This document shows positions 1 through 64,000 of a DNA stretch of 64,000 nt, piece by piece. The notes beneath the pieces are model-generated. The model was not told where the DNA came from, ran no database searches, and was given only the letters and a program-made list of their open reading frames with translations. Each line of letters starts with the position of its first letter. The first letter of the stretch is position 1. Both the position numbers and the translations under genes were made by a program. Source of the DNA: Salvelinus alpinus (taxonomy: Eukaryota > Chordata > Actinopteri > Salmoniformes > Salmonidae); the NCBI RefSeq assembly GCF_045679555.1, contig NC_092091.1:11557918-11621917 (forward strand), in the 5' to 3' direction.

Positions 1-321
1 CATTTTGTGAAAAAGGAATTCTAAACATATGTATAACAGGTATGTCGCTACTCAACATCTCTTGTATTAGCACGTTTATATACTCCCCTTGCAATTTCCC
101 AGCAAGCTTGTTTAGTAGCTAGAATGAATGTTAGTTGTCTGTAACCCTTTTTTTTTACCACCAAACGTCTTTGTGGTGTTGTGATAACAATCAGTTTGCC
201 AAATCTAAAGGCCGATAGTTTGCCAATCACTCCTACTGTGGTAAATGACAGTGTAAAAGGGCATATCATTGTAGCTAACAGCAACATGAATGTTAATTTA
301 TTTAAGTAAATCCTCGTAAAG
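1..321. other. Upstream flank of TDG copy 1
   Basis: No gene is seen. The sequence is AT-rich and contains no obvious TATA box or CpG island next to the ATG at 322. Any 5' untranslated exon would lie here or beyond the window edge. Confidence 0.4.
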
Positions 322-3300
322 ATGGAAGAAAAGCAGTATACGTCACTGACGGTTCCTACGGATTATCTCCAACAGTGGTGAGTTGTCCTCCGAACGCGTT
401 GGTGTTGGGAGGTTTTGCATAAAATACAATTGTTGTGGAGTGTCAGTGTGGAGGTCTCCATCAACATGTATTAAATAAAGCTCATTTTGCAATAACTGTC
501 AAAACAGTTCCTATCGCCATGGCCTACAGCAGGCTATGTATTATTGTCATCATTAGACAAAGCATGCTTTTCTCCCCCCCACAACACTGTACTTTTTAAA
601 ATTAAGAAACAATTATGATCCTGTGAAGACAGACCGACAGGAAGGCAGACATTTTTACATGGTACAATGTACATGATTAAATAATGATTTGCAAAGAAAA
701 AACTGATTGGAAGTTTATATGCAAAGTTACTCTATGGATGCAGAGTGAGGTAACATGTCATTGATAGGCCATTTACATTTAAGTAAAGTAATCCTAGACG
801 TTAAAACACATGCATCCTTACAACATGATCATTAATAGCACACACACCCATGTCAAACCCAAAAGTTGGGCCATGAATGTTTTCTGACCAGGAAACATGA
901 GACGTCAAACCAATGTGTGTGTGAAATGTATTCTAGGAAGGTTGCTGTCATATTTGTTGATGTAAACTCACATATATACTGGGTTCCTAGGAGCATGAAC
1001 CGTTTCTCTATGGACCCTCAGTCATTTCTTTGTCTTCCGGTTTGTCACCTCTCTGGACAAACCCCATTTGAAAACAAAAGAAGATGGTGTCACCCCAGTC
1101 GGTTTCTTTTGTCTTCTGGACCTGTAGGTACCAGTCCACCCAGCAGCACCCCCAAGCTCAACATGTGATGCAGTACCATAACACGGGTCATATGGGTCAT
1201 TACATGGAGGGATCCAGAGAGGACCGGGTCATGACGGAGCTGTCTGTCCACCAGGACCTCCCTGTCCACCAAGAGCTGGACTTCCTTCACGACTTCCATC
1301 AAGAGCCAATCGTCCAACACGATCAGCCTGTGGATACATCACAAGGTATGTGATGACCGCCCCCACCCCCTTACTTAGCCAGGCCGTCTGCCATGTTTGT
1401 GTGGTCAATATTTGTACAGCTTTATTTGTTGTGCGCTCTCTCCTCTGCGTACACACATTTCCCCAGTCCCCACCACCCTGGTGTTAACATGAACTGATCT
1501 ATCCTCACGCGGTGCTGTTCCAGTAATCAATCCGATTATATTTGTCCAGCACCTTCCACAGAATCATTGGGCGTGTCTGAGATTGACTACATTGCAGTCG
1601 GACTGCACAGGATCACTGATTTTTATAAATCCCCATTTTGCTTCCCGGAGAACCACTCATTATGTGATCAAGATTTGCGATTCTGCACCTCGCCTCAAAT
1701 GGATTCCCCCGCAAACCTGTTCATTTTCTGTCTTTTAGCTCCGACGCCAGGGAAGAGAAAGAGAGGTCGGCCTCCCAAACAGAAGCCGGGGGAGGGCCAA
1801 CCGCAGGAGGACTACGATCAGGCAGAGGCCCTGAAGAAAGCCAAAAGGACCCTTAACCGTTTCAATGGCATGTCAGTGGACGAGGTTATGGCCAAAACCC
1901 TGCCAGACATTATTGACCATAACCTGGACATTTTGATAGTGAGTTTTAACATTTAATTTGTGACATTTTCAGACTGGTGATGTTGAGTAGGGCTGTTTAT
2001 GTAAAGTTTGGCCCAATTATATATATTTTTATCTGTACCATTATTAATGATAGGCCATTCTACCCTGATGATGGCCCATGGAATACACCATTCTACCCTA
2101 ATGATAGCACATGGAATACACCATTCTACCCTGATGATGGCCCCTGGAATACACACACCATTATACCCTGATGATAGCCCCTGGAATACACACACCATTA
2201 TACCCTGATGATAGCCCCTGGAATACACACACCATTATACCCTGATGATAGCCCCTGGAATACACACACCATTATACCCTGATGATAGCCCCTGGAATAC
2301 ACACACCATTATACCCTGATGATAGCCCCTGGAATACACACACCATTATACCCTGATGATAGCCCCTGGAATACACACACCATTATACCCTGATGATAGC
2401 CCATTGGATCAAACACAACTTTTCATTAGATTAAACCCATGTACTACGTGCGTTGTGAATTTGAATCAAATCAAAAATGACTCTTCAGTCTCTAGCATTT
2501 TGCAATAATAAGAATTTATGATCCCTTTCTCAGATTGGTATCAATCCAGGACTGTTGTCAGCCTACAAGGGACGACATTACCCAAACCCAGGAAACCATT
2601 TCTGTACGTAGCACTCACTTCTATTTCCATACATACATACAGAGTACTGTAATACCACATACTGACTGCCTGATTAGGGTCATGTTCATTAGGGCACAAC
2701 GAAGCAAAACATTGTGCAGCGGAAAAAAAGAAAAAACAAGCCAGTCTTGTTGGACGAGTTCAAACGGTACCTCTCTCTTTGACTCGTTTTAGAACGCTTT
2801 CTTCCGTTTTGTGCCTAGTGAACACAACCCACGTTATTAGTAACATTATGAGGAAAGTGATTGAGCTTGTTTTTGTTTTGGACCTTAGGGAAATGCCTGT
2901 TCCTCTCTGGTCTTACTGATGAGCAGCTCAACCACATGCACGATCTGAGCCTGCCGGAGAAGTATGGCATTGGCTTTACCAACATGGTGGAGAGGACAAC
3001 GCCAGGAAGCAAAGACCTCTCAAGGTGTCAAACCTATAGTAATAAACCTATAGTAATAAAAAAAGCACAGATGTCATGAAACATCCATTTTGCATTTTCT
3101 TTCTAGTTACAGTTGTCGTCATGGTTATTGGTTCATTGTCGTCATGGTTATTGGGTCATTGTCTAGGCTAACTTTGTTACTATTTCTACAGCAAAGAGTT
3201 TCGTGAAGGAGGCCGGCAATTGGTGGAGAAGCTGAAGAAATACAAGCCACTAATCGCAGCTTTCAACGGAAAATGTGAGCACATTTTTATAGAGCATATC

Positions 3301-5967
3301 AGTAATTACAATTATAGTTTGTTTTGTCTTTTACAGATAAAAACAGAAATACTTGTCATTTCGACAAAGTTTGACCTACATCATTTCATGATGATATTCA
3401 TTGCATTACGGTCTGGTTCGATTCCAGGCTTTATCACAGCGGTCTAAGGCACTGCATCTCAGTGCTAGAGGCGTCACTACAGACACCCTGGTTCAGGGCC
3501 GTGATTGGGAGTCCCATAGGGCCGGCGCACAATTGGCCCAGCGTCGTCCGGGTTTGGCCGGTGTAGGTCGTCATTGTAAATAAGAATTTGTTCTGAACTG
3601 ACTTGCCTAGTTAAATAAAGGTTAAATTACTCTTCTTCGGCAGGTATTTACGAAATTTTCAGCAAAGAGATCTTTGGAGTGAAGGCAAAGAAACTCGAGT
3701 TTGGCTTACAGCCGTACAAAATCCCAGAAACCGAAACAGTAAGTAGTTTTACCAAAATACACTGAACCAAAATATAAACACAACATGTAAAGAAAGTGTT
3801 AATCCCGTGTTTCATGAGCTGAAATAAAAGATCCCAGAAATGTTCCATACACACATGCTTATTTCGTGGTGTGCACGAATTTGTTTCCATCCCTGTTAGT
3901 GAGCATTTCTCCTTTGCCAAGATAATCCATCCACCTGACAGGTGGGCGAGCAGTTTGCCGATGTCAACATTGTGAATAGAGTGCCCCATGGTGAGGTTAT
4001 GGTACGGGCAGGCATAAGCTACTGACAACGAACACAACTCGATTTTATCGATGGCAATTTGAACGCACAGAGATTGTCGTGCCATTCATCCACTGCCATC
4101 ACCTCATGTTTCAGCATGATAATGCACGGCCCCATGTCGTAAGGATCTGTACACAATTCTTAGAAGCTGAAAATGTCCCAGTTCTTCCATGGCCTGCATA
4201 CTCACCAGACATGTCACCCATTGAGCATTGCTCTGGATCAACGTGTATGACAGCGTGTTCCAGTTCCTGCTAATATCCAGCAACTTCGCACAGCCAATTG
4301 AAGAGGAGTGGGAAAACACAACGCACAATCAACAGCCTGATTAACTCTATTTTGAAGGAGATGTCACGCTGCATGAGGCAAATGGTGGTCACACCAGATA
4401 CTGACTGGTTTTCTGATCCACGCCCCCCCCCCCCCCCCTTATTTCCAAAGTATCTGAAATCCATAGATTAGGGCCTAATGAATTTATTTCAATTGAAGGA
4501 TTTCCTTAAAATCTTTGAAATTGTTGAATGTTGCGTTTTTATATTTTTGTTCAGGATAGTAACTAGTCGCACATGTTTGTATCCATTCTCTCATTGTCTG
4601 TTCCTACTGTTGTTTTGGGGTCTGTTCAACAGGGTACAACGTTATAGATTCCGATAGAAATGTATTCTAGATCAAGTTTAGCGTAATGTCACGTAGAGCT
4701 GTGAGCCGTGTCGGCTCCACACATTTCTACCTGCAACGTTGCGAATGTCTTCACTCATTGCATACATCCCAGGTGTGCTACTTGATGCCTTCGTCAAGCC
4801 CCCGCTGTGCCCAGTTCCCCCGCGCTCAGGACAAGGTTCACTTCTACATCAAGCTGAAGGAGATACGGGACAAGATCAAAGGTGTGGTCTCAGTGGCCCG
4901 CGAGGTGCAAGAGACTGAGTACCACTTCGACTTGGGACTTGCCAAAGGTAAAATAATGGTCACGACGGAGTTAAGTTAAGCGTTGCCACACTTCAAAGTC
5001 TCGTTCACGCTGCTATTTCAGAACGAACATGAGAAAGCCGTTAACTGAATCTCTGATATATACTGAATATATTGCCATTGATAAGGATGCCATCGTGCGC
5101 TTCATGTTACACCAATTATATTCAGTCATGTGGTGTACATTCAAAGGATAAATGAGGGTATGCTCTCTAGATTGGCAATCGTATTGAAGAGCAGTGTTGT
5201 TGATCAGTAATGTTGTATTTCCTGTATCACTGCTACAGAGGATGCTAAGAGGATGGCCATCAAGGAGGAGCAGGTGGATCCTGAGTACGAGACCTGCGAC
5301 GGGGAGCGCGAGGAGGCAAGGCAAAGCACAAGCTACTGCAACATTTCCTCCACCAAAGAGACCGGTGAGAGCAAGTTTCTGAAGAGTGTTTTTTTTGTCT
5401 TTCGTTAGTGCTTCTCGGCTGATAGGAAAATAGACCCGAAAGATGAACGACTTGTCATCACTATTCATACAGCTGTTGGTTTGTTAAAGGGTTACTTCAG
5501 GATTTAGGCAATGAAGCCCTTTATCTACTGACCCAGAGTCAGATGAAGCCCCTTATCTACTGACCCAGAGTCAGATGAAGCCCTTTATCTACTGACCCAG
5601 AGTCAGATGAAGCCCCTTATCTACTGACCCAGAGTCAGATGAGGCCCTTTATCTACTGACCCAGAGTCAGATGAAGCCCCTTATCTACTGACCCAGAGTC
5701 AGATGAGGCCCTTTATCTACTGACCCAGAGTCAGATGAAGCCCTTTATCTAGATGAACTCGTGGATACCATTTTTACATCTGAATAATTGTTTTTAATTT
5801 TTATACTCCTTTCAGCAATGCCCAGTAAGGACCAAGCCCAAGCTACACCATTGAACCACATGCCATACGACCAGTGGATGACACAGTCGTTTGCGGACCA
5901 GATACCGGACATTAGCTGTAACAGTAGCAATGTAGCTCAACCTCAGTTGGGAGCAGAAACCTTTTGA
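322..5967 (+). CDS. tdg: Thymine-DNA glycosylase, tandem copy 1 (10 coding exons, 436 aa)
   Basis: TDG is a nuclear base-excision enzyme that removes T or U from G mispairs and, in vertebrates, 5-formyl- and 5-carboxylcytosine in active DNA demethylation. Exons read from GT-AG sites and homology: 322-377, 1128-1345, 1739-1938, 2534-2603, 2889-3024, 3192-3274, 3644-3738, 4773-4947, 5239-5364, 5816-5967; together they form one open frame. Residues 1-90 are Gln/His-rich. A basic [11 protein letters not shown] stretch (97-107) has an AT-hook-like GRP core. The UDG-fold domain starts near 125, with catalytic Asn162 in GINPG (160-164) and the insertion loop MPSSSPRC at 291-298. A sumoylation-type IKEE lies at 352-355, and the C-terminus keeps [11 protein letters not shown]. 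Relative to human TDG, Ala145 is Ser, Gly154 is Asn and Ala274 is Pro. Length is near the human 410. The start is the first ATG of an exon that copy 2 matches exactly in length. Intron 7 holds a Tc1-derived element, intron 6 a SINE, and introns 3 and 9 minisatellites. Confidence 0.95.
2054..2402. repeat. 37-bp minisatellite, intron 3 of TDG copy 1
   Basis: About nine to ten tandem units of 36-37 bp built on CCTGATGATAGCCCCTGGAA. The first three units differ slightly; the later ones are nearly identical. The array is entirely intronic, starting about 115 bases after the donor of exon 3. Confidence 0.9.
2676..2832. mobile_element. MITE-like palindromic element with ATTAGGGC/GCCTAGTG ends, intron 4 of TDG copy 1
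   Basis: The element begins GGGTCATGTTCATTAGGGCA and ends TGCCTAGTGAACACAACCCA, roughly inverted termini around a TTGTTGGACGAGTTCAAACG-type core. Related copies are at 6411-6614, near 27640-27775 and 37448-37565, and a fifth is split at 21095-21385. Family name unknown to me; it is non-coding. Confidence 0.6.
3408..3632 (+). mobile_element. SmaI-type SINE, intron 6 of TDG copy 1
   Basis: A tRNA-derived head (GTGGTCTAAGGC-like GCGGTCTAAGGCACTGCATC) is followed by GCGCACAATTGGCCCAGCGT and the LINE-like tail GACTTGCCTAGTTAAATAAA. It sits just upstream of the acceptor of exon 7 (3644), so its tail forms part of the polypyrimidine-side intron. Confidence 0.85.
3760..4556. mobile_element. Non-autonomous Tc1-like element, intron 7 of TDG copy 1
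   Basis: Inverted ends CACTGAACCAAAATATAAAC and the mirrored ...TATATTTTTGTTCAGG-like right end are flanked by TA. Inside, 4090-4230 (+) reads [12 protein letters not shown] and [14 protein letters not shown], a Tc1 transposase catalytic-domain piece, but the frame is short and broken. About 0.8 kb, so internally deleted relative to a 1.2-1.6 kb element. A C-run lies at 4423-4438. Confidence 0.8.
5511..5752. repeat. 32-bp minisatellite, intron 9 of TDG copy 1
   Basis: Seven and a half tandem 32-bp units of the type ATGAAGCCCTTTATCTACTG plus ACCCAGAGTCAG, with T/C and A/G variants alternating between units. It ends about 64 bases before the acceptor of the last exon. Confidence 0.9.
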
Positions 5968-6273
5968 AGAAGGCCCCCACAAGAAAAGTCATTGGGTCAC
6001 ACCGTTTCTGAGGCATCATAATGCATGCGTCACATTAGAAGGAAGATGGAGGAGAAATGGCCCATCTTGACTGGACTCCTGTTTTTCAAATTCTCTCTTT
6101 AAAACACAGCCCATTTTTTCCCCCCATTAATTTTTATAACTATTTATTGCATTTCATACAGCATGTGTCCAGTGTCTTATTTTTATATTTTTAAAGAATG
6201 GGATTTTGTTGTATCCCTCACATGTGGAAGTGTAATTGTGCTCTGGAATTTTTAAGTTTGTTATTACATAGAT

Positions 6274-6279
6274 ATTAAA
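6274..6279 (+). promoter_or_regulatory. Polyadenylation signal ATTAAA, TDG copy 1
   Basis: ATTAAA lies about 310 bases after the stop codon of TDG copy 1, in an AT-rich untranslated stretch. It is the first canonical variant signal after the stop, so the 3' end is probably near 6295-6310. This is inferred from the sequence alone. Confidence 0.5.
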
Positions 6280-6410
6280 TCAGTTGTACAACTGACATTG
6301 ACAGTTATTTTGTGGAATCCGGAACTTATTGATGTACATGGTTCATTAGGACTTGTAAAGTGATCACGTTGAATGAAAAAGACAGGCGCCTGACAGTCCC
6401 AAGACGACAT

Positions 6411-6614
6411 GGGCCGTATTCATTAGGGCACACCGTATGAAAACCACAATGCAACGGAAAATGGAAGTGTTTCTTATTGGACAAATTCAAATAGTACCTG
6501 CTTTGTGTCTCTAGTGAATTCAACTGTGGAAAGCTTTTAAAGAGAACTGGAAAAACAGGAAAGGAACTGAAATGCTTAGTGTTTTCTTACAGTGTGCCCT
6601 AATGAACACGACCC
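6411..6614. mobile_element. Second copy of the ATTAGGGC-type palindromic element
   Basis: It starts GCCGTATTCATTAGGGCACA and ends GTGCCCTAATGAACACGACC, clear inverted termini. The interior differs from the copy in intron 4 of TDG copy 1 but keeps the AACGGAAAA and TATTGGACAAATTCAAATAG motifs. Confidence 0.6.
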
Positions 6615-7082
6615 TAGTTTCCATCTGGGTTCACAGCCACCTTTTCTAGCGGTCCCAGCAGTTTTCTCCAGGCCATTTTAAACGAGACAGTTTCAGGTGA
6701 AGGTAGCCCCAGTTTCCTCCTTATGACTGATGATCATGGCGTTACATCATTCATCTGACCTCTGAACCATATATTGATCTTCAGCAGAGCAACAGAGTTT
6801 ATAATTTACTAAACAAGACGGACATCTTACAATGTCAAATGAGAATATGTCCCTGGACGCAGAATCAAATCACTCCTTTCATTATACAGAAATAACCATG
6901 CCTGGTCTTATCATGACAAATGTTTAGATGACAGTGGAGGTGTTCATCATTTACATGGATTGTAGCTAAGTCAGTTTTCCTGACAGTTGATTATACTTTC
7001 TGGGCACACAATGTCATTAGCTAGTCTATAAAGTGTATGCTCATTGCCAAATTTCTACTCATGGATAATGAGTGCGTTTCAA

Positions 7083-7290
7083 CTAGGCAAGTCAGTTAAG
7101 AACAAATTCTTATTTTCAATGACGGCCTAGGAACAGTGGGTTATAACTGCCTTGTTCAGGGGCAGAACGACAGATTTTTACCTTGTCAGCTCGGGGATTC
7201 GATCTTGCAACCTGTCAGTTACCAGTCCAACACTAACCACTAGGCTACCTGCCGCCTCTACACTCTAACCACTAGGCTACCTGCCGCCTA
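7083..7290 (-). mobile_element. HpaI-type SINE
   Basis: On the - strand the tRNA-like head (GGTAGCCTAGTGGTTAG) is followed by GTTCTGCCCCTGAACAAGGC and the tail TAAGAATTTGTTCTTAACTG. The head end is partly duplicated (TAACCACTAGGCTACCTGCC occurs twice, near 7235 and 7265). Confidence 0.9.
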
Positions 7291-8840
7291 CCCTTAACTG
7301 TATTCACTCTGGAGGAAGAAATTGTGGTCTCTGTTACGCCCATTGTCTTGTTCTGATGCAATACTTTGTGGTGTAATTAGTATCAATATAAATCCTCATA
7401 GAAAATATACATTTTCCCATTCAAACCTAAAAAACCTGGCTTGACTGGATGATTGACGTATATGGTGTTGTGTTTGGACAAAGAAATCTTCAATATCAAA
7501 CTACAAGCACAAATGGGTAGACAGATGGTTAAATTAAGTTGTTATAAGCCATAATACTGTAGTGTAGTAACATTAACATTGTTGTTAGTACTGCGTAGTT
7601 GCATAGTTATTTCATAACCCAAAGGCAGATGGCGATATTGAGTTGTTTCACCTTACCGTCCAAAGGGGATCTATCTATCTATGCAGTTGGCTATACACTC
7701 GTATCCCCCCGTGGGGGACAGAATCAGTGGAATGAATACATATCTAGTCTCATATGGCAGAGGCATCCATTCTACGGCCCGTAGGTCCACGGTAGCGTTT
7801 TGAAACCATCTGACCAGGGGTGGAAAAAAGACACCTGCAAACTGATTGGCTGAACGCGATATGCAACATCCAGGGACTAGCATTGGTGGTGGAAAATGGT
7901 GTTTTAAGTATGCATATTTACCTTTTTTCCCCCCCCTGCCTTCTCGTCATTCAATTGAGTTATGGAGGAAATCGACACCTTTGCAGCCTGAATGGAGAAT
8001 GTTTTATGTACAAAGACTTGATAGGCCAGTTGCAAAGTAAAAAATGACTATATAGTAAGAATGTATGTGAACAAAATGTAGTTTTTTGGTCTTAATTCAA
8101 GGTTGGGCATAAGGTTAGCAAATGTGATTAGGGTTAGGTTTTAAAGAAGAGAAATATGAGTTCCTCAGCTAAGGCGAGGCGACGCAACAAACAACGGGCA
8201 AACTGCTGGTTCACGCTGGGTCCAGCGTGAACCAACCCCCCGCCCCCCCCAAAAAGTGTCCCAGCGGCAGAGAGGAAGCGATGAGGTGTTGCACTGCCCA
8301 AAATCTGTCCAGGAAAACAAGCCCAAGAAGTGAGGAATTTATGTATGGCGGTCAATGAGAGATTGTCTAATTTGGTCAACAGAACATTTAATTGCTAATT
8401 TGCTACACAATGCTTATTTGATTGAATAGAAGTTTCGTAACAGTTAGGTTGTTAAGAATGCACTGATATAAGTGGACGCACGTGGCATTTCGGCGACTAA
8501 AAAAACAACAACTTTATATTGGAGTTGTGCCTGTTAGACATACACCCAGACCGTGAGCAGAGCAACAGGCCCAGGCCTACACCCACCCAAGACCCATCCT
8601 GCGACATAAGAGGCATATATCAGATGCTCAGCATGCTCTGCTCACAACTATTGGTCAGAGCCTAAACCACACAAATAAGAGGTGACAGCATTCCCTCCCA
8701 AATATGCCCCCCTAGACACAACTACGACAAAACAACCAACAAAAATGGGTCACAACTCTTGTCGCACGCTGGGTCTGTATCAGTAGAGGCTCTTCCTCAG
8801 TGAATTTCATTTTTTTTTTTTTTTTTTTTTAGTTACCCAC
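7291..8840. other. Intergenic stretch without a recognised gene
   Basis: No convincing coding frame. There is a C-run at 8236-8248 and a long T-run at 8811-8831. Short open frames here lack family motifs and splice support. Confidence 0.5.
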
Positions 8841-9750
8841 CTTAGATTAAACTATACAACATATATTCACATCACCAAATAATTGATTACAACAAACTGT
8901 TTTGCAACGAAGGTCTACAAGAGCCTCAGTAGCACTCTGTAGGGTAGCACCATGGTGTAGCTGGAGGACAGCTAGCTTCAATCCTCCTCTGGGTACATCG
9001 ACTTCAATACAAAACCTAGGAGGCTCATGGTTTTCACCCCCTTCCATAGACTTATACAATCATTATGACAACTCCCAGGGACATCCTCGAACCGATCAGA
9101 GCTCTTGCAGCATGACGTGACGTTGTCCACCCAATCAAAGGATCAGAGAATGAGTAGTTGACACAAAGAGAGAGAATGACAAAAGTTGAACAGTTTTTCT
9201 CAAATGAATTTCTTCCAAAATTGAGTAGAAGCAAGAGATAGCTATGTTTTTTACTCAAACACCTGGCTCAAACCGAGAGGGATGCTATGTTAGCTAGCTG
9301 GCTATGGCTATCCAACACTGAAACTCTTCCAAGTCAAGGTAAGCTTTTGGTTTTATTAATTTATTGCCACCAGGGCCCACCGGTGTAACTGCTAAACTGC
9401 TTTCTGACTGTACACTGTACTGCATGATTGTAGCGGGTTTAATAACGTGTTCGTTCTAGTAGCTATGTTGACTATAAAGTGACAACGATGTAGGCTGTTT
9501 GTAGCAGTTAGCGGTCATGGTATAGAGGTTTGGCTTGGAATGGTTTTCACCTGGTCACAGACAGATAATGTGTTGTGCACTGAAGTCCACAAGAGAAGGG
9601 AAAAGGTGACAGGACGAGAGTGCGTAGATCGCTGCCAGACGGAATTATATATACAATGATCAAAGTGACCATGCTGTTTTTATGAGGCTGCTGTGAAAGT
9701 GAACTGATAATAATAATCCTCCCTCATCTTAAACGACACCAACCACCACT
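8841..9750. repeat. Probable dispersed repeat, unclassified
   Basis: The segment around 8915-9130 (TAGCACTCTGTAGGGTAGCA, CCTCTGGGTACAT) resembles a common salmonid interspersed sequence as far as I can recall. No coding potential and no second copy in this window, so the call is weak. Confidence 0.3.
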
Positions 9751-9754
9751 GATA

Positions 9755-10640
9755 CTCAGTGTATATCAATGAATTGGTGAGGGCACTAGAACAGTCTGCA
9801 GCACCCGGCCTCACCCTACTGGACTTGGAAATCAAATGTCTACTGTTTGCAGATTATCTGGTGCTCCTGTACCCAATCAAGAAGGGTCTACAGCAGCACC
9901 TCTTCTGCACAGATTCTGTCAGACTTGGGCCTTGACAGTAAATCTCTGTAAGACAAAAATAATGGTGTTCCAAAAAAGGTCCAGTAGCCAAGACAACAAA
10001 TACAAATTCTATCTAGACATCGTTGCCCTAGAGCACACAAAAAAACTATACATACCTCGGCCTAAACATCAGCACCACAGGTAACTTCCACAAGGCTGTG
10101 AACAATCTAAAAAGACAAGGCAAGAAGGGCTTTCATCAAAAGGAACATCAAATTCAACATCCCAATTAGGATCTGGCAAAAAATTATTTAGTTATATAAC
10201 CCATTGCCCTCTATGGTTATGAGGTCTGGGGTCCACTCACCAACCAATAATTTACAAAATAGGACAAACACCCAATTGAAACTCTGCAAGCAGAATTCTG
10301 CAAAAAATATACTTTGTGTACAACGCAAACCCCAAACAATGCATGCAGAGCAGAATTTAGGACGATACCCGCTAGTTATCTACATCCCCCAAAAGAGCTG
10401 TTCAATTCTACATCCACCTAACCTATAAAATAGTCCCCTCAGCCAGCTGGTTCTGGGGCTCTGTTCACAAACACAAACAGACCCCTTGATATTGAGAGGC
10501 CGACATAGGCAGACCTGGCTCTCAAGAGAAGACAAGCTAAATGTATGACCACATTAGAGACACATATTTCCCACAGATAACACAAATCAAACATTGATAA
10601 ACTCCCATATCTGTTTGGTATTTCACCTGACTGTGCAATC
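9755..10640 (+). mobile_element. L1/Tx1-like LINE, 3' half of reverse transcriptase ORF, decayed
   Basis: Across shifting frames the sequence reads YINEL-VRALEQS, then CLLFADYLVLL (the FADD box with the second Asp changed to Tyr), FCQTWALTVNL-KTKIMVFQK, and LYGYEVWGPLTNQ. This is the order of the palm and thumb regions of a LINE reverse transcriptase. Several frameshifts and stops are present. An inverted copy of the 3' part lies at 30050-30840. Confidence 0.75.
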
Positions 10641-10650
10641 ACAGCAGCAA

Positions 10651-10830
10651 TCCCCAGGTCGTTGCTGTAATCCCCAGGTCGTTGCTGTAATCCCCAGGTC
10701 GTTGCTGTAATCCCCAGGTCGTTGCTGTAATCCCCAGGTCGTTGCTGTAATCCCCAGGTCGTTGCTGTAATCCCCAGGTCGTTGCTGTAATCCCCAGGTC
10801 GTTGCTGTAATCCCCAGGTCGTTGATATAA
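10651..10830. repeat. 20-bp minisatellite, nine units
   Basis: Nine head-to-tail copies of TCCCCAGGTCGTTGCTGTAA, the last with GATATAA. The following bases (GTGTTCTCAGTCAACTTACC, then TGGTAAAATAAGG) are the tail of the repeat seen in reverse at 54798-55180, so the array seems to have grown from that repeat's tail. Confidence 0.9.
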
Positions 10831-11399
10831 ATGCAAACGTGTTCTCAGTCAACTTACCTGGTAAAATAAGGGTTAAATTTTTTTTTTAATGTAAATAAAT
10901 TAAAGCAAGATTTGTGGTACGTTGCCATGAGAAAAGGGCAACTGGTGGAGCACAAACAACATTGTAAATACCACCAATATTTATCTGTTTATTTATCTTC
11001 CCTTACTATTCGTACTACTACTATTTGCACATAGCTGATAATAACACTTAAAACTTCTTAGGGCTTGTCCAATTTTTTCTCAATTTCCGCCTGAATGACG
11101 TGCCTAAAGTAAACTGCCTGTTGCTCAGGCCCTGAATCCAGGAAATGCATATAATTGGTACCATTGGAAAGAAAACACTCTGAAGTTTGTATAAATAATG
11201 TAGGTGAACATAAACTAAGAGGAAGTCTGTGCTGCGTGTTTTTTAGTCTGAATCTAGTTGGAACTTTGATCTCTCTACCTGATCTGGTTGTCTAACACGG
11301 TTGTAACTGTCTCTGAGGTGTGTCAGGCTTGCACGTACAACACCCGTTCTGCCAGTCACATTCTGTTAAAAGGTCCCCAAAGCACACACATCCCTGTGT

Positions 11400-11835
11400 C
11401 GCTCCTCTTTTCAGTTCGCTGCAGCTAGCGACTGGAACGAGCTGCAACAAACACTCAAACTGAACAGTTTTATCTCAATCTCTTCATTCAAAGACTCAAA
11501 TCATGGACACACTTACTGAGAGTTGTGGCTGCTTAGAGTGATGTATTGTTGTCTCTACCTTCTTGCCCTTTGTGCTGTTGTCTGTGCCCAATAATGTTTG
11601 TACCATGTTTTGTGTTGCTAACATGTTGCTACCATGCTGTGTTGTCATGTGTTGCTGCCTTGCTATGTTGTTGTCTTAGGTCTCTCTTTATGTAGTGTTG
11701 CGTTGTCTCTCTTGTCGTGATGTGTGTTTTGTCCTATATTTTTATTTTATAATACGAGGCCCCCATCCCCGCAGGAGGCCGTTTGCCTTCTGGTAGGCCG
11801 TATTTGTAAATAAGAATTTGTTCTTAACTGACTTG
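11400..11835 (+). mobile_element. LINE 3' fragment with HpaI-like tail
   Basis: It begins GCTGCAGCTAGCGACTGGAA (encoding the AA-DWNEL motif at the end of the ORF in these LINEs) and ends TAAGAATTTGTTCTTAACTG. This tail is shared with HpaI SINEs, the usual source-LINE and SINE relationship. Confidence 0.65.
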
Positions 11836-11982
11836 CCCCTCAATCTGTGTTGATTTACTTGTCCTCAATCTGGGTTGACATACCTGTCCTCAATCTGGGT
11901 TGACATACCTGTCCTCAATCTGGGTTGACATACCTGTCCTCAATCTGTGTTGACATACCTGTCCTCAATCTGGGTTGACATA

Positions 11983-13588
<1,606 letters not shown>

Positions 13589-14973
13589 TACCTGTCCTCA
13601 ATCTGGGTTGACATACCTGTCCTCAATCTGTGTTGACATACCTGTCCTCAATCTGGGTTGACATACCTGTTCTCAATCTGTGTTGACATACCTGTCCTCA
13701 ATCTGGGTTGACATACCTGTCCTCAATCTGTGTTTATATACCTGTCCTCAATCTGGGTTGATTTACCTGTCCTCAATCTGGGTTGATTTACCTGTCCTCA
13801 ATCTGGGTTGACATACCTGTCCTCAATCTGGGTTGACATACCTGTCCTCAATCTGGGTTGATTTACCTGTCCTCAATCTAGGTTGACATACCTGTCCTCA
13901 ATCTGTGTTGACATACCTGTCCTCAATCTAGGTTGACATACCTGTCCTCAATCTGTGTTGACATACCTGTCCTCAATCTGGGTTGATTTACCTGTCCTCA
14001 ATCTGGGTTGATTTACCTGGCCAATATAGAATGTCTTTTGCTCTTTCTTTGCACTTGCCTATTCTCAGGTGTGATTCGGGAACTCTATTCAGCATTTTCT
14101 TGTTTCAGTTGATTTGGTACAATGAGTTTTGCGGCTTTGAACAGCAGTCCTGATGTATAGCTGATTTCCTCCTTGAAAATGTCCAGCATGGATGGATTTC
14201 TTTGGGAACCACACTCTTTTCACTGGGCCATCCACTCATCGTTGTTACTCTCAACAGTTGCATTGTGGGATCTTCTACTGTTGCTTTCCTGAACGCTTGT
14301 AGCTTCTCCTCTGAGATTGGCAGCGGAGGCGTTATCCAGTTTACCTCCAACTCCTCTCCCAGCAGATCTTCGTGTTCGTTGAAGTAGGCTCTACTCAAAG
14401 CATCTGCTATGTGCATTTCTTTGCCTGGCTTGTAGGTGACAGTGAGACTGTATCTTTGAAGTCGGAGCAACATCCTCTGCAGCCTTGAAGGAGTGTGATG
14501 CAGCGGCTTCTTGAATATGCTCTTGAGAGGCTAGTGATCACTTTCAACTTGTACCTCTCTGCCATACACGTACTGATGGACATCTCCTCACATCCGTAGA
14601 CTATGGAAAGTAGTTCCTTCTGGATCTGTGCATATCAACATTGACAGTCTGAGTGATCGAGAGCCATATACAACAGCTCTACCCTCTTGGAGTATAACTG
14701 CTCCCATACCTCCTGAACTGGCATCTAGTGACAGTAATAGGGGTTTATTCATGTCATAGAACTTCAGTGTTGGCGCGTTTGTTGCCAATCTTTTGATAAA
14801 AAAAACAAAAACAACAGTTCTTATGTTTTTGTTCCCAATGCCATTCAGTGTCACTCTCAAGTAGCTTTCTGAGCAGAGCGTTCACCTCAGATAGGTTGGG
14901 AATGAATTTGCCACGATTAGTGTAGAATGCACATGAATCTCTGCAGTGTTTGTTTGTCTTCGGCTAGAGGAAT

Positions 14974-15429
14974 CTGCACCACTGCCCTCACCTTCTCATC
15001 ATCTGGTTTCAGACCACTGGCCATTAGCATCTGCACCACCGCCCTCACCTTCTCATCATCTGGTTTCAGACCACTGGCCATTAGCATCTGCACCACGGCC
15101 CTCACCTTCTCATCATCTGGTTTCAGACCACTGGCCATTAGCATCTGCACCACGGCCCTCACCTTCTCATCATCTGGTTTCAGACCACTGGCCATTAGCA
15201 TCTGCACCACGGCCCTCACCTTCTCATCATCTGGTTTCAGACCACTGGCCATTAGCATCTGCACCACGGCCCTCACCTTCTCATCATCTGGTTTCAGACC
15301 ACTGGCCATTAGCATCTGCACCACGGCCCTCACCTTCTCATCATCTGGTTTCAGACCACTGGCCATTAGCATCTGCACCACCGCCCTCACCTTCTCATCA
15401 TCTGGTTTCAGACCACTGGCCATTAGCAT
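14974..15429 (-). repeat. 57-bp in-frame tandem repeat inside Gypsy pol, eight units
   Basis: Eight copies of a 19-residue unit (MLMASGLKPDDEKVRAVVQ) follow the reverse transcriptase. In Gypsy pol this segment normally occurs once, just after the RT domain. Units are nearly identical at DNA level (C/G variants), so the expansion is recent relative to the decay of the element. Confidence 0.95.
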
Positions 15430-15659
15430 GTGACCAATGTACTTTACCTGTCGTTACCATTTTACATTTCTTCCTGTTTAGTTTTAGATTGTACCTGCTC
15501 GCTCTCTGTAGCAGCTTGACCAGTCTGCGGTCATGTTCATCCTTAGTTTCACCCCAGACCAACAAATCATCGATGACGTCGACTACTCCATCCAGGGCCT
15601 TCAATTATCTGTGCCACGGATCTCTGAACACCTCAGACGCAGATGAGACACCAAAGGGT

Positions 15660-16150
15660 AAACGCAACAATCAGATTGAGATTGTTTAATAGTCACATGT
15701 ACAGGGTTGCAGGTGTGATTGCAGGGTACAGTGAACATCTTCAGCTTGGAGCTCCAACATGCAGGACTAAAGTGAAATAGAATAATGACAATGGTCCTAA
15801 ATAGAACTGAACTAGAACTATTGGGCATGTTGAAGTTACAGATCTCGGAACTTCTCGAAGTAAAGTTTAATCTGTCAGAACTCTTGGTTCGCGGCCAATA
15901 CAGAGAATATCTTTGCGTTTGGCATGTTGGATACAACTTCCTCAAGAGTGAGCAGTGGGTAGTGTTCCTGTTTGATCGCTTTGTTTATATTAAAAAAATG
16001 TATTTAACTTGTAGTCTTCCGTCTAATGTATTTTGCGTTATATGTCGGACCACAGTAAGACTAGCGGTCGACATTGGCTAATGAGGATCCTAATAAATCA
16101 CATCAAATCTATACATATCCGGATCGTGTTAGGTTTGTCCACAGTGACCA
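15660..16150. other. Insertion inside the Gypsy pol region
   Basis: 15670-15780 (GATTGTTTAATAGTCACATG, GCAGGGTACAGTGAA) resembles the 3' end of L2-like salmonid LINEs in reverse. The remainder to 16150 has no recognisable motif. It separates RT motifs that should be adjacent. Confidence 0.45.
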
Positions 16151-16667
16151 TACTACTAACCCACCATACTACTATCCCAGTCTGTCAGTTTTGTCTGCTT
16201 AGTGATTCCCTTCCATGTGTCCGTTCTGTTTAGTTCCTCAGCGATCTTGTCTTTGAGAGGAACTGGAACCTTTCTCGGGGTGTGTTCGACTGGTGGGTCT
16301 AACTGTATATGACGTGGTCCTGGCATGCACCCTAGACCAGAAAACAGATCCTCAAAGTCTTTCAGTATGTCAATGTCTTTGACATCATGTGTTCTCTTCA
16401 CCATGCTTAGTTTTTGACATTGCTGGAGCATCTCTTTCAATAATCTGTAACTCAACTTTGTGTGTCTGTACACACCGATTCCTGACCCAACAGCGACATC
16501 TGCTGGCCAGAATAGGTAAGCAGTTTTCAGTTGGACCGCTTCAACTTTTCTCTGTCCAAGCGAGTTGAAGATATTACTTTGCACACAGCACCAGTGTCAA
16601 GCTTGTATGTTACATCTTAGTTGTTTATTCTCAGTCCATTTATTTTTGTCACTGTCCATATCTACTG

Positions 16668-16825
16668 ACAACCTGGTTCGAATCTTGGCTGTATCACAAC
16701 CGGACGTAATTGGGAGTCCCAGGTTGGCGCACAATTGGCCCAGCGCCGTCCGGGTTTGGCCGATGTAGGCCATCATTGCAAAAAATAATTAGTTATTAAC
16801 TGTCTTGCCTAGTTAAAAAAAAAGG
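16668..16825 (+). mobile_element. SmaI-type SINE, 5'-truncated, inside the Gypsy element
   Basis: It retains CCTGGTTCGAATCTTGGCTG (tRNA B-box), GGCGCACAATTGGCCCAGCG and the tail CTTGCCTAGTTAAAAAAAAA. It lies between the gag zinc knuckle and the protease of the Gypsy remnant, so it is younger than that element. Confidence 0.85.
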
Positions 16826-17388
16826 TTAAATTTAAACAAAAAAAATAAAAAAATATATCTGCAGCGACAGCTTCAATGTGTTTTAATTTTCCAGTCAACT
16901 CAACTTCAACTGTGCCTAGGAACATACTGTTATTCTCCTCACTCTGCTCAACTGTGTGCATTATCCTCGGTTGGCTCTGTGATTCTTCTTTTGGCAGGAT
17001 TTACATACTTGACCATAGGCTGGGCATTTTCTGTGCTCATGCTTGTGTAGCGTGGTTTGTTCTGCGTTGTGTACTTTTAATTAGGACGCTGCCACAACTG
17101 AAGGTCTGCTAGTTGAATTATTTTTATTTGCCCTGCACACGAAGAGACAACACACATTATGTTAGCCCTTGGCGCAGTCATAGCTCTCAGGCACCTGACA
17201 TGGACACTCACTCAAACACTGTCCCAAGTACTCACAAGTTACAATAGATACCCTAGTTAGCGAGCTTTATGAAACTTGTTAACATAAATCTTTATATTAT
17301 CCACATTGTAACAAACTTATAGTAGCATAACAGTACATTGTGTAACATTATGACGGTTTTATATTAAACAATTTCAGCGCCAAGTGTA

Positions 17389-17621
17389 ACGGATGTGAAA
17401 TGGCTAGCTAGTTAGCGGGTACGCGCTAGTAGCGTTTCAATCAGTTACGTCACTTGCTCTGAAACGTATTAGTAGTGTTACCCCTTGCTCTGCAAGGGCC
17501 GCGGCTTTTGTGGAGCGATGGGTAACGACGCTTCGTGGGTGACTGTTGTTGATGTGTGCAGAGGGTCCCTGGTTCGCGCCCGTGTCGGGGCGAGGGGACG
17601 TACTAAAGTTATACTGTTACA
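17389..17621 (-). repeat. Candidate LTR (5' LTR of the Gypsy element), copy A
   Basis: It starts TGTAACGGATGTGAAATGGC and ends AAAGTTATACTGTTACA, with TG...CA ends on either strand. Read in the orientation of the Gypsy body, the base sequence just inside is CTTGGCGCTGAAATTG, which contains a TGG-initiated primer-binding-site-like string. The segment ...GGTCCCTGGTTCGCGCCCGT has a B-box look, so a tRNA-derived repeat is the alternative. Confidence 0.5.
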
Positions 17622-17685
17622 TTGATGCTGTTGACCCGGATCACTGGTTGCTGCGGAAAAGGAGGAGGTCGAAAGGGGGGTGAGT

Positions 17686-18030
17686 GTAACGGATGTGAAA
17701 TGGCTAGCTAGTTAGCCATGCCACTCGCGGTCAGAAACAATTAAAACTTTTGTATCCAAATCTTCCAGTCTTCAGACAAAAATGTCCTTGTAGATGTAAC
17801 GGATGTGAAATGGCTAGCTAGTTAGCGGGTACGCGCTACTAGCATTTCAATCAGTTACGTCATTTGCTCTGAGACTTAAGTAGGGTTGCCCCTTGCACTG
17901 CAAGGGCCGCGGCCTTTGTGGAGCGATGGGTAACGATGCTTCGTGGGCGACCGTTGTTGATGTGTGCAGAAGGTCCCTGGTTCGCGCCCGTGTCGGTGCG
18001 AGGGGACGGTTTAAAGTTATACTGTTACAT
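17686..18030. repeat. Further copies of the LTR-like unit (partial and full)
   Basis: A partial copy (17687-17716, first about 30 bases only) is preceded by a purine-rich string GAGGTCGAAAGGGGGGTGAG. A full copy runs from 17795 to about 18030 with the same start and end as copy A. The tandem arrangement with only 65-170 bases between units suggests unequal recombination. Confidence 0.6.
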
Positions 18031-19369
18031 AGACACAAGCTAGATGTTGGTTGTAACAGAGCCATCTTCTATTTTTCGCGGTTTATTCTGACACCATGTT
18101 ATTACAATATTAATGAGCTGGACAACAAAGATCTGTCTAGAACTCTCCAGTTTACTGAAGTACAGTCTGCATACACATTAGTCATGTCACTCATTTTCAG
18201 CTACATGTATAGTACATCACAGGCACAAAGGTCTCTGAGCGTTTGCTGGTGAACAGTAGCTGACAGTGTCGGGTAGAAAAGTACTGTATCTCCAAAGTTA
18301 TAAAAAATCTTTAGTATTTCTGCCCCTGGCTGCTTACCACAGGGTCATTGCTATCCTGGTTCCTTTGGACGTCACTACCCCGCATTGAATATGAAATGTA
18401 AAGTGGTTATGGTAGGGACAAACATATTTATAGCCCCTTCTGTTTGTGTTAGGGACGTCCCAATGAATCCGGATAACACTGACACTTGCCACAGAGGCTT
18501 GTAGCCAAAGAAAACAACCTCGGGAATTTAAATGTCCGTTGAGCAAACCAACGCTAAAATGGGGGAGAGAGGCTTGGAAAATGTGTAAATTATGCAAAAA
18601 AATGTTTTTGCAGTTTATATGATATTACCATACATTCCTGATATCAATACAACATTTGATATACACTAAACCTTTACTATGCATTTCAGGAGAAGAACGT
18701 TTAACTTAACCCCCCCCACCATTATCATGTTGGTATCTTCCCATGTCAAAGTTGACGTGCTTTACTGTCATGTCTTTGTTGCTTCAATGCTAGCAAGTCC
18801 AGCGCCAAAGTGATTGAGCACAATCGTTTTTAAGAAAGAAAAAACAAATTCAACCATTTCTGTAATAGGTATGTATGCATTTGATTAATTACATATAATT
18901 TGTATTCATTTGACAACGAACCAGCTCATTGCTAGCTAGCAAAGTTAGCAAGTCATTCATCCATGCTAATTAGCGAAATAGCTAGCTTGCTTACACAGTT
19001 AGCTAACGTTAACCAGCGAATAGCTATGCTATCTTGACTAACCATAATGATTTAATACGCCAAATCCAGTGGGTTAGCCAACATTGATGTTGATTTAAAG
19101 TATACTATAGACGAAGTCGGAGTTAGAATGTGTGTAGACTGTTTACTTTGTTGACAAAGCAGCGCTGGTTGTCTGCTAACGTAAGCTAGCTAGCTGCCAA
19201 AGCGCCTCTACTTGTCTAGGACAAATATCCTTTTTGAGTTCTCTCCCCGATACACTGTTGCTAATTCTACAAAGCCAGGCAGTTTACAAGAATGATATGC
19301 TATATCCAAATCAGAATATTAATGTCTCATCAACATGAATATTGATCTATCTAACAAAGTAAATCCAAG
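18031..19369. other. Upstream flank of TDG copy 2
   Basis: No coding exon was recognised. The sequence from 18930 to 19200 is rich in GCTAGC and GTTAGC strings, common in salmonid intergenic DNA. A 5' untranslated exon or promoter of TDG copy 2 should lie close to 19369, but no TATA box or CpG island is obvious. Confidence 0.4.
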
Positions 19370-19749
19370 ATGGAAGAAAAGCTGTATGGATCAGTGCCTG
19401 TCCCCTCGGAATATCTTCAACAGTGGTGAGTTCTTACCCCGTCAAAAAAAGAAGCCCAGGACATTTTGAACGAACACCCTCCCCCTGAATGGCAAATTGT
19501 TATGAATCTGAAATAACAGCATGTTTTTGTTTTGTTTGCATCTGATGGATTGTGCTATCTGAATCACCTAAATGCTTTGAATTGAGTTTACCACAGAACG
19601 ACCTGTCTTTACTTGTAAGCCTAGATAATTGTGAGAATGAATTATGAGAACGAATTGTGCAATTGATACTATCAAGACAGTTATGATAAAAGTGTGTGTG
19701 TGTGTGTGTGTGTGTACACACCAGACGATGCTGGGCCAATTTTGCGCCA

Positions 19750-19799
<50 letters not shown>

Positions 19800-22700
19800 C
19801 ACACACACCACATCACATATAGACTGACTTTCCAGTCCAGTTCAGCCTCATCTAGGAAACTTTCAACATGCAGGTGGTATAGGCAATAACAGGTTGCTTC
19901 TATGCTGTAGAAGCTGTGTCTAATGTAAGCTACCTCGTGAATATGGTGGAGGTAGGCCTACCTTTTACCTTGTCTGGACCTTCTGGTACTTTTGAGGAGT
20001 CTGGGATTCTGAATGTCCTCGAGGGCATGGTGTATTTGTTTTACAGGACTCACAAATATATTTACAATATTAATACTGGGGCTCTCACTGCAATATATTT
20101 TGCCTGTAGAATTAATACTGGGGGTCCTTTTCTTTTGTCTTCCTTGTACAGGATTCAGTCAGCTCAACAGCTTCAGGCTCTGCAGGGCCAGTATCCGGGC
20201 ATCAACCATCACCACAGTCCTCACCCTCACTACACAGAGGAACCAAGAGAGGAGAGAGTCATGGCACATGCACATATGGCTGTCAATGATGAGCTCATGG
20301 CTCAGCAAGAACCTGCCAACTTAGCGAAAGGTACCCTGCTTCTTCATTCCCACAGAGCTGTATTCAATAACAATAAGGACATGATCCTCAATGTATTGCT
20401 GGCCCAATGGATTTGAAGTTGATTAATTTGTGGGAGAAGTGTTCTTTTTGATGCATTTCCCCACAGATTAAAAACAAATGTAAAACAAGTGTAACTCTGT
20501 TGTTGTTTGTGTGGAACTGCTGTATGTTTGTTTGTGTAACTCTGTGTTGTTTTTTTGTCGCACTGCTTTGCTTTATCTTGGCCAGGTCGCAGTTGTAAAT
20601 GAGAACTTGTTCTCAACTGGCCTACCAGGTTAAATAAAGGTGAAGGGGAAAAAAAATGCCTCATCAACAAATTGTTGGGAAGGTTAACAGCAAGGTGATT
20701 GGGAGTTCTCTCTACCTCTTGCAGCTCCAGCGAAAAAGCGAGGGAGAACGGCACAACCAAAGGAACCCAATCCACCCAAAATGCCCAAGCCACCCAAGGA
20801 GCCCAAGGCCAAACCGGGCCCCAAGCCACCCAAGGAGCCCAAGGCCAAACCGGGCCCCAAGCCCAAGAAAGGCAAGGAGGGTCAAGAGGCTGACGGCACG
20901 CAGGAGAAGATGGACGAGACCGTCCAGAAGGTCAGGAAGAAACGAGACCGATTCAAGGGCATGACGGAGGATGAGGTCATGAGCAGAACTCTGACTGACA
21001 TCCTTGACTACAACTTGGACTATGTCATTGTGAGTTCTACCTTTTTGTCACTTTATGCCAGACATTATTATTAATGATATGAGACTGAAAATTGAGCTAC
21101 CTTGATTTGTCCAATAAGAAATACTAATTTGTTTCCAGCTGCAAAAGGTTTTCTGTTGCGAGCCCTAACGCAGTGTTTCCCAAGACTGGTCCTCCAGTAC
21201 CCCCAACAGTACACAGTTTTATTGTAACCCTGGACAAGCACACCTGATTCAACTTGTCAACTAATCATCAAGCCCTCAACGAGTTGAATGAGGTGTGTTT
21301 GTCAAGGGCTACAATTAAACTGTGCACTGTTGTGGGTACTGTAGAACCAGTGTTGGGAAACACTGCCCTAATGAACACAACCCAGTAGCATGATGTGAAT
21401 CTCTCTCTCTGTTCTAGATTGGAATCAACCCAGGTCTGGTGGCAGCCTATGTTGGACGATGGTTCCCTGGCCCTGGAAACCATTTCTGTAAGTTGCTTTA
21501 GTAGATATTTAGTCTTGATTTGGTGTGAACAGCTGTCAGGAACTCTTATTTTGAAAATATCTTCCTTCTATTTTTAGTCTGCGCTTTCATTACCTCGACA
21601 CCGTTTATGAATCAACCGAAATTGCAAAACTTTAAATTCAAGGCATCTTAACTGCACTGTTTTCCTATGCTTAGGGAGCAGAGCATTACACAGTTGACCT
21701 CAATTTCAGAATAATAATGGTACGACAAATTTAATGAAAACTTGTCCTCATCAGGGAAGTGCCTGTTCTTGTCTGGATTCACTGATGAGCAGCTCAACCA
21801 CATGAGCGACACCAGCCTGCCAGCGAAATATAAGATCGGTTTCACCAACATGGTGGCAAGGACAACGCCCGGAAGCAAAGACCTTTCAACGTAAGCTTAG
21901 GAAGAAAATAATCAAATACCTAAAGTCAGTCAGCAATGTGCTGAGAAATGACGAGTGAGACAATACAGAGTAAATGTCAACCAGTGGCCACACAGCAAAC
22001 TGTATTCACATATAGATGGAATACAATGTTTGACTCGCATCTTATGTTAATTCACAGTAAAGAGCTACGTGAGGGTGCCTTAATTCTTGTCGAAAAGCTG
22101 AAGAAGTTCAAGCCTCTCATTGCTGTTTTCAATGGAAAATGTAAGTAGCCACAAAAACCCTGCTAGAGAGGAGAAAATGTCAGTTGCAAGACCTTTCCAT
22201 TGAAATTCCATATTAAGCGTTGAAATTGTTTATTTTCAGGTATCTATGAAATGTTCTGCAGAGAGATGTTTGGAAAAAAGCCCAAGAAACTTGACTTTGG
22301 TCTGCAGCCACACAAGATACCTGACTGTGAAGTGGTAAGGGCTCTACTTCCTGGTAGTCTGATGTGGTAAGGGCTCTACTTCCTGGTAGTCTGATGTGGT
22401 AAGGGCTCTGCTTCCTGGTAGTCTGATGTGGTGCTCGGTTACCAGGTAGTCTGATGTGGTGCTCTGTTACCTGGTAGTCTGATGTATAAGACTTCCTGTT
22501 CGTGGTTTATTGGGGGTGTGGCGTTCAGTTATTTTTGGCCACCCATCCCATGAAAGTGAATGTCATTCCAGTGCACTGCTTGCTTTGAATTCTATATGAT
22601 GGTGCATGTTTAGGTTAAAACACTGACAAGTAGAGAGTAATATCTTAATTTTTCTTTGGCGCAATCTGATTGGGTGGGCCTGACTCCCCAGTGGGTTGGC

Positions 22701-25700
22701 CCAGGCTTGTGCGGGTGATTATTAACCTCCAAGAGTTGATTGACGCACCGGTGCGTCATAGTAACATAAAACAATGGCCATCTAAATCAGTTAGTTTAAG
22801 GTAGAAATCTATTATTTGGATGCGTCTCAATCCACCACATCCGCCGATGTGGAACTTCTGCATCCGCGGTAAAAGGTGGCAGAGCTAGAGTGGTGTTTGT
22901 CAGACCATGAGACGTCCCGAAAATCACTTCTCACCAAAACGTATGTAGCATATTACTACCACTGTGTGTCAGGGGACTAGTCTGAAGTCGGTACAGTCGA
23001 TGTGCCAACTTTTTATTTGTAGCGTCCAAACCATTTGGGTTACTAATGTGACCCCACTGTGGAAAGGGGAGATTCTCACGAACACGTTGGTGTTCTCCGT
23101 TTTGCTCTATGACCCCCACAAGTGTCACGGGACTCGTCTGAAGGTAACCTGGTACCAGTTTTTTTATTTTTTTATTTTAAAAGAATGGAAGTATCAATCA
23201 AATCAATTACATTTATTTATAAAGCCCTTTTTACACCAGCAGATGTCAGTGCTTATAAAGAAACCCAGCCTAAAACCCCAAACAGCAAGCAATGCCGATG
23301 TAGAAGCACGGTGGCTAGGAAAAACTCCCTAGAAAGGCAGGAACCTAGGAAGAAACCTAGAGAGGAACCGGGCTCTGAGGGGTGGCCAGTCCTCTTCTGG
23401 CTGTACCGGGTGGAGATTGAAGGTACCCAAAAAAAAGGGGTTAAATATGTTTAACAACAAAAATATTTCCTGAGCTTATATCTCTTAGATATAGGACAAA
23501 CACTTCAAAACCTTATTCCTTATGATACATTTTTTGACTGTCTTTTTTTGCCGCTTTATGAATGTTATTCAATTAGTTTCTCTGGCATATAGTAGTTCAA
23601 GCCAAAATCTATAATTTATCATTTATTTTTTTAAACTAAAGTGGTCCTAAAATGTAAAATCAAATTGCTAAATGATCCATATTCCACATGTCGGCCTAGA
23701 CTTTTTAAAGAATGAGCTATGATCATTGGGCATACAGAGGAAGTACAGTACCATTCCCCTTTTTGAAATGACACCGTATAACCCTGCCCTCTCCCCTACA
23801 GGCGTTGTATCTGATGCCGTCGTCCAGTGCCCGCTGTGCCCAGTTCCCCCGTGCCCAGGACAAAGTACACTTCTACATCAAGCTGAGGGAATTAAGGGAC
23901 CAGCTCAAGGGCGTGGCCAGAACAGACGACATTCAGGAGTTGGAGTACACCTTTGACCTGGGATTGGCCAAGGGTAAGAGAACGTACTGCAGAGTGCTCC
24001 GAGTATTCAATTACATGAAAGTACATAGTTAACATCAAATGTAAATTATTATTAAAAAGGTACAATTTTGAAATGAAAAGCCATCACAGTTCTGCCCAGT
24101 CTTATGCCCTTGTTGTTCATCTGAATGAGCTGTATGAGAACAGTCTTGTTCACCAGATGCATGGTAACAGTTTGTTTGTTCCATAGAAATATCTTAAATT
24201 TAATTCTGTGTTTTCTACAGAGGACGCCAAGAGGATGGCGATTAAAGAGGAGGCGTACGACCCGGGCTACGAGGCGGCCTTCGGCGGCGCATATGGCGAG
24301 GGCGGGCCTGGGCCTGAGGAGGGCCAGAGCAACGGCAACGGTCACTGTAACTTCTCGTCGGCGGAAAACACAGGTCAGCACAGAGATGCCTGGATGGACC
24401 ATAGACTTAGGATTAGCAGTAACTAGTTCTATGGTATAGGCTCCCCACAGCAGGGTTCTCCCCAGGATTCTTGATACACCCCACTGCTGAGTACGGCGCC
24501 CCTCTTAACTCAATATCTTTTCATTTTTTAACACCTGTAACTGTCATTATCTGCAATCCTAGAGCAACAACAACAAAATGGCCTGAGATGATAACATAAA
24601 GTAATGATTCTGTTCCATTCTTTGGGGAGAACCCTGCCACAGGACACTCGTCTTTTAAAAATGGCAGTTAACACAAATTACAAAAGTATTTAAGCAACCT
24701 CACCTTGAAATGAGTAGATTCCAGGAGGTATTGTGATCCACACACTGGATGTGTATGTACCCTGAATTCCTCCTCCCTGGACACTGTTACCTGTCTGTGT
24801 TGGAGAGCTGTAAGTAAGATGGCTGATATTCTAGCCAGCCCTTCAGAAGGCAACGGTGAAGTGCCATATTGTGCATTCCTGTCCAAGCTGTTCAGATGTT
24901 TAGGAGTGTCTAGGGGTTGATGTGGAATGCAGGGATAGTATACTATACAACACAGTCACATTGCTGTTGGCCACAGTAAACAAGACTGAATGATGTTTCG
25001 AATCCAACTAGCCAGCCTATAGAATATTTTGAATCTCACTATGTCGAGCTAACTAACTGGGACATAACCTGATATTAATGAGTCATTCATATTAAAGACT
25101 AGGGTTTTTCCTACCATTATACACTTTCTGTACCATACCGGGATATACGGTATTATTTTAAGGGACACTATTTGTGATGATTTTTTGTTTTATTTTACGC
25201 ACAAAACAATTTAAGCATCATGGATCTTGATCCAGGAAGGGGTTGAATATCTCTGCTGTAACCAAGAAGCTTGATCTTACCAACTAGCCACTTAGCTAGC
25301 AAGTTAGCAAAACCAAATGCATAGCTGGAGCCCTGAGATGGAAATAATTAGTTTGACACATCTTAGATAGTTAACTTGTAGTTGCAAGCAGTGGCGTAGC
25401 ACGGGGGGGGGGGGTGAAAATCATACCTTCAGTAATACCTTGGTATACTGTATATCGTCCAAGTCTATTAAAGAGTACGAGGACTGCTGTGGTTTGTAAT
25501 GTACCTAGGAGACACATGCCAGAGACTACAGATGAAAAATGAGCTATCCAGCTAAATCTGGTGCAATGACATGTTGTACATGGTCCATGACAAATAAACA
25601 ATAAACACCAGGGTCCAGGGACAACCGTAGTCAGCCAGCCCAATAAACACTAGGGTCCAGGGACAACCGTAGTCAGCCAGGCCAATAAACACTAGGGTCC

Positions 25701-26370
25701 AGGGACAACCGTAGTCAGCCAGCCCAATAAACACTAGGGTCCAGGGACAACCGTAGTCAGCCAGCCCAATAAACACTAGGGTCCAGGGACAACCGTAGTC
25801 AGCCAGCCCAATAAACACTAGAGTCCAGGGACAACCGTAGTCAGCCAGGCCAATAAACACTAGGGTCCAGGGACAACCGTAGTCAGCCAGGCCAATAAAC
25901 ACTAGGGTCCAGGGACAACCGTAGTCAGCCAGGCCAAGCAGGGCATAGATGCTCAATTGTGACAACAAATGATGTATACAAAACAAGTAGAAGGCCAAAA
26001 TGAAAGATTCAAACAAAGTCCTCCTCTCACTCTGCAATCACCTGCTAATCACCTGCACCTGTGAACAATCACTAACTTATGTTGCTGTCACTTGCAGCAC
26101 CTAGTCCGGATGCTGCTGCCCCCTATGTGTGATTTGTAGTGGACGGGTTTATCTATGGCCTAGGTAACATGGTCCAGTCACCTCAGAGGTTATTTCATTC
26201 TAGTTTCAGACGCTGTCGAGAAGGCAGACACTTCCCAACTTCCTGCCGCCGCCGCCGCTGCCACAGAGGGACAACTCCCAGACGGACAGTGGATGATGCA
26301 GTCTTTTGCTGATCAGATTCCAGACATTGGTGGCTCTAAAGAGCCCCAGGCATGGGCGGGCAATGTATAA
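19370..26370 (+). CDS. tdg: Thymine-DNA glycosylase, tandem copy 2 (10 coding exons, 471 aa)
   Basis: This is the second TDG paralog in the same orientation. Exons: 19370-19425, 20152-20330, 20725-21029, 21418-21487, 21755-21890, 22058-22140, 22240-22334, 23802-23973, 24221-24373, 26204-26370; all join in frame and phases match copy 1. The N-terminal region is longer, with a Lys/Pro-rich segment in which a 12-residue unit (100-111) is repeated exactly (112-123). The AT-hook-like core of copy 1 reads GRT here. Catalytic Asn184 sits in GINPG (182-186), but the next pocket segment reads [10 protein letters not shown], so human Lys148, His151 and Tyr152 are Val, Trp and Phe. The insertion loop MPSSSARC (313-320) is canonical. 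The SUMO motif IKEE (373-376) is followed by a tail close to human ([15 protein letters not shown]). Residues near 430 form an Ala-rich run. Start: the ATG matches copy 1. Intron 3 has a hAT-type MITE, intron 7 begins with a minisatellite that copies the splice donor, and intron 9 has a 42-bp minisatellite. Confidence 0.95.
19692..19806. repeat. TG, CA and TA microsatellites, intron 1 of TDG copy 2
   Basis: A (GT)n tract at 19692-19714 and a (CA)n(TA)n(CA)n tract at 19751-19808 lie within the first intron. Confidence 0.9.
20500..20645 (+). mobile_element. RSg-type LINE 3' tail, intron 2 of TDG copy 2
   Basis: TTGTCGCACTGCTTTGCTTT, GAGAACTTGTTCTCAACTGG and the end GGTTAAATAAAGGTGAA are the terminal part of the LINE seen in fuller form at 28330-29292. 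It ends about 80 bases before exon 3. Confidence 0.75.
21171..21365. mobile_element. hAT-type MITE, intron 3 of TDG copy 2
   Basis: The 195-bp element begins CAGTGTTTCCCAAGACTGG and ends CAGTGTTGGGAAACACTG, is palindromic overall, and has 8-bp flanks CCCTAACG and CCCTAATG, a target duplication with one mismatch as expected for hAT. The flanking bases belong to an older ATTAGGGC-type element (about 21095-21385). Confidence 0.8.
22335..22486. repeat. 32-bp minisatellite overlapping the exon 7 splice donor, TDG copy 2
   Basis: The intron starts GTAAGGGCTCTACTTCCTGG; the GTG|GTAAGG donor context recurs at 22367 and 22399, exactly 32 and 64 bases downstream. Two more degenerate units (CGGTTACCAGG, TGTTACCTGG) follow. 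Confidence 0.9.
23195..23435 (+). mobile_element. Dispersed repeat (AAACCCAGCCTAAAACC family), intron 7 of TDG copy 2
   Basis: It shares AAGCACGGTGGCTAGGAAAA and CTCCCTAGAAAGGC with the longer copies at 33525-34278 (+) and 58300-58850 (-). Non-coding. The class is unknown to me. Confidence 0.7.
24431..25590. other. Intron 9 of TDG copy 2, first part
   Basis: No feature beyond a G-run at 25401-25412. This intron reaches about 1.8 kb, larger than intron 9 of copy 1 (about 450 bases). Confidence 0.4.
25600..25936. repeat. 42-bp minisatellite, intron 9 of TDG copy 2
   Basis: Eight 42-bp units containing AATAAACACTAGGGTCCAGG and ACAACCGTAGTCAGCCAG, with CC/GG variation at the unit end and one T to A-type variant (TAGAGTCC). 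Long frames crossing it on the - strand are repeat artefacts. Confidence 0.9.
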
Positions 26371-27141
26371 GGAAGGGGATAGGGCTACTGACGAGCCCTA
26401 TCTGGACGTACAGAGACCTCAACCCACACATCCTTAATCCCCTCCTTCAACAAGACGCTGCACCTCAGTTTGAAGACTCAAATTGTAGCCTTTTCATTTT
26501 TTTGTCAAGTTGTATTAGCCATTTTAGGGATTTACATGTTTAACTACTTGATAGATGGAATTTTCTAAATTGATAATTGAGGATTTTTGAATGTTTTATC
26601 CTGTTTTGTCATATCATGTGTGTTTTGATTGCCCTCAAGGCGGTCTTAAATATGTGAAATCAGGGACTTGACAATGATTCTTGATTGTCTTTGGAGATAG
26701 TCACCTATTTAAACCTTTTGGTTATTTTGTTGTCATACTGTACTTGGCCACAGGACGGAGCAGTAGGTGTAAGCAAAGCGGGACACAGTTCTGATATTAC
26801 AAATGGCCCTAAATCAGACTTTTACACATGAACAGTCAGTCCCAAATTTAACCTGTGGCAAAACACACACTGTATGCTACTGGAAGTCATACATTGTGAA
26901 GTTTAGGATTAGCTAGTATTCTAGTTGTATTCATTCTGTGCCTTTTTTGAGGAGAACAGGTACTGAGTGATATGTGAACAAACTAAACATGGTCAAAAAA
27001 AGTGATTCCACAGAGAGATGTTTCAGCAATTTCTTCACAAGCCTTTTTATAGTGGATTTACAACACTGAAGGTGGGTGCTGTTCTCTTGTTGCTTTATAA
27101 TCTGTATGTTATGTTTAGTATGTTTCTGAACATTTTTGTTC

Positions 27142-27236
27142 ATTAAAGCTAAAATCCTTAAAACTTTACATACATTTTTGGACTTATAAATGATTTATAC
27201 CCATTGATTCTTGAAGTATATAATTTTCTAAATAAA
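27142..27236 (+). promoter_or_regulatory. Candidate polyadenylation signals, TDG copy 2
   Basis: ATTAAA at 27142-27147 and AATAAA at 27231-27236 lie about 0.8 kb after the TDG copy 2 stop. Either could end the transcript. No intact gene lies between the stop and these signals, so 26371 to about 27250 is read as 3' untranslated sequence. Confidence 0.4.
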
Positions 27237-27249
27237 TGCCTCAGGGGCT

Positions 27250-28330
27250 TAGTTCAACTGTCGTACCCCACCAGAACCCCAAATATAGGCTTGTTTTACT
27301 CCAATGTTTTTAAACAAACACTGTATAGACTCAACATGGTTCAAACTATAATTATGATATTATGGATGGTCAGTCCTTGCATCCATAGCTCAGTCTATGA
27401 ATTTGAGTGGATTAATTTCTTTAGGCCAATTTACCAAAACAGTCTGGGTGAACACATTTTAAATGAAGGATTTTTAGATGTAAATGATCCTCATGGAGTT
27501 TTTTTCCAAATTTTTTTGAAGTTGTTTTTAACTTTCCAGCCTGAAAAGATTTGGTCGTCTTGGTTTGGTTGGGTTCTGATGGTTTGGCCGATGACCTTCA
27601 AGCACGTCAAGAACTTTTCATCCGTCTGCATGCTAAATGAGTAAACCCTAGATCGTGCTTAGTTAGGAAAACGTTTCAAATGTGTTTGCAACGGATACAT
27701 TTTGTTTTTGTGTTTCTTATTGGAAAAGCCAATCAAATTTCTTCCATTTGGTGCCTATTTGAACACGACCCTGTTCTTAAAATTGTTTCATATTGTACAT
27801 TACAATATTCTTTGCACAAGTTTTAACTTCTGAGATATTGCTTATGATCCCTCTGGGTAAATGTATGGATGCACGCTGTGAGAATAACTTGGTAATATTA
27901 CTTTTTATTTGAAATGCGTAGCTGTTCCAGTATGTCAGAAGTTATAATACTTTAGCATTACAGTCTACATCAGTAGTCGAAGTCTGTAGGCGTGAAGCTA
28001 CTACAGCATCACAAAGGTTTCTACCGTGAGATGGATTAGGGTTGAAATAGTTGTGGCAGCTACGAGCTACCTCACCTTTTAATTTCCTCACCTTTAAACT
28101 ATTTTGAATTTCCTTTTATTCTGGACTGGTTTCATTTTTGTGACCAAATGTGGAAATAAATAAAAGTAATTTTGCCAATTTGTGTGAATGGAATTGGTCA
28201 TACATGCAGTAACTGTATGTAAATCCTCGTTGTTAAAGAGACGAAGGCTGGGATTCAATCAGAAACCAGGATTCTAGCTTTAAAGGACATTTCCATTTGA
28301 GACATCTGCAGCATTTACCTTGAATGCAAT
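27250..28330. repeat. Intergenic repeats after TDG copy 2
   Basis: 27340-27650 (ATGGATGGTCAGTCCTTGCA, CATAGCTCAGTCTATGAA) looks like a salmonid interspersed repeat. 27640-27775 (AACGTTTCAAATGTGTTTGC, TATTGGAAAAGCC, GTGCCTATTTGAACACGACC) is a copy of the ATTAGGGC-type element with decayed left end. No gene is supported. Confidence 0.4.
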
Positions 28331-29292
28331 CTCTGTAAAAGTGGACAACTACAAATACGTAGGTGTCTGGTTAGACTGTAAACTCTCCTTCCAGACTCAC
28401 ATTAAACATCTCGAATCGGCTTCCTATTTTGCAACAAAGCGTCCTTCACTCATGCTGCCAAACATTCCCTATTAAAACTGACCATCCTACCGATCCTTGA
28501 CTTTGGCGATGTCATCTATAAAATAGCCTCCAACACTCTACTCAACAAATTGGATGCAGTCTATCACAGTGCCATCCGTTTTGTCACCAAAGCCCCATAC
28601 ACTACCCACCACTGCGACCTGTACGCTCTCGTTGGCTGGCCCTCGCTTCATACTCATCGCCAAACCCACTGGCTCCAAGTCATCTATAAGTCTTTGCTAG
28701 GTAAAGCCCCACCTTATCTCAGCTCACTGGTCACCATAGCAGCACCCACCCGTAGCACGCGCTCCAGCAGGTATATTTCACTGTTCACCCCCAAAGCCAA
28801 TTCCCCCTTTGGTCGCCTCTCCTTCCAGTTCTCTGCTGCTAATGACTGGAACGAACTGCAAAAATCACTGAAGCTGGAGACTCATATCTCCCTCACCAGC
28901 TCACAGATCACTGAACCTGTACATAGCCCATCTGTAAACAGCCCATCTATCTACTCATTCCCATACTGTATTTATTTATCTTGCTCCTTTGCACCCCAGC
29001 ATCTCTACTTGCACATTCATCTTCTGCACATCTATCATTCCAGTGTTTAATTGCTATATTGTAATTACTTCGCCACCATGGCCTATTTATTGCCTTACCT
29101 CCCTTATCTTACCTCATTTGCACTCACTGTATATAGACTTGTTTTCTTTTTTTCTACTGTATTATTGACTGTATGTTTTGTTTATTCCATGTGTAACTCT
29201 GTTGTATGTGTCGAATTGCTATGCTTTATCTTGGTCAGGTTGCAGTTGTAAATGACAACTTGTTCTCAACTAGCCGACCTGGTTAAATCATT
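28330..29292 (+). mobile_element. RSg-1-type LINE, 3' end
   Basis: The broken frames give [19 protein letters not shown] at the start, then DAVYHSAIRFVTKAPYTTHH, GWPSLHTHRQTHWL and FQFSAANDWNELQKSL, ending with the tail GAACTTGTTCTCAACTAGCC and GACCTGGTTAAATCA. The same order is seen in the - strand copy at 47826-49165, which also has the RT core. It is truncated at the 5' side, as is usual for LINEs. Confidence 0.8.
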
Positions 29293-29506
29293 TTTAAAGC
29301 TGCATTTCGTCTTTCCTGATGACTACAAACTTTTCTTCCGCTGCTCGATGTTCGTTATACACTTCAGTCTGAGACTGCCATCGTTGAAGTCGTTTGTGGT
29401 GACGAAGGGTCTGAGGGGTGTTGTACAAAACAAAGTCATCAGTGATTCTACCAATCAGAATATTAAAGCCAATGATGAATTTACCACATTATCAGTCGTA
29501 TTGTAA

Positions 29507-30036
29507 GACGGCTGTGTGGTCCCATGGTGTTTATACTTGCGTACTATTGTTTGTACAGATGAACGTGGTACCTTCAGGCGTTTGGAAATTGCTCCCAATG
29601 ATAAACCAGACTTGTGGAGGTCTACAATATTTTTTCTGAGGTCTTGGCTGATTTTCCCACAATGTCAAGCAAAGAGGCACTGTGTTTGAAGGTAGGCCTT
29701 GAAATACATCCACAGGTACACTTCAAATTATGTCAATTAGCCTATCAGAAGCTTCTAAAGCCATGACATAATTTTCTGGAATTTTCCAAGCTGTTTAAAG
29801 GCACAGTCAACTTAGTGTATGTAAACTTCTGACGTACTGGAATTGTGATACAGTGAATTATAAGTGAAATAATCTGTCTGCACACAATTGTTGGAAAAAT
29901 GACTTGTGTCATGCACAAAGTAGATGTCTTAACATACTTGCCAAAACTATAATTTGTTAACAGGAAATTTGTGGAGTGGTTGAAAAACAAGTTTTAATCA
30001 CTCCAACCTAAGTGTGTAAACTTCCGACTTGAACTG
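29507..30036 (-). mobile_element. Sleeping Beauty-type Tc1 terminal fragment with IR/DR
   Basis: The right end is an IR with two direct repeats: an inner one (GTGTATGTAAACTTCTGACG, about 29814-29833) and an outer one (GTGTGTAAACTTCCGACTTG, 30012-30031), closing at the TA at 30037-30038. Upstream, 29510-29680 matches the transposase N-terminal coding end in reverse. Most of the transposase and the other terminus are missing. The family identification is from memory of Sleeping Beauty-like termini. Confidence 0.75.
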
Positions 30037-30049
30037 TATGGGTTGTATT

Positions 30050-30840
30050 TACAATGGTGTTTGTTCTTCACTGGTTGACCTTTTCTTGTGGCAACAGGTC
30101 ACCAACCTTGCTGCTATGATGGCACACTGGTATTTCACCCAGTAGATATGGAAGTTTATCAAAATTGGGTTTGTTATTCGAATTCTTTTTGGATCTGTGT
30201 ATTCTATAGGAAATAAGTGTCTCTAAAATGGTCATACATCTGGCAGGTTAAGTAGTACAGCTCAGTTTCCACCTCATTTTGTGGGCAGTGTGCCCATAGC
30301 CTGTCTTCTCTTGAGAGCCAGGTCTGACTATAGCAATGCTATTCTCACTGAGTCTGTACATAGTTCAAGCTTTGGTCAGTCACAGTGGTCAGGTATTCTG
30401 CCACTGTGTACTCTCTGTTTAGGGCCAAATAGCATTCTAGTTTGCTCAGTTTTTTTTGTTAATTCTTTCCAATGTGTCAAGGAATTATCAGTTTGTTTTC
30501 TCATTATTTGGTTGGATCTAATTGTGTTGCTGTCCTGGGGCTCTGTGGGTTCTGTTTGTGTTTGTGAACAGAGCCCCAGGACCAGCTTGCTTAGAGGACT
30601 CTTCTCCGGGTTCATATCTCTGTAGGTGATGGCTTTGTTATGGAAGGGTTGGTAATCACTTCCTTTTAGGAGGTTGTAGAATTGAATGTCTCTTTTCTAG
30701 ATTTTGAGAATTAGCGGGTATCGGCCTAATTCTGCTCTGCATGAATTATTTGGTGTTTTACGTTGTACATGAGGGATATTTTTTTCAGAATTCTGCATGG
30801 AGTCTGAATTTGGTGTTTGTCCCATTTTGGGTGTGTGAGT
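30050..30840 (-). mobile_element. L1/Tx1-like LINE 3' fragment, inverted relative to 9.8-10.6 kb
   Basis: The strings GACAGGCTATGGGC/TTCTCTTGAGAGCCAGGTCT, CCTGGGGCTCTG, AGCGGGTATCGGCCTAATTC and TTCTGCATGGAG are reverse-complement matches to 10250-10640. There is a local hairpin: GGGGCTCTGTGGG...ACAGAGCCCC at 30536-30585. Confidence 0.75.
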
Positions 30841-31108
30841 TATGGTTCCTGCCCATGGTAAATGGGTATAGTAATGGTCAGGGTTGGGGTCAATTTGAAT
30901 TGAAGTCAGTCAGTTCAGTAAGTCATCTGAAATAATCTATATTCAATTACTTCTCATTAAATGGAAGAGAAGCCATTTATTGAAAAGTTGAATTTTTTCA
31001 ATTTAAAATTCAAACCACTTCCAGAAATGGGGGTCTTCAATTTGAATGAACCCTGGTAAAGATTGACAACCAGATGATAATATCCTCTGGGGAAATGGCT
31101 AGTAGGGA

Positions 31109-31134
31109 TGGTGAACTGGTGTGTGTGTGTGTGT
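31109..31134. repeat. GT microsatellite
   Basis: A short (TG)n tract within an AT-rich stretch; the surrounding 30850-31260 has no gene. Confidence 0.7.
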
Positions 31135-31261
31135 AGTAGATATGGTGAATTGGTTTGTTTGGCAACAGCAGGTCCGCTTGCATAATTCTCTGCATTGTTG
31201 GGAAGAGCCTGTAAGTAAGCATTTCACTGTTAGTCTACACCTGTTGTTTATGAATACAATT

Positions 31262-31378
31262 TGATACTCTCTCTCTACCTCTCGCTCTCTACTACCTCTA
31301 CCCCCCTCTCTCTCTACCCCTCTACCTCTCTCTCTCTCTACCCCTACCTCTCTCTCTCTCTCTCTCTCTCTCTACCCC

Positions 31379-31409
<31 letters not shown>

Positions 31410-32028
31410 ACCCCTACCTCTCTCTCTCTACCCCTACCTCTCTCTCTCTCTCTCTACCTCTCTCTCTCTCTACCCCTACCTCTCTCTCTCTCTCTCTACC
31501 CCTACCTCTCTCTCTCTCTCTCTCTACCCCTACCTCTCTCTCTCTACCCCTACCTCTCTCTCTCTCTCTCTACCCCTACCTCTCTCTCTCTCTCTACCCC
31601 TACCTCTCTCTCTCTCTCTCTCTACCCCTACCTCTCTCTCTCTCTCTCTCTACCCCTACCTCTCTCTCTCTCTCTACCCCTACCTCTCTCTCTCTCTCTA
31701 CCCCTACCTCTCTCTCTCTCTCTCTCTCTACCCCTACCTCTCTCTCTCTCTCTACTCCTACCTCTCTCTACTCCTACCTCTCTACTATCTCTACTCCTAC
31801 CTCTCTACTATCTCTACTCCTACCTCTCTACCTCTATCCCTCTCTCTCTACCTCTATCCCTCTCTCTCTACCTCTATCCCTCTCTCTCTACCTCTATCCC
31901 TCTCTCTCTACCTCTATCCCTCTCTCTCTACCTCTACCACTCTCTCTCTACCTCTACCTCTATCACTCTCTCTATCTCTCCCCCTCCCTCTCCCTCTCTC
32001 TCCCTCTCCCCCTCTCTCTTCATCAAAC
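31262..32028. repeat. Long polypyrimidine tract, CT-rich minisatellite
   Basis: About 770 bases with almost only C, T and regularly spaced A: blocks of (CT)n joined by CTACCCCTAC, changing to ACTCCTACCTCTCTACTATC and then CTACCTCTATCCCTCTCTCT units. The + strand is pyrimidine-rich throughout, so long open frames here (Leu/Ser/Thr/Pro/Tyr only) are artefacts. Confidence 0.95.
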
Positions 32029-32101
32029 CATTTGTCATTGTTGTTCATTTTCTTCAGTTTTCTATTTTAGATTTGATAGGGAAGCTGAGAAGTCAAATAT
32101 A

Positions 32102-33318
32102 CAGTCGTGGCCAAAAGTTTTGAGAATGACAAATATTAATTTTCACAAAGTCTGCTGCCTCAGTTTGTATGATGGCAATATGCATATACTCCAGAATGTT
32201 ATGATGAGTGATCAGATTAATTGCAAAGTCCCTTTTGCCATGCAAATGAACTGAATCCCCCCCCCCAAAAACATTTCCACTGCATTTCTGCAGAAGGCTT
32301 CAGGGCGCCCAAGAATGTCCAGCAAGCGCTAGGACCGTCTCCTAAAGTTGATTCAGCTGCGGGATCGGGCACCACCAGTACAGAGCCTGCTAAGGAATGG
32401 CAACAGGCAGGTGTGAGTGCATCTGCACGCACAGTGAGGCGAAGACTTTGAGGATGGCCTGGTGTCAAGAAGGGCAGCGAAGAAGACACTTCTCTCCAGA
32501 AAAAACATCAGGGATATTCTGCAAAAGGTACAGGGATTGGACTGTTGAGGACTGGGGTAAAGTAATTTTCTCTGATGAATCCCCTTTCCGATTGTTTGGG
32601 GCATCCGGAAAAATGCTTGTCCGGAGAAGACCAGGTGAGGGCTACCATCAGTCCTGTGTCATGTCAACAGTAAAGCATCCTGAGACCATTCATGTGTGGG
32701 GTTGCTTCTCAGCCAAGGGAGTGGGCTGACTCACAATTTTGCCTAAGAACACAGCCATGAATAAAGAATGGTGCCAACACATCCTCAGAGAGCAACTTCT
32801 CCCAACCATCCAGGAACAGTTTGGTGACGAACAATGCCTTTTCCAGCATGATGGAGCACCTTGCCACAAGGCAAAAGTGATAAGTGGCTCGGGGAACAAA
32901 ACATCGATATTTTGGGTCCATGGCCAGGAAACTCCCCAGACCTTAATCCCATTGAGAACTTGTGGTCAATCCTCAAGAGGCAGGTGGACAAACAAAAACC
33001 AACACATTCTGACAAACTCCAAGCATTGATTATGCAATAATGGGCTGCCATCAGTCAGGATGTGGCCCAGAAGTTAATTGACAGCATGCCAGGGTGGATT
33101 GCAGAGGTCTTGAAAAAGAAGGGTCAACACTGCAAAAATTGACTCTTTGCATCAACTTCATGTAATTGTCAATAAAAGCCTTTGACACTTATGAAATGCT
33201 TGTAATTATACTTCAGTATTCCATAGTAACATCTGACAAAAATATCTAAAGACACTGAAGCAGTAAACTTTGTGGAAATTAGTACTTGTGTCATTCTCAA
33301 AACTTTTGGCCACGACTT
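32102..33318 (+). mobile_element. Tc1-like element with degraded transposase
   Basis: Ends are CAGTCGTGGCCAAAAGTTTT and its mirror ACTTTTGGCCACGACT, flanked by TA. The 1.2-kb interior has broken Tc1 frames: FSPEKTSGIF-type sequence, SDESPFRLFGASGK (first Asp, 32565-32610), FQHDGAPCHKAKV (32840-32880) and a PDLNPIENLW-like string in other frames near 32935-32960. A C-run frameshift at 32257-32265 and others disable it. Confidence 0.9.
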
Positions 33319-33524
33319 TACTGTTTATATTTTCGACTGCCAAGTTTACACCTTCACTATTACAGTGGAACGTTTTATCCAGGAAGTTTGCGCTCTCTTT
33401 TTACTAGCTCTACTACCGCTCTCTTTACACACACACACACACATCCCAAAGTGCCCTGAAAGAAAGAAAAACATAACTTCTCTCTCGCTGTGTGTGGTAG
33501 TAGTAGTTTTCAATGTGTGTGAAA

Positions 33525-34278
33525 ATCAAATCAATTTATGAAGCCCTTCTTACATCAGCTGATGTCACAGAGTGCTATACAGAAACCCAGCCTAAAACCC
33601 CAAACAGCAAGCAATGCAGGTGTAGAAGCACGGTGGCTAGGAAAAACTCCCTAGAAAGGCCAGAACCTAGGTAGAAACCTAGAGAGGAACCAGCCTATGA
33701 GGGGTGGCCAGTCCTCTTCTGTCTGTACCGGGTGGAGATTGTAACAGAACATGGCCAAGATGTTCAAATGTTCATAGATGACCAGCAGGGTCAAATAATA
33801 ATAATCACAGTGGTTGACGAGGGTGCAACAGGTCAGCACCTCAGGAGTAAATGTCAGTTGGCTTTTCATAGCCAATCATTCAGAGTATATATCTACTGCT
33901 CCTGCTGTCTCTAGAGAGTTGAAAACAGCAGGTCTGGGACAGGTAGCACGTCCGGTGAACAGGTCAGGGTTCCATAGCCGCAGGCAGAACAGTTGAAACT
34001 GGAGCAGCAGCAGGGACAGCAAGGAGTCATCAGGCCAGGTAGTCCTGGGGCTCAGGTCCTGAGAGCGAGAGAGAGAGAATGCTTAAATTCACACAGGACA
34101 CCAGATAAGACAGGAGAAAAACTCCAGATATAACAGACTGACCCTAGCCCCCCGACAAACTACTGCAGCATTCATACTGGAGGCTGAGACAGGAGGGGGT
34201 CGGGAGACACTGTGTCCCCGGACAGGCCCAAACAGGCAGGATATAACCCCACCCACTTTTCCAAGCACAGCCCCACGC
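33525..34278 (+). mobile_element. Dispersed repeat (AAACCCAGCCTAAAACC family), long copy
   Basis: It starts AATTTATGAAGCCCTTCTTA and carries ACAGTGGGAGGC-free body strings AAGCACGGTGGCTAGGAAAA, GGGACAGGTAGCACGTCCGG, CCATAGCCGCAGGCAGAACA and CCACTAGAGGGATCTCTTCA. The - strand copy at 58300-58850 carries the same order reversed. No conserved coding frame, class unknown. Confidence 0.75.
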
Positions 34279-34567
34279 CACTAGAGGGATCTCTTCAACA
34301 AAAACATCATGTGGCGTTCTGCATTAGCAGCGAAAAGCCCCAGTGATATGCAATTGTTCAGGGAAGTTAGGAACAAATATACACAGGCAGTTAGGAAAGC
34401 AAAGGGTAGCTTTTTCAAGCAGAAATTTGCATCCTGTAGCACAAACTCCCAAAAGTTCTGGGACACTGTAGTCCATGGAGAATAAGAGCACCTCCTCCCA
34501 GCTGCCCACTGCACTGAGGCTAGGAAACACTGTCACCACCGATAAATCCACTATAATTGAGAATTAT

Positions 34568-34740
34568 CTGGGGCGGCAGCGTAGCCTAGTGGTTAGAGCG
34601 TTAGATCAATCCCCGAGCTGACAAGGTACAAATATGTCGTTCTGCCCCTGAACAAGGCAGTTAACCCACTGTTCCTAGGCCGTCATTGAAAATAAGAATT
34701 TGTTCTTAACTGACTTGCCTAGTTAAATAAAGGTTGAAAA
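34568..34740 (+). mobile_element. HpaI-type SINE
   Basis: Head GGCGGCAGCGTAGCCTAGTG, middle TTCTGCCCCTGAACAAGGCA, tail ACTGACTTGCCTAGTTAAAT. About 25 bases around the tRNA B-box (after GCGTTAGATC) are deleted relative to the usual form. It is followed directly by a LINE fragment. Confidence 0.9.
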
Positions 34741-35350
34741 AAAATCTCAGCTCACTGGTCACCATAGCAGCACCCACCCGTAGCACGTGTGGGTGCAGGT
34801 ATATCTCACTGGTCACCCCCAAAGCCAATTCCTACTTTGGCCGCCTTTCCTTCCAGTTCTCTCCTGCCAATGACTGGAACGAACTGCAAAAATCACTAAA
34901 GCTGGAGACTCTTACCTCCCTCACAGTACCAGCTGTCAGAGCAGCTCACAGATCATTGCACCTGTACAAAGCTCATCTGTAAATAGCCCATCCAACTACC
35001 TCATCCCCACACTGTATTTATTTATTTATCTTGCTCCTTTGCACCCCAGTATCTCTACTTGCACATTCATCTTCTGCACAATTCTACCATTCCAGTGTTT
35101 AATTGCTATATTGTAATTACTTCACCACCATGGCCTATTTATTGCCTTACCTCTCTTATCCTACCTCATTTGCACATGCTGTATAAAGATTTTTCTACTG
35201 TATTATTGATTGTATGTTTGTTTATTCCATGTGTAACTCTGTGTTGTTGTATCGCACTGCTTTGCTTTATCTTGTCCAGGTCGCAGTTGTAAATGAGAAC
35301 TTGTTCTCAACTGGCCTACCTGGTTTAATAAAGGTGAAATGAAATAAAAT
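34741..35350 (+). mobile_element. RSg-1-type LINE 3' fragment
   Basis: It begins CTCAGCTCACTGGTCACCAT and encodes SLVTIAAPTRST and SPANDWNELQKSL, then the tail TTGTTCTCAACTGGCCTACC and AATAAAGGTGAAATG. Truncated at 5'. Confidence 0.8.
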
Positions 35351-36055
35351 TAAGCCAACCTGGACAGGAAGGTCACGTGACTCAACCCACTCAAGTGACG
35401 CACCCCTCCTAGGGACGGCATGGAAGAGCACCAGTAAGCCAGTTACTCAGCCACTGCAATAGGGGAACGAGCTATTATTTAATAACATGGAAGACTGTCA
35501 CTTTCACGGTGCCTTCGCCATCGTCATATGACACGCTCAAAACATTAACACGTGTCGGCATCCATACTTTTTGTTTCAAAGCGAAAGTAAACTCGCGTGT
35601 CAGCGTTGCATTCTGTTAGAGTCGCAGCGGATTTTGACGATTGTAATCATCCTATTCCTGGTAAGAGAATGATGTATTTTTTTCATGGTTAGTTTTAGCA
35701 GTGGACGATAGTAATAATAAACCTTGATTGGGAAAGGGGAACGTGGAAAGGGGAAAGGGCGATACCTAGTCAGTTGCACAACTGAATGCCTTCAACTGAA
35801 ATGTGTATTCCACATTTAACCCAACCCCTCCTTAATCGACATCCACGGCACCCGGGGACTAGTTGTTGTTAACTGCCTTGCTCAAGGGCAGAACGGCAGA
35901 TTTTTTTCAGATTACAGGCCCAATGCTCTTAACCTCTAGTGTCACCCAGTTGTTAGCACTTGTAATGAGCTGTATACATTTTAAGATTGGGACTTTAAGT
36001 TAGTACTTATGTGCTCAACATTCTGATCTCTCTGTATGTTTTGCATGTTCAACAG
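35351..36055. promoter_or_regulatory. Presumed 5' region and first intron of the 36.1 kb gene
   Basis: A donor-like CTG|GTAAGA at 35660/35661 may end a noncoding exon. 35763-35945 (TAGTCAGTTGCACAACTGAA, GCCTTGCTCAAGGGCAGAAC) is a SINE-like repeat in the intron. Promoter elements upstream of 35600 are not identifiable with confidence. Confidence 0.35.
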
Positions 36056-36118
36056 GCTCGTCTCACTGATGATAAGCATACCACCTTTTTTAACCTTAAA
36101 GTTCTCAACCTATTTGAA

Positions 36119-36736
36119 ATGTTCAGAGTTTTTGGAAAAACATTAAAAAGACCACTACAAGGACTGTTTGGAGACCTGAGGTGGCCAACCACACAGTCTA
36201 AAACGATGACGGTAAAACCTCACAAGGGAGCTGGAATAAAGCATATCCCAGCAGAGAACACCAGCAGAGCAACACCAACAACAGGGCTTAGAGGCAGCAT
36301 CAAACCAGGTATGGTGCAGGCCATTGAAGTCCAATACCCTGAAGGTATGGATTCTGAGGCTAGGAAACATTACAAGTGGGAAGTATTGAGGAAACATCCC
36401 GAGACTCTGATAGTGGATTACAAAAAAGCACTGGGCAAGAACAGAGTCAAAAACAACTATATTTTCTACACAGCATTCCTCGCAGCCTGGCATAGTGCCC
36501 TCCATCAAACCTACCCCAACATTAAAGAGAGAGACATCAACGATGCCGTACAGGTCAAAGCGTATGTGGAAGAGAGTCTCTTAAAGGTTATCATTACAGT
36601 GAATCTCTATTACACCGGTACTGTCATGGTGCAAGGCTCTCAGACCCAGCTCAACAACTTTCAACAGGACTTTCAGGAACTGAAGGAAAAAGTTGAGCTG
36701 AATAAAAGTATTGTCACATACCAAGGAGCATGTTAG
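36119..36736 (+). CDS. Hypothetical 205-aa protein in a spliced transcription unit
   Basis: I do not recognise this family. The frame is open from a clear splice acceptor (exon from 36056, after a CAG) to a stop at 36734-36736, and an AATAAA follows at 36786-36791. A donor-like CTG|GTAAGA at 35660/35661 could end a noncoding first exon, with a SINE-like repeat in the intron. The ATG at 36119 has G at -3. The protein starts MFRVFGKTLKRPLQ, has a Lys-rich stretch (near residues 30-50), a predicted helical middle (HYKWEVLRKHPETL), and a C-terminal beta-like segment (TVNLYYTGTVMVQG) followed by a Gln/Glu/Lys-rich helix. No signal peptide or membrane segment is seen. The in-frame length and clean boundaries argue for a real or recently active gene. 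A domesticated or uncaptured transposon protein is an alternative. The reading frame continues upstream without a stop to the acceptor, so the start is not certain. Confidence 0.55.
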   Translation: MFRVFGKTLKRPLQGLFGDLRWPTTQSKTMTVKPHKGAGIKHIPAENTSRATPTTGLRGSIKPGMVQAIEVQYPEGMDSEARKHYKWEVLRKHPETLIVDYKKALGKNRVKNNYIFYTAFLAAWHSALHQTYPNIKERDINDAVQVKAYVEESLLKVIITVNLYYTGTVMVQGSQTQLNNFQQDFQELKEKVELNKSIVTYQGAC

Positions 36737-36785
36737 AATTGCAAATGCATTGTGTTACATTTGTGGTAAATATGTGTGTTCAGAA

Positions 36786-36791
36786 AATAAA
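36786..36791 (+). promoter_or_regulatory. Polyadenylation signal AATAAA of the 36.1 kb gene
   Basis: AATAAA lies 50 bases past the stop codon of the 205-residue frame, in AT-rich sequence, at the expected spacing for a short 3' untranslated region. Confidence 0.55.
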
Positions 36792-36874
36792 CATTTTAAA
36801 AGCATATATTTGTACTTAATTGTCAATAATTGTATGCACTCATACATGCAAAAAAATATGTATTTAAAAAAAGA

Positions 36875-36875
36875 A

Positions 36876-36913
<38 letters not shown>
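36875..36913. repeat. GT/AT microsatellite
   Basis: (GT)n followed by (AT)n, just after the polyA region of the 36.1 kb gene. Confidence 0.9.
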
Positions 36914-36914
<1 letters not shown>

Positions 36915-36928
36915 AATACAGCTACTAA

Positions 36929-37073
36929 CTAGTCCTGTAGGTTGTCTGAGTTGGGGCGATGCTGTGTGTCAGTACTCATGTTGCTGTAGCAGCCACACTG
37001 GTCATCCAGACTGTAGGCCTGGTACTTATCAGACCAGTCCAGCTCTAGAGTCTGCTTGGCATCTCTGTTACAC
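36929..37073 (-). pseudogene. Tektin-like exon remnant
   Basis: Read on the - strand, the segment after an ATCAG acceptor (37075-37074) encodes CNRDAKQTLELDWSDKYQAY and then SLDDQCGCYSNMSTDTQ. The LDWSDK...AY...D...C pattern with N-STDTQ is typical of tektins, coiled-coil proteins of ciliary and flagellar doublet microtubules. The frame stops at 36931-36929, earlier than expected for an internal tektin exon, and no neighbouring tektin exon was seen, so this is read as an isolated exon copy. An AC dinucleotide repeat sits at the acceptor side. The tektin assignment rests on motif memory. Confidence 0.5.
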
Positions 37074-37076
37074 CTG

Positions 37077-37079
<3 letters not shown>

Positions 37080-37112
<33 letters not shown>
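37080..37112. repeat. AC microsatellite next to the tektin-like exon
   Basis: (AC)n of about 33 bases directly on the acceptor side of the tektin-like segment, so on the - strand it is the (GT)n part of an intron. Confidence 0.9.
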
Positions 37113-37115
<3 letters not shown>

Positions 37116-37199
37116 GAGAGACAGTAGGTGCAGAAAGCCAGTGTGAGGGTCTGCACTCAGTCTACAATGAATAGTGGTCGGTGCGAGGGTACTCTCCCT

Positions 37200-38935
37200 C
37201 AAACCATGAAAAGGATAAACCAAGGGGGCCTTGATGCAAAGTAATAACATGTGATGAATAAAAAAGGAGAATACGTTTGGGCTTCAATGCCTAAACATCA
37301 GTGCTGTTTATCACCTGTTAGCACTTTTGTTTCTCGGTCTCGGTCTTTTGTTTCTCGGTTTTTCCTTTGCATGCCTTGCAGGTGAGTAGCTACATACTCC
37401 AGACAGTAGGGAGATAAGACAAAAAAACTGACATTGTACCCATATCAGGGTCTTTTTTCATTAGTGCACACAGCAGCAAAAAGTCAGCAAACTATTTGCA
37501 CTGGAAAACGAAAACGGCGTTTCTGATTGGACAACCTCAGGTAGTAATAGGTAATGTTTTAGGGACTCCTGAGAACCAGCAAACCAGGCTGTTGTCTTGT
37601 GAAACAGTGGATGTAAAGAATTTAACTAGCTAAAGCTTTTACTGCAAATTTAATGTACAATTTTGTAAGCTTGTCTTGATATTCGCTATGCAATGCAGCG
37701 GAAGTAACGTAACTAGCTAACTATTTTCTTGATTACTGTGTAGTGGAGGATAAACATACCTGTATGCCTATGGATGTGTAGCTAGTTATGCAGCCGATCT
37801 GTGTATGGACCATAAAACGTTTGGTATAAATGTTAGTTCAGAACCTAGCTATAAACCTCAGCTATCAGCCGGTTGTATCGACTTCAAAACAGTCTGAATG
37901 ACATTAATGAAGCCTATGGATTGAGTAGAATATAATATAACTGTATTGTGCCAAGGATGCAAGTCATATATACATGTAGTTATTACCATGCATGAGATCC
38001 CCACATTGTACATTGAATATATTCACTGATCATGTACTCTTCCTTGGCAAATAAAGGTTCGGTTCAGGTATAAATGTCTGAGACATTCTTTTTCAGTCAT
38101 ATCCAATACCAGGAGGATCAAACGGCAGTCTTTGAATGATGCTGTGTCTGCATGTATGTATTACAATTATACACTTCAACAGTGTTTACCAATCCTGGTC
38201 TTGGGACATCAATGGTTGGTTACACATTGTAACTATACAATAGACTACAAACATGATTTAACTAGTTAAAGGCTGATTTGTAATTCATACAGAAACAGAA
38301 ATAAATAAAAAAAACAGTACACTACACGTCCTATGCATCATGTAAATAGGTTAATCTCAATATCTAATTTCCTTCACCTGCACTGATCTGAGGACAGGAT
38401 ACATGTAGTATTACATCAAATGAGACTTCAACCAGTAGAGAATGTGAAACGCTGTATTGAAAGAAGTTCATTATACAAGTGTTATAAATACATAAATTAT
38501 AAATAATACAAGTACAATCTCTACTTCAATGCACAGCTGGTGTGCATTATTAAAACAGAGGAAGAGAGAGGTGGGGAGAGAGGTGTGAGAGTCTAAAAGA
38601 CAAAAGGGAAGAAGGTAAGAACAGAGGAGCAGGGAAGACAGCATATGATTAATGAATTACAGCGCTACTTAATATACTCTCAGTTCATCAAAATGACATA
38701 AGTGTCTCTAGATGTGTCTCCTAACCAGCCTTGGGCCCCCAGTTGGCCAGGTTATCTTAACAGTGTGTGAGGTGGAGATGACAGGACTGGGGATTGGCAT
38801 CTTGTCTCACATCAAAACATATCTGCAGACGAGACACAGATAGCATGATTAAGCCTCGTTTTTATTTATTCTAATCATCAGTAGGTAACATTCAAAACTG
38901 ACCTTGGATCATAAACTCTGGGATTACTATATAAC
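37200..38935. other. Intergenic stretch without a recognised gene
   Basis: 37448-37565 contains a partial ATTAGGGC-type element (TTCATTAGTGCACACAGC, TTTCTGATTGGACAACCTC). No coding frame with family motifs was found in the rest. Confidence 0.4.
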
Positions 38936-38937
38936 AA

Positions 38938-39490
38938 ATCAAACGCTGTTAGTCACATGCGCCGAATACAATAGGTGTAGGTAGACCTTACAGTGAAATG
39001 CTTACTTACGAGCCCCTAACCAACAATGCAGTTAAAAAAAATACAGATAAGAATAAGAAATAAAAGTAACAAGTAATTAAAGAGCAGCAGTAAAATAACA
39101 ATAGCGAGACTATATACAGGGGGGTGCCGGTACAGAGTCAATGTGCGGGGGCACCGGTTAGTTGAGGTAATATGTACATGTAAGTAGAGTTAATTAAAGT
39201 GACTATGCATAGATAACAGAGAGTAGCTGTGGTGTAAAAGAGGGGGGCAATGCAAATAGTCTGGGTAGCCATTTGATTAGATGTCCAGGAGTCTTATGGC
39301 TTGGGGGTAGAATCTGTTTAGAAGCCTCTTGGACCTAGACCGCTTGCCATGCGGTAGCACAGATAACAGTCCATGACTAGGGTGGCTTGAGTCTGACTAT
39401 TTTTTGGGTCTTCCTCTGACACCACCTGGTGTAGAGGTCCTGGATGGCAGGAAACCTGGCCCCAGTGGTGTACTGGGCCGTTCGCACTAG
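38938..39490 (-). mobile_element. L2-like LINE 3' portion
   Basis: Strings such as GTCACATGCGCCGAATACAA, TACAGTGAAATGCTTACTTA and CTCTGACACCACCTGGTGTA are typical of a common salmonid LINE 3' end in reverse. It lacks RT motifs. The family name is not certain. Confidence 0.55.
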
Positions 39491-40150
39491 AGGTCAGCCA
39501 ATTTCAAGTTTTTATAACAATCTCTGCATTTTTGGACGGCGATTATGGCCGATTACATTGCATTCCACAAGGAAACTGAGTGGCAGGCTGACCACCTGTT
39601 ACGTGAGTGCAGCAAGGCAAGTTGCTAGCTAGCATTAAACTTAGCTTATAAAAACAATCAATCTTCACATAATCACTAGTTAACTACACAGAGTTGATGA
39701 TATTACTAGGTGAACTAGCTTGTCCTGCGTTGCATATAATCAATGCGGTGCCTGTTAATTTATCATCGAATCACAGCCTACTTGCCAAACGGGGGATTTA
39801 ACAAAGGCTCATTCGCGAAAAAAGCACAATCGTTGCACGAATGTACCTAACCATAAACATATTTTGCCTTTCTTAAAATCAATACACAGAAGTATATATT
39901 TTTTTAAACCTGGATATTTAGTTAAAAGAAATTCATGTTAGCGGGCAATATTAACTAGGGAAATTGTGTCACTTCTCTTGCGTTCAGTGCACGCAGAGTC
40001 AGGGTATATGCAACAGTTTGAGCCGCCTGGCTCGTTGCAAACTATAACATAACAAATCATGATAACATTGGATTGATAGATGCATGTGCACACACATGCA
40101 TGTGTAGCATGTGACAACAGGATCATATCAAGGATAGCATCACAAATGAA
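39491..40150. repeat. Probable dispersed repeat
   Basis: GGCAGGCTGACCACCTGTTA and CGTTCAGTGCACGCAGAGTC look like parts of a frequently seen salmonid repeat. No protein motif supports a gene, and there is no second copy here. Confidence 0.35.
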
Positions 40151-40249
40151 TACATAAATACCACTTGAAGCTTGACGATGACGTAATCATTTAAGTCAGC
40201 TGTGTAGCGCTAAGGCAAAAACAAAAATGTGCGCCCCATTGAAACCCCA

Positions 40250-40400
40250 GGACCAGGAACCATTGCTCTTCATCTGCAGACAGGCTTTCACAGCTCTCTG
40301 TATCCGAGGACAGAAAACATCACAAGAAACAGACTTCATTATACTAAAATTAGACCGCATTGAATATTATGGAGTGGAACTACACAACAGTACCTGCCCT
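40250..40400 (+). pseudogene. Possible FERM-domain exon fragment
   Basis: Behind a CTGCAG acceptor-like site (about 40280), the frame reads GQKTSQETDFIILKLDRI followed by EYYGVELHN. This resembles the F2-F3 junction of FERM domains (pattern AE-x-NYL-x(3)-LE-x-YGVELH). No adjacent exons are visible and the flanking DNA is repeat-like, so if real it is an isolated fragment. Confidence 0.25.
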
Positions 40401-40499
40401 ACCCAGAATAGCCTACTCTCTACCTTCTTTGACAGTTGGAGCAGATATCCTTTCACCTTCTTCCATGACTGTTAGCTAGCTACCTACAAATGCATTTGG

Positions 40500-40520
40500 A
40501 TTTTTTTTTTTTTTTTTTTA
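40500..40520. repeat. Poly-T run
   Basis: A 19-base T homopolymer in AT-rich sequence; the flanks carry GCTAGCTA strings. Confidence 0.8.
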
Positions 40521-40871
40521 CAATGACAATTACGTCAAGATAGCTAGCTAATATGAAGTTAGGTAACTGGTGATATTTAATTCAGTTAGCTAGCTAGCTA
40601 TACAGTATGTAAAGTTGGCTAGATAGCTAACTAGCTACGTTAGCAGCTCATTTGAGTTAACTTACACTGTAACGTTAACTAGTTGGCTAATAATACATGA
40701 ACTGTGTTAGAATACTGATACTAACCGTACTATTTGTGAAGTAAATTGACTGTAGTATGCGTATTGGTCATAGTATGGATATAGTTACTATGCCAAAAGT
40801 TCCCGCATGTCGTACTTCTTTCACCAAAATACAAAGTACACAAGCAGTGGGCACCATTTATTAATCTATGA

Positions 40872-40937
40872 CGTTTAACAGCGGTTGGCATCCAATTTGT
40901 TGCATTACCGCCACCTACCAGACTGGAGTACAACTCC
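40872..40937. promoter_or_regulatory. GCGGTTGGCATCCAAT...GCATTACCGCC motif, copy A
   Basis: A 60-bp segment also found (about 75 percent alike) at 59440-59500. I recall similar strings near fish gene starts, so a promoter role is possible, but it could equally be part of a repeat. A short putative exon starts 210 bases downstream. Confidence 0.3.
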
Positions 40938-40996
40938 CTTATACTTTACTTGAAATAGAAACATTTACTAAATAAATACCCTACCGTCTAATACTG

Positions 40997-41060
40997 TGTG
41001 TATAACACAGCTACTCACTGGTTCTGAGTGATACTGTGTGTCAGTACTCATGTTGTTTGC
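40997..41060 (-). pseudogene. Second, shorter copy of the tektin-like segment
   Basis: The plus-strand sequence GTGTGTCAGTACTCATGTTG at about 41035-41054 is also present at 36964-36983. On the - strand both read NMSTDTQ. Here only about 60 bases are shared and the frame diverges at once. It looks like a partial duplication of the exon near 36.95 kb. Confidence 0.35.
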
Positions 41061-41146
41061 ACTTGGACCCCCCTTCTTACACACTGCTACCACATTGTGG
41101 ACACCATTTCTGTGCTTTTTGGGCCCATAATGCAGTTCTTCAGAAA

Positions 41147-41220
41147 ATGGCAGAAAATATGCAGGCCAAGTCCGACGATAGCAGATACAAATTCATTGCT
41201 TTAACTAACTATGACAAATG
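41147..41220 (+). CDS. Possible first exon, 24 codons with a GTAAGA donor
   Basis: An ATG opens MAENMQAKSDDSRYKF and IALTNYDKW, ending TG|GTAAGA. The composition looks coding and the donor is strong, but I found no continuation exon and recognise no family. It lies about 250 bases after a promoter-like motif shared with 59.4 kb (40872-40935) and upstream of the MADF-BESS gene, whose own ATG is at 41501. It could be an upstream exon of that gene or chance. Confidence 0.25.
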
Positions 41221-41894
41221 GTAAGAAGATGTTGGGCAATGTAATAAAGTAATTACTTTTAAAATTAGTTACACTATGTTGGCTGACAATGTGTTAGCTA
41301 AGCGAACCACATAGCATATCAATACAGAACTATGTACCGGTATGTTAGCTAGTTAAGTTACCTACATCGAACTTGCCAGTATTAACTATTTGCTATCTAA
41401 CGCTTCGAACACGCCGACTGCGTCATTGCATCACTGCTGCGTAACATTTTGCGCAGCTAGGCAACTATACTGATGCAGATGGTTGCATGCGGTTGGACAC
41501 ATGGAGGAGAGAATCATTTTCGCAGTATCCTCTAAACCGTGTCTTTTTGACACAACTGCTGACAGCTATAGGGACATAAACACAAAAAAATGCTGCTTGG
41601 AGACAAGTGTCCACGATAGTAGGATTGCCAGGTCAGTTTAGTAGTGAGCTTGTGCTAGATTTGGCTAGTTAGCGTTAGCTAGCTTGCTAACCTAGCTTGC
41701 TAACCTAGCCAATGAGGTGTGTGTGTGAAAGAAATAGTCAAATAAATCATGCTAGTTACAACCCCTGATAACTTTACCAAATAATCATGTTTGAAGAGTG
41801 TGAGTGTATGCTAGATAAATAGTAATAGAAATGGTAGATACTACTGTACCCCTGATAATTTGGTCAGATAACCGTGTGTGTGTGTCTTTTATTT

Positions 41895-42745
41895 TTTAAA
41901 ATTTTATTTCACCTTTATTTAACCAGGTAGGCAAATTGAGAACACGTTCTCATTTACAATTGCGACCTGGCCAAGATAAAGCAAAGCAGTTCGACACATA
42001 CAACAACACATAGTTACACATGGAGTAAAAAAACATACAGTCAATAATACAGTGAAAAATAAGTCTATATACAATGTGAGCAAGTGATGTGAGTTAAGGG
42101 AGGTGAAGGCAAACAAAATATATATATAAATAAATAAAAATATAAAAAGGCCATGGTGGCGAAGTAAATACAATATAGCAAGTAAAAAATTAAAAAATAA
42201 AAACACTGGAATGGTTGGTTTGCAGTGGAAGAAAGTGTAAAGTAGAGATAGAAATAATGGGGTGCAAAGGAGCAAAATAAATAAATAAATACAGTAGGTA
42301 AAGAGGTAGTTGTTTGGGCTAAATTATAGATGGGCTATGTACAGGTGCAGTAATATATGAGCTGCTCTGACAGCTGGTGCTTAAAGCTAGTGAGGGAGAT
42401 AAGTGTTTCCAGTTTCAGAGATTTTTGTAGTTCGTTCCAGTCATTGGCAGCAGAGAACTGGAAGGAGAGGCGGCCAAAGGAAGAATTGGTTTTGGGGGTG
42501 ACCAGAGAGATATACCTGCTGGAGCGCGTGCTACAGGTAGGTGCTGCTATGGTGACCAGCGAGCTGAGATAAGGGGGGACTTTACCTAGCAGGGTCTTGT
42601 AGATGACCTGGAGCCAGTGGGTTTGGCGACGAGTATGAAGCGAGGGCCAGCCAACGAGAGTGTACAGGTCGCAGTGGTGGGTAGTATATGGGGCTTTGGT
42701 GACAAAACGGATGGCACTGTGATAGACTGCATCCATGTCTATGTG
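41895..42745 (-). mobile_element. RSg-1-type LINE 3' fragment in intron 1 of the MADF-BESS gene
   Basis: On the - strand the frame reads DMDAVYHSAIRFVTKAPYT, PYLSSLVTIAAPTCSTR and FQFSAANDWNELQKSL, ending with the CCTTTATTTAACCAGGTAGG tail at 41915. Intact frame of 143 codons, so this insertion is comparatively young. Confidence 0.85.
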
Positions 42746-43850
42746 TACAGTAGGTGACATGTCCATGATAGCTATCTAATAACTATAGTTATGCTAGGTA
42801 ATGGTTTGGCTTATCATGTTCATGTCTATTTAGAAGAAGACTGTAGGGGGAAGCGGATAGGACTCAGGGACAGGTATCAGAGAGAGAGAAGGGCAGAGAA
42901 AGAGAAGAAGAGGTCTGGGTCAGCAGCTTCAGGCCAGCAGCCTTGGCGCTTCTGCCACATTCTGTCTTTTCTGGATCCATTTATTGTGCCTAGGGCAATG
43001 AGTGGCAATTTTACAGCCAGACCCTCTACTACGTCATCCACAAGTGTTGTCCCCACCGGTGTATCAAGACCCTCTACAACATCTACATCATCCACGATTA
43101 TGACCACCACCGGTGCAGCCATGGAAGATTATGAAATGGAGGAAGCACCTCTGGATCTAGGACCACCTGAGATTATTATGAACCTCACGGAAGTGACCAC
43201 TGAGGACCTCGTTGAACAGCATGTGGCCCGTGGAGAGAAACGAAGAGGAACAACGTCACACCAGGCGTCATCGGAGGTACCAGCCCCCAGATCCACTCAA
43301 CTAATTTCAGCAGAGGCTCCTCCAAGCCGTCGAGAGGGATGATGCTGATGCTCACAGGAAGGAGGATGAAGAGACCCTCTTTGCCATGAGCCTGGTGCCA
43401 ACACTGAAGAGGCTGCCTCATCAAAGAAAAGCAGCAGTCAAGGTTAAAATGTATCAGCTGCTTTTCGATGACAAGTTCAAGGGTACGTTTTTTCTCTCTC
43501 CACATCACAGGTAGTGTCATTAAGTGTTGCGACAGTGAAGTAAAGTAGGTAATTTTTACAGTATACTCATGTAGGTTAATTGGTATTTCAGATCAAAGTA
43601 TAAATATGAGGAACATGTATTGCTGTCTAAATATTTGCCTGTCATATTCATCTTTGATCTGAAATACAAATTCCATGAGTAAACAGCAAGTATTACCAAC
43701 TTTACCACACTGTTCCTATATTTATGCTACTAACTAAACTAAATACTGCTTGTATAGTGAACATAAATCTCACCTTTTATGGTGTCATATTATGTTAAGC
43801 TTGTATGTGTTGTTTTTCTCTTCCCTTTCAGAAATGGAGTCAATTTACAG

Positions 43851-43950
43851 GAAGGACAGGAAGAGGAGAGGAAGGACAGGAAGAGGAGAGCAAGGACAGG
43901 AAGAGGAGAGGAAGGACAGGAAGAGGAGAGGAAGGACAGGAAGAGGAGTT
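43851..43950 (+). repeat. 20-bp tandem repeat, five units, in MADF-BESS exon 3
   Basis: Units GAAGGACAGGAAGAGGAGAG are perfect except one C and the last TT. Because 20 is not divisible by three, each unit shifts the frame and three units return to register, encoding RKDRKRRGRTGRGE-like sequence. Confidence 0.95.
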
Positions 43951-43969
43951 GTCTGGTTGCTGTTTTGAC

Positions 43970-45004
43970 CTCCCTCATTGTACCTTTCTTTTCACACACA
44001 TCAGTTCTGTTTAAATTCAGTCAATTCATAAAGTCATTTGTTTATAAAGTCTTAGGATACCATTCATTATTAGTGTTACATAGATTTTTGAATTGACAGA
44101 ATTGAAACACACACCGGAGAATTCACAGATGCTCTTGTTGGTCTCTTACGAGACTAAAGGTGAATATATTTCTTTCATTTAAAACCACTTGAAAACCAGA
44201 GTGTTGAAACTGTTTGTGAAGTTATGTTCCATCGACTGGTCCATGATGTCCAAGGGCCATTTGTTTGTTTAGCTGTGTTATGGTTACACTTTTTTTTTTT
44301 TTTTTTTTACAGAGACACACACACACACACACCTCTTCTCCACTCCTCTCTGCCCCTCAGATCTCCAGTGCCCTGCCCTCTCTTTATGGCCATGTCTGAA
44401 GTTCCCCTACTTTGTCTAGGCTTTATGAGTTGTCCCTGTATCGGTCTGCAGTTGTGCCAAAAATACATGCTCTTGTTGTTCTCTTACAGATTACAGGCTA
44501 CACATTCATTTTATTTATTTTTTACACGCACATACACACCTCTTTTAATAGTTCTATTTTTTCCCCAACATTTTTACAACACACATACCTGTCATGTTCT
44601 TTCCTGTACTTGAATACTAATTAAATAATGTTTTCATAGTTAGTTGTTTCAGTTGTTTATTAATATCTCATTTAGACTTAATCTGCTTATTTCTTTATGA
44701 AAGTAAAAACACATTCTCTTCCTAATTTGTTTTTTTCCCACCTGTATTTTGTCAGGCCAGTGAACATGGTGGTAAACTGTACTATTTGTATGGACCCTAG
44801 GTTACCCTTTCCCTTTGTTATCATACTAACTGTATGTCGTATAACCTTAATACGTGCTCCTGCTCAACCTGATGTACCATGCCAGGTGTGTATAATACTG
44901 ACGTTAATGGGAGAGGGAAGGGGTTGGAAAAATGCAACTTTATGGACAACGGTGGATGGTTCTTAAAATAACCTTTGTGGTAGGGGGCTCTTAAAAGTGC
45001 AGTT
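43970..45004. other. Gap between the convergent Harbinger genes
   Basis: It has a poly-T run at 44290-44309 and an AC tract at 44317-44330. No gene is seen. Both flanking genes would terminate here. Confidence 0.5.
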
Positions 45005-46690
45005 TCACTCCACGACATACTGCCATGGGACTTCACCTGCTGGCGATGAGAAGTAGGTGGTCAGCTTCTCCCTCACCTGGAGTGCCTGTCTGGGGGCGTT
45101 GGCACCTGCCCTGGTGACATCAGGTAGGTGACCATTTGGCGTACCCATCTCCATCCGGAGCGGCTCCTGGAATGACCTCCGCGGGTAGTTATAGAGAACA
45201 CATGTGGCTTTCACGCAGGCATCGACATTTGAGGGGCTGAGACCAAGCACTCTCCAATACATTCTCCACCGGGCTGCCAGAATCCCAAAGGTGCATTCAA
45301 CAACTGACCTTGCCCTGGACAATCGTTTGATAAAGATCCTTACAGGCTTTGGCAATGGCAGCTGGCATCCAGCGTAGGGCCTCACGAGGTTGGGTCTTAA
45401 AGGGAAGGCCTCGTCGCCGACGAAGATGTGGGGAACAGGTCCCAGGTCTTCAGCTCCAGGGAGTGATGCAGGTGGTGGAATCTCCAGGGTGCCATCCTGA
45501 AGTGCCTGGCCGAAGGCAGAGTCCCGGAGGGTCCTGCCATCACTTCCCTTGCCGTAAGCACCAACAACACGGAAACAGTAGATGGCATCTACTACAGCCA
45601 AGAGTATAACTGAATATGTACCCTTGTAGTTGTAGAATTGCGAACCTGAGCACGGTGGAGCCTGGATTACTACATGTTTCCCGCCAATGGAGCCAAGACA
45701 GTTGGGGAAATTCCACCTCTCCAGGAACTCGGCAGCGATGGCCCTCCAGTCTTCCTCCTTGGGGATAGGCATGTATTCACCAACCAGACAGTCCCAAATG
45801 GCTTGTGCCACAGAGAGGACAATGCCTGCCACCGTGGACTGTCCAACTCGGAAGCTGAATCCAATGGTCCTGTAGGATTCCCCTGTCGCCAAGAATCTAA
45901 AATATAATTCAAAATAATTATCAATATTGTGTGTAAATTGAATTCCACCCACATATTATATCTACTCATATATCTACCTCATTACAGTATATTATGCTCT
46001 ACTAATTATATTGTAATACTCATCAACCATCATTAACAATGCCTTGAAACACTACAATTCAGTCTATGACTATATCAATAAACTAGCCCAGGCCAACTCT
46101 ACTCTTAGAAAAAATGGTACTATCTACTTAAAAGGGTTCTCCAGCTGTCCCCATAGGAGATCCCTTTTTGGTTCCAGGTAGTACCCCTTTTGGTTCCATG
46201 TAGAACCTTATTGGGTTCCATGTATAACATTTTCCCCAAAGGGTTATACCTGGAACCAAAAATGGTTATCCTATGGAGAAAGCAGAAGGACACTTTTTCT
46301 CTAAGAGTATGTGAGTCCAATAAGAATGTAATGAATGACTAACTGTGTTGAACAACAATGGGTCCTGGAGAAGACTAGCCTACCTTCATCAGGGCAGAAG
46401 GCACCTCAACTTTATTTTCATTTGGTAACATTGCATAATTAAAAAAGGATTATAAACCAATTTTGGGAAAAGTTATAGTCCTAATAAACATTCTGTAAAA
46501 GTACATCTGATATCAAATAGGGACTATTAACTAGAGAGCCCTTTAGCTAGCTAGGTTGCACATAAAAATAATGTATCAATCGATGATGGTATCAAAGGCT
46601 TTAAAAATGTACTAGAATGTAGCTTACCGGAGACAAATCGCCAGGCGTTCAACTGGGCTGATGAACTCCCGGTAGTTGGTATCCATCTGG
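45005..46690 (-). pseudogene. HARBI1-like DDE transposase (PIF/Harbinger), broken
   Basis: Exon 2 is 45896-45005 (297 codons open) and exon 1 survives only as 46628 to about 46687, ending at a GTAAGC donor whose phase joins AICLR to FLATGESYRT. The protein has the family landmarks FSFRVGQSTVAGIV (helix-turn-helix region), WNFPNCLGSI, NYKGTYSVILLAVVDA, KGSDGRTL, VFVGDEAFPL-like IFVGDEAF, LSRARSVVECTFGIL and RWRMYWR. The usual IDGKH, which supplies the first catalytic Asp, reads IGGKH (codon at 45685-45683), so the DDE triad is damaged. A two-residue gap also appears before GAYGKGSDG. Exon 1 upstream of NYREFISPVERL is replaced by Tc1 sequence. The intron contains a palindromic MITE (46102-46307). 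It lies tail-to-tail with the MADF-BESS gene, the arrangement of a Harbinger element. Host HARBI1 is an alternative but the missing Asp and lost exon argue against it. Confidence 0.8.
46102..46307. mobile_element. Palindromic MITE with CTCTTAGAAAAA ends
   Basis: Ends CTCTTAGAAAAAATGG and TTTTTCTCTAAGAG are inverted and flanked by TA. The interior is a long imperfect palindrome (GGTTCCAGGTAGTACC and GGTTATACCTGGAACC). It sits in the intron of the HARBI1-like gene. Confidence 0.75.
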
Positions 46691-47806
46691 CTGGGCCACT
46701 CAAGGACATTCAGTCTTGTCCTGAAGCCACTCCTGCGTTGTCTTGGCTGTGTGTTTAGGGTCGTTGTCCTGTTGGAAGGTGAACCTTCACCCCAGTCTAA
46801 GTTCCTGAGAACTCTGGAGTAGGTTTTCATCAAGGATCTCTCTGTACTTTGCTCCATTAATCTTTGCCTCGATCCTGACTAGTCTCCCAGTACCTGCCGC
46901 TGAAAAACCGTAGGGATGGTGCCAGGTTTCCTCCAGACGTGACACTTGGCATTCAGGCCAAAGAGTTCAATCTTGGTTTCATCAGACCAGAGAATCTTGT
47001 TTCTGATGGTCTCACAGTCCTTTAGGTGCCATTTGGCAAATTCCAAGTGGGCTGTCATGTGCCTTTTACTGAGGATTTGCTTCCGTTTGGCCACTCTACC
47101 ATAAAGGTCTGATTGGTGAAGTGCTGCAGAGATGGTTGTCCTTCTGGAAGGTTCTCCCATCTCCACAGAGGAACTCTAGAACTCTGTCAGAGTGACCATC
47201 GTGTTCTTGGTCACCTCCCTGACCAAGGCCCTTCTCCCCCGATTGTTCAGTTTTGCCGGGCGGCCAGCTCTAGGAAGAGTCTTGGTGGTTCCAAACTTCT
47301 TCCATTTAAGAATGATGGAGGCCACTGTGTTCTTGGGGACCTTCAATGCTGCATAATTTTTTTGGTACCCTTCCCCAGATCTGTGCCTCGAAACAATCCT
47401 GTCTCGGAGCGCTACAGACAATTGCTTCGACCTCATGGCTTGTTTTTTGCTGTGACATGCACTGTCAACTGTGGGACCTTATATAGACAGGTGTGTGCCC
47501 TTCCAAATCATGTCCAATCAATTGAATTTACCACAGGTGGACTCCAATCAAGTTGTAGAAACATCTCAAGGATGATCAATGGAAACAGGATGCACCCTAG
47601 CTCAATTTCGAGTCTCATAGCAAAGGGTCTGAATACTTATGTAAATAAGTTATTTGTTTAGTTTCTTGAAATTTGCAAACATCTTTAAGAACCTGTTTTC
47701 GCCTTGTCATGTGTGGATTTCTGAGGATCTTTTTTTATTTAATCAATTTTAGAATAAGGCTGTAATTTATATAAATGTGGAAAAAGTCAAGGGGTCTGAA
47801 TACTTT
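46688..47806 (-). mobile_element. Truncated Tc1-like element fused to a HARBI1 exon
   Basis: The transposase N-terminus (47436-47176) starts MRSKQLSVALRDRIVSRHRS; the catalytic part (47166-46879) has [13 protein letters not shown]; homology continues to LEWPSQ and ends abruptly at about 46688 where HARBI1 exon 1 begins. Terminal repeats on the right include two GGTCTGAATACTT direct repeats (47630 and 47793), but the outermost bases are missing and a T-run and LINE follow. Confidence 0.85.
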
Positions 47807-47825
47807 ATTATTATTTTTTTTTTTT

Positions 47826-49165
47826 TTTAAATGTCACCTTTATTTCACCTTTATTTAACCAGGTAGGCCAGTTGAGAACAAGTTCTCATTTACAACTGCG
47901 ACCTGGCCAAGATAAAGCATAGCAGTGCGACAAAAACAACAGAGTTACACATGGAATAAACAAACGTACAGTCAAATAACACAATAGAAAAATCTATATA
48001 CAGTGTGTGCAAATGGAGTAAGGAGGTAAGGCAATAAATAGGCCATAGTAGCAAAGTAATTACAATTTAGCAAATTAACACTGAAGTGATAGATGAGCAG
48101 ATTATGTGCAAGTAGAAATACTGGTGTGCAAAAGAGCAAAAAAAGTAAATAAAAACATTATGGGATGAGGTAGGTAGTTGGGTGGGCTATTAACAGATGG
48201 GCTGTGTACAGCTGCAGCGATCAGTAAGCTGCTCAGATAGCTGATGCTTAAAGTTAGTGAGGGAGATATAAGTCTCCAACTTCAGCGATTTCTGCAATTC
48301 GTTCCAGTCATTGGCAGCCAAGAACGGGAAGGAATGGCAGCCAAAGTGGGTGTTGGCTTTATAGATGACCAGTGAGATATACCTGCTGGAGCGCGTGCTA
48401 CGGGTGGGTGTTGTTATGGTGACCAGTGAGCTGAGATAAGGCAGAGTTTTACCGAGCATAGACTTATAGATGACCTGGACCCAGTGGGTCTGGCGATGAA
48501 TATGTAGCGAGGGCCAGCCGACGAGAGCATACAGGTCGCAGTGGTGGGTAGTATATGGGGCTTTGGTGACAAAACGGATGGCACTGTGATAGACTGCATC
48601 CAGTTTGCTGAGTAGAGTGTTGGAGGCTATTTTGTAGATGACATTGCCGAAGTCGAGGATCGGTAGAATAGTCAGTTTTACGAGGGAATGTTTGGCAGCA
48701 TGAGTGAAGGAGGCTTTGTTGCAAAATAGGAAGCCGATTCTAGATTTAACTTAGGATTGGAGATGCTTCATATGAGTCTGGAACTAGAGTTTACAGTCTA
48801 ACCAGACACCTAGGTATTTGTAGTTGTCCACATATTCTAGGTCAGAGCCGTCCAGAGTAGTGATGCTAGTTGGGCGGGCGGGTAGCGAGCGGTTGAAGAG
48901 CATGCACTTAGTTTTACTAGCATTTAAAAGCAGTTGGAGGCCACGGAAGGAGTGTTGTATGGCATTGAAGCTTTTTTGGAGGTTTGTTAACACAGTGTCC
49001 AAAGAAGGGCCAGATGTATACAGAATGGTGTCATCTGGGTAGAGGTGGATCAAGGAATCACCCACAGCAAGAGCGACATCATTGATATATACAGAGAAAA
49101 GAGTCGGCCCGAGAATTGAACCCTGTGGCACTCCCATAGAGACTGCCAGAGGTCCGGACAACAGG
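47826..49165 (-). mobile_element. RSg-1-type LINE, RT core to 3' end
   Basis: On the - strand, [19 protein letters not shown] (49140-49080) and [13 protein letters not shown] (49045-49010, the catalytic ADD reads PDD) start an RT domain; [13 protein letters not shown] follows, a frame break near 48780-48725, then DAVYHSAIRFVT-type sequence and the 3' tail. It is the most complete copy in the window, 5'-truncated at the 49.17 kb minisatellite. Confidence 0.85.
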
Positions 49166-49167
49166 CC

Positions 49168-49552
49168 CTAACCACACTGCTAACCTTATATCTAACCACA
49201 CTGCTAACCTTATATCTAACCACACTGCTAACCTTATATCTAACCCTAACCACACTGCTAACCTTATATCTAACCCTAACCACACTGCTAACCTTATATA
49301 TAACCCTAACCACACTGCTAACCTTATATATAACCCTAACCACACTGCTAACCTTATATCTAACCACACTGCTAACCTTATATCTAACCACACTGCTAAC
49401 CTGATATCTAACCCTAACCACACTGCTATCCTTATATCTAACCCTAACCACACTGCTAACCTTATATCTAACCACACTGCTATCCTGATATCTAACCCTA
49501 ACCACACTGCTATCCTGATATCTAACCCTAACCACACTGCTAACCCTAACCT
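49168..49552. repeat. TAACC-rich minisatellite
   Basis: Mixed 24- and 31-bp units of CACACTGCTAACCTTATATC with and without an extra TAACCCTAAC. Several CCCTAA strings resemble telomere units but never occur as a run of more than two. Confidence 0.9.
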
Positions 49553-49671
49553 TAAAATAATAATTTTAAAAACAGATTTGACTTTTCATGAATTTTTTTT
49601 ACAATATAGCTAATTTTGACTGTGGCAACTAGTATACACCGATGTTTCTGTTGTTCACATTATTTTATTTT

Positions 49672-49850
49672 ATTAGGCAAGTCAGTTAAGAACAAATTCT
49701 TATTTTCAATGACGGCCTAACAACAGTGGGTTAACTGCCTGTTCAGTGGGCAGAATGACAGATGTGTACCTTGTCAGCTTAGGGATTTGATCTTGCAACC
49801 TTTCTGTTACTAGTACAACGCTCTAACCACTAGGCTACACTGCCGCCCCA
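49672..49850 (-). mobile_element. HpaI-type SINE
   Basis: Reverse orientation: tail AGGCAAGTCAGTTAAGAACA on the left and head CTAACCACTAGGCTACACTG on the right. Confidence 0.9.
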
Positions 49851-50345
49851 CATGTGCATCCACCCTCTCACTGGCTAGAATGGTCCCACCTGATCTTGCT
49901 TTAAAAAAAAAAAAATGTATACACCTCCCCACGACAGCACTACCACTACACAAGTCCCCGGCACCTAAAGATATATTTCACTGGAGATTCAATAGAGATA
50001 TTTATTGGTGTATTTATTCATCCTGCTGTCTCTACCTCTCTGGTAGGTTGAAGTACAGACACACAGTACATTAATATATACAGGACTGTGTGGTGGTAAC
50101 CCTGTAGTCATCCTGCTGTCTCTACCTCTCTGGTGGGTTGTAGTACAGACACACAGTACATTAATATATACAGGACTGTGTGGTGGTAACTATGTAGTCA
50201 TCCTGCTGCCTCTACCTCTGGTGAAAACACACATACTCATTCCTTCAGTGTGTTTATGTTGTCTCATCTCTCTGCAGAACTTCCATCTGATCACCTCACT
50301 GTGATGCGGCCAGGAGAGTGGTGTGGACTACAGAGTCATGGGTAC

Positions 50346-50505
50346 TACCCCGTCTATCTGTCTCCATCACCCTCTCTCTCTCTATCTGTCTCCATCACCC
50401 TCTCTCTATCTGTCTCCATCACCCTCTCTCTATCTATCTGTCTCCATCACCCTCTCTCTATCTATCTGTCTCCATCACCCTCTCTCCTCTCTCTATCTCT
50501 AGGGG
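50346..50505. repeat. 26-30-bp pyrimidine minisatellite
   Basis: Five units built on CTGTCTCCATCACCCTCTCT with a variable number of CTAT. Frames across it are artefacts. Confidence 0.9.
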
Positions 50506-50761
50506 CCAGGAGACTGGTTATTACATTAGAAATTAAAAAGCTATTACATTATTGTCAGTTATTACATTATGGACTAGTCATAAATTGGTCTAAGATTGTC
50601 CCCTCCTGGTTAGGGCTGGGAATTACCAGAGACCTCATGATGAGATATTATCACCATACTTAGGTGCTGATTCTATGTGCATTGTGATTCTATATGTATT
50701 GTGATTCTATATGTACCAGCTCAGCTATAGACTACACCAGCATGACTAGTATCAGAGAGGT

Positions 50762-51840
50762 AATATCGACACTACAGTGGTAGGCTTGATTACCAACAAC
50801 GACGAGACGGCCTACAGGGAGGAGGTGAGGGCCCTCGGAGTGTGGTGTCAGGAAAATAACCTCACACTCAACGTCAACAAAACAAAGGAGATGATTGTGG
50901 ACTTCAGGAAACAGCAGAGGGAGCACCCCCCTATCCACATCGACGGGACAGTAGTGGAGAGGGTAGTAAGTTTTAAGTTCCTCGGCGTACACATCACGGA
51001 CAAACTGAATTGGTCCACCCACACAGACAGCGTGGTGAAAAAGGCGCAGCAGCGCCTCTTCAACCTCAGGAGGCTGAAGAAATTCGGCTTGTCACCAAAA
51101 GCACTCACAAACTTCTACAGATGCACAATCGAGAGCATCCTGTCGGGCTGTATCACCGCCTGGTATGGCAACTGCTCCGCCCACAACCGCAAGGCTCTCC
51201 AGAGGGTAGTGAGGTCTGCACAACGCATCACCGGGGGCAAACTACCTGCCCTCCAGGACACCTACAACACCCGATGTCACAGGAAGACCAAAAAGATCAT
51301 CAAGGACAACAACCACCTGAGCCACTGCCTGTTCACCCCGCTATCATCCAGAAGGCGAGGTCAGTACAGGTGCATCAAAGCAGGGACCGAGAGACTGAAA
51401 AACAGCTTCTATCTCAAGGCCATCAGACTGTTAAACAGCCACCACTAACATTGAGTGGCTGCTGCCAACATACTGACTCAAATCTCTGGCCACTTTAATA
51501 ATGGAAAAATGTATCACTAGCCACTTTAAACAATGCCACTTAATATAATCTTTACATACCCTACATTACTCATCTCATATGTATATACTGTACTCTATAC
51601 CATCTACTGCACCTTGCCTATGCCGTTCTGTACCATCACTCATTCATATATTTGTATGTACATATTCTTTATCCCTTTATTCTTTATCCCTGTGTGTATA
51701 AGGTAGTTGTGAAATTGTTAGGTTAGATTACTCGTTGTTTATTACTGCATCGTCGGAACTAGAAGCACAAGCATTTCGCTACACTCGCATTAACATCTGC
51801 TAACCATGTGTATGTGACAAATAACATTTGATTTGATTTA
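50762..51840 (+). mobile_element. L2-like LINE, RT C-terminus to 3' end
   Basis: Open frame 50777-51448 (223 codons) reads LTLNVNKTKEMIVDFRK, FKFLGVHITDKLNWSTH, VVKKAQQRLFNLRRLKKFGL, FYRCTIESILSGCITAWYGN and RLKNSFYLKAIRLLN. This is the thumb and C-terminal part of an L2/Maui-type reverse transcriptase. The 3' end carries AGCACAAGCATTTCGCTACA and TGACAAATAACATTTGATTT. A long frame without stops suggests a young copy. A 39-bp direct repeat flanks it. Confidence 0.9.
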
Positions 51841-52559
51841 TCTATGTGGACCCTACTACAGTTTAACCAGCTCAGCTATAGACTACACCAGCATGACTAG
51901 TATCTATGTGGACCCTACTAGTTTAACCAGCTCAGCAGTACCAGAGAGACAAAACCCAGGATAGATGGGCTGAGTGAATGTGGTCTGGAATCTGTGGAGG
52001 AGGGTCATTGTGTCAGAGACACTGTAGAAGGACAGAGTACCTGCCTTGTGATCCAGGTACACTCCTACTCTGGAGGACTGAGGGCCTGATACTTTAGTCT
52101 CAACATTATTATGTCTGAAACAATAACCATCACTAGAGCACTGTAAACTCCAGGACTTGTTATTGCATCCAAATGCATTACCTCTCTCTGTTCTACTGAT
52201 GTCTTTATATGACCGTTGTAATAACATAAACCCCACTCCACTCCACCTCCCAGTAACAGCGTCCAGACAGACCCTCTCTACACAGAACCTGCCTGTAGTT
52301 GGTGAATCTGTCTGGATGGTCAGGATATGGTTGGACTTGGTGTGTATTGGTCACCTTTCTGTTCCCTTTAGACAGAGAGAGGTGTGTGTGTGCTGTGTTT
52401 GGGTCCAGTTTGAGCTGACAGGAATCTGGGAGAAGAGCAGAGCAGAGACCAATGAGGGGAGTTAGAACAATAAGTTAAGTCAGATACTGTATCTACCCTG
52501 TCTTTGATTAGAGCACAGCAGAGATCAAATCAGAGAAATATGAGGAGTCAGATAGATGG

Positions 52560-52872
52560 TGTCCACAACAACAAACTAGAATGGTCCAAACACACCAAGA
52601 CAGTCGTGAAGAGGGCATGACAAAGCCTATTCCCCCTCAGGAAACTAAAAAGATTTGGCATGGGTCCTGAGATCGTCAAAAGGTTCTACAGCAGCAACAT
52701 CGAGAGCATCCTGACTGGTTGCATCACTGCCTGGTATGGCAACTGCCCGGCCTCCGACCGCAAGGCACTACAGAGGGTAGTGCGTACGGCCAAGTACATC
52801 ACTGGGGCTAAACTGCCTACCATTCAGGACCTCTATACCAGGCGGTGTCAGAGGAAGGCCCTAAGCTCCTTT
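52560..52872 (+). mobile_element. L2-like LINE fragment inside finTRIM exon 3
   Basis: It encodes NKLEWSKHTKTVVKRA, then FYSSNIESILTGCITAWYGN, clearly the same family as 50762-51840 but a different subfamily. It cuts the finTRIM coiled-coil exon right after a Glu codon of RSIE. Confidence 0.85.
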
Positions 52873-53294
52873 ACTCAATGGAGCGGATCAGCTCAGTAAA
52901 GATCTGATTACTGTCCTCCATTGCTGCCTGTGCAGAGCGCTGTAGAGAGAGACAGAGAGAGAGAGACTGACTTGTCATCCTCATTACACTAACACCTCCC
53001 CCCTCCTAAAAACACATTGTGTGCCACCACAACCTCCACACAATCACATTATACAGCACCCAACACCACAGTACAATACACCATCCAGCACCACATTCCA
53101 ACCTCCTCTCCAGCCATACAGACAGCCCCCCTGAGCCCCCATACCTCCTGACACATCTCCACACTGTTGATCATTTTGTAAAACTCAAACTCAAACCTAA
53201 GGCGTCAACAGTAATGGCATTACCCTGGCAACACAGAAAAAACATGATGAACAGTCTGTCATTGCAGAAAACGGACACCCCTCCCCAACTCCCA

Positions 53295-53757
53295 GGTCAT
53301 TCACGACTGGAACGAATTGCAAAAATCTCTGAAGTTGGAGACTTTATCTCCCTCAACAACTTTAAACATCTGCTATCTGAGCAACTAACCGATCGCTGCA
53401 GCTGTACATAGTCCATCGGTATATAGCCCACCCAATTTACCTACCTCACCCCCATACTGCTTTTATTTTTTATTTACTTTTCTGCTCTTTTGCACACCAG
53501 TATCTCTACTTGCACATGATCATCTGATGATTTATCACTCCAGTGTTAATCTGCTAAATTGTAATTATTCGATTTATTGCCTACCTCCTCATGCCTTTTT
53601 TCTACCATGTTTTTGACTTGTTTATTGTTTACTCCATGTGTAACTCTGTGTTGTTGTCTGTTCACACTGCTATGCTTTATCTTGGCGAGGTCGCAGTTGC
53701 AAATGAGAACTTGTTCTCAACTAGCCTACCTGGTTAAATAAAGGTGAAATAAAAAAA
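53295..53757 (+). mobile_element. RSg-1-type LINE 3' fragment
   Basis: TTCACGACTGGAACGAATTG starts the DWNELQKSLKL-like end of the ORF; the tail is GAGAACTTGTTCTCAACTAG, AATAAAGGTGAAAT. Confidence 0.8.
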
Positions 53758-53759
53758 TA

Positions 53760-54095
53760 AAAATCCCGAGCCAACCAGCTATTGGTGTCCAGGGCTCCAT
53801 GTAATACCCTCCACTGGATGACCCCTGACCTTTCCAGCACTGGGAGCTTATAGAGCACCCTCCACCTATACCCTGCCATGCTCTCAGCCCCCACAACCCC
53901 CTGCCACTGATGCCCCTTCACTCCCACTAAGCCCACCTCTGTACGGTACAGTAGCCTCTGTGCTGTTTTGAGTCAGAACGCTGCCACCCTGCTCCCCAGG
54001 TTCACCAAACCCAGTGATCAGTGGGTTGTGGAAGATGGGCTCCTCCCATACCCACGACCCAGGCACCACACCCCCCTCTCGTGGCAATTTATTAA
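53760..54095 (-). mobile_element. LINE remnant (Tx1-like?), low certainty
   Basis: On the - strand PGSWVWEEPIFHNPLITG resembles a motif of Tx1-like fish LINE ORF2 C-termini (W-x-EPLFHNP). Frames are short. No other support. Confidence 0.35.
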
Positions 54096-54797
54096 CTTTT
54101 CATTATTCACAGACAGACTCCTCTGAAGGCAGGCAGTCAGCACACTCCTGAAAACTAACTGCTCAGCAAAGCAAAGGCTCTTTTAAGAGCTACCAGCGAT
54201 CACTCTGCCTTCTCCCACAAGAGAGGGGCATGTTGAGGTAAATCTACTAACCGTGAGGGTTGTATGATGTAATTTATTGTCGGGCTGGAAGATGCATCGT
54301 CTTTTCTATTCCGAGGCTGTTTACTCCCATTATGACATATTAACATGATGTCATAATGCATGTTTACTAGGGTTGAGATTAACACATCTGACTAGTGATT
54401 ATTTGACCGGGGTTCAATACCTGCTATAGTTAATATTATTTTACTCCCCCAAAAGCAACACAGGACTAATATGAGATATATAGCTAACTAAAGTAATGAA
54501 TGACCATTTTAGAAAATCATGGGACAAATAGTGTTTGGTTGCATGCTATTTTATGTCAATCATATTGCTGCTTGTAGCCTATAACTGATGCTGCCATCTA
54601 TAGGAAATGTTTACCAATTAAAAGTTATTAATTCACGTAAAGACATTGGTGAGGCAGCTGAGAAATAAAGTGTATTTTTCTTATTAATTCCAGAGATCAG
54701 TCTCAAACCTATCCCACACCAATTGCTGGACTTTCACGTCGAGGTTACTAGGTTAAAACCACATTTAAAAAATAAAACAATTGTGTATTTTTTTCTC

Positions 54798-55180
54798 TCA
54801 TTATTTTACCAGGTAAGTTGACTGAGAACACGTTCTCATTTACAGCAACAACCCAGGGACTAGTTACAGGGGAGAGGAATGAGCCAATTGTAAACTGGGG
54901 ATTATTAGATGACCATGATGGTATGAGGGCCAGATTGGGAATTTAGCCAGGACACCAGTTTAACATCCCATCCGAAAGACAGCACCCTACTCAGGGAAGT
55001 GTCCCCAATCACTGCACTGGAATATTTTTTTTTAGACCTGAGGAAAGTGTGCCTCCTACTGGACCTCCAACAACATCTAGTCTCCCATCCAGGGACTGAC
55101 AAAGACCAACCCTGCTTAGCATCAGAAGCACACCAGCAAAGGGATGCAGGGTGGTATGCTGCTGTCTTGTTTATCAAGTG
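54798..55180 (-). mobile_element. SINE-like repeat with 5S rRNA-related head
   Basis: The right part (TCTCCCATCCAGGGACTGAC, AACCCTGCTTAGCATCAGAA, 55080-55130) is like the reverse complement of 5S rRNA (CTCCCATCCAAGTACTAACC and CCTGCTTAGCTTC). The left end (ACCAGGTAAGTTGACTGAGA) is a LINE-like tail. The same tail is found on the + strand at 10836-10880. Confidence 0.55.
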
Positions 55181-55189
55181 TTCTGCCTT

Positions 55190-56130
55190 GCAATAATAAA
55201 TATAAATAACGAATAACAAAAAAAGTGCAAAATGCTTAGATAGTATTTTGATTATTTTGTTAATCAAAACCTATTTAGTACTATAATGGTATTTACTAAC
55301 ATAATATTGTTACTAAAATAGTTTCTAAACATGTTCTAGGCTACCCTACCCTAGAATTAGGGTTCAGGCTAAAATAGGTTATACGTAGGGTTAGAGTTTC
55401 TGTATAGCAGTTTGTGACATCTGCTGATGTAAAAAGGACTTCATAAATACATTTGATTGATTGTTCGGTTCAGGGTATTTAAAGAGAAAAACTGTCTGGG
55501 TTTATAGCTCTTGCTCCTCCCTCTTCTGTGGGTACTACATACCTCATTCACGACACTTGATAGGCTCATAATCTGAGGTAGCAACTGCATCAGAGCTACA
55601 CATCAATGAGCTCCACCTATCCATTTGGTTTACAACTCTGTGAAACTGCGCAGCATTTTCGCTATTTGATGCCTACGAACAAACAGATTTCAACAATTAT
55701 CAAATTACCCTGCAGCCATTTAGAAACAACAAGTCATTAAAAAGGTTATTTCTTATTTTTAAAAATTTATTCTGGCTGTTTAAATCGGTCACGTCTTGAG
55801 AAAAAGAACAGGGACATTCGTTTTGTTTAGGTTTTACACCTTTTTCTCAAAAAATAATATTTAAAACCATGACAACAAAATGTTAACGTTTGATAGATAT
55901 GCGCCAACCATCGTTAAGCCTTTATTACTATAATGTCTAATCAGATAAACAGTGAGCTTCCTCACCAACTAGCTGTAACCTAGTTAATAATAAGTTACCT
56001 GAGGTAAACCTACAAGGTTAATGCGGGTTGGTCTCAGTGATAACAATAGTGAAGCTGACATTGTGACGCAGAACAATGGACTGGGAATAGAACTTTCAGA
56101 AGTTGAGTTGGTGCCACAGTGTTTAATACC
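55190..56130. other. Intergenic stretch without a recognised gene
   Basis: 55395-55465 (GTGACATCTGCTGATGTAAA, CATAAATACATTTGATTGAT) is the end of the AAACCCAGCC repeat family. Otherwise nothing recognised. Confidence 0.4.
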
Positions 56131-57060
56131 ACTAATAGGAGCTGGCAGGGTAAAACATCACCTAAAATAAGACCCGTTTTTCAATTCAACTAATAGGACC
56201 TGGCAGGGTGAAACATGACCTAAAATAAGACCTGTTTTATCAATACAACTAATAGGAGCTGGCAGGGTGAAACATCACCTAAAATAAGACCCGTTTTTCA
56301 ATTCAACTAATAGGAGCTGGCAGGGTGAAACATCACCTAAAATAAGACCTGTTTGTTCAATACAACTAATAGGACCTGGCAGGGTGAAACATCACCTAAA
56401 ATCAGACCTGTTTGTTCAATACAACTAATAGGACCTGGCAGGGTGAAACATCACCTAAAATAAGACCCGTTTTATCAATACAACTAATAGGACCTGGCAG
56501 GGTGAAACATCACCTAAAATCAGACCTGTTTGTTCAATACAACTAATAGGACCTGGCAGGGTGAAACATCACCTAAAATAAGACCTGTTTTTCAATACAA
56601 CTAATAGGAGCTGGCAGGGTGAAACATGACCTGAAATAAGACCTGTTTTATCAATACATCTAATAGGAGCTGGCAGGGTGAAACATGACCTGAAATAAGA
56701 CCTGTTTTATCAATACAACTAATAGGACCTGGCAGGGTGAAACATCACCTAAAATAAGACCCGTTTTATCAATACAACTAATAGGACCTGGCAGGGTGAA
56801 ACATCACCTAAAATCAGACCTGTTTGTTCAATACAACTAATAGGACCTGGCAGGGTGAAACATCACCTAAAATAAGACCTGTTTTTCAATACAACTAATA
56901 GGAGCTGGCAGGGTGAAACATGACCTGAAATAAGACCTGTTTTATCAATACATCTAATAGGAGCTGGCAGGGTGAAACATGACCTGAAATAAGACCTGTT
57001 TTATCAATACAACTAATAGGAGCTGGCAGGGTGAAACATCACCTAAAATAAGGCCTGTTT
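56131..57060. repeat. 58/59-bp minisatellite, about 16 units
   Basis: Units contain ACTAATAGGACCTGGCAGGG, TGAAACATCACCTAAAATAA and GACCTGTTTTATCAATAC. Three kinds of variant alternate (AGC/ACC, CATCACC/CATGACC, AAATAAG/AAATCAG), and blocks of two to three units recur in the same order, a sign of higher-order duplication. Confidence 0.95.
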
Positions 57061-58299
57061 TTTTGCCACACCCAAAACCTATCTGTGCTCGCAAACCTTG
57101 GATTCCACCCCCCCTGCTTAAAGGAAACAAACACTACGAAAAGAGACACCTAGTCGAGAAACGAAACGAAAACTACTTGCACATGTACCAAAACGAACCA
57201 ACTCTTTACAGATCTGTTTGTTCGTAATAAATGGAGGCAGATTAGCCACCACTAACGTTACTCTAGTCGAAAGAGGCACCAACACACCCCTCACAAAAAT
57301 CCCACTGGTAACTAGCCGGGCAACAAGACTCACCTTTGTCATTACCACAACCACCGCCTTGTTCATTCTAGATGCAGAGTGTACATGTTACGCTCCCAAC
57401 GGCTCGCCGACCATGATCAAAAACTCCTCCACACCATTCTCCAGAACGCACCTGAAGAGACAGAGTTTCTTCTCCACTCGGTTGAGGCCATCACGCCGCC
57501 CAAACAAACTACCCTACTCCCCCCTCAACTCTAACCGATAAACAGTGGAAACCAATAAATAAACCCTCCACTATGAGAAAATACATTAGGAAAAAGAATA
57601 GTAGCCCTCCTCAGGAACCACAAAACCCTCACAAGACACAAAACCCTTCCCTCTCTTCAACATACCTACAACAGTATAACAACACATGCTCCACCGTTTC
57701 ATTGACCATACCCTCCAGACACAAACCATTCACATGCTGCCAACCAGATGGAATGACCAGTTCAATGTACAATGTCCTAAACACAATCGAGTAAACACCA
57801 CCTCTTCCTTCCTAATCTGACCTTTGAATCTTGGTCCACCGACCTTTCTTTGGAGGGCATATAAATGCTGGTCCTTGTGCTCAGAGTCCCATCTCTTCTG
57901 CCACACATCTATCAAAATGTCTCTGATCTTACATTTGGCTTCACCTCTACCCAGTGGAACATTAAAATAAATTATATCTTGTTTTAAAGCTCTTTTAGCT
58001 AACTGGTCTGCAATTTCATTCCCTTCCACACCTGAATGTGCTGGGACCCAGCAGAATCTCACTACTACACCCATTCTCTCAATTCTCCATAATAACATTA
58101 ATACCTCCAATAGTAGGTCACTCCTATAAGATTTACCAGATGATAAACTATTCAGACAGAGAATCTGAGCATACTATCATTCTAACAGGTTGTACGTCCT
58201 CAACCCACTGGAGGGCAACTATTATCACCAACAGTTCAACTGAGTATACTGACAGTTCATCTGTTAGTCTTCTACATATCTGCACATCAAATTCAGGAA

Positions 58300-58850
58300 G
58301 GTAAACGCCTGCTCCTGTGCGCCCACTATCTGGGTCCTTGGATCCATCTTTTCTCCTGTCTTATCCAGTGTCCTGTGTGAATTTAAGTATGCTCTCTCTA
58401 ATTCTCTCTCTCTTTCTCTCGGAGGACCTGAGCCCTAGGACCATGCCTCAGGACTACCTGGCATGATGACTCCTTGTTGTCCCCAGTCCACCTGGCCGTG
58501 CTGCTCCTCCAGTTTCAACTGTTCTGCCTGCGGCTATGAAACCGTGACCTGTTCACTGTGATTACTATTATTTGACCATGCTGGTCATTTATGAACATTT
58601 GAACATCTTGGCCATGTTCTGTTATAATCTCTACCCGCACAGCCAGAAGAGGACTGGCCACCCCTCATAGCCTGGTTCCTCTCTAGGTTTCTTCCTAGGT
58701 TTTGGCCTTTCTAGGGAGTTTTTCCTAGCCACCGTGCTTCTACACCTGCATTGCTTGCTTTTTGGGGTTTTAGGCTGGGTTTCTGTACAGCACTTTGATA
58801 TATCAGCTGATCTAAGAAGGGCTATATGAATACATTTGATTTGAAAAGTG
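58300..58850 (-). mobile_element. Dispersed repeat (AAACCCAGCCTAAAACC family), inverted copy inside the Nimb-like LINE
   Basis: Shares TTTTCCTAGCCACCGTGCTT and TACACCTGCATTGCTTGCT (reverse of the + copies at 23.2 and 33.5 kb). It separates two ORF2 segments of the LINE. Confidence 0.75.
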
Positions 58851-59439
58851 GTAAAAAAGCATAAACTTCTACCAATGTAATTGTCAACCAGTTTCCCTTT
58901 ATCACTGACTTCTGACCCATCTTTCCTTTTCTCTACCAAGGTTAGATCAACAACAGGATCTGGGAGTAACCATGGAGGAACATCCCCTATCACCACAGAA
59001 GGGCCAACCTCCAACTCCCTCAAACCACTCTCATCAGCAAGCTTTCCAACTGTCCAACCAAAACCACAGCCTTGTCTACTAGTATATTCCCAACAGTCAT
59101 CTAGAACAGTAGCAGTGGGATGCTCAACCTCACAGCCTTTCAACCCAATAAGCTAATGACAATTTATTACGCCGTATATCCAAAGGCATCTCACCTGCCT
59201 CCACTAGTAAGACACATACAGATGTTGATTTAAATGCACCAATACATATCCTTAAAGCTATATACTGGATTCTGTCCAGCTTCTGAAGACAAGTCTTTGC
59301 TGCTGTTCCATAAACTATACACCTGTAATCAATTGTTGTCCTGATCAGAGCTCTATAAATATCCATCAACGATTGTTTGTCAGCACCCCATTCATATATA
59401 TATATATAAAAAACGTTTCTTCTTCTTTTGAGTTTACTG

Positions 59440-59500
59440 GCGGTTGACATCCAATATGTTGCATTACCGCCCCTAACTGGACTATAACATACATCCATGA
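59440..59500. promoter_or_regulatory. GCGGTTGACATCCAAT...GCATTACCGCC motif, copy B
   Basis: It matches 40872-40937 and is preceded by TTTCTTCTTCTTTTGAG. Here it lies between LINE ORF1 and ORF2 remnants and has no gene downstream. Confidence 0.3.
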
Positions 59501-60759
59501 TACTTTGTGATACAAAATGGGAAAAGGGGAAATTATGATAATACTAAAAAACACCCTTCCAACTAACCCTACAGTCATTAAAAACCCACTACCCCATTCC
59601 ACTACTTTGACCCTATCTGCTCCTGCACCATGCCAACGACCTGGGAGGACGGGACACCACCACTCAACCCACCCTGGAACTCTTCTGAAGTCAAATCTCG
59701 TATGACCAAATACTTCTCTGCAGCTGCCACCACAACATCTATTTTCTGTGATTTACGTTCCATTTCTGTGGTACAGTTGATAACCATTGCTATGAACGCT
59801 AAGAAGCTAACCTTACTGAAGCATATATCACTCGTTGGCCTATCCCTCTGTGCTGCACAGATCTACTACTCACAGGGATCCTCTCAGGATCCCTCACCCT
59901 TGACCCATCCTCCTCTACTTTCTTCACTGCCTCAGCATACGACACCTTCTGCACTACTCTGACTCTATCCACCTCAACCTGCCTCTCTCTCACCGGACAC
60001 TTCTGATCACCAGCAACATGGACACCCCTACAGTTGACACACAACTTTATCCACTAAAATTACACAATCCTCTCTCATGACCTCCTGCACACTACCCACA
60101 TCTTGGAATCTCCCTCCTACAAACTGCTGCAACTTGACCATAAACGTTGCACCTGAAACAGCTCAGTGGATTCAACACAAAGACTCTAACAGGATAACTG
60201 ATATATCCTAACATGACTTTGTCGGGTAAAGACTCAGAACTCAAAAGGACTGAGTGACTCCTCTGTTTCACCACGCTCACCACCGGGTCTGCGTCACACC
60301 AAACCGCGGGAATTACAAACACCAGGAGTCTTCAACTTCAATTGCTCCACCTCCACACTTAACACTACTGCAGAAATCACTCCTTTCAATGGTGCCCTGT
60401 TCCTAAGAGCAAAGCAAGAAACAGATCTTGACCCAAGTTGTGTGACACGGAGCGCCCACTCCCTCTGGTCAGAAGAAACACAAACAAATATCACAAGTCC
60501 ACTACAGGTTACCTTCACTGATTCAACTGCACCCAACTCCTTTCCCACCCACCCTGAAACCATTAATGGATCTGCCAAAACGTATGGATCCACTTTCTCC
60601 AAAAATGTAACTCCTACTGCACCAGATTTTTTTATCATGTCTATTGATGCCAGGCTCTGGTTCTGAGCTCTTCACCACACCTTCTACCTCACTTAACTCT
60701 CCCTCATTCATTTCCATTTCACCTCCAGAACTCAGTCTGGCACACGGCTCACTCTGTTT

Positions 60760-61224
60760 GAACTTGAATTACAACATCTCTATTTACTGTTAATTTCTGA
60801 TAGATAATAAACAAAAAGTGAAATAAACAATTTAACTTCCTTTGTTATATGTTTCCCATGCCAATAAAGCCCATTTAATTGAAATGAAATGAATTGAATA
60901 GAGAGAGAGAGCACTCCATGTTAATGTATAGGGGACATGAGTCAGTCATGGTTATGTGATGACGTAGCCCCGCCTGCAACTTCAAATTCAGTGTCGGACC
61001 AATAGGGAATGTCCTCTTGGTGTAACGGTCAAGATGTTGGTTTCTCCCGCAGTAGACCTGGGTTCATATCCCGTCAGTTACATGAAGCAGTCTATTGTCT
61101 GAAAGGGGTCCAGACAGCCTGTTCCCAGCAGTAGGGTCAGTGATATTGGAGAGGGGCCCCTCTCCTCCCTCTGACGGGAGGAGAGAAGTGAACTGGTGTG
61201 TCTCCTCTGGTCAACAAGACTCAC
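60760..61224. other. Part of the finTRIM locus without exons; tRNA-like string
   Basis: 61017-61085 (TTGGTGTAACGGTCAAGATG ... CCTGGGTTCATATCCCGTC) has A- and B-box-like strings, but the arms do not pair well. Called tRNA-like only. Confidence 0.25.
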
Positions 61225-62311
61225 CTTGAAAGAATCCACAGCCTGTTGGAGCTCCTTCAGCTCCTTCTCTCTCTCCTGGAATCTCTGCTGGACCTTCTGC
61301 TGACTCATCCCCAGCTGCCTCTGTGGAGAATCACTCTTCAATGAGCTATCAAGCTTTATTAGTCCAGTAGATCAACAGTATAGTCATGTGACATAGGGCC
61401 CATAGAAGATAGAGATTCAAATATTGAGGAAGTGTCTGTGTGAAAATATTTATTATGTTGTTACAGTATGTGAATGATTATAGTTTTAATAGAACACAAA
61501 TCAGGGAGCTGATTGGGTGTTTGATAATGAATGATAATGGTGTTTGACTTTAGAAAATGGTGATACATTTGGAGAATCTGGGTTAACATAATCAAGGTTT
61601 GTGTTCATATTTGTTCTGCCGTGAATCGATTTCATTTAAATGATCTCATATTCAAACAGCCTTAGTTCCTATTGTATCTTTAATTCTTTGTTTATCAGAC
61701 AGTCACCAACAAGTTGTTCTGGTCTTACCTGTTTCTCAGTCCTCTCTGCTGCAGCTGACACTGTATCAATGCCTTTATGTTCATCCATTGTACATAGATA
61801 ACAGATACACTGCTGATCGGTACGACAGTAAACCTCCAGCAGTTTGTCATGATGAGAGCAGATCTTCTCCTGTAGTTGTGTGGTGGCTTTGACCAGCTTG
61901 TGCTCCTTGAAAGCAGGAAATTCATAGTGAGGTTTGAGGTGAGTCTCACAGTAAGAGGCCAGACACACCAGACAGGACATGAGGGCTTTCTGCTTTCTGG
62001 TCCCAGTGCAGGACATCACACACCACATCTCCAGGTCCAGCATAGTACAGAGCAGGAGGGGGAGCAGCCTGGAGTCCTGTCTTCTTCAGTTTCTCCACCA
62101 CTTCAGCCAGCACAGTGCTCCTGTTCAGAACAGGCCTTGGGAGAAAGGTCTCTCTGCACTGTGGACAGCTGTAGAAACCTTTCAGATCATCCTGATCCCA
62201 GCTTTCTTTAATACAGCCCATAGAGTAACTGTGTCCACAGGCAGTAGTCACCAGATCCTTCAGTAGATCCAGACAGATTGAGCAACAGAACAGTTCCTGA
62301 TTCTCTGCCAT

Positions 62312-63610
62312 TTTGGTGCTCTCTCCTGTAGGTTAAGCAATGTCAGTGTCAAAGATGACTTTCTGTTTCATGGAACTCTACACCAGACAGGGAGTGGCTT
62401 CCTACTTGACTGTGTTCTCTGTATGTAGAGGGGGTGTGGTTTCTTTGATAAGGAAGTATGTTGATAAATACTTTGTTGAGGGAAAATGTACTTGACACGA
62501 TTGTAATATATTGTTTTGTCACCAAGCTGTCTTAAGATGAATGCACTAATTGAAAGACTCTCTGGATAAGAGTGTCTGCTAAATGATTAAAATGTAAATG
62601 TAAAACTGTATAATTGAAAAGCATGCTGAGTATTATTCTAATGAGATCTGCCTGAATAAAGACCAATAATAATACCCAGTGTGCTTTGCAGTTCATTTGG
62701 TATGTTCATTTTCACATATACATTTCCATTTTAGTCATTTAGCTTCACCAGAGTGACTTGCTCAACTAAGGTAGATAACAACATACAGTATCACTGTCAA
62801 CAAGCAAGAACAATAGTTTGTAACCGTTACTGAGAATCTTGTTGCTGTTCGGGCCGGATACTTCCAAATGTATTTTGTATATCAAATTAAATACGTTACA
62901 TTTATTTATATACATTACAAAATACAACTATTTAGTAGTTTATTTTGATACATTGATCTTTATGGAATTTGGTATCTGTACTTTGTATTTGTATGTAGTA
63001 AATTCTGTCCATCCCATGTAGTAGAATACTCTGTCTGGAGGGTGTTTTCAGGGCCTGACCAGGACACTGGAGGTAAAGGACCGGTTTAAATAGGAAAATG
63101 TCCTGGAGTTTTACTAAAAATAAATGTTTCACAAATCACTTTCAAAAGGAATTCAAAAGGCTAAATAAAATACCTCTCTCTCCTCTGAGTATAATCACTG
63201 GGAAATCTCTTAAAAACAACATGCAGAGGCATAAAAATGTGTCGTGGAAATTCTAACCAGAAAGGGGAGAGACTGAAGATTCTTTCAACAACAGCTTTAT
63301 TAAGATGTGGAAACATGAGGTCAACCATCACTCAGTTGGATTTCATGTAATGGACATACACAAAATAGTCCAAATTGGGGAAGTGAAATTAAAAATGTTA
63401 CTTGTTTAAAAAAATATATATGTTCCGAGAACTGAAACCACACCCTGATCACACCACGAGTTTCACCTAACAGCTGAGCAGCATGTTTTAGCTTAAACCC
63501 TGATATGTGCCTTTTACAAACTGCTTGTGTAAAATGGTGACACTTGAATCTCATGTAAAAGAGTGTCTATATAAGAGCGCTGTTGTTCCTGAATCATTGG
63601 TCTCTCTACC
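62312..63610. other. Flank of the finTRIM pseudogene
   Basis: 62560-62600 (CTCTGGATAAGAGTGTCTGC, TAAATGATTAAAATGTAAAT) is a tail common to fish SINEs. No gene is seen in the rest. Confidence 0.4.
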
Positions 63611-64000
63611 AGTAGAGATATACAAAAACAATGGAAAAGTGGTGTGCATATGTATTCTCCCCCTTTGCCATGAAGCCCCTAAATAAGATCTGGTGCAACC
63701 AATTACCTTTAGAAGTCACATAATTAATTACATAAAGTCCACCTGTGTGCAATCTAAGTGTCACATGATCTGTCACATGATTTCAGTATATATATACACA
63801 CCTGTTCTGAAATACCCCAGAGTCTGCAACACCACCAAGCAAGGTGCACCACCAAGCAAGGTGCACCACCAAGCAAGGTGCACCACCAAGCAAGCAAGCG
63901 GCACCATGAGACCAAGGAACTCTCCAAACAGGCCAGGGACAAAGTTGTGGAGAAGTACAGATCAGGGTTGGGTTCTAAAAAAATATCTGAAACTTTGAAC
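63610..64000 (+). mobile_element. Tc1-like element, 5' part, cut by the window end
   Basis: The region upstream of the transposase (GTGTGCATATGTATTCTCCC, ATAAGATCTGGTGCAACCAA) is followed by a decayed N-terminus at 63906-64000 in which QVRDKVVEKYRS-like and GLG-KKISETLN-like strings appear in different frames. The left terminus could not be fixed. Confidence 0.6.
63830..63897. repeat. 17-bp tandem repeat, four units
   Basis: Units CACCACCAAGCAAGGTG, the last altered to CAAGCAAGCAA. It lies just upstream of the transposase start in the Tc1-like element. Confidence 0.9.

Follow-up and report, generated by a model that had tools for sequence, protein, structure and literature searches.

Two TDG genes and an unusual base pocket

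Human TDG carries out mismatch repair and the removal of 5fC and 5caC in one pocket, so the two roles are hard to separate in vivo. The window (the whole 64,000-nucleotide stretch of Salvelinus alpinus DNA analyzed here) holds a tandem pair of TDG genes, and an earlier note on it, made from the sequence alone, had read Trp and Phe in the second gene where the pocket residues His151 and Tyr152 are expected. This raises the question of whether the second gene encodes a working glycosylase and, if so, whether its pocket favors other bases than that of its neighbor. The features needed for the argument are the following, where C6 is the sequence that holds the window and C9 a second sequence of the same assembly.

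322..5967, forward strand: coding region of copy 1 (tdga), 10 exons, 436 aa, His151 and Tyr152 retained
2534..2603, forward strand: exon 4 of copy 1, counterpart of copy 2 exon 4
19370..26370, forward strand: coding region of copy 2 (tdgb), 10 exons, 469 aa
19370-19425, 20152-20330, 20725-21029, 21418-21487, 21755-21890, 22058-22140, 22240-22334, 23802-23973, 24221-24373 and 26210-26370, forward strand: the ten exons of copy 2
21418..21487, forward strand: exon 4 of copy 2, 70 nt, with catalytic Asn140 and the pocket loop 145-157 including Trp151 and Phe152
C9:52446500-52452500, reverse strand: TDG match, the C9 ohnolog of copy 2 (L023)

In a gene model built from genomic DNA alone, the copy 2 frame is open from ATG to TAA and all nine introns are of the GT-AG type. 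Inspection of the sequence showed that positions 21418-21487 are exactly exon 4, with AG upstream and GT downstream; it encodes 23 residues, and its final nucleotide opens the Trp160 codon, which is completed at 21755. Exons 4 to 7 have the same lengths in the two copies (70, 136, 83, and 95 nt). The part of the protein encoded from exon 4 to exon 9 scored 37.2 bits against PF03167 for copy 2 (236 aa) and 41.4 bits for copy 1, with a cut-off of 24.3. Copy 2 has the GINPG motif, including the catalytic Asn140, together with Asn157, as is characteristic of the TDG/MUG family (family 2 of the UDG superfamily). Its closest solved relatives over the catalytic domain are human TDG structures (phmmer E of 9.5e-105 to 1wyw_A, over query residues 1-203 of 213), followed by the Mug entries of the PDB (E of 1.1e-15). 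The full-length proteins of copy 2 (369.1 bits, E of 2.7e-110) and copy 1 (375.6 bits, E of 2.7e-112) both fall below the cut-off of 402.6 for TIGR00584, the mug/TDG subfamily model, so the miss is not special to copy 2; it probably reflects the variable tail included in this 328-position model.

The pocket loop of copy 2 compared with human TDG and copy 1

Over the aligned core, copy 2 is identical to human TDG (PDB 1wyw, 3ufj, 4fnc, and others) at 135 of 185 residues, with Asn140, Asn157, Asn191, Asn230, Ser271, and Arg275 kept and the tails different, and to copy 1 at 140 of 185. Within the pocket loop, copy 2 differs from the human chain (1wyw_A) by M144V, K148V, H150R, H151W, and Y152F, while Asn140 and Asn157 are retained. 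H150R is common to copy 1 and hence not special to copy 2; K148V, H151W, and Y152F are found in both copy 2 ohnologs and in neither human TDG nor either copy 1. The His151-Tyr152 pair typical of vertebrate TDG is thus replaced by Trp and Phe in both ohnologs, as the earlier note had read for exon 4 of the window copy, and its observation that Asn157 is kept likewise extends to the C9 gene. The codon for residue 151 is CAT in copy 1 and TGG in copy 2, three nucleotides apart, and that for residue 152 is TAC in copy 1 and TTC in copy 2, one nucleotide apart. Copy 1 retains His151-Tyr152 and has S145, N154, and P274 instead; these three residues are present in both copy 1 ohnologs, P274 being a proline that adjoins the Arg275 finger.

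Elsewhere the pocket positions that we checked in copy 2 are as in human TDG. Unchanged in both ohnologs are I139, N140, G142, A145, P153, N157, N191, P198-K201, and N230, as well as S271-S273, A274, R275, A277, Q278, and P280. Across residues 137-301 we counted 18 changes specific to copy 2 (present in both ohnologs, absent from human TDG and copy 1) against 9 specific to copy 1. The copy 2 changes were not enriched in the loop 145-157 (3 of 18, hypergeometric P of 0.15) or at 12 pocket positions (2 of 18, P of 0.39), so the pocket has not been singled out; the unusual feature is the type of substitution at residue 151. Nor are residues 151 and 152 the sole candidates for a functional effect, since K148V, E194A, and, in the C9 ohnolog, P155H differ as well. 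The excess of copy 2 changes, spread without significant clustering in the pocket, is what would be expected if W151-F152 were a product of tolerated drift, near-neutral and leaving the substrate profile the same, with both genes kept through different expression. We regard this as a tenable though tentative alternative, and it has to be set against the fact that the codon for residue 151 lies three changes from that of copy 1 and is identical in both ohnologs.

A study of teleost tdgb describes the functional sites as highly conserved in all TDG proteins that it analyzed (PMC6976628), whereas here both copy 2 ohnologs depart from that pattern at residues 151 and 152. Among the matches listed in our literature search, judged by titles, abstract openings, and selected passages from a library with few subscription papers, none described Trp at position 151.

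The altered loop is shared by a second, diverged locus

A PF03167 profile search of the organism's own genome gave no match, single exons probably being too short for the model, and TDG loci were located instead with a protein query. In the 2.37-Gb assembly, TDG exons lie at four places that form two tandem pairs, one on C6 in the window and the other on C9. The order on C9 is rps13-like exons (52.311-52.313 Mb), copy 2 (52.449-52.451 Mb), and copy 1 (52.479-52.480 Mb); on C6, rps13-like exons are found ∼1.4 Mb away on copy 2's side, and a third rps13-like set lies on C33, where there was no TDG match. Since the C9 order matches the gene order published for teleosts, rps13-pik3c2a-tdgb-tdga (PMC6976628), copy 2 was taken as tdgb and copy 1 as tdga. 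On this synteny with rps13, copy 2 corresponds to zebrafish tdg.2 (tdgb), which is the second member of the tandem TDG pair in teleosts. Four genes are described in salmonids, tdgaa, tdgab, tdgba, and tdgbb, arranged as two tandem pairs on two chromosomes (PMC6976628), and from this correspondence and the genome size we infer that C6 and C9 are ohnologous regions.

Between C6 and C9, copy 2 shows a dS of 0.36, a dN of 0.023, and a dN/dS of 0.065 (185 codons), and copy 1 a dS of 0.17, a dN of 0.020, and a dN/dS of 0.11; between copy 1 and copy 2, dS is 1.1-1.7. A dN/dS of 0.065 indicates purifying selection on the copy 2 core ever since the two loci parted. The C9 codons for residues 150-152 are CGA TGG TTC, identical to those of the window copy, in a loop that also carries P155H. 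The earlier note had named a sequencing error as one way in which its reading could fail; the same TGG TTC codons at a locus that has diverged to this extent exclude a base-calling error. Together with the complete open reading frame of the window copy, they leave sequencing or assembly error, or a pseudogene, as a far-fetched account. Nothing in the window copy speaks for any of these, and only in the C9 ohnolog does the frame end early, beyond the catalytic core: a 2-nt deletion relative to the window leads to a TAA in exon 9, so that the C-terminal tail is lost while the catalytic core is intact. The C9 frame ends after an IKEE stretch, which we take to be a possible SUMO site. Exon 3 also varies between the loci: in the window copy (20725-21029) it encodes a lysine-proline repeat in which a 12-residue unit is present twice, and in the C9 ohnolog the repeat is rearranged and contains additional KAKPGP units.

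Recent gene conversion between C6 and C9 is an unlikely source of the common W-F pair, as identity in the introns close to exon 4 is only 74-83% over the aligned positions (175/237, 135/176, and 133/160, leaving out 66, 214, and 7 gap columns, respectively). The same codons at a diverged locus, with recent conversion unlikely, indicate that W-F is older than the split of the two loci. The pocket loop change thus preceded the C6/C9 split, presumably that at the salmonid genome duplication, and was kept in both loci. Judged by its sequence, copy 2 is a genuine variant of a known enzyme, and both duplicates have preserved it.

Trp151 is the unusual member of the pair among family relatives

We tallied the pocket positions in prokaryotic relatives and relatives from a viral collection that have Asn140, a set that includes no animal TDG. 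After removal of 5 repeats there were 231 loci with a match, from which 19 without Asn140 were dropped to give 212. Two pattern scans, rich in enterobacteria, supplied 160 of the loci (80 kept of 209 and 80 kept of 87, the latter from the viral collection, in which some contigs may carry DNA of the host). Phylum searches, in which 92/296, 14/249, and 33/249 genomes had a match, gave 71 new loci that were read, these being the only ones cut out.

Position 151 was His in 193 of the 212 loci, Pro in 16, and Asn, Phe, and Tyr in one each; Trp was found in none. At position 152 there were 198 Phe and 14 Tyr, at position 145 there were 173 Ser, 38 Thr, and a single Ala, and Asn157 was present in all 212. 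Reducing the set to 150 distinct segments (residues 139-180) gave a similar picture, with 134 His, 13 Pro, and one each of Asn, Phe, and Tyr at 151 and with 136 Phe and 14 Tyr at 152. The 19 dropped loci had no Trp at 151 either, 4 of them lacking any letter there, and a DNA-pattern scan of viral contigs for coding sequence of GRWFPG..GNHF gave 0 matches. One bacterial relative (L213) has Trp at position 150, adjoining 151 (GWHFARPGN). In the animal proteins compared, the pair is H-Y in human TDG and the two copy 1 ohnologs and W-F in the two copy 2 ohnologs.

With Phe the usual state at 152 in the family and Trp in 0/212 at 151, W151 is the unusual change of the pair; as the family relatives also vary at both positions, we treat copy 2 as a variant of TDG. 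The lack of Trp among the relatives speaks against tolerated drift at 151, although aromatic residues do occur there, rarely (1 Phe and 1 Tyr), in relatives with Asn140. In favor of drift, Mug of E. coli is functional (PMC3488261) with Pro at 151 and Phe at 152. Mug (PDB 1mug) resembles copy 2 in Phe152, the catalytic Asn, Asn157, and the lack of His151 and differs in having Ser145 and Pro151; it is 32% identical to the human core.

Published roles of the altered residues

His151, Asn157, Asn191, Asn230, Ser271, and Ser272 direct their side chains into the cage of human TDG; Tyr152 stacks its ring on the base and contacts O4 of uracil through its main-chain NH, and N4 of 5caC is contacted by the side chain of His151 (PMC3488261), in agreement with the earlier note's placing of residues 151 and 152 at the base pocket. 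Its claim that changes at 145 and 151 alter activity is also in line with published mutants: A145G and H151A/Q are reported to make human TDG initiate repair at normal A:T sites (PMC5363859, citing Maiti 2012) and A145G to increase base flipping and G-T excision (PMC13022674), and A145S is reported to leave substrate specificity unaffected (PMC3488261). We considered S145 of copy 1 as a change complementary to W-F and dropped it because of this neutral outcome in the human enzyme.

His151 has been computed to act as a proton shuttle in thymine release, and calculations for 5fC needed no such shuttle (PMC8510025). That His151 contacts the base and that its mutants alter activity (PMC3488261, PMC5363859) count against a near-neutral replacement. 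A prediction study lists His151 as one of two catalytic-pocket residues, and its sequence-based model assigns His151 to the total-loss positions, at which a substitution is expected to do damage (PMC10345196). E. coli Mug excises G:U and, much more slowly, G:5caC, with activity on G:T and G:5hmU reported as undetected (PMC3488261).

Copy 2 as a probable glycosylase with a possibly shifted substrate balance

The most likely outcome, we believe, is that copy 2 (tdgb) is a working monofunctional DNA glycosylase whose substrate balance would be shifted, in an uncertain direction, by the altered and kept pocket loop (probability roughly 0.55). In TDG, Asn140 holds the attacking water and Arg275 occupies the space that the flipped base vacates, and both residues would be expected to do so in copy 2, which is very probably catalytically active. 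Phe152 should still offer a base-stacking ring and a main-chain NH at O4, so that Y152F is likely to be mild, with stacking and the main-chain contact persisting. With Trp151, the imidazole would be gone that touches N4 of 5caC and, by computation, passes on a proton in thymine release, and a larger, donor-only indole would stand in its place; H151W may thus lose a contact, a restraint, and a possible proton shuttle, and add bulk. We would expect copy 2 to retain G:U activity and to act on G:T, 5fC, and 5caC in proportions unlike those of copy 1, a difference in specificity that we think somewhat probable.

As to the direction of the shift, cytosine-type bases would be expected to be excised less well in comparison with U and T, since the N4 amino group of the former loses an acceptor; this follows hydrogen-bond logic only and is a tentative suggestion. 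It is weakened by Mug, which has no His151 and still removes 5caC, and H151A/Q represent a gain of activity on normal DNA, so that loss of the His need not weaken anything. With Phe152 usual in Mug relatives and 5caC excised by an enzyme with Pro151 and Phe152, the W-F pair by itself lends no support to the earlier note's idea that the paralogs may share out mismatch repair and the removal of 5fC/5caC. A division of labor between the copies in vivo seems unlikely.

The large indole could also narrow the pocket or, in line with the total-loss prediction, harm the enzyme. Taken to its end, this leads to a copy 2 with little or no catalytic activity, retained because it binds abasic DNA or serves as a scaffold for co-regulators, and noncatalytic roles of TDG are indeed known in general. 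We consider such a protein improbable: W151 might block the pocket, but Asn140 and the other checked pocket positions are retained, and the core is constrained to the degree reported above.

Expression bears on the drift alternative. In trout, the tdgb ohnologs are relatively high at the start of ontogenesis, and in late spermatogenesis the tdga ohnologs peak while the tdgb ohnologs are unchanged (PMC6976628). This difference would supply another possible reason for keeping both genes, as near-neutral drift in the pocket supposes, but all tdg paralogs rise alike in the ovary at the spawning stage (PMC6976628), so in trout the two genes differ in expression only in part. A 2018 review describes expression data and loss- or gain-of-function data for the zebrafish genes tdg.1 and tdg.2 as unpublished at that time (PMC5869911).

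A further-reaching version of the preferred reading, which we think doubtful, is that teleost tdgb is a TDG naturally respecified by the change of His151 to Trp, reported to be expressed early in trout and differing in its preference for G:T, 5fC, and 5caC, with the result that two adjacent genes would partly divide repair from demethylation. If true, a natural pair of paralogs with a changed and a standard residue 151 would provide a genetic means to separate both roles in fish, and the fish TDG pair would help to test why His151 is conserved across so many relatives.

Other open frames in the window

The window also contains open frames on the reverse strand outside the TDG genes. Those at 12346-13268 and 46879-47478 resemble Tc1/mariner-type transposases by eye, and that at 45005-45955 (316 residues) resembles a Harbinger-type nuclease by eye. 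At 14917-15453, beside retroelement-like frames, a reverse-strand open frame contains eight copies of the 19-residue unit MLMASGLKPDDEKVRAVVQ.
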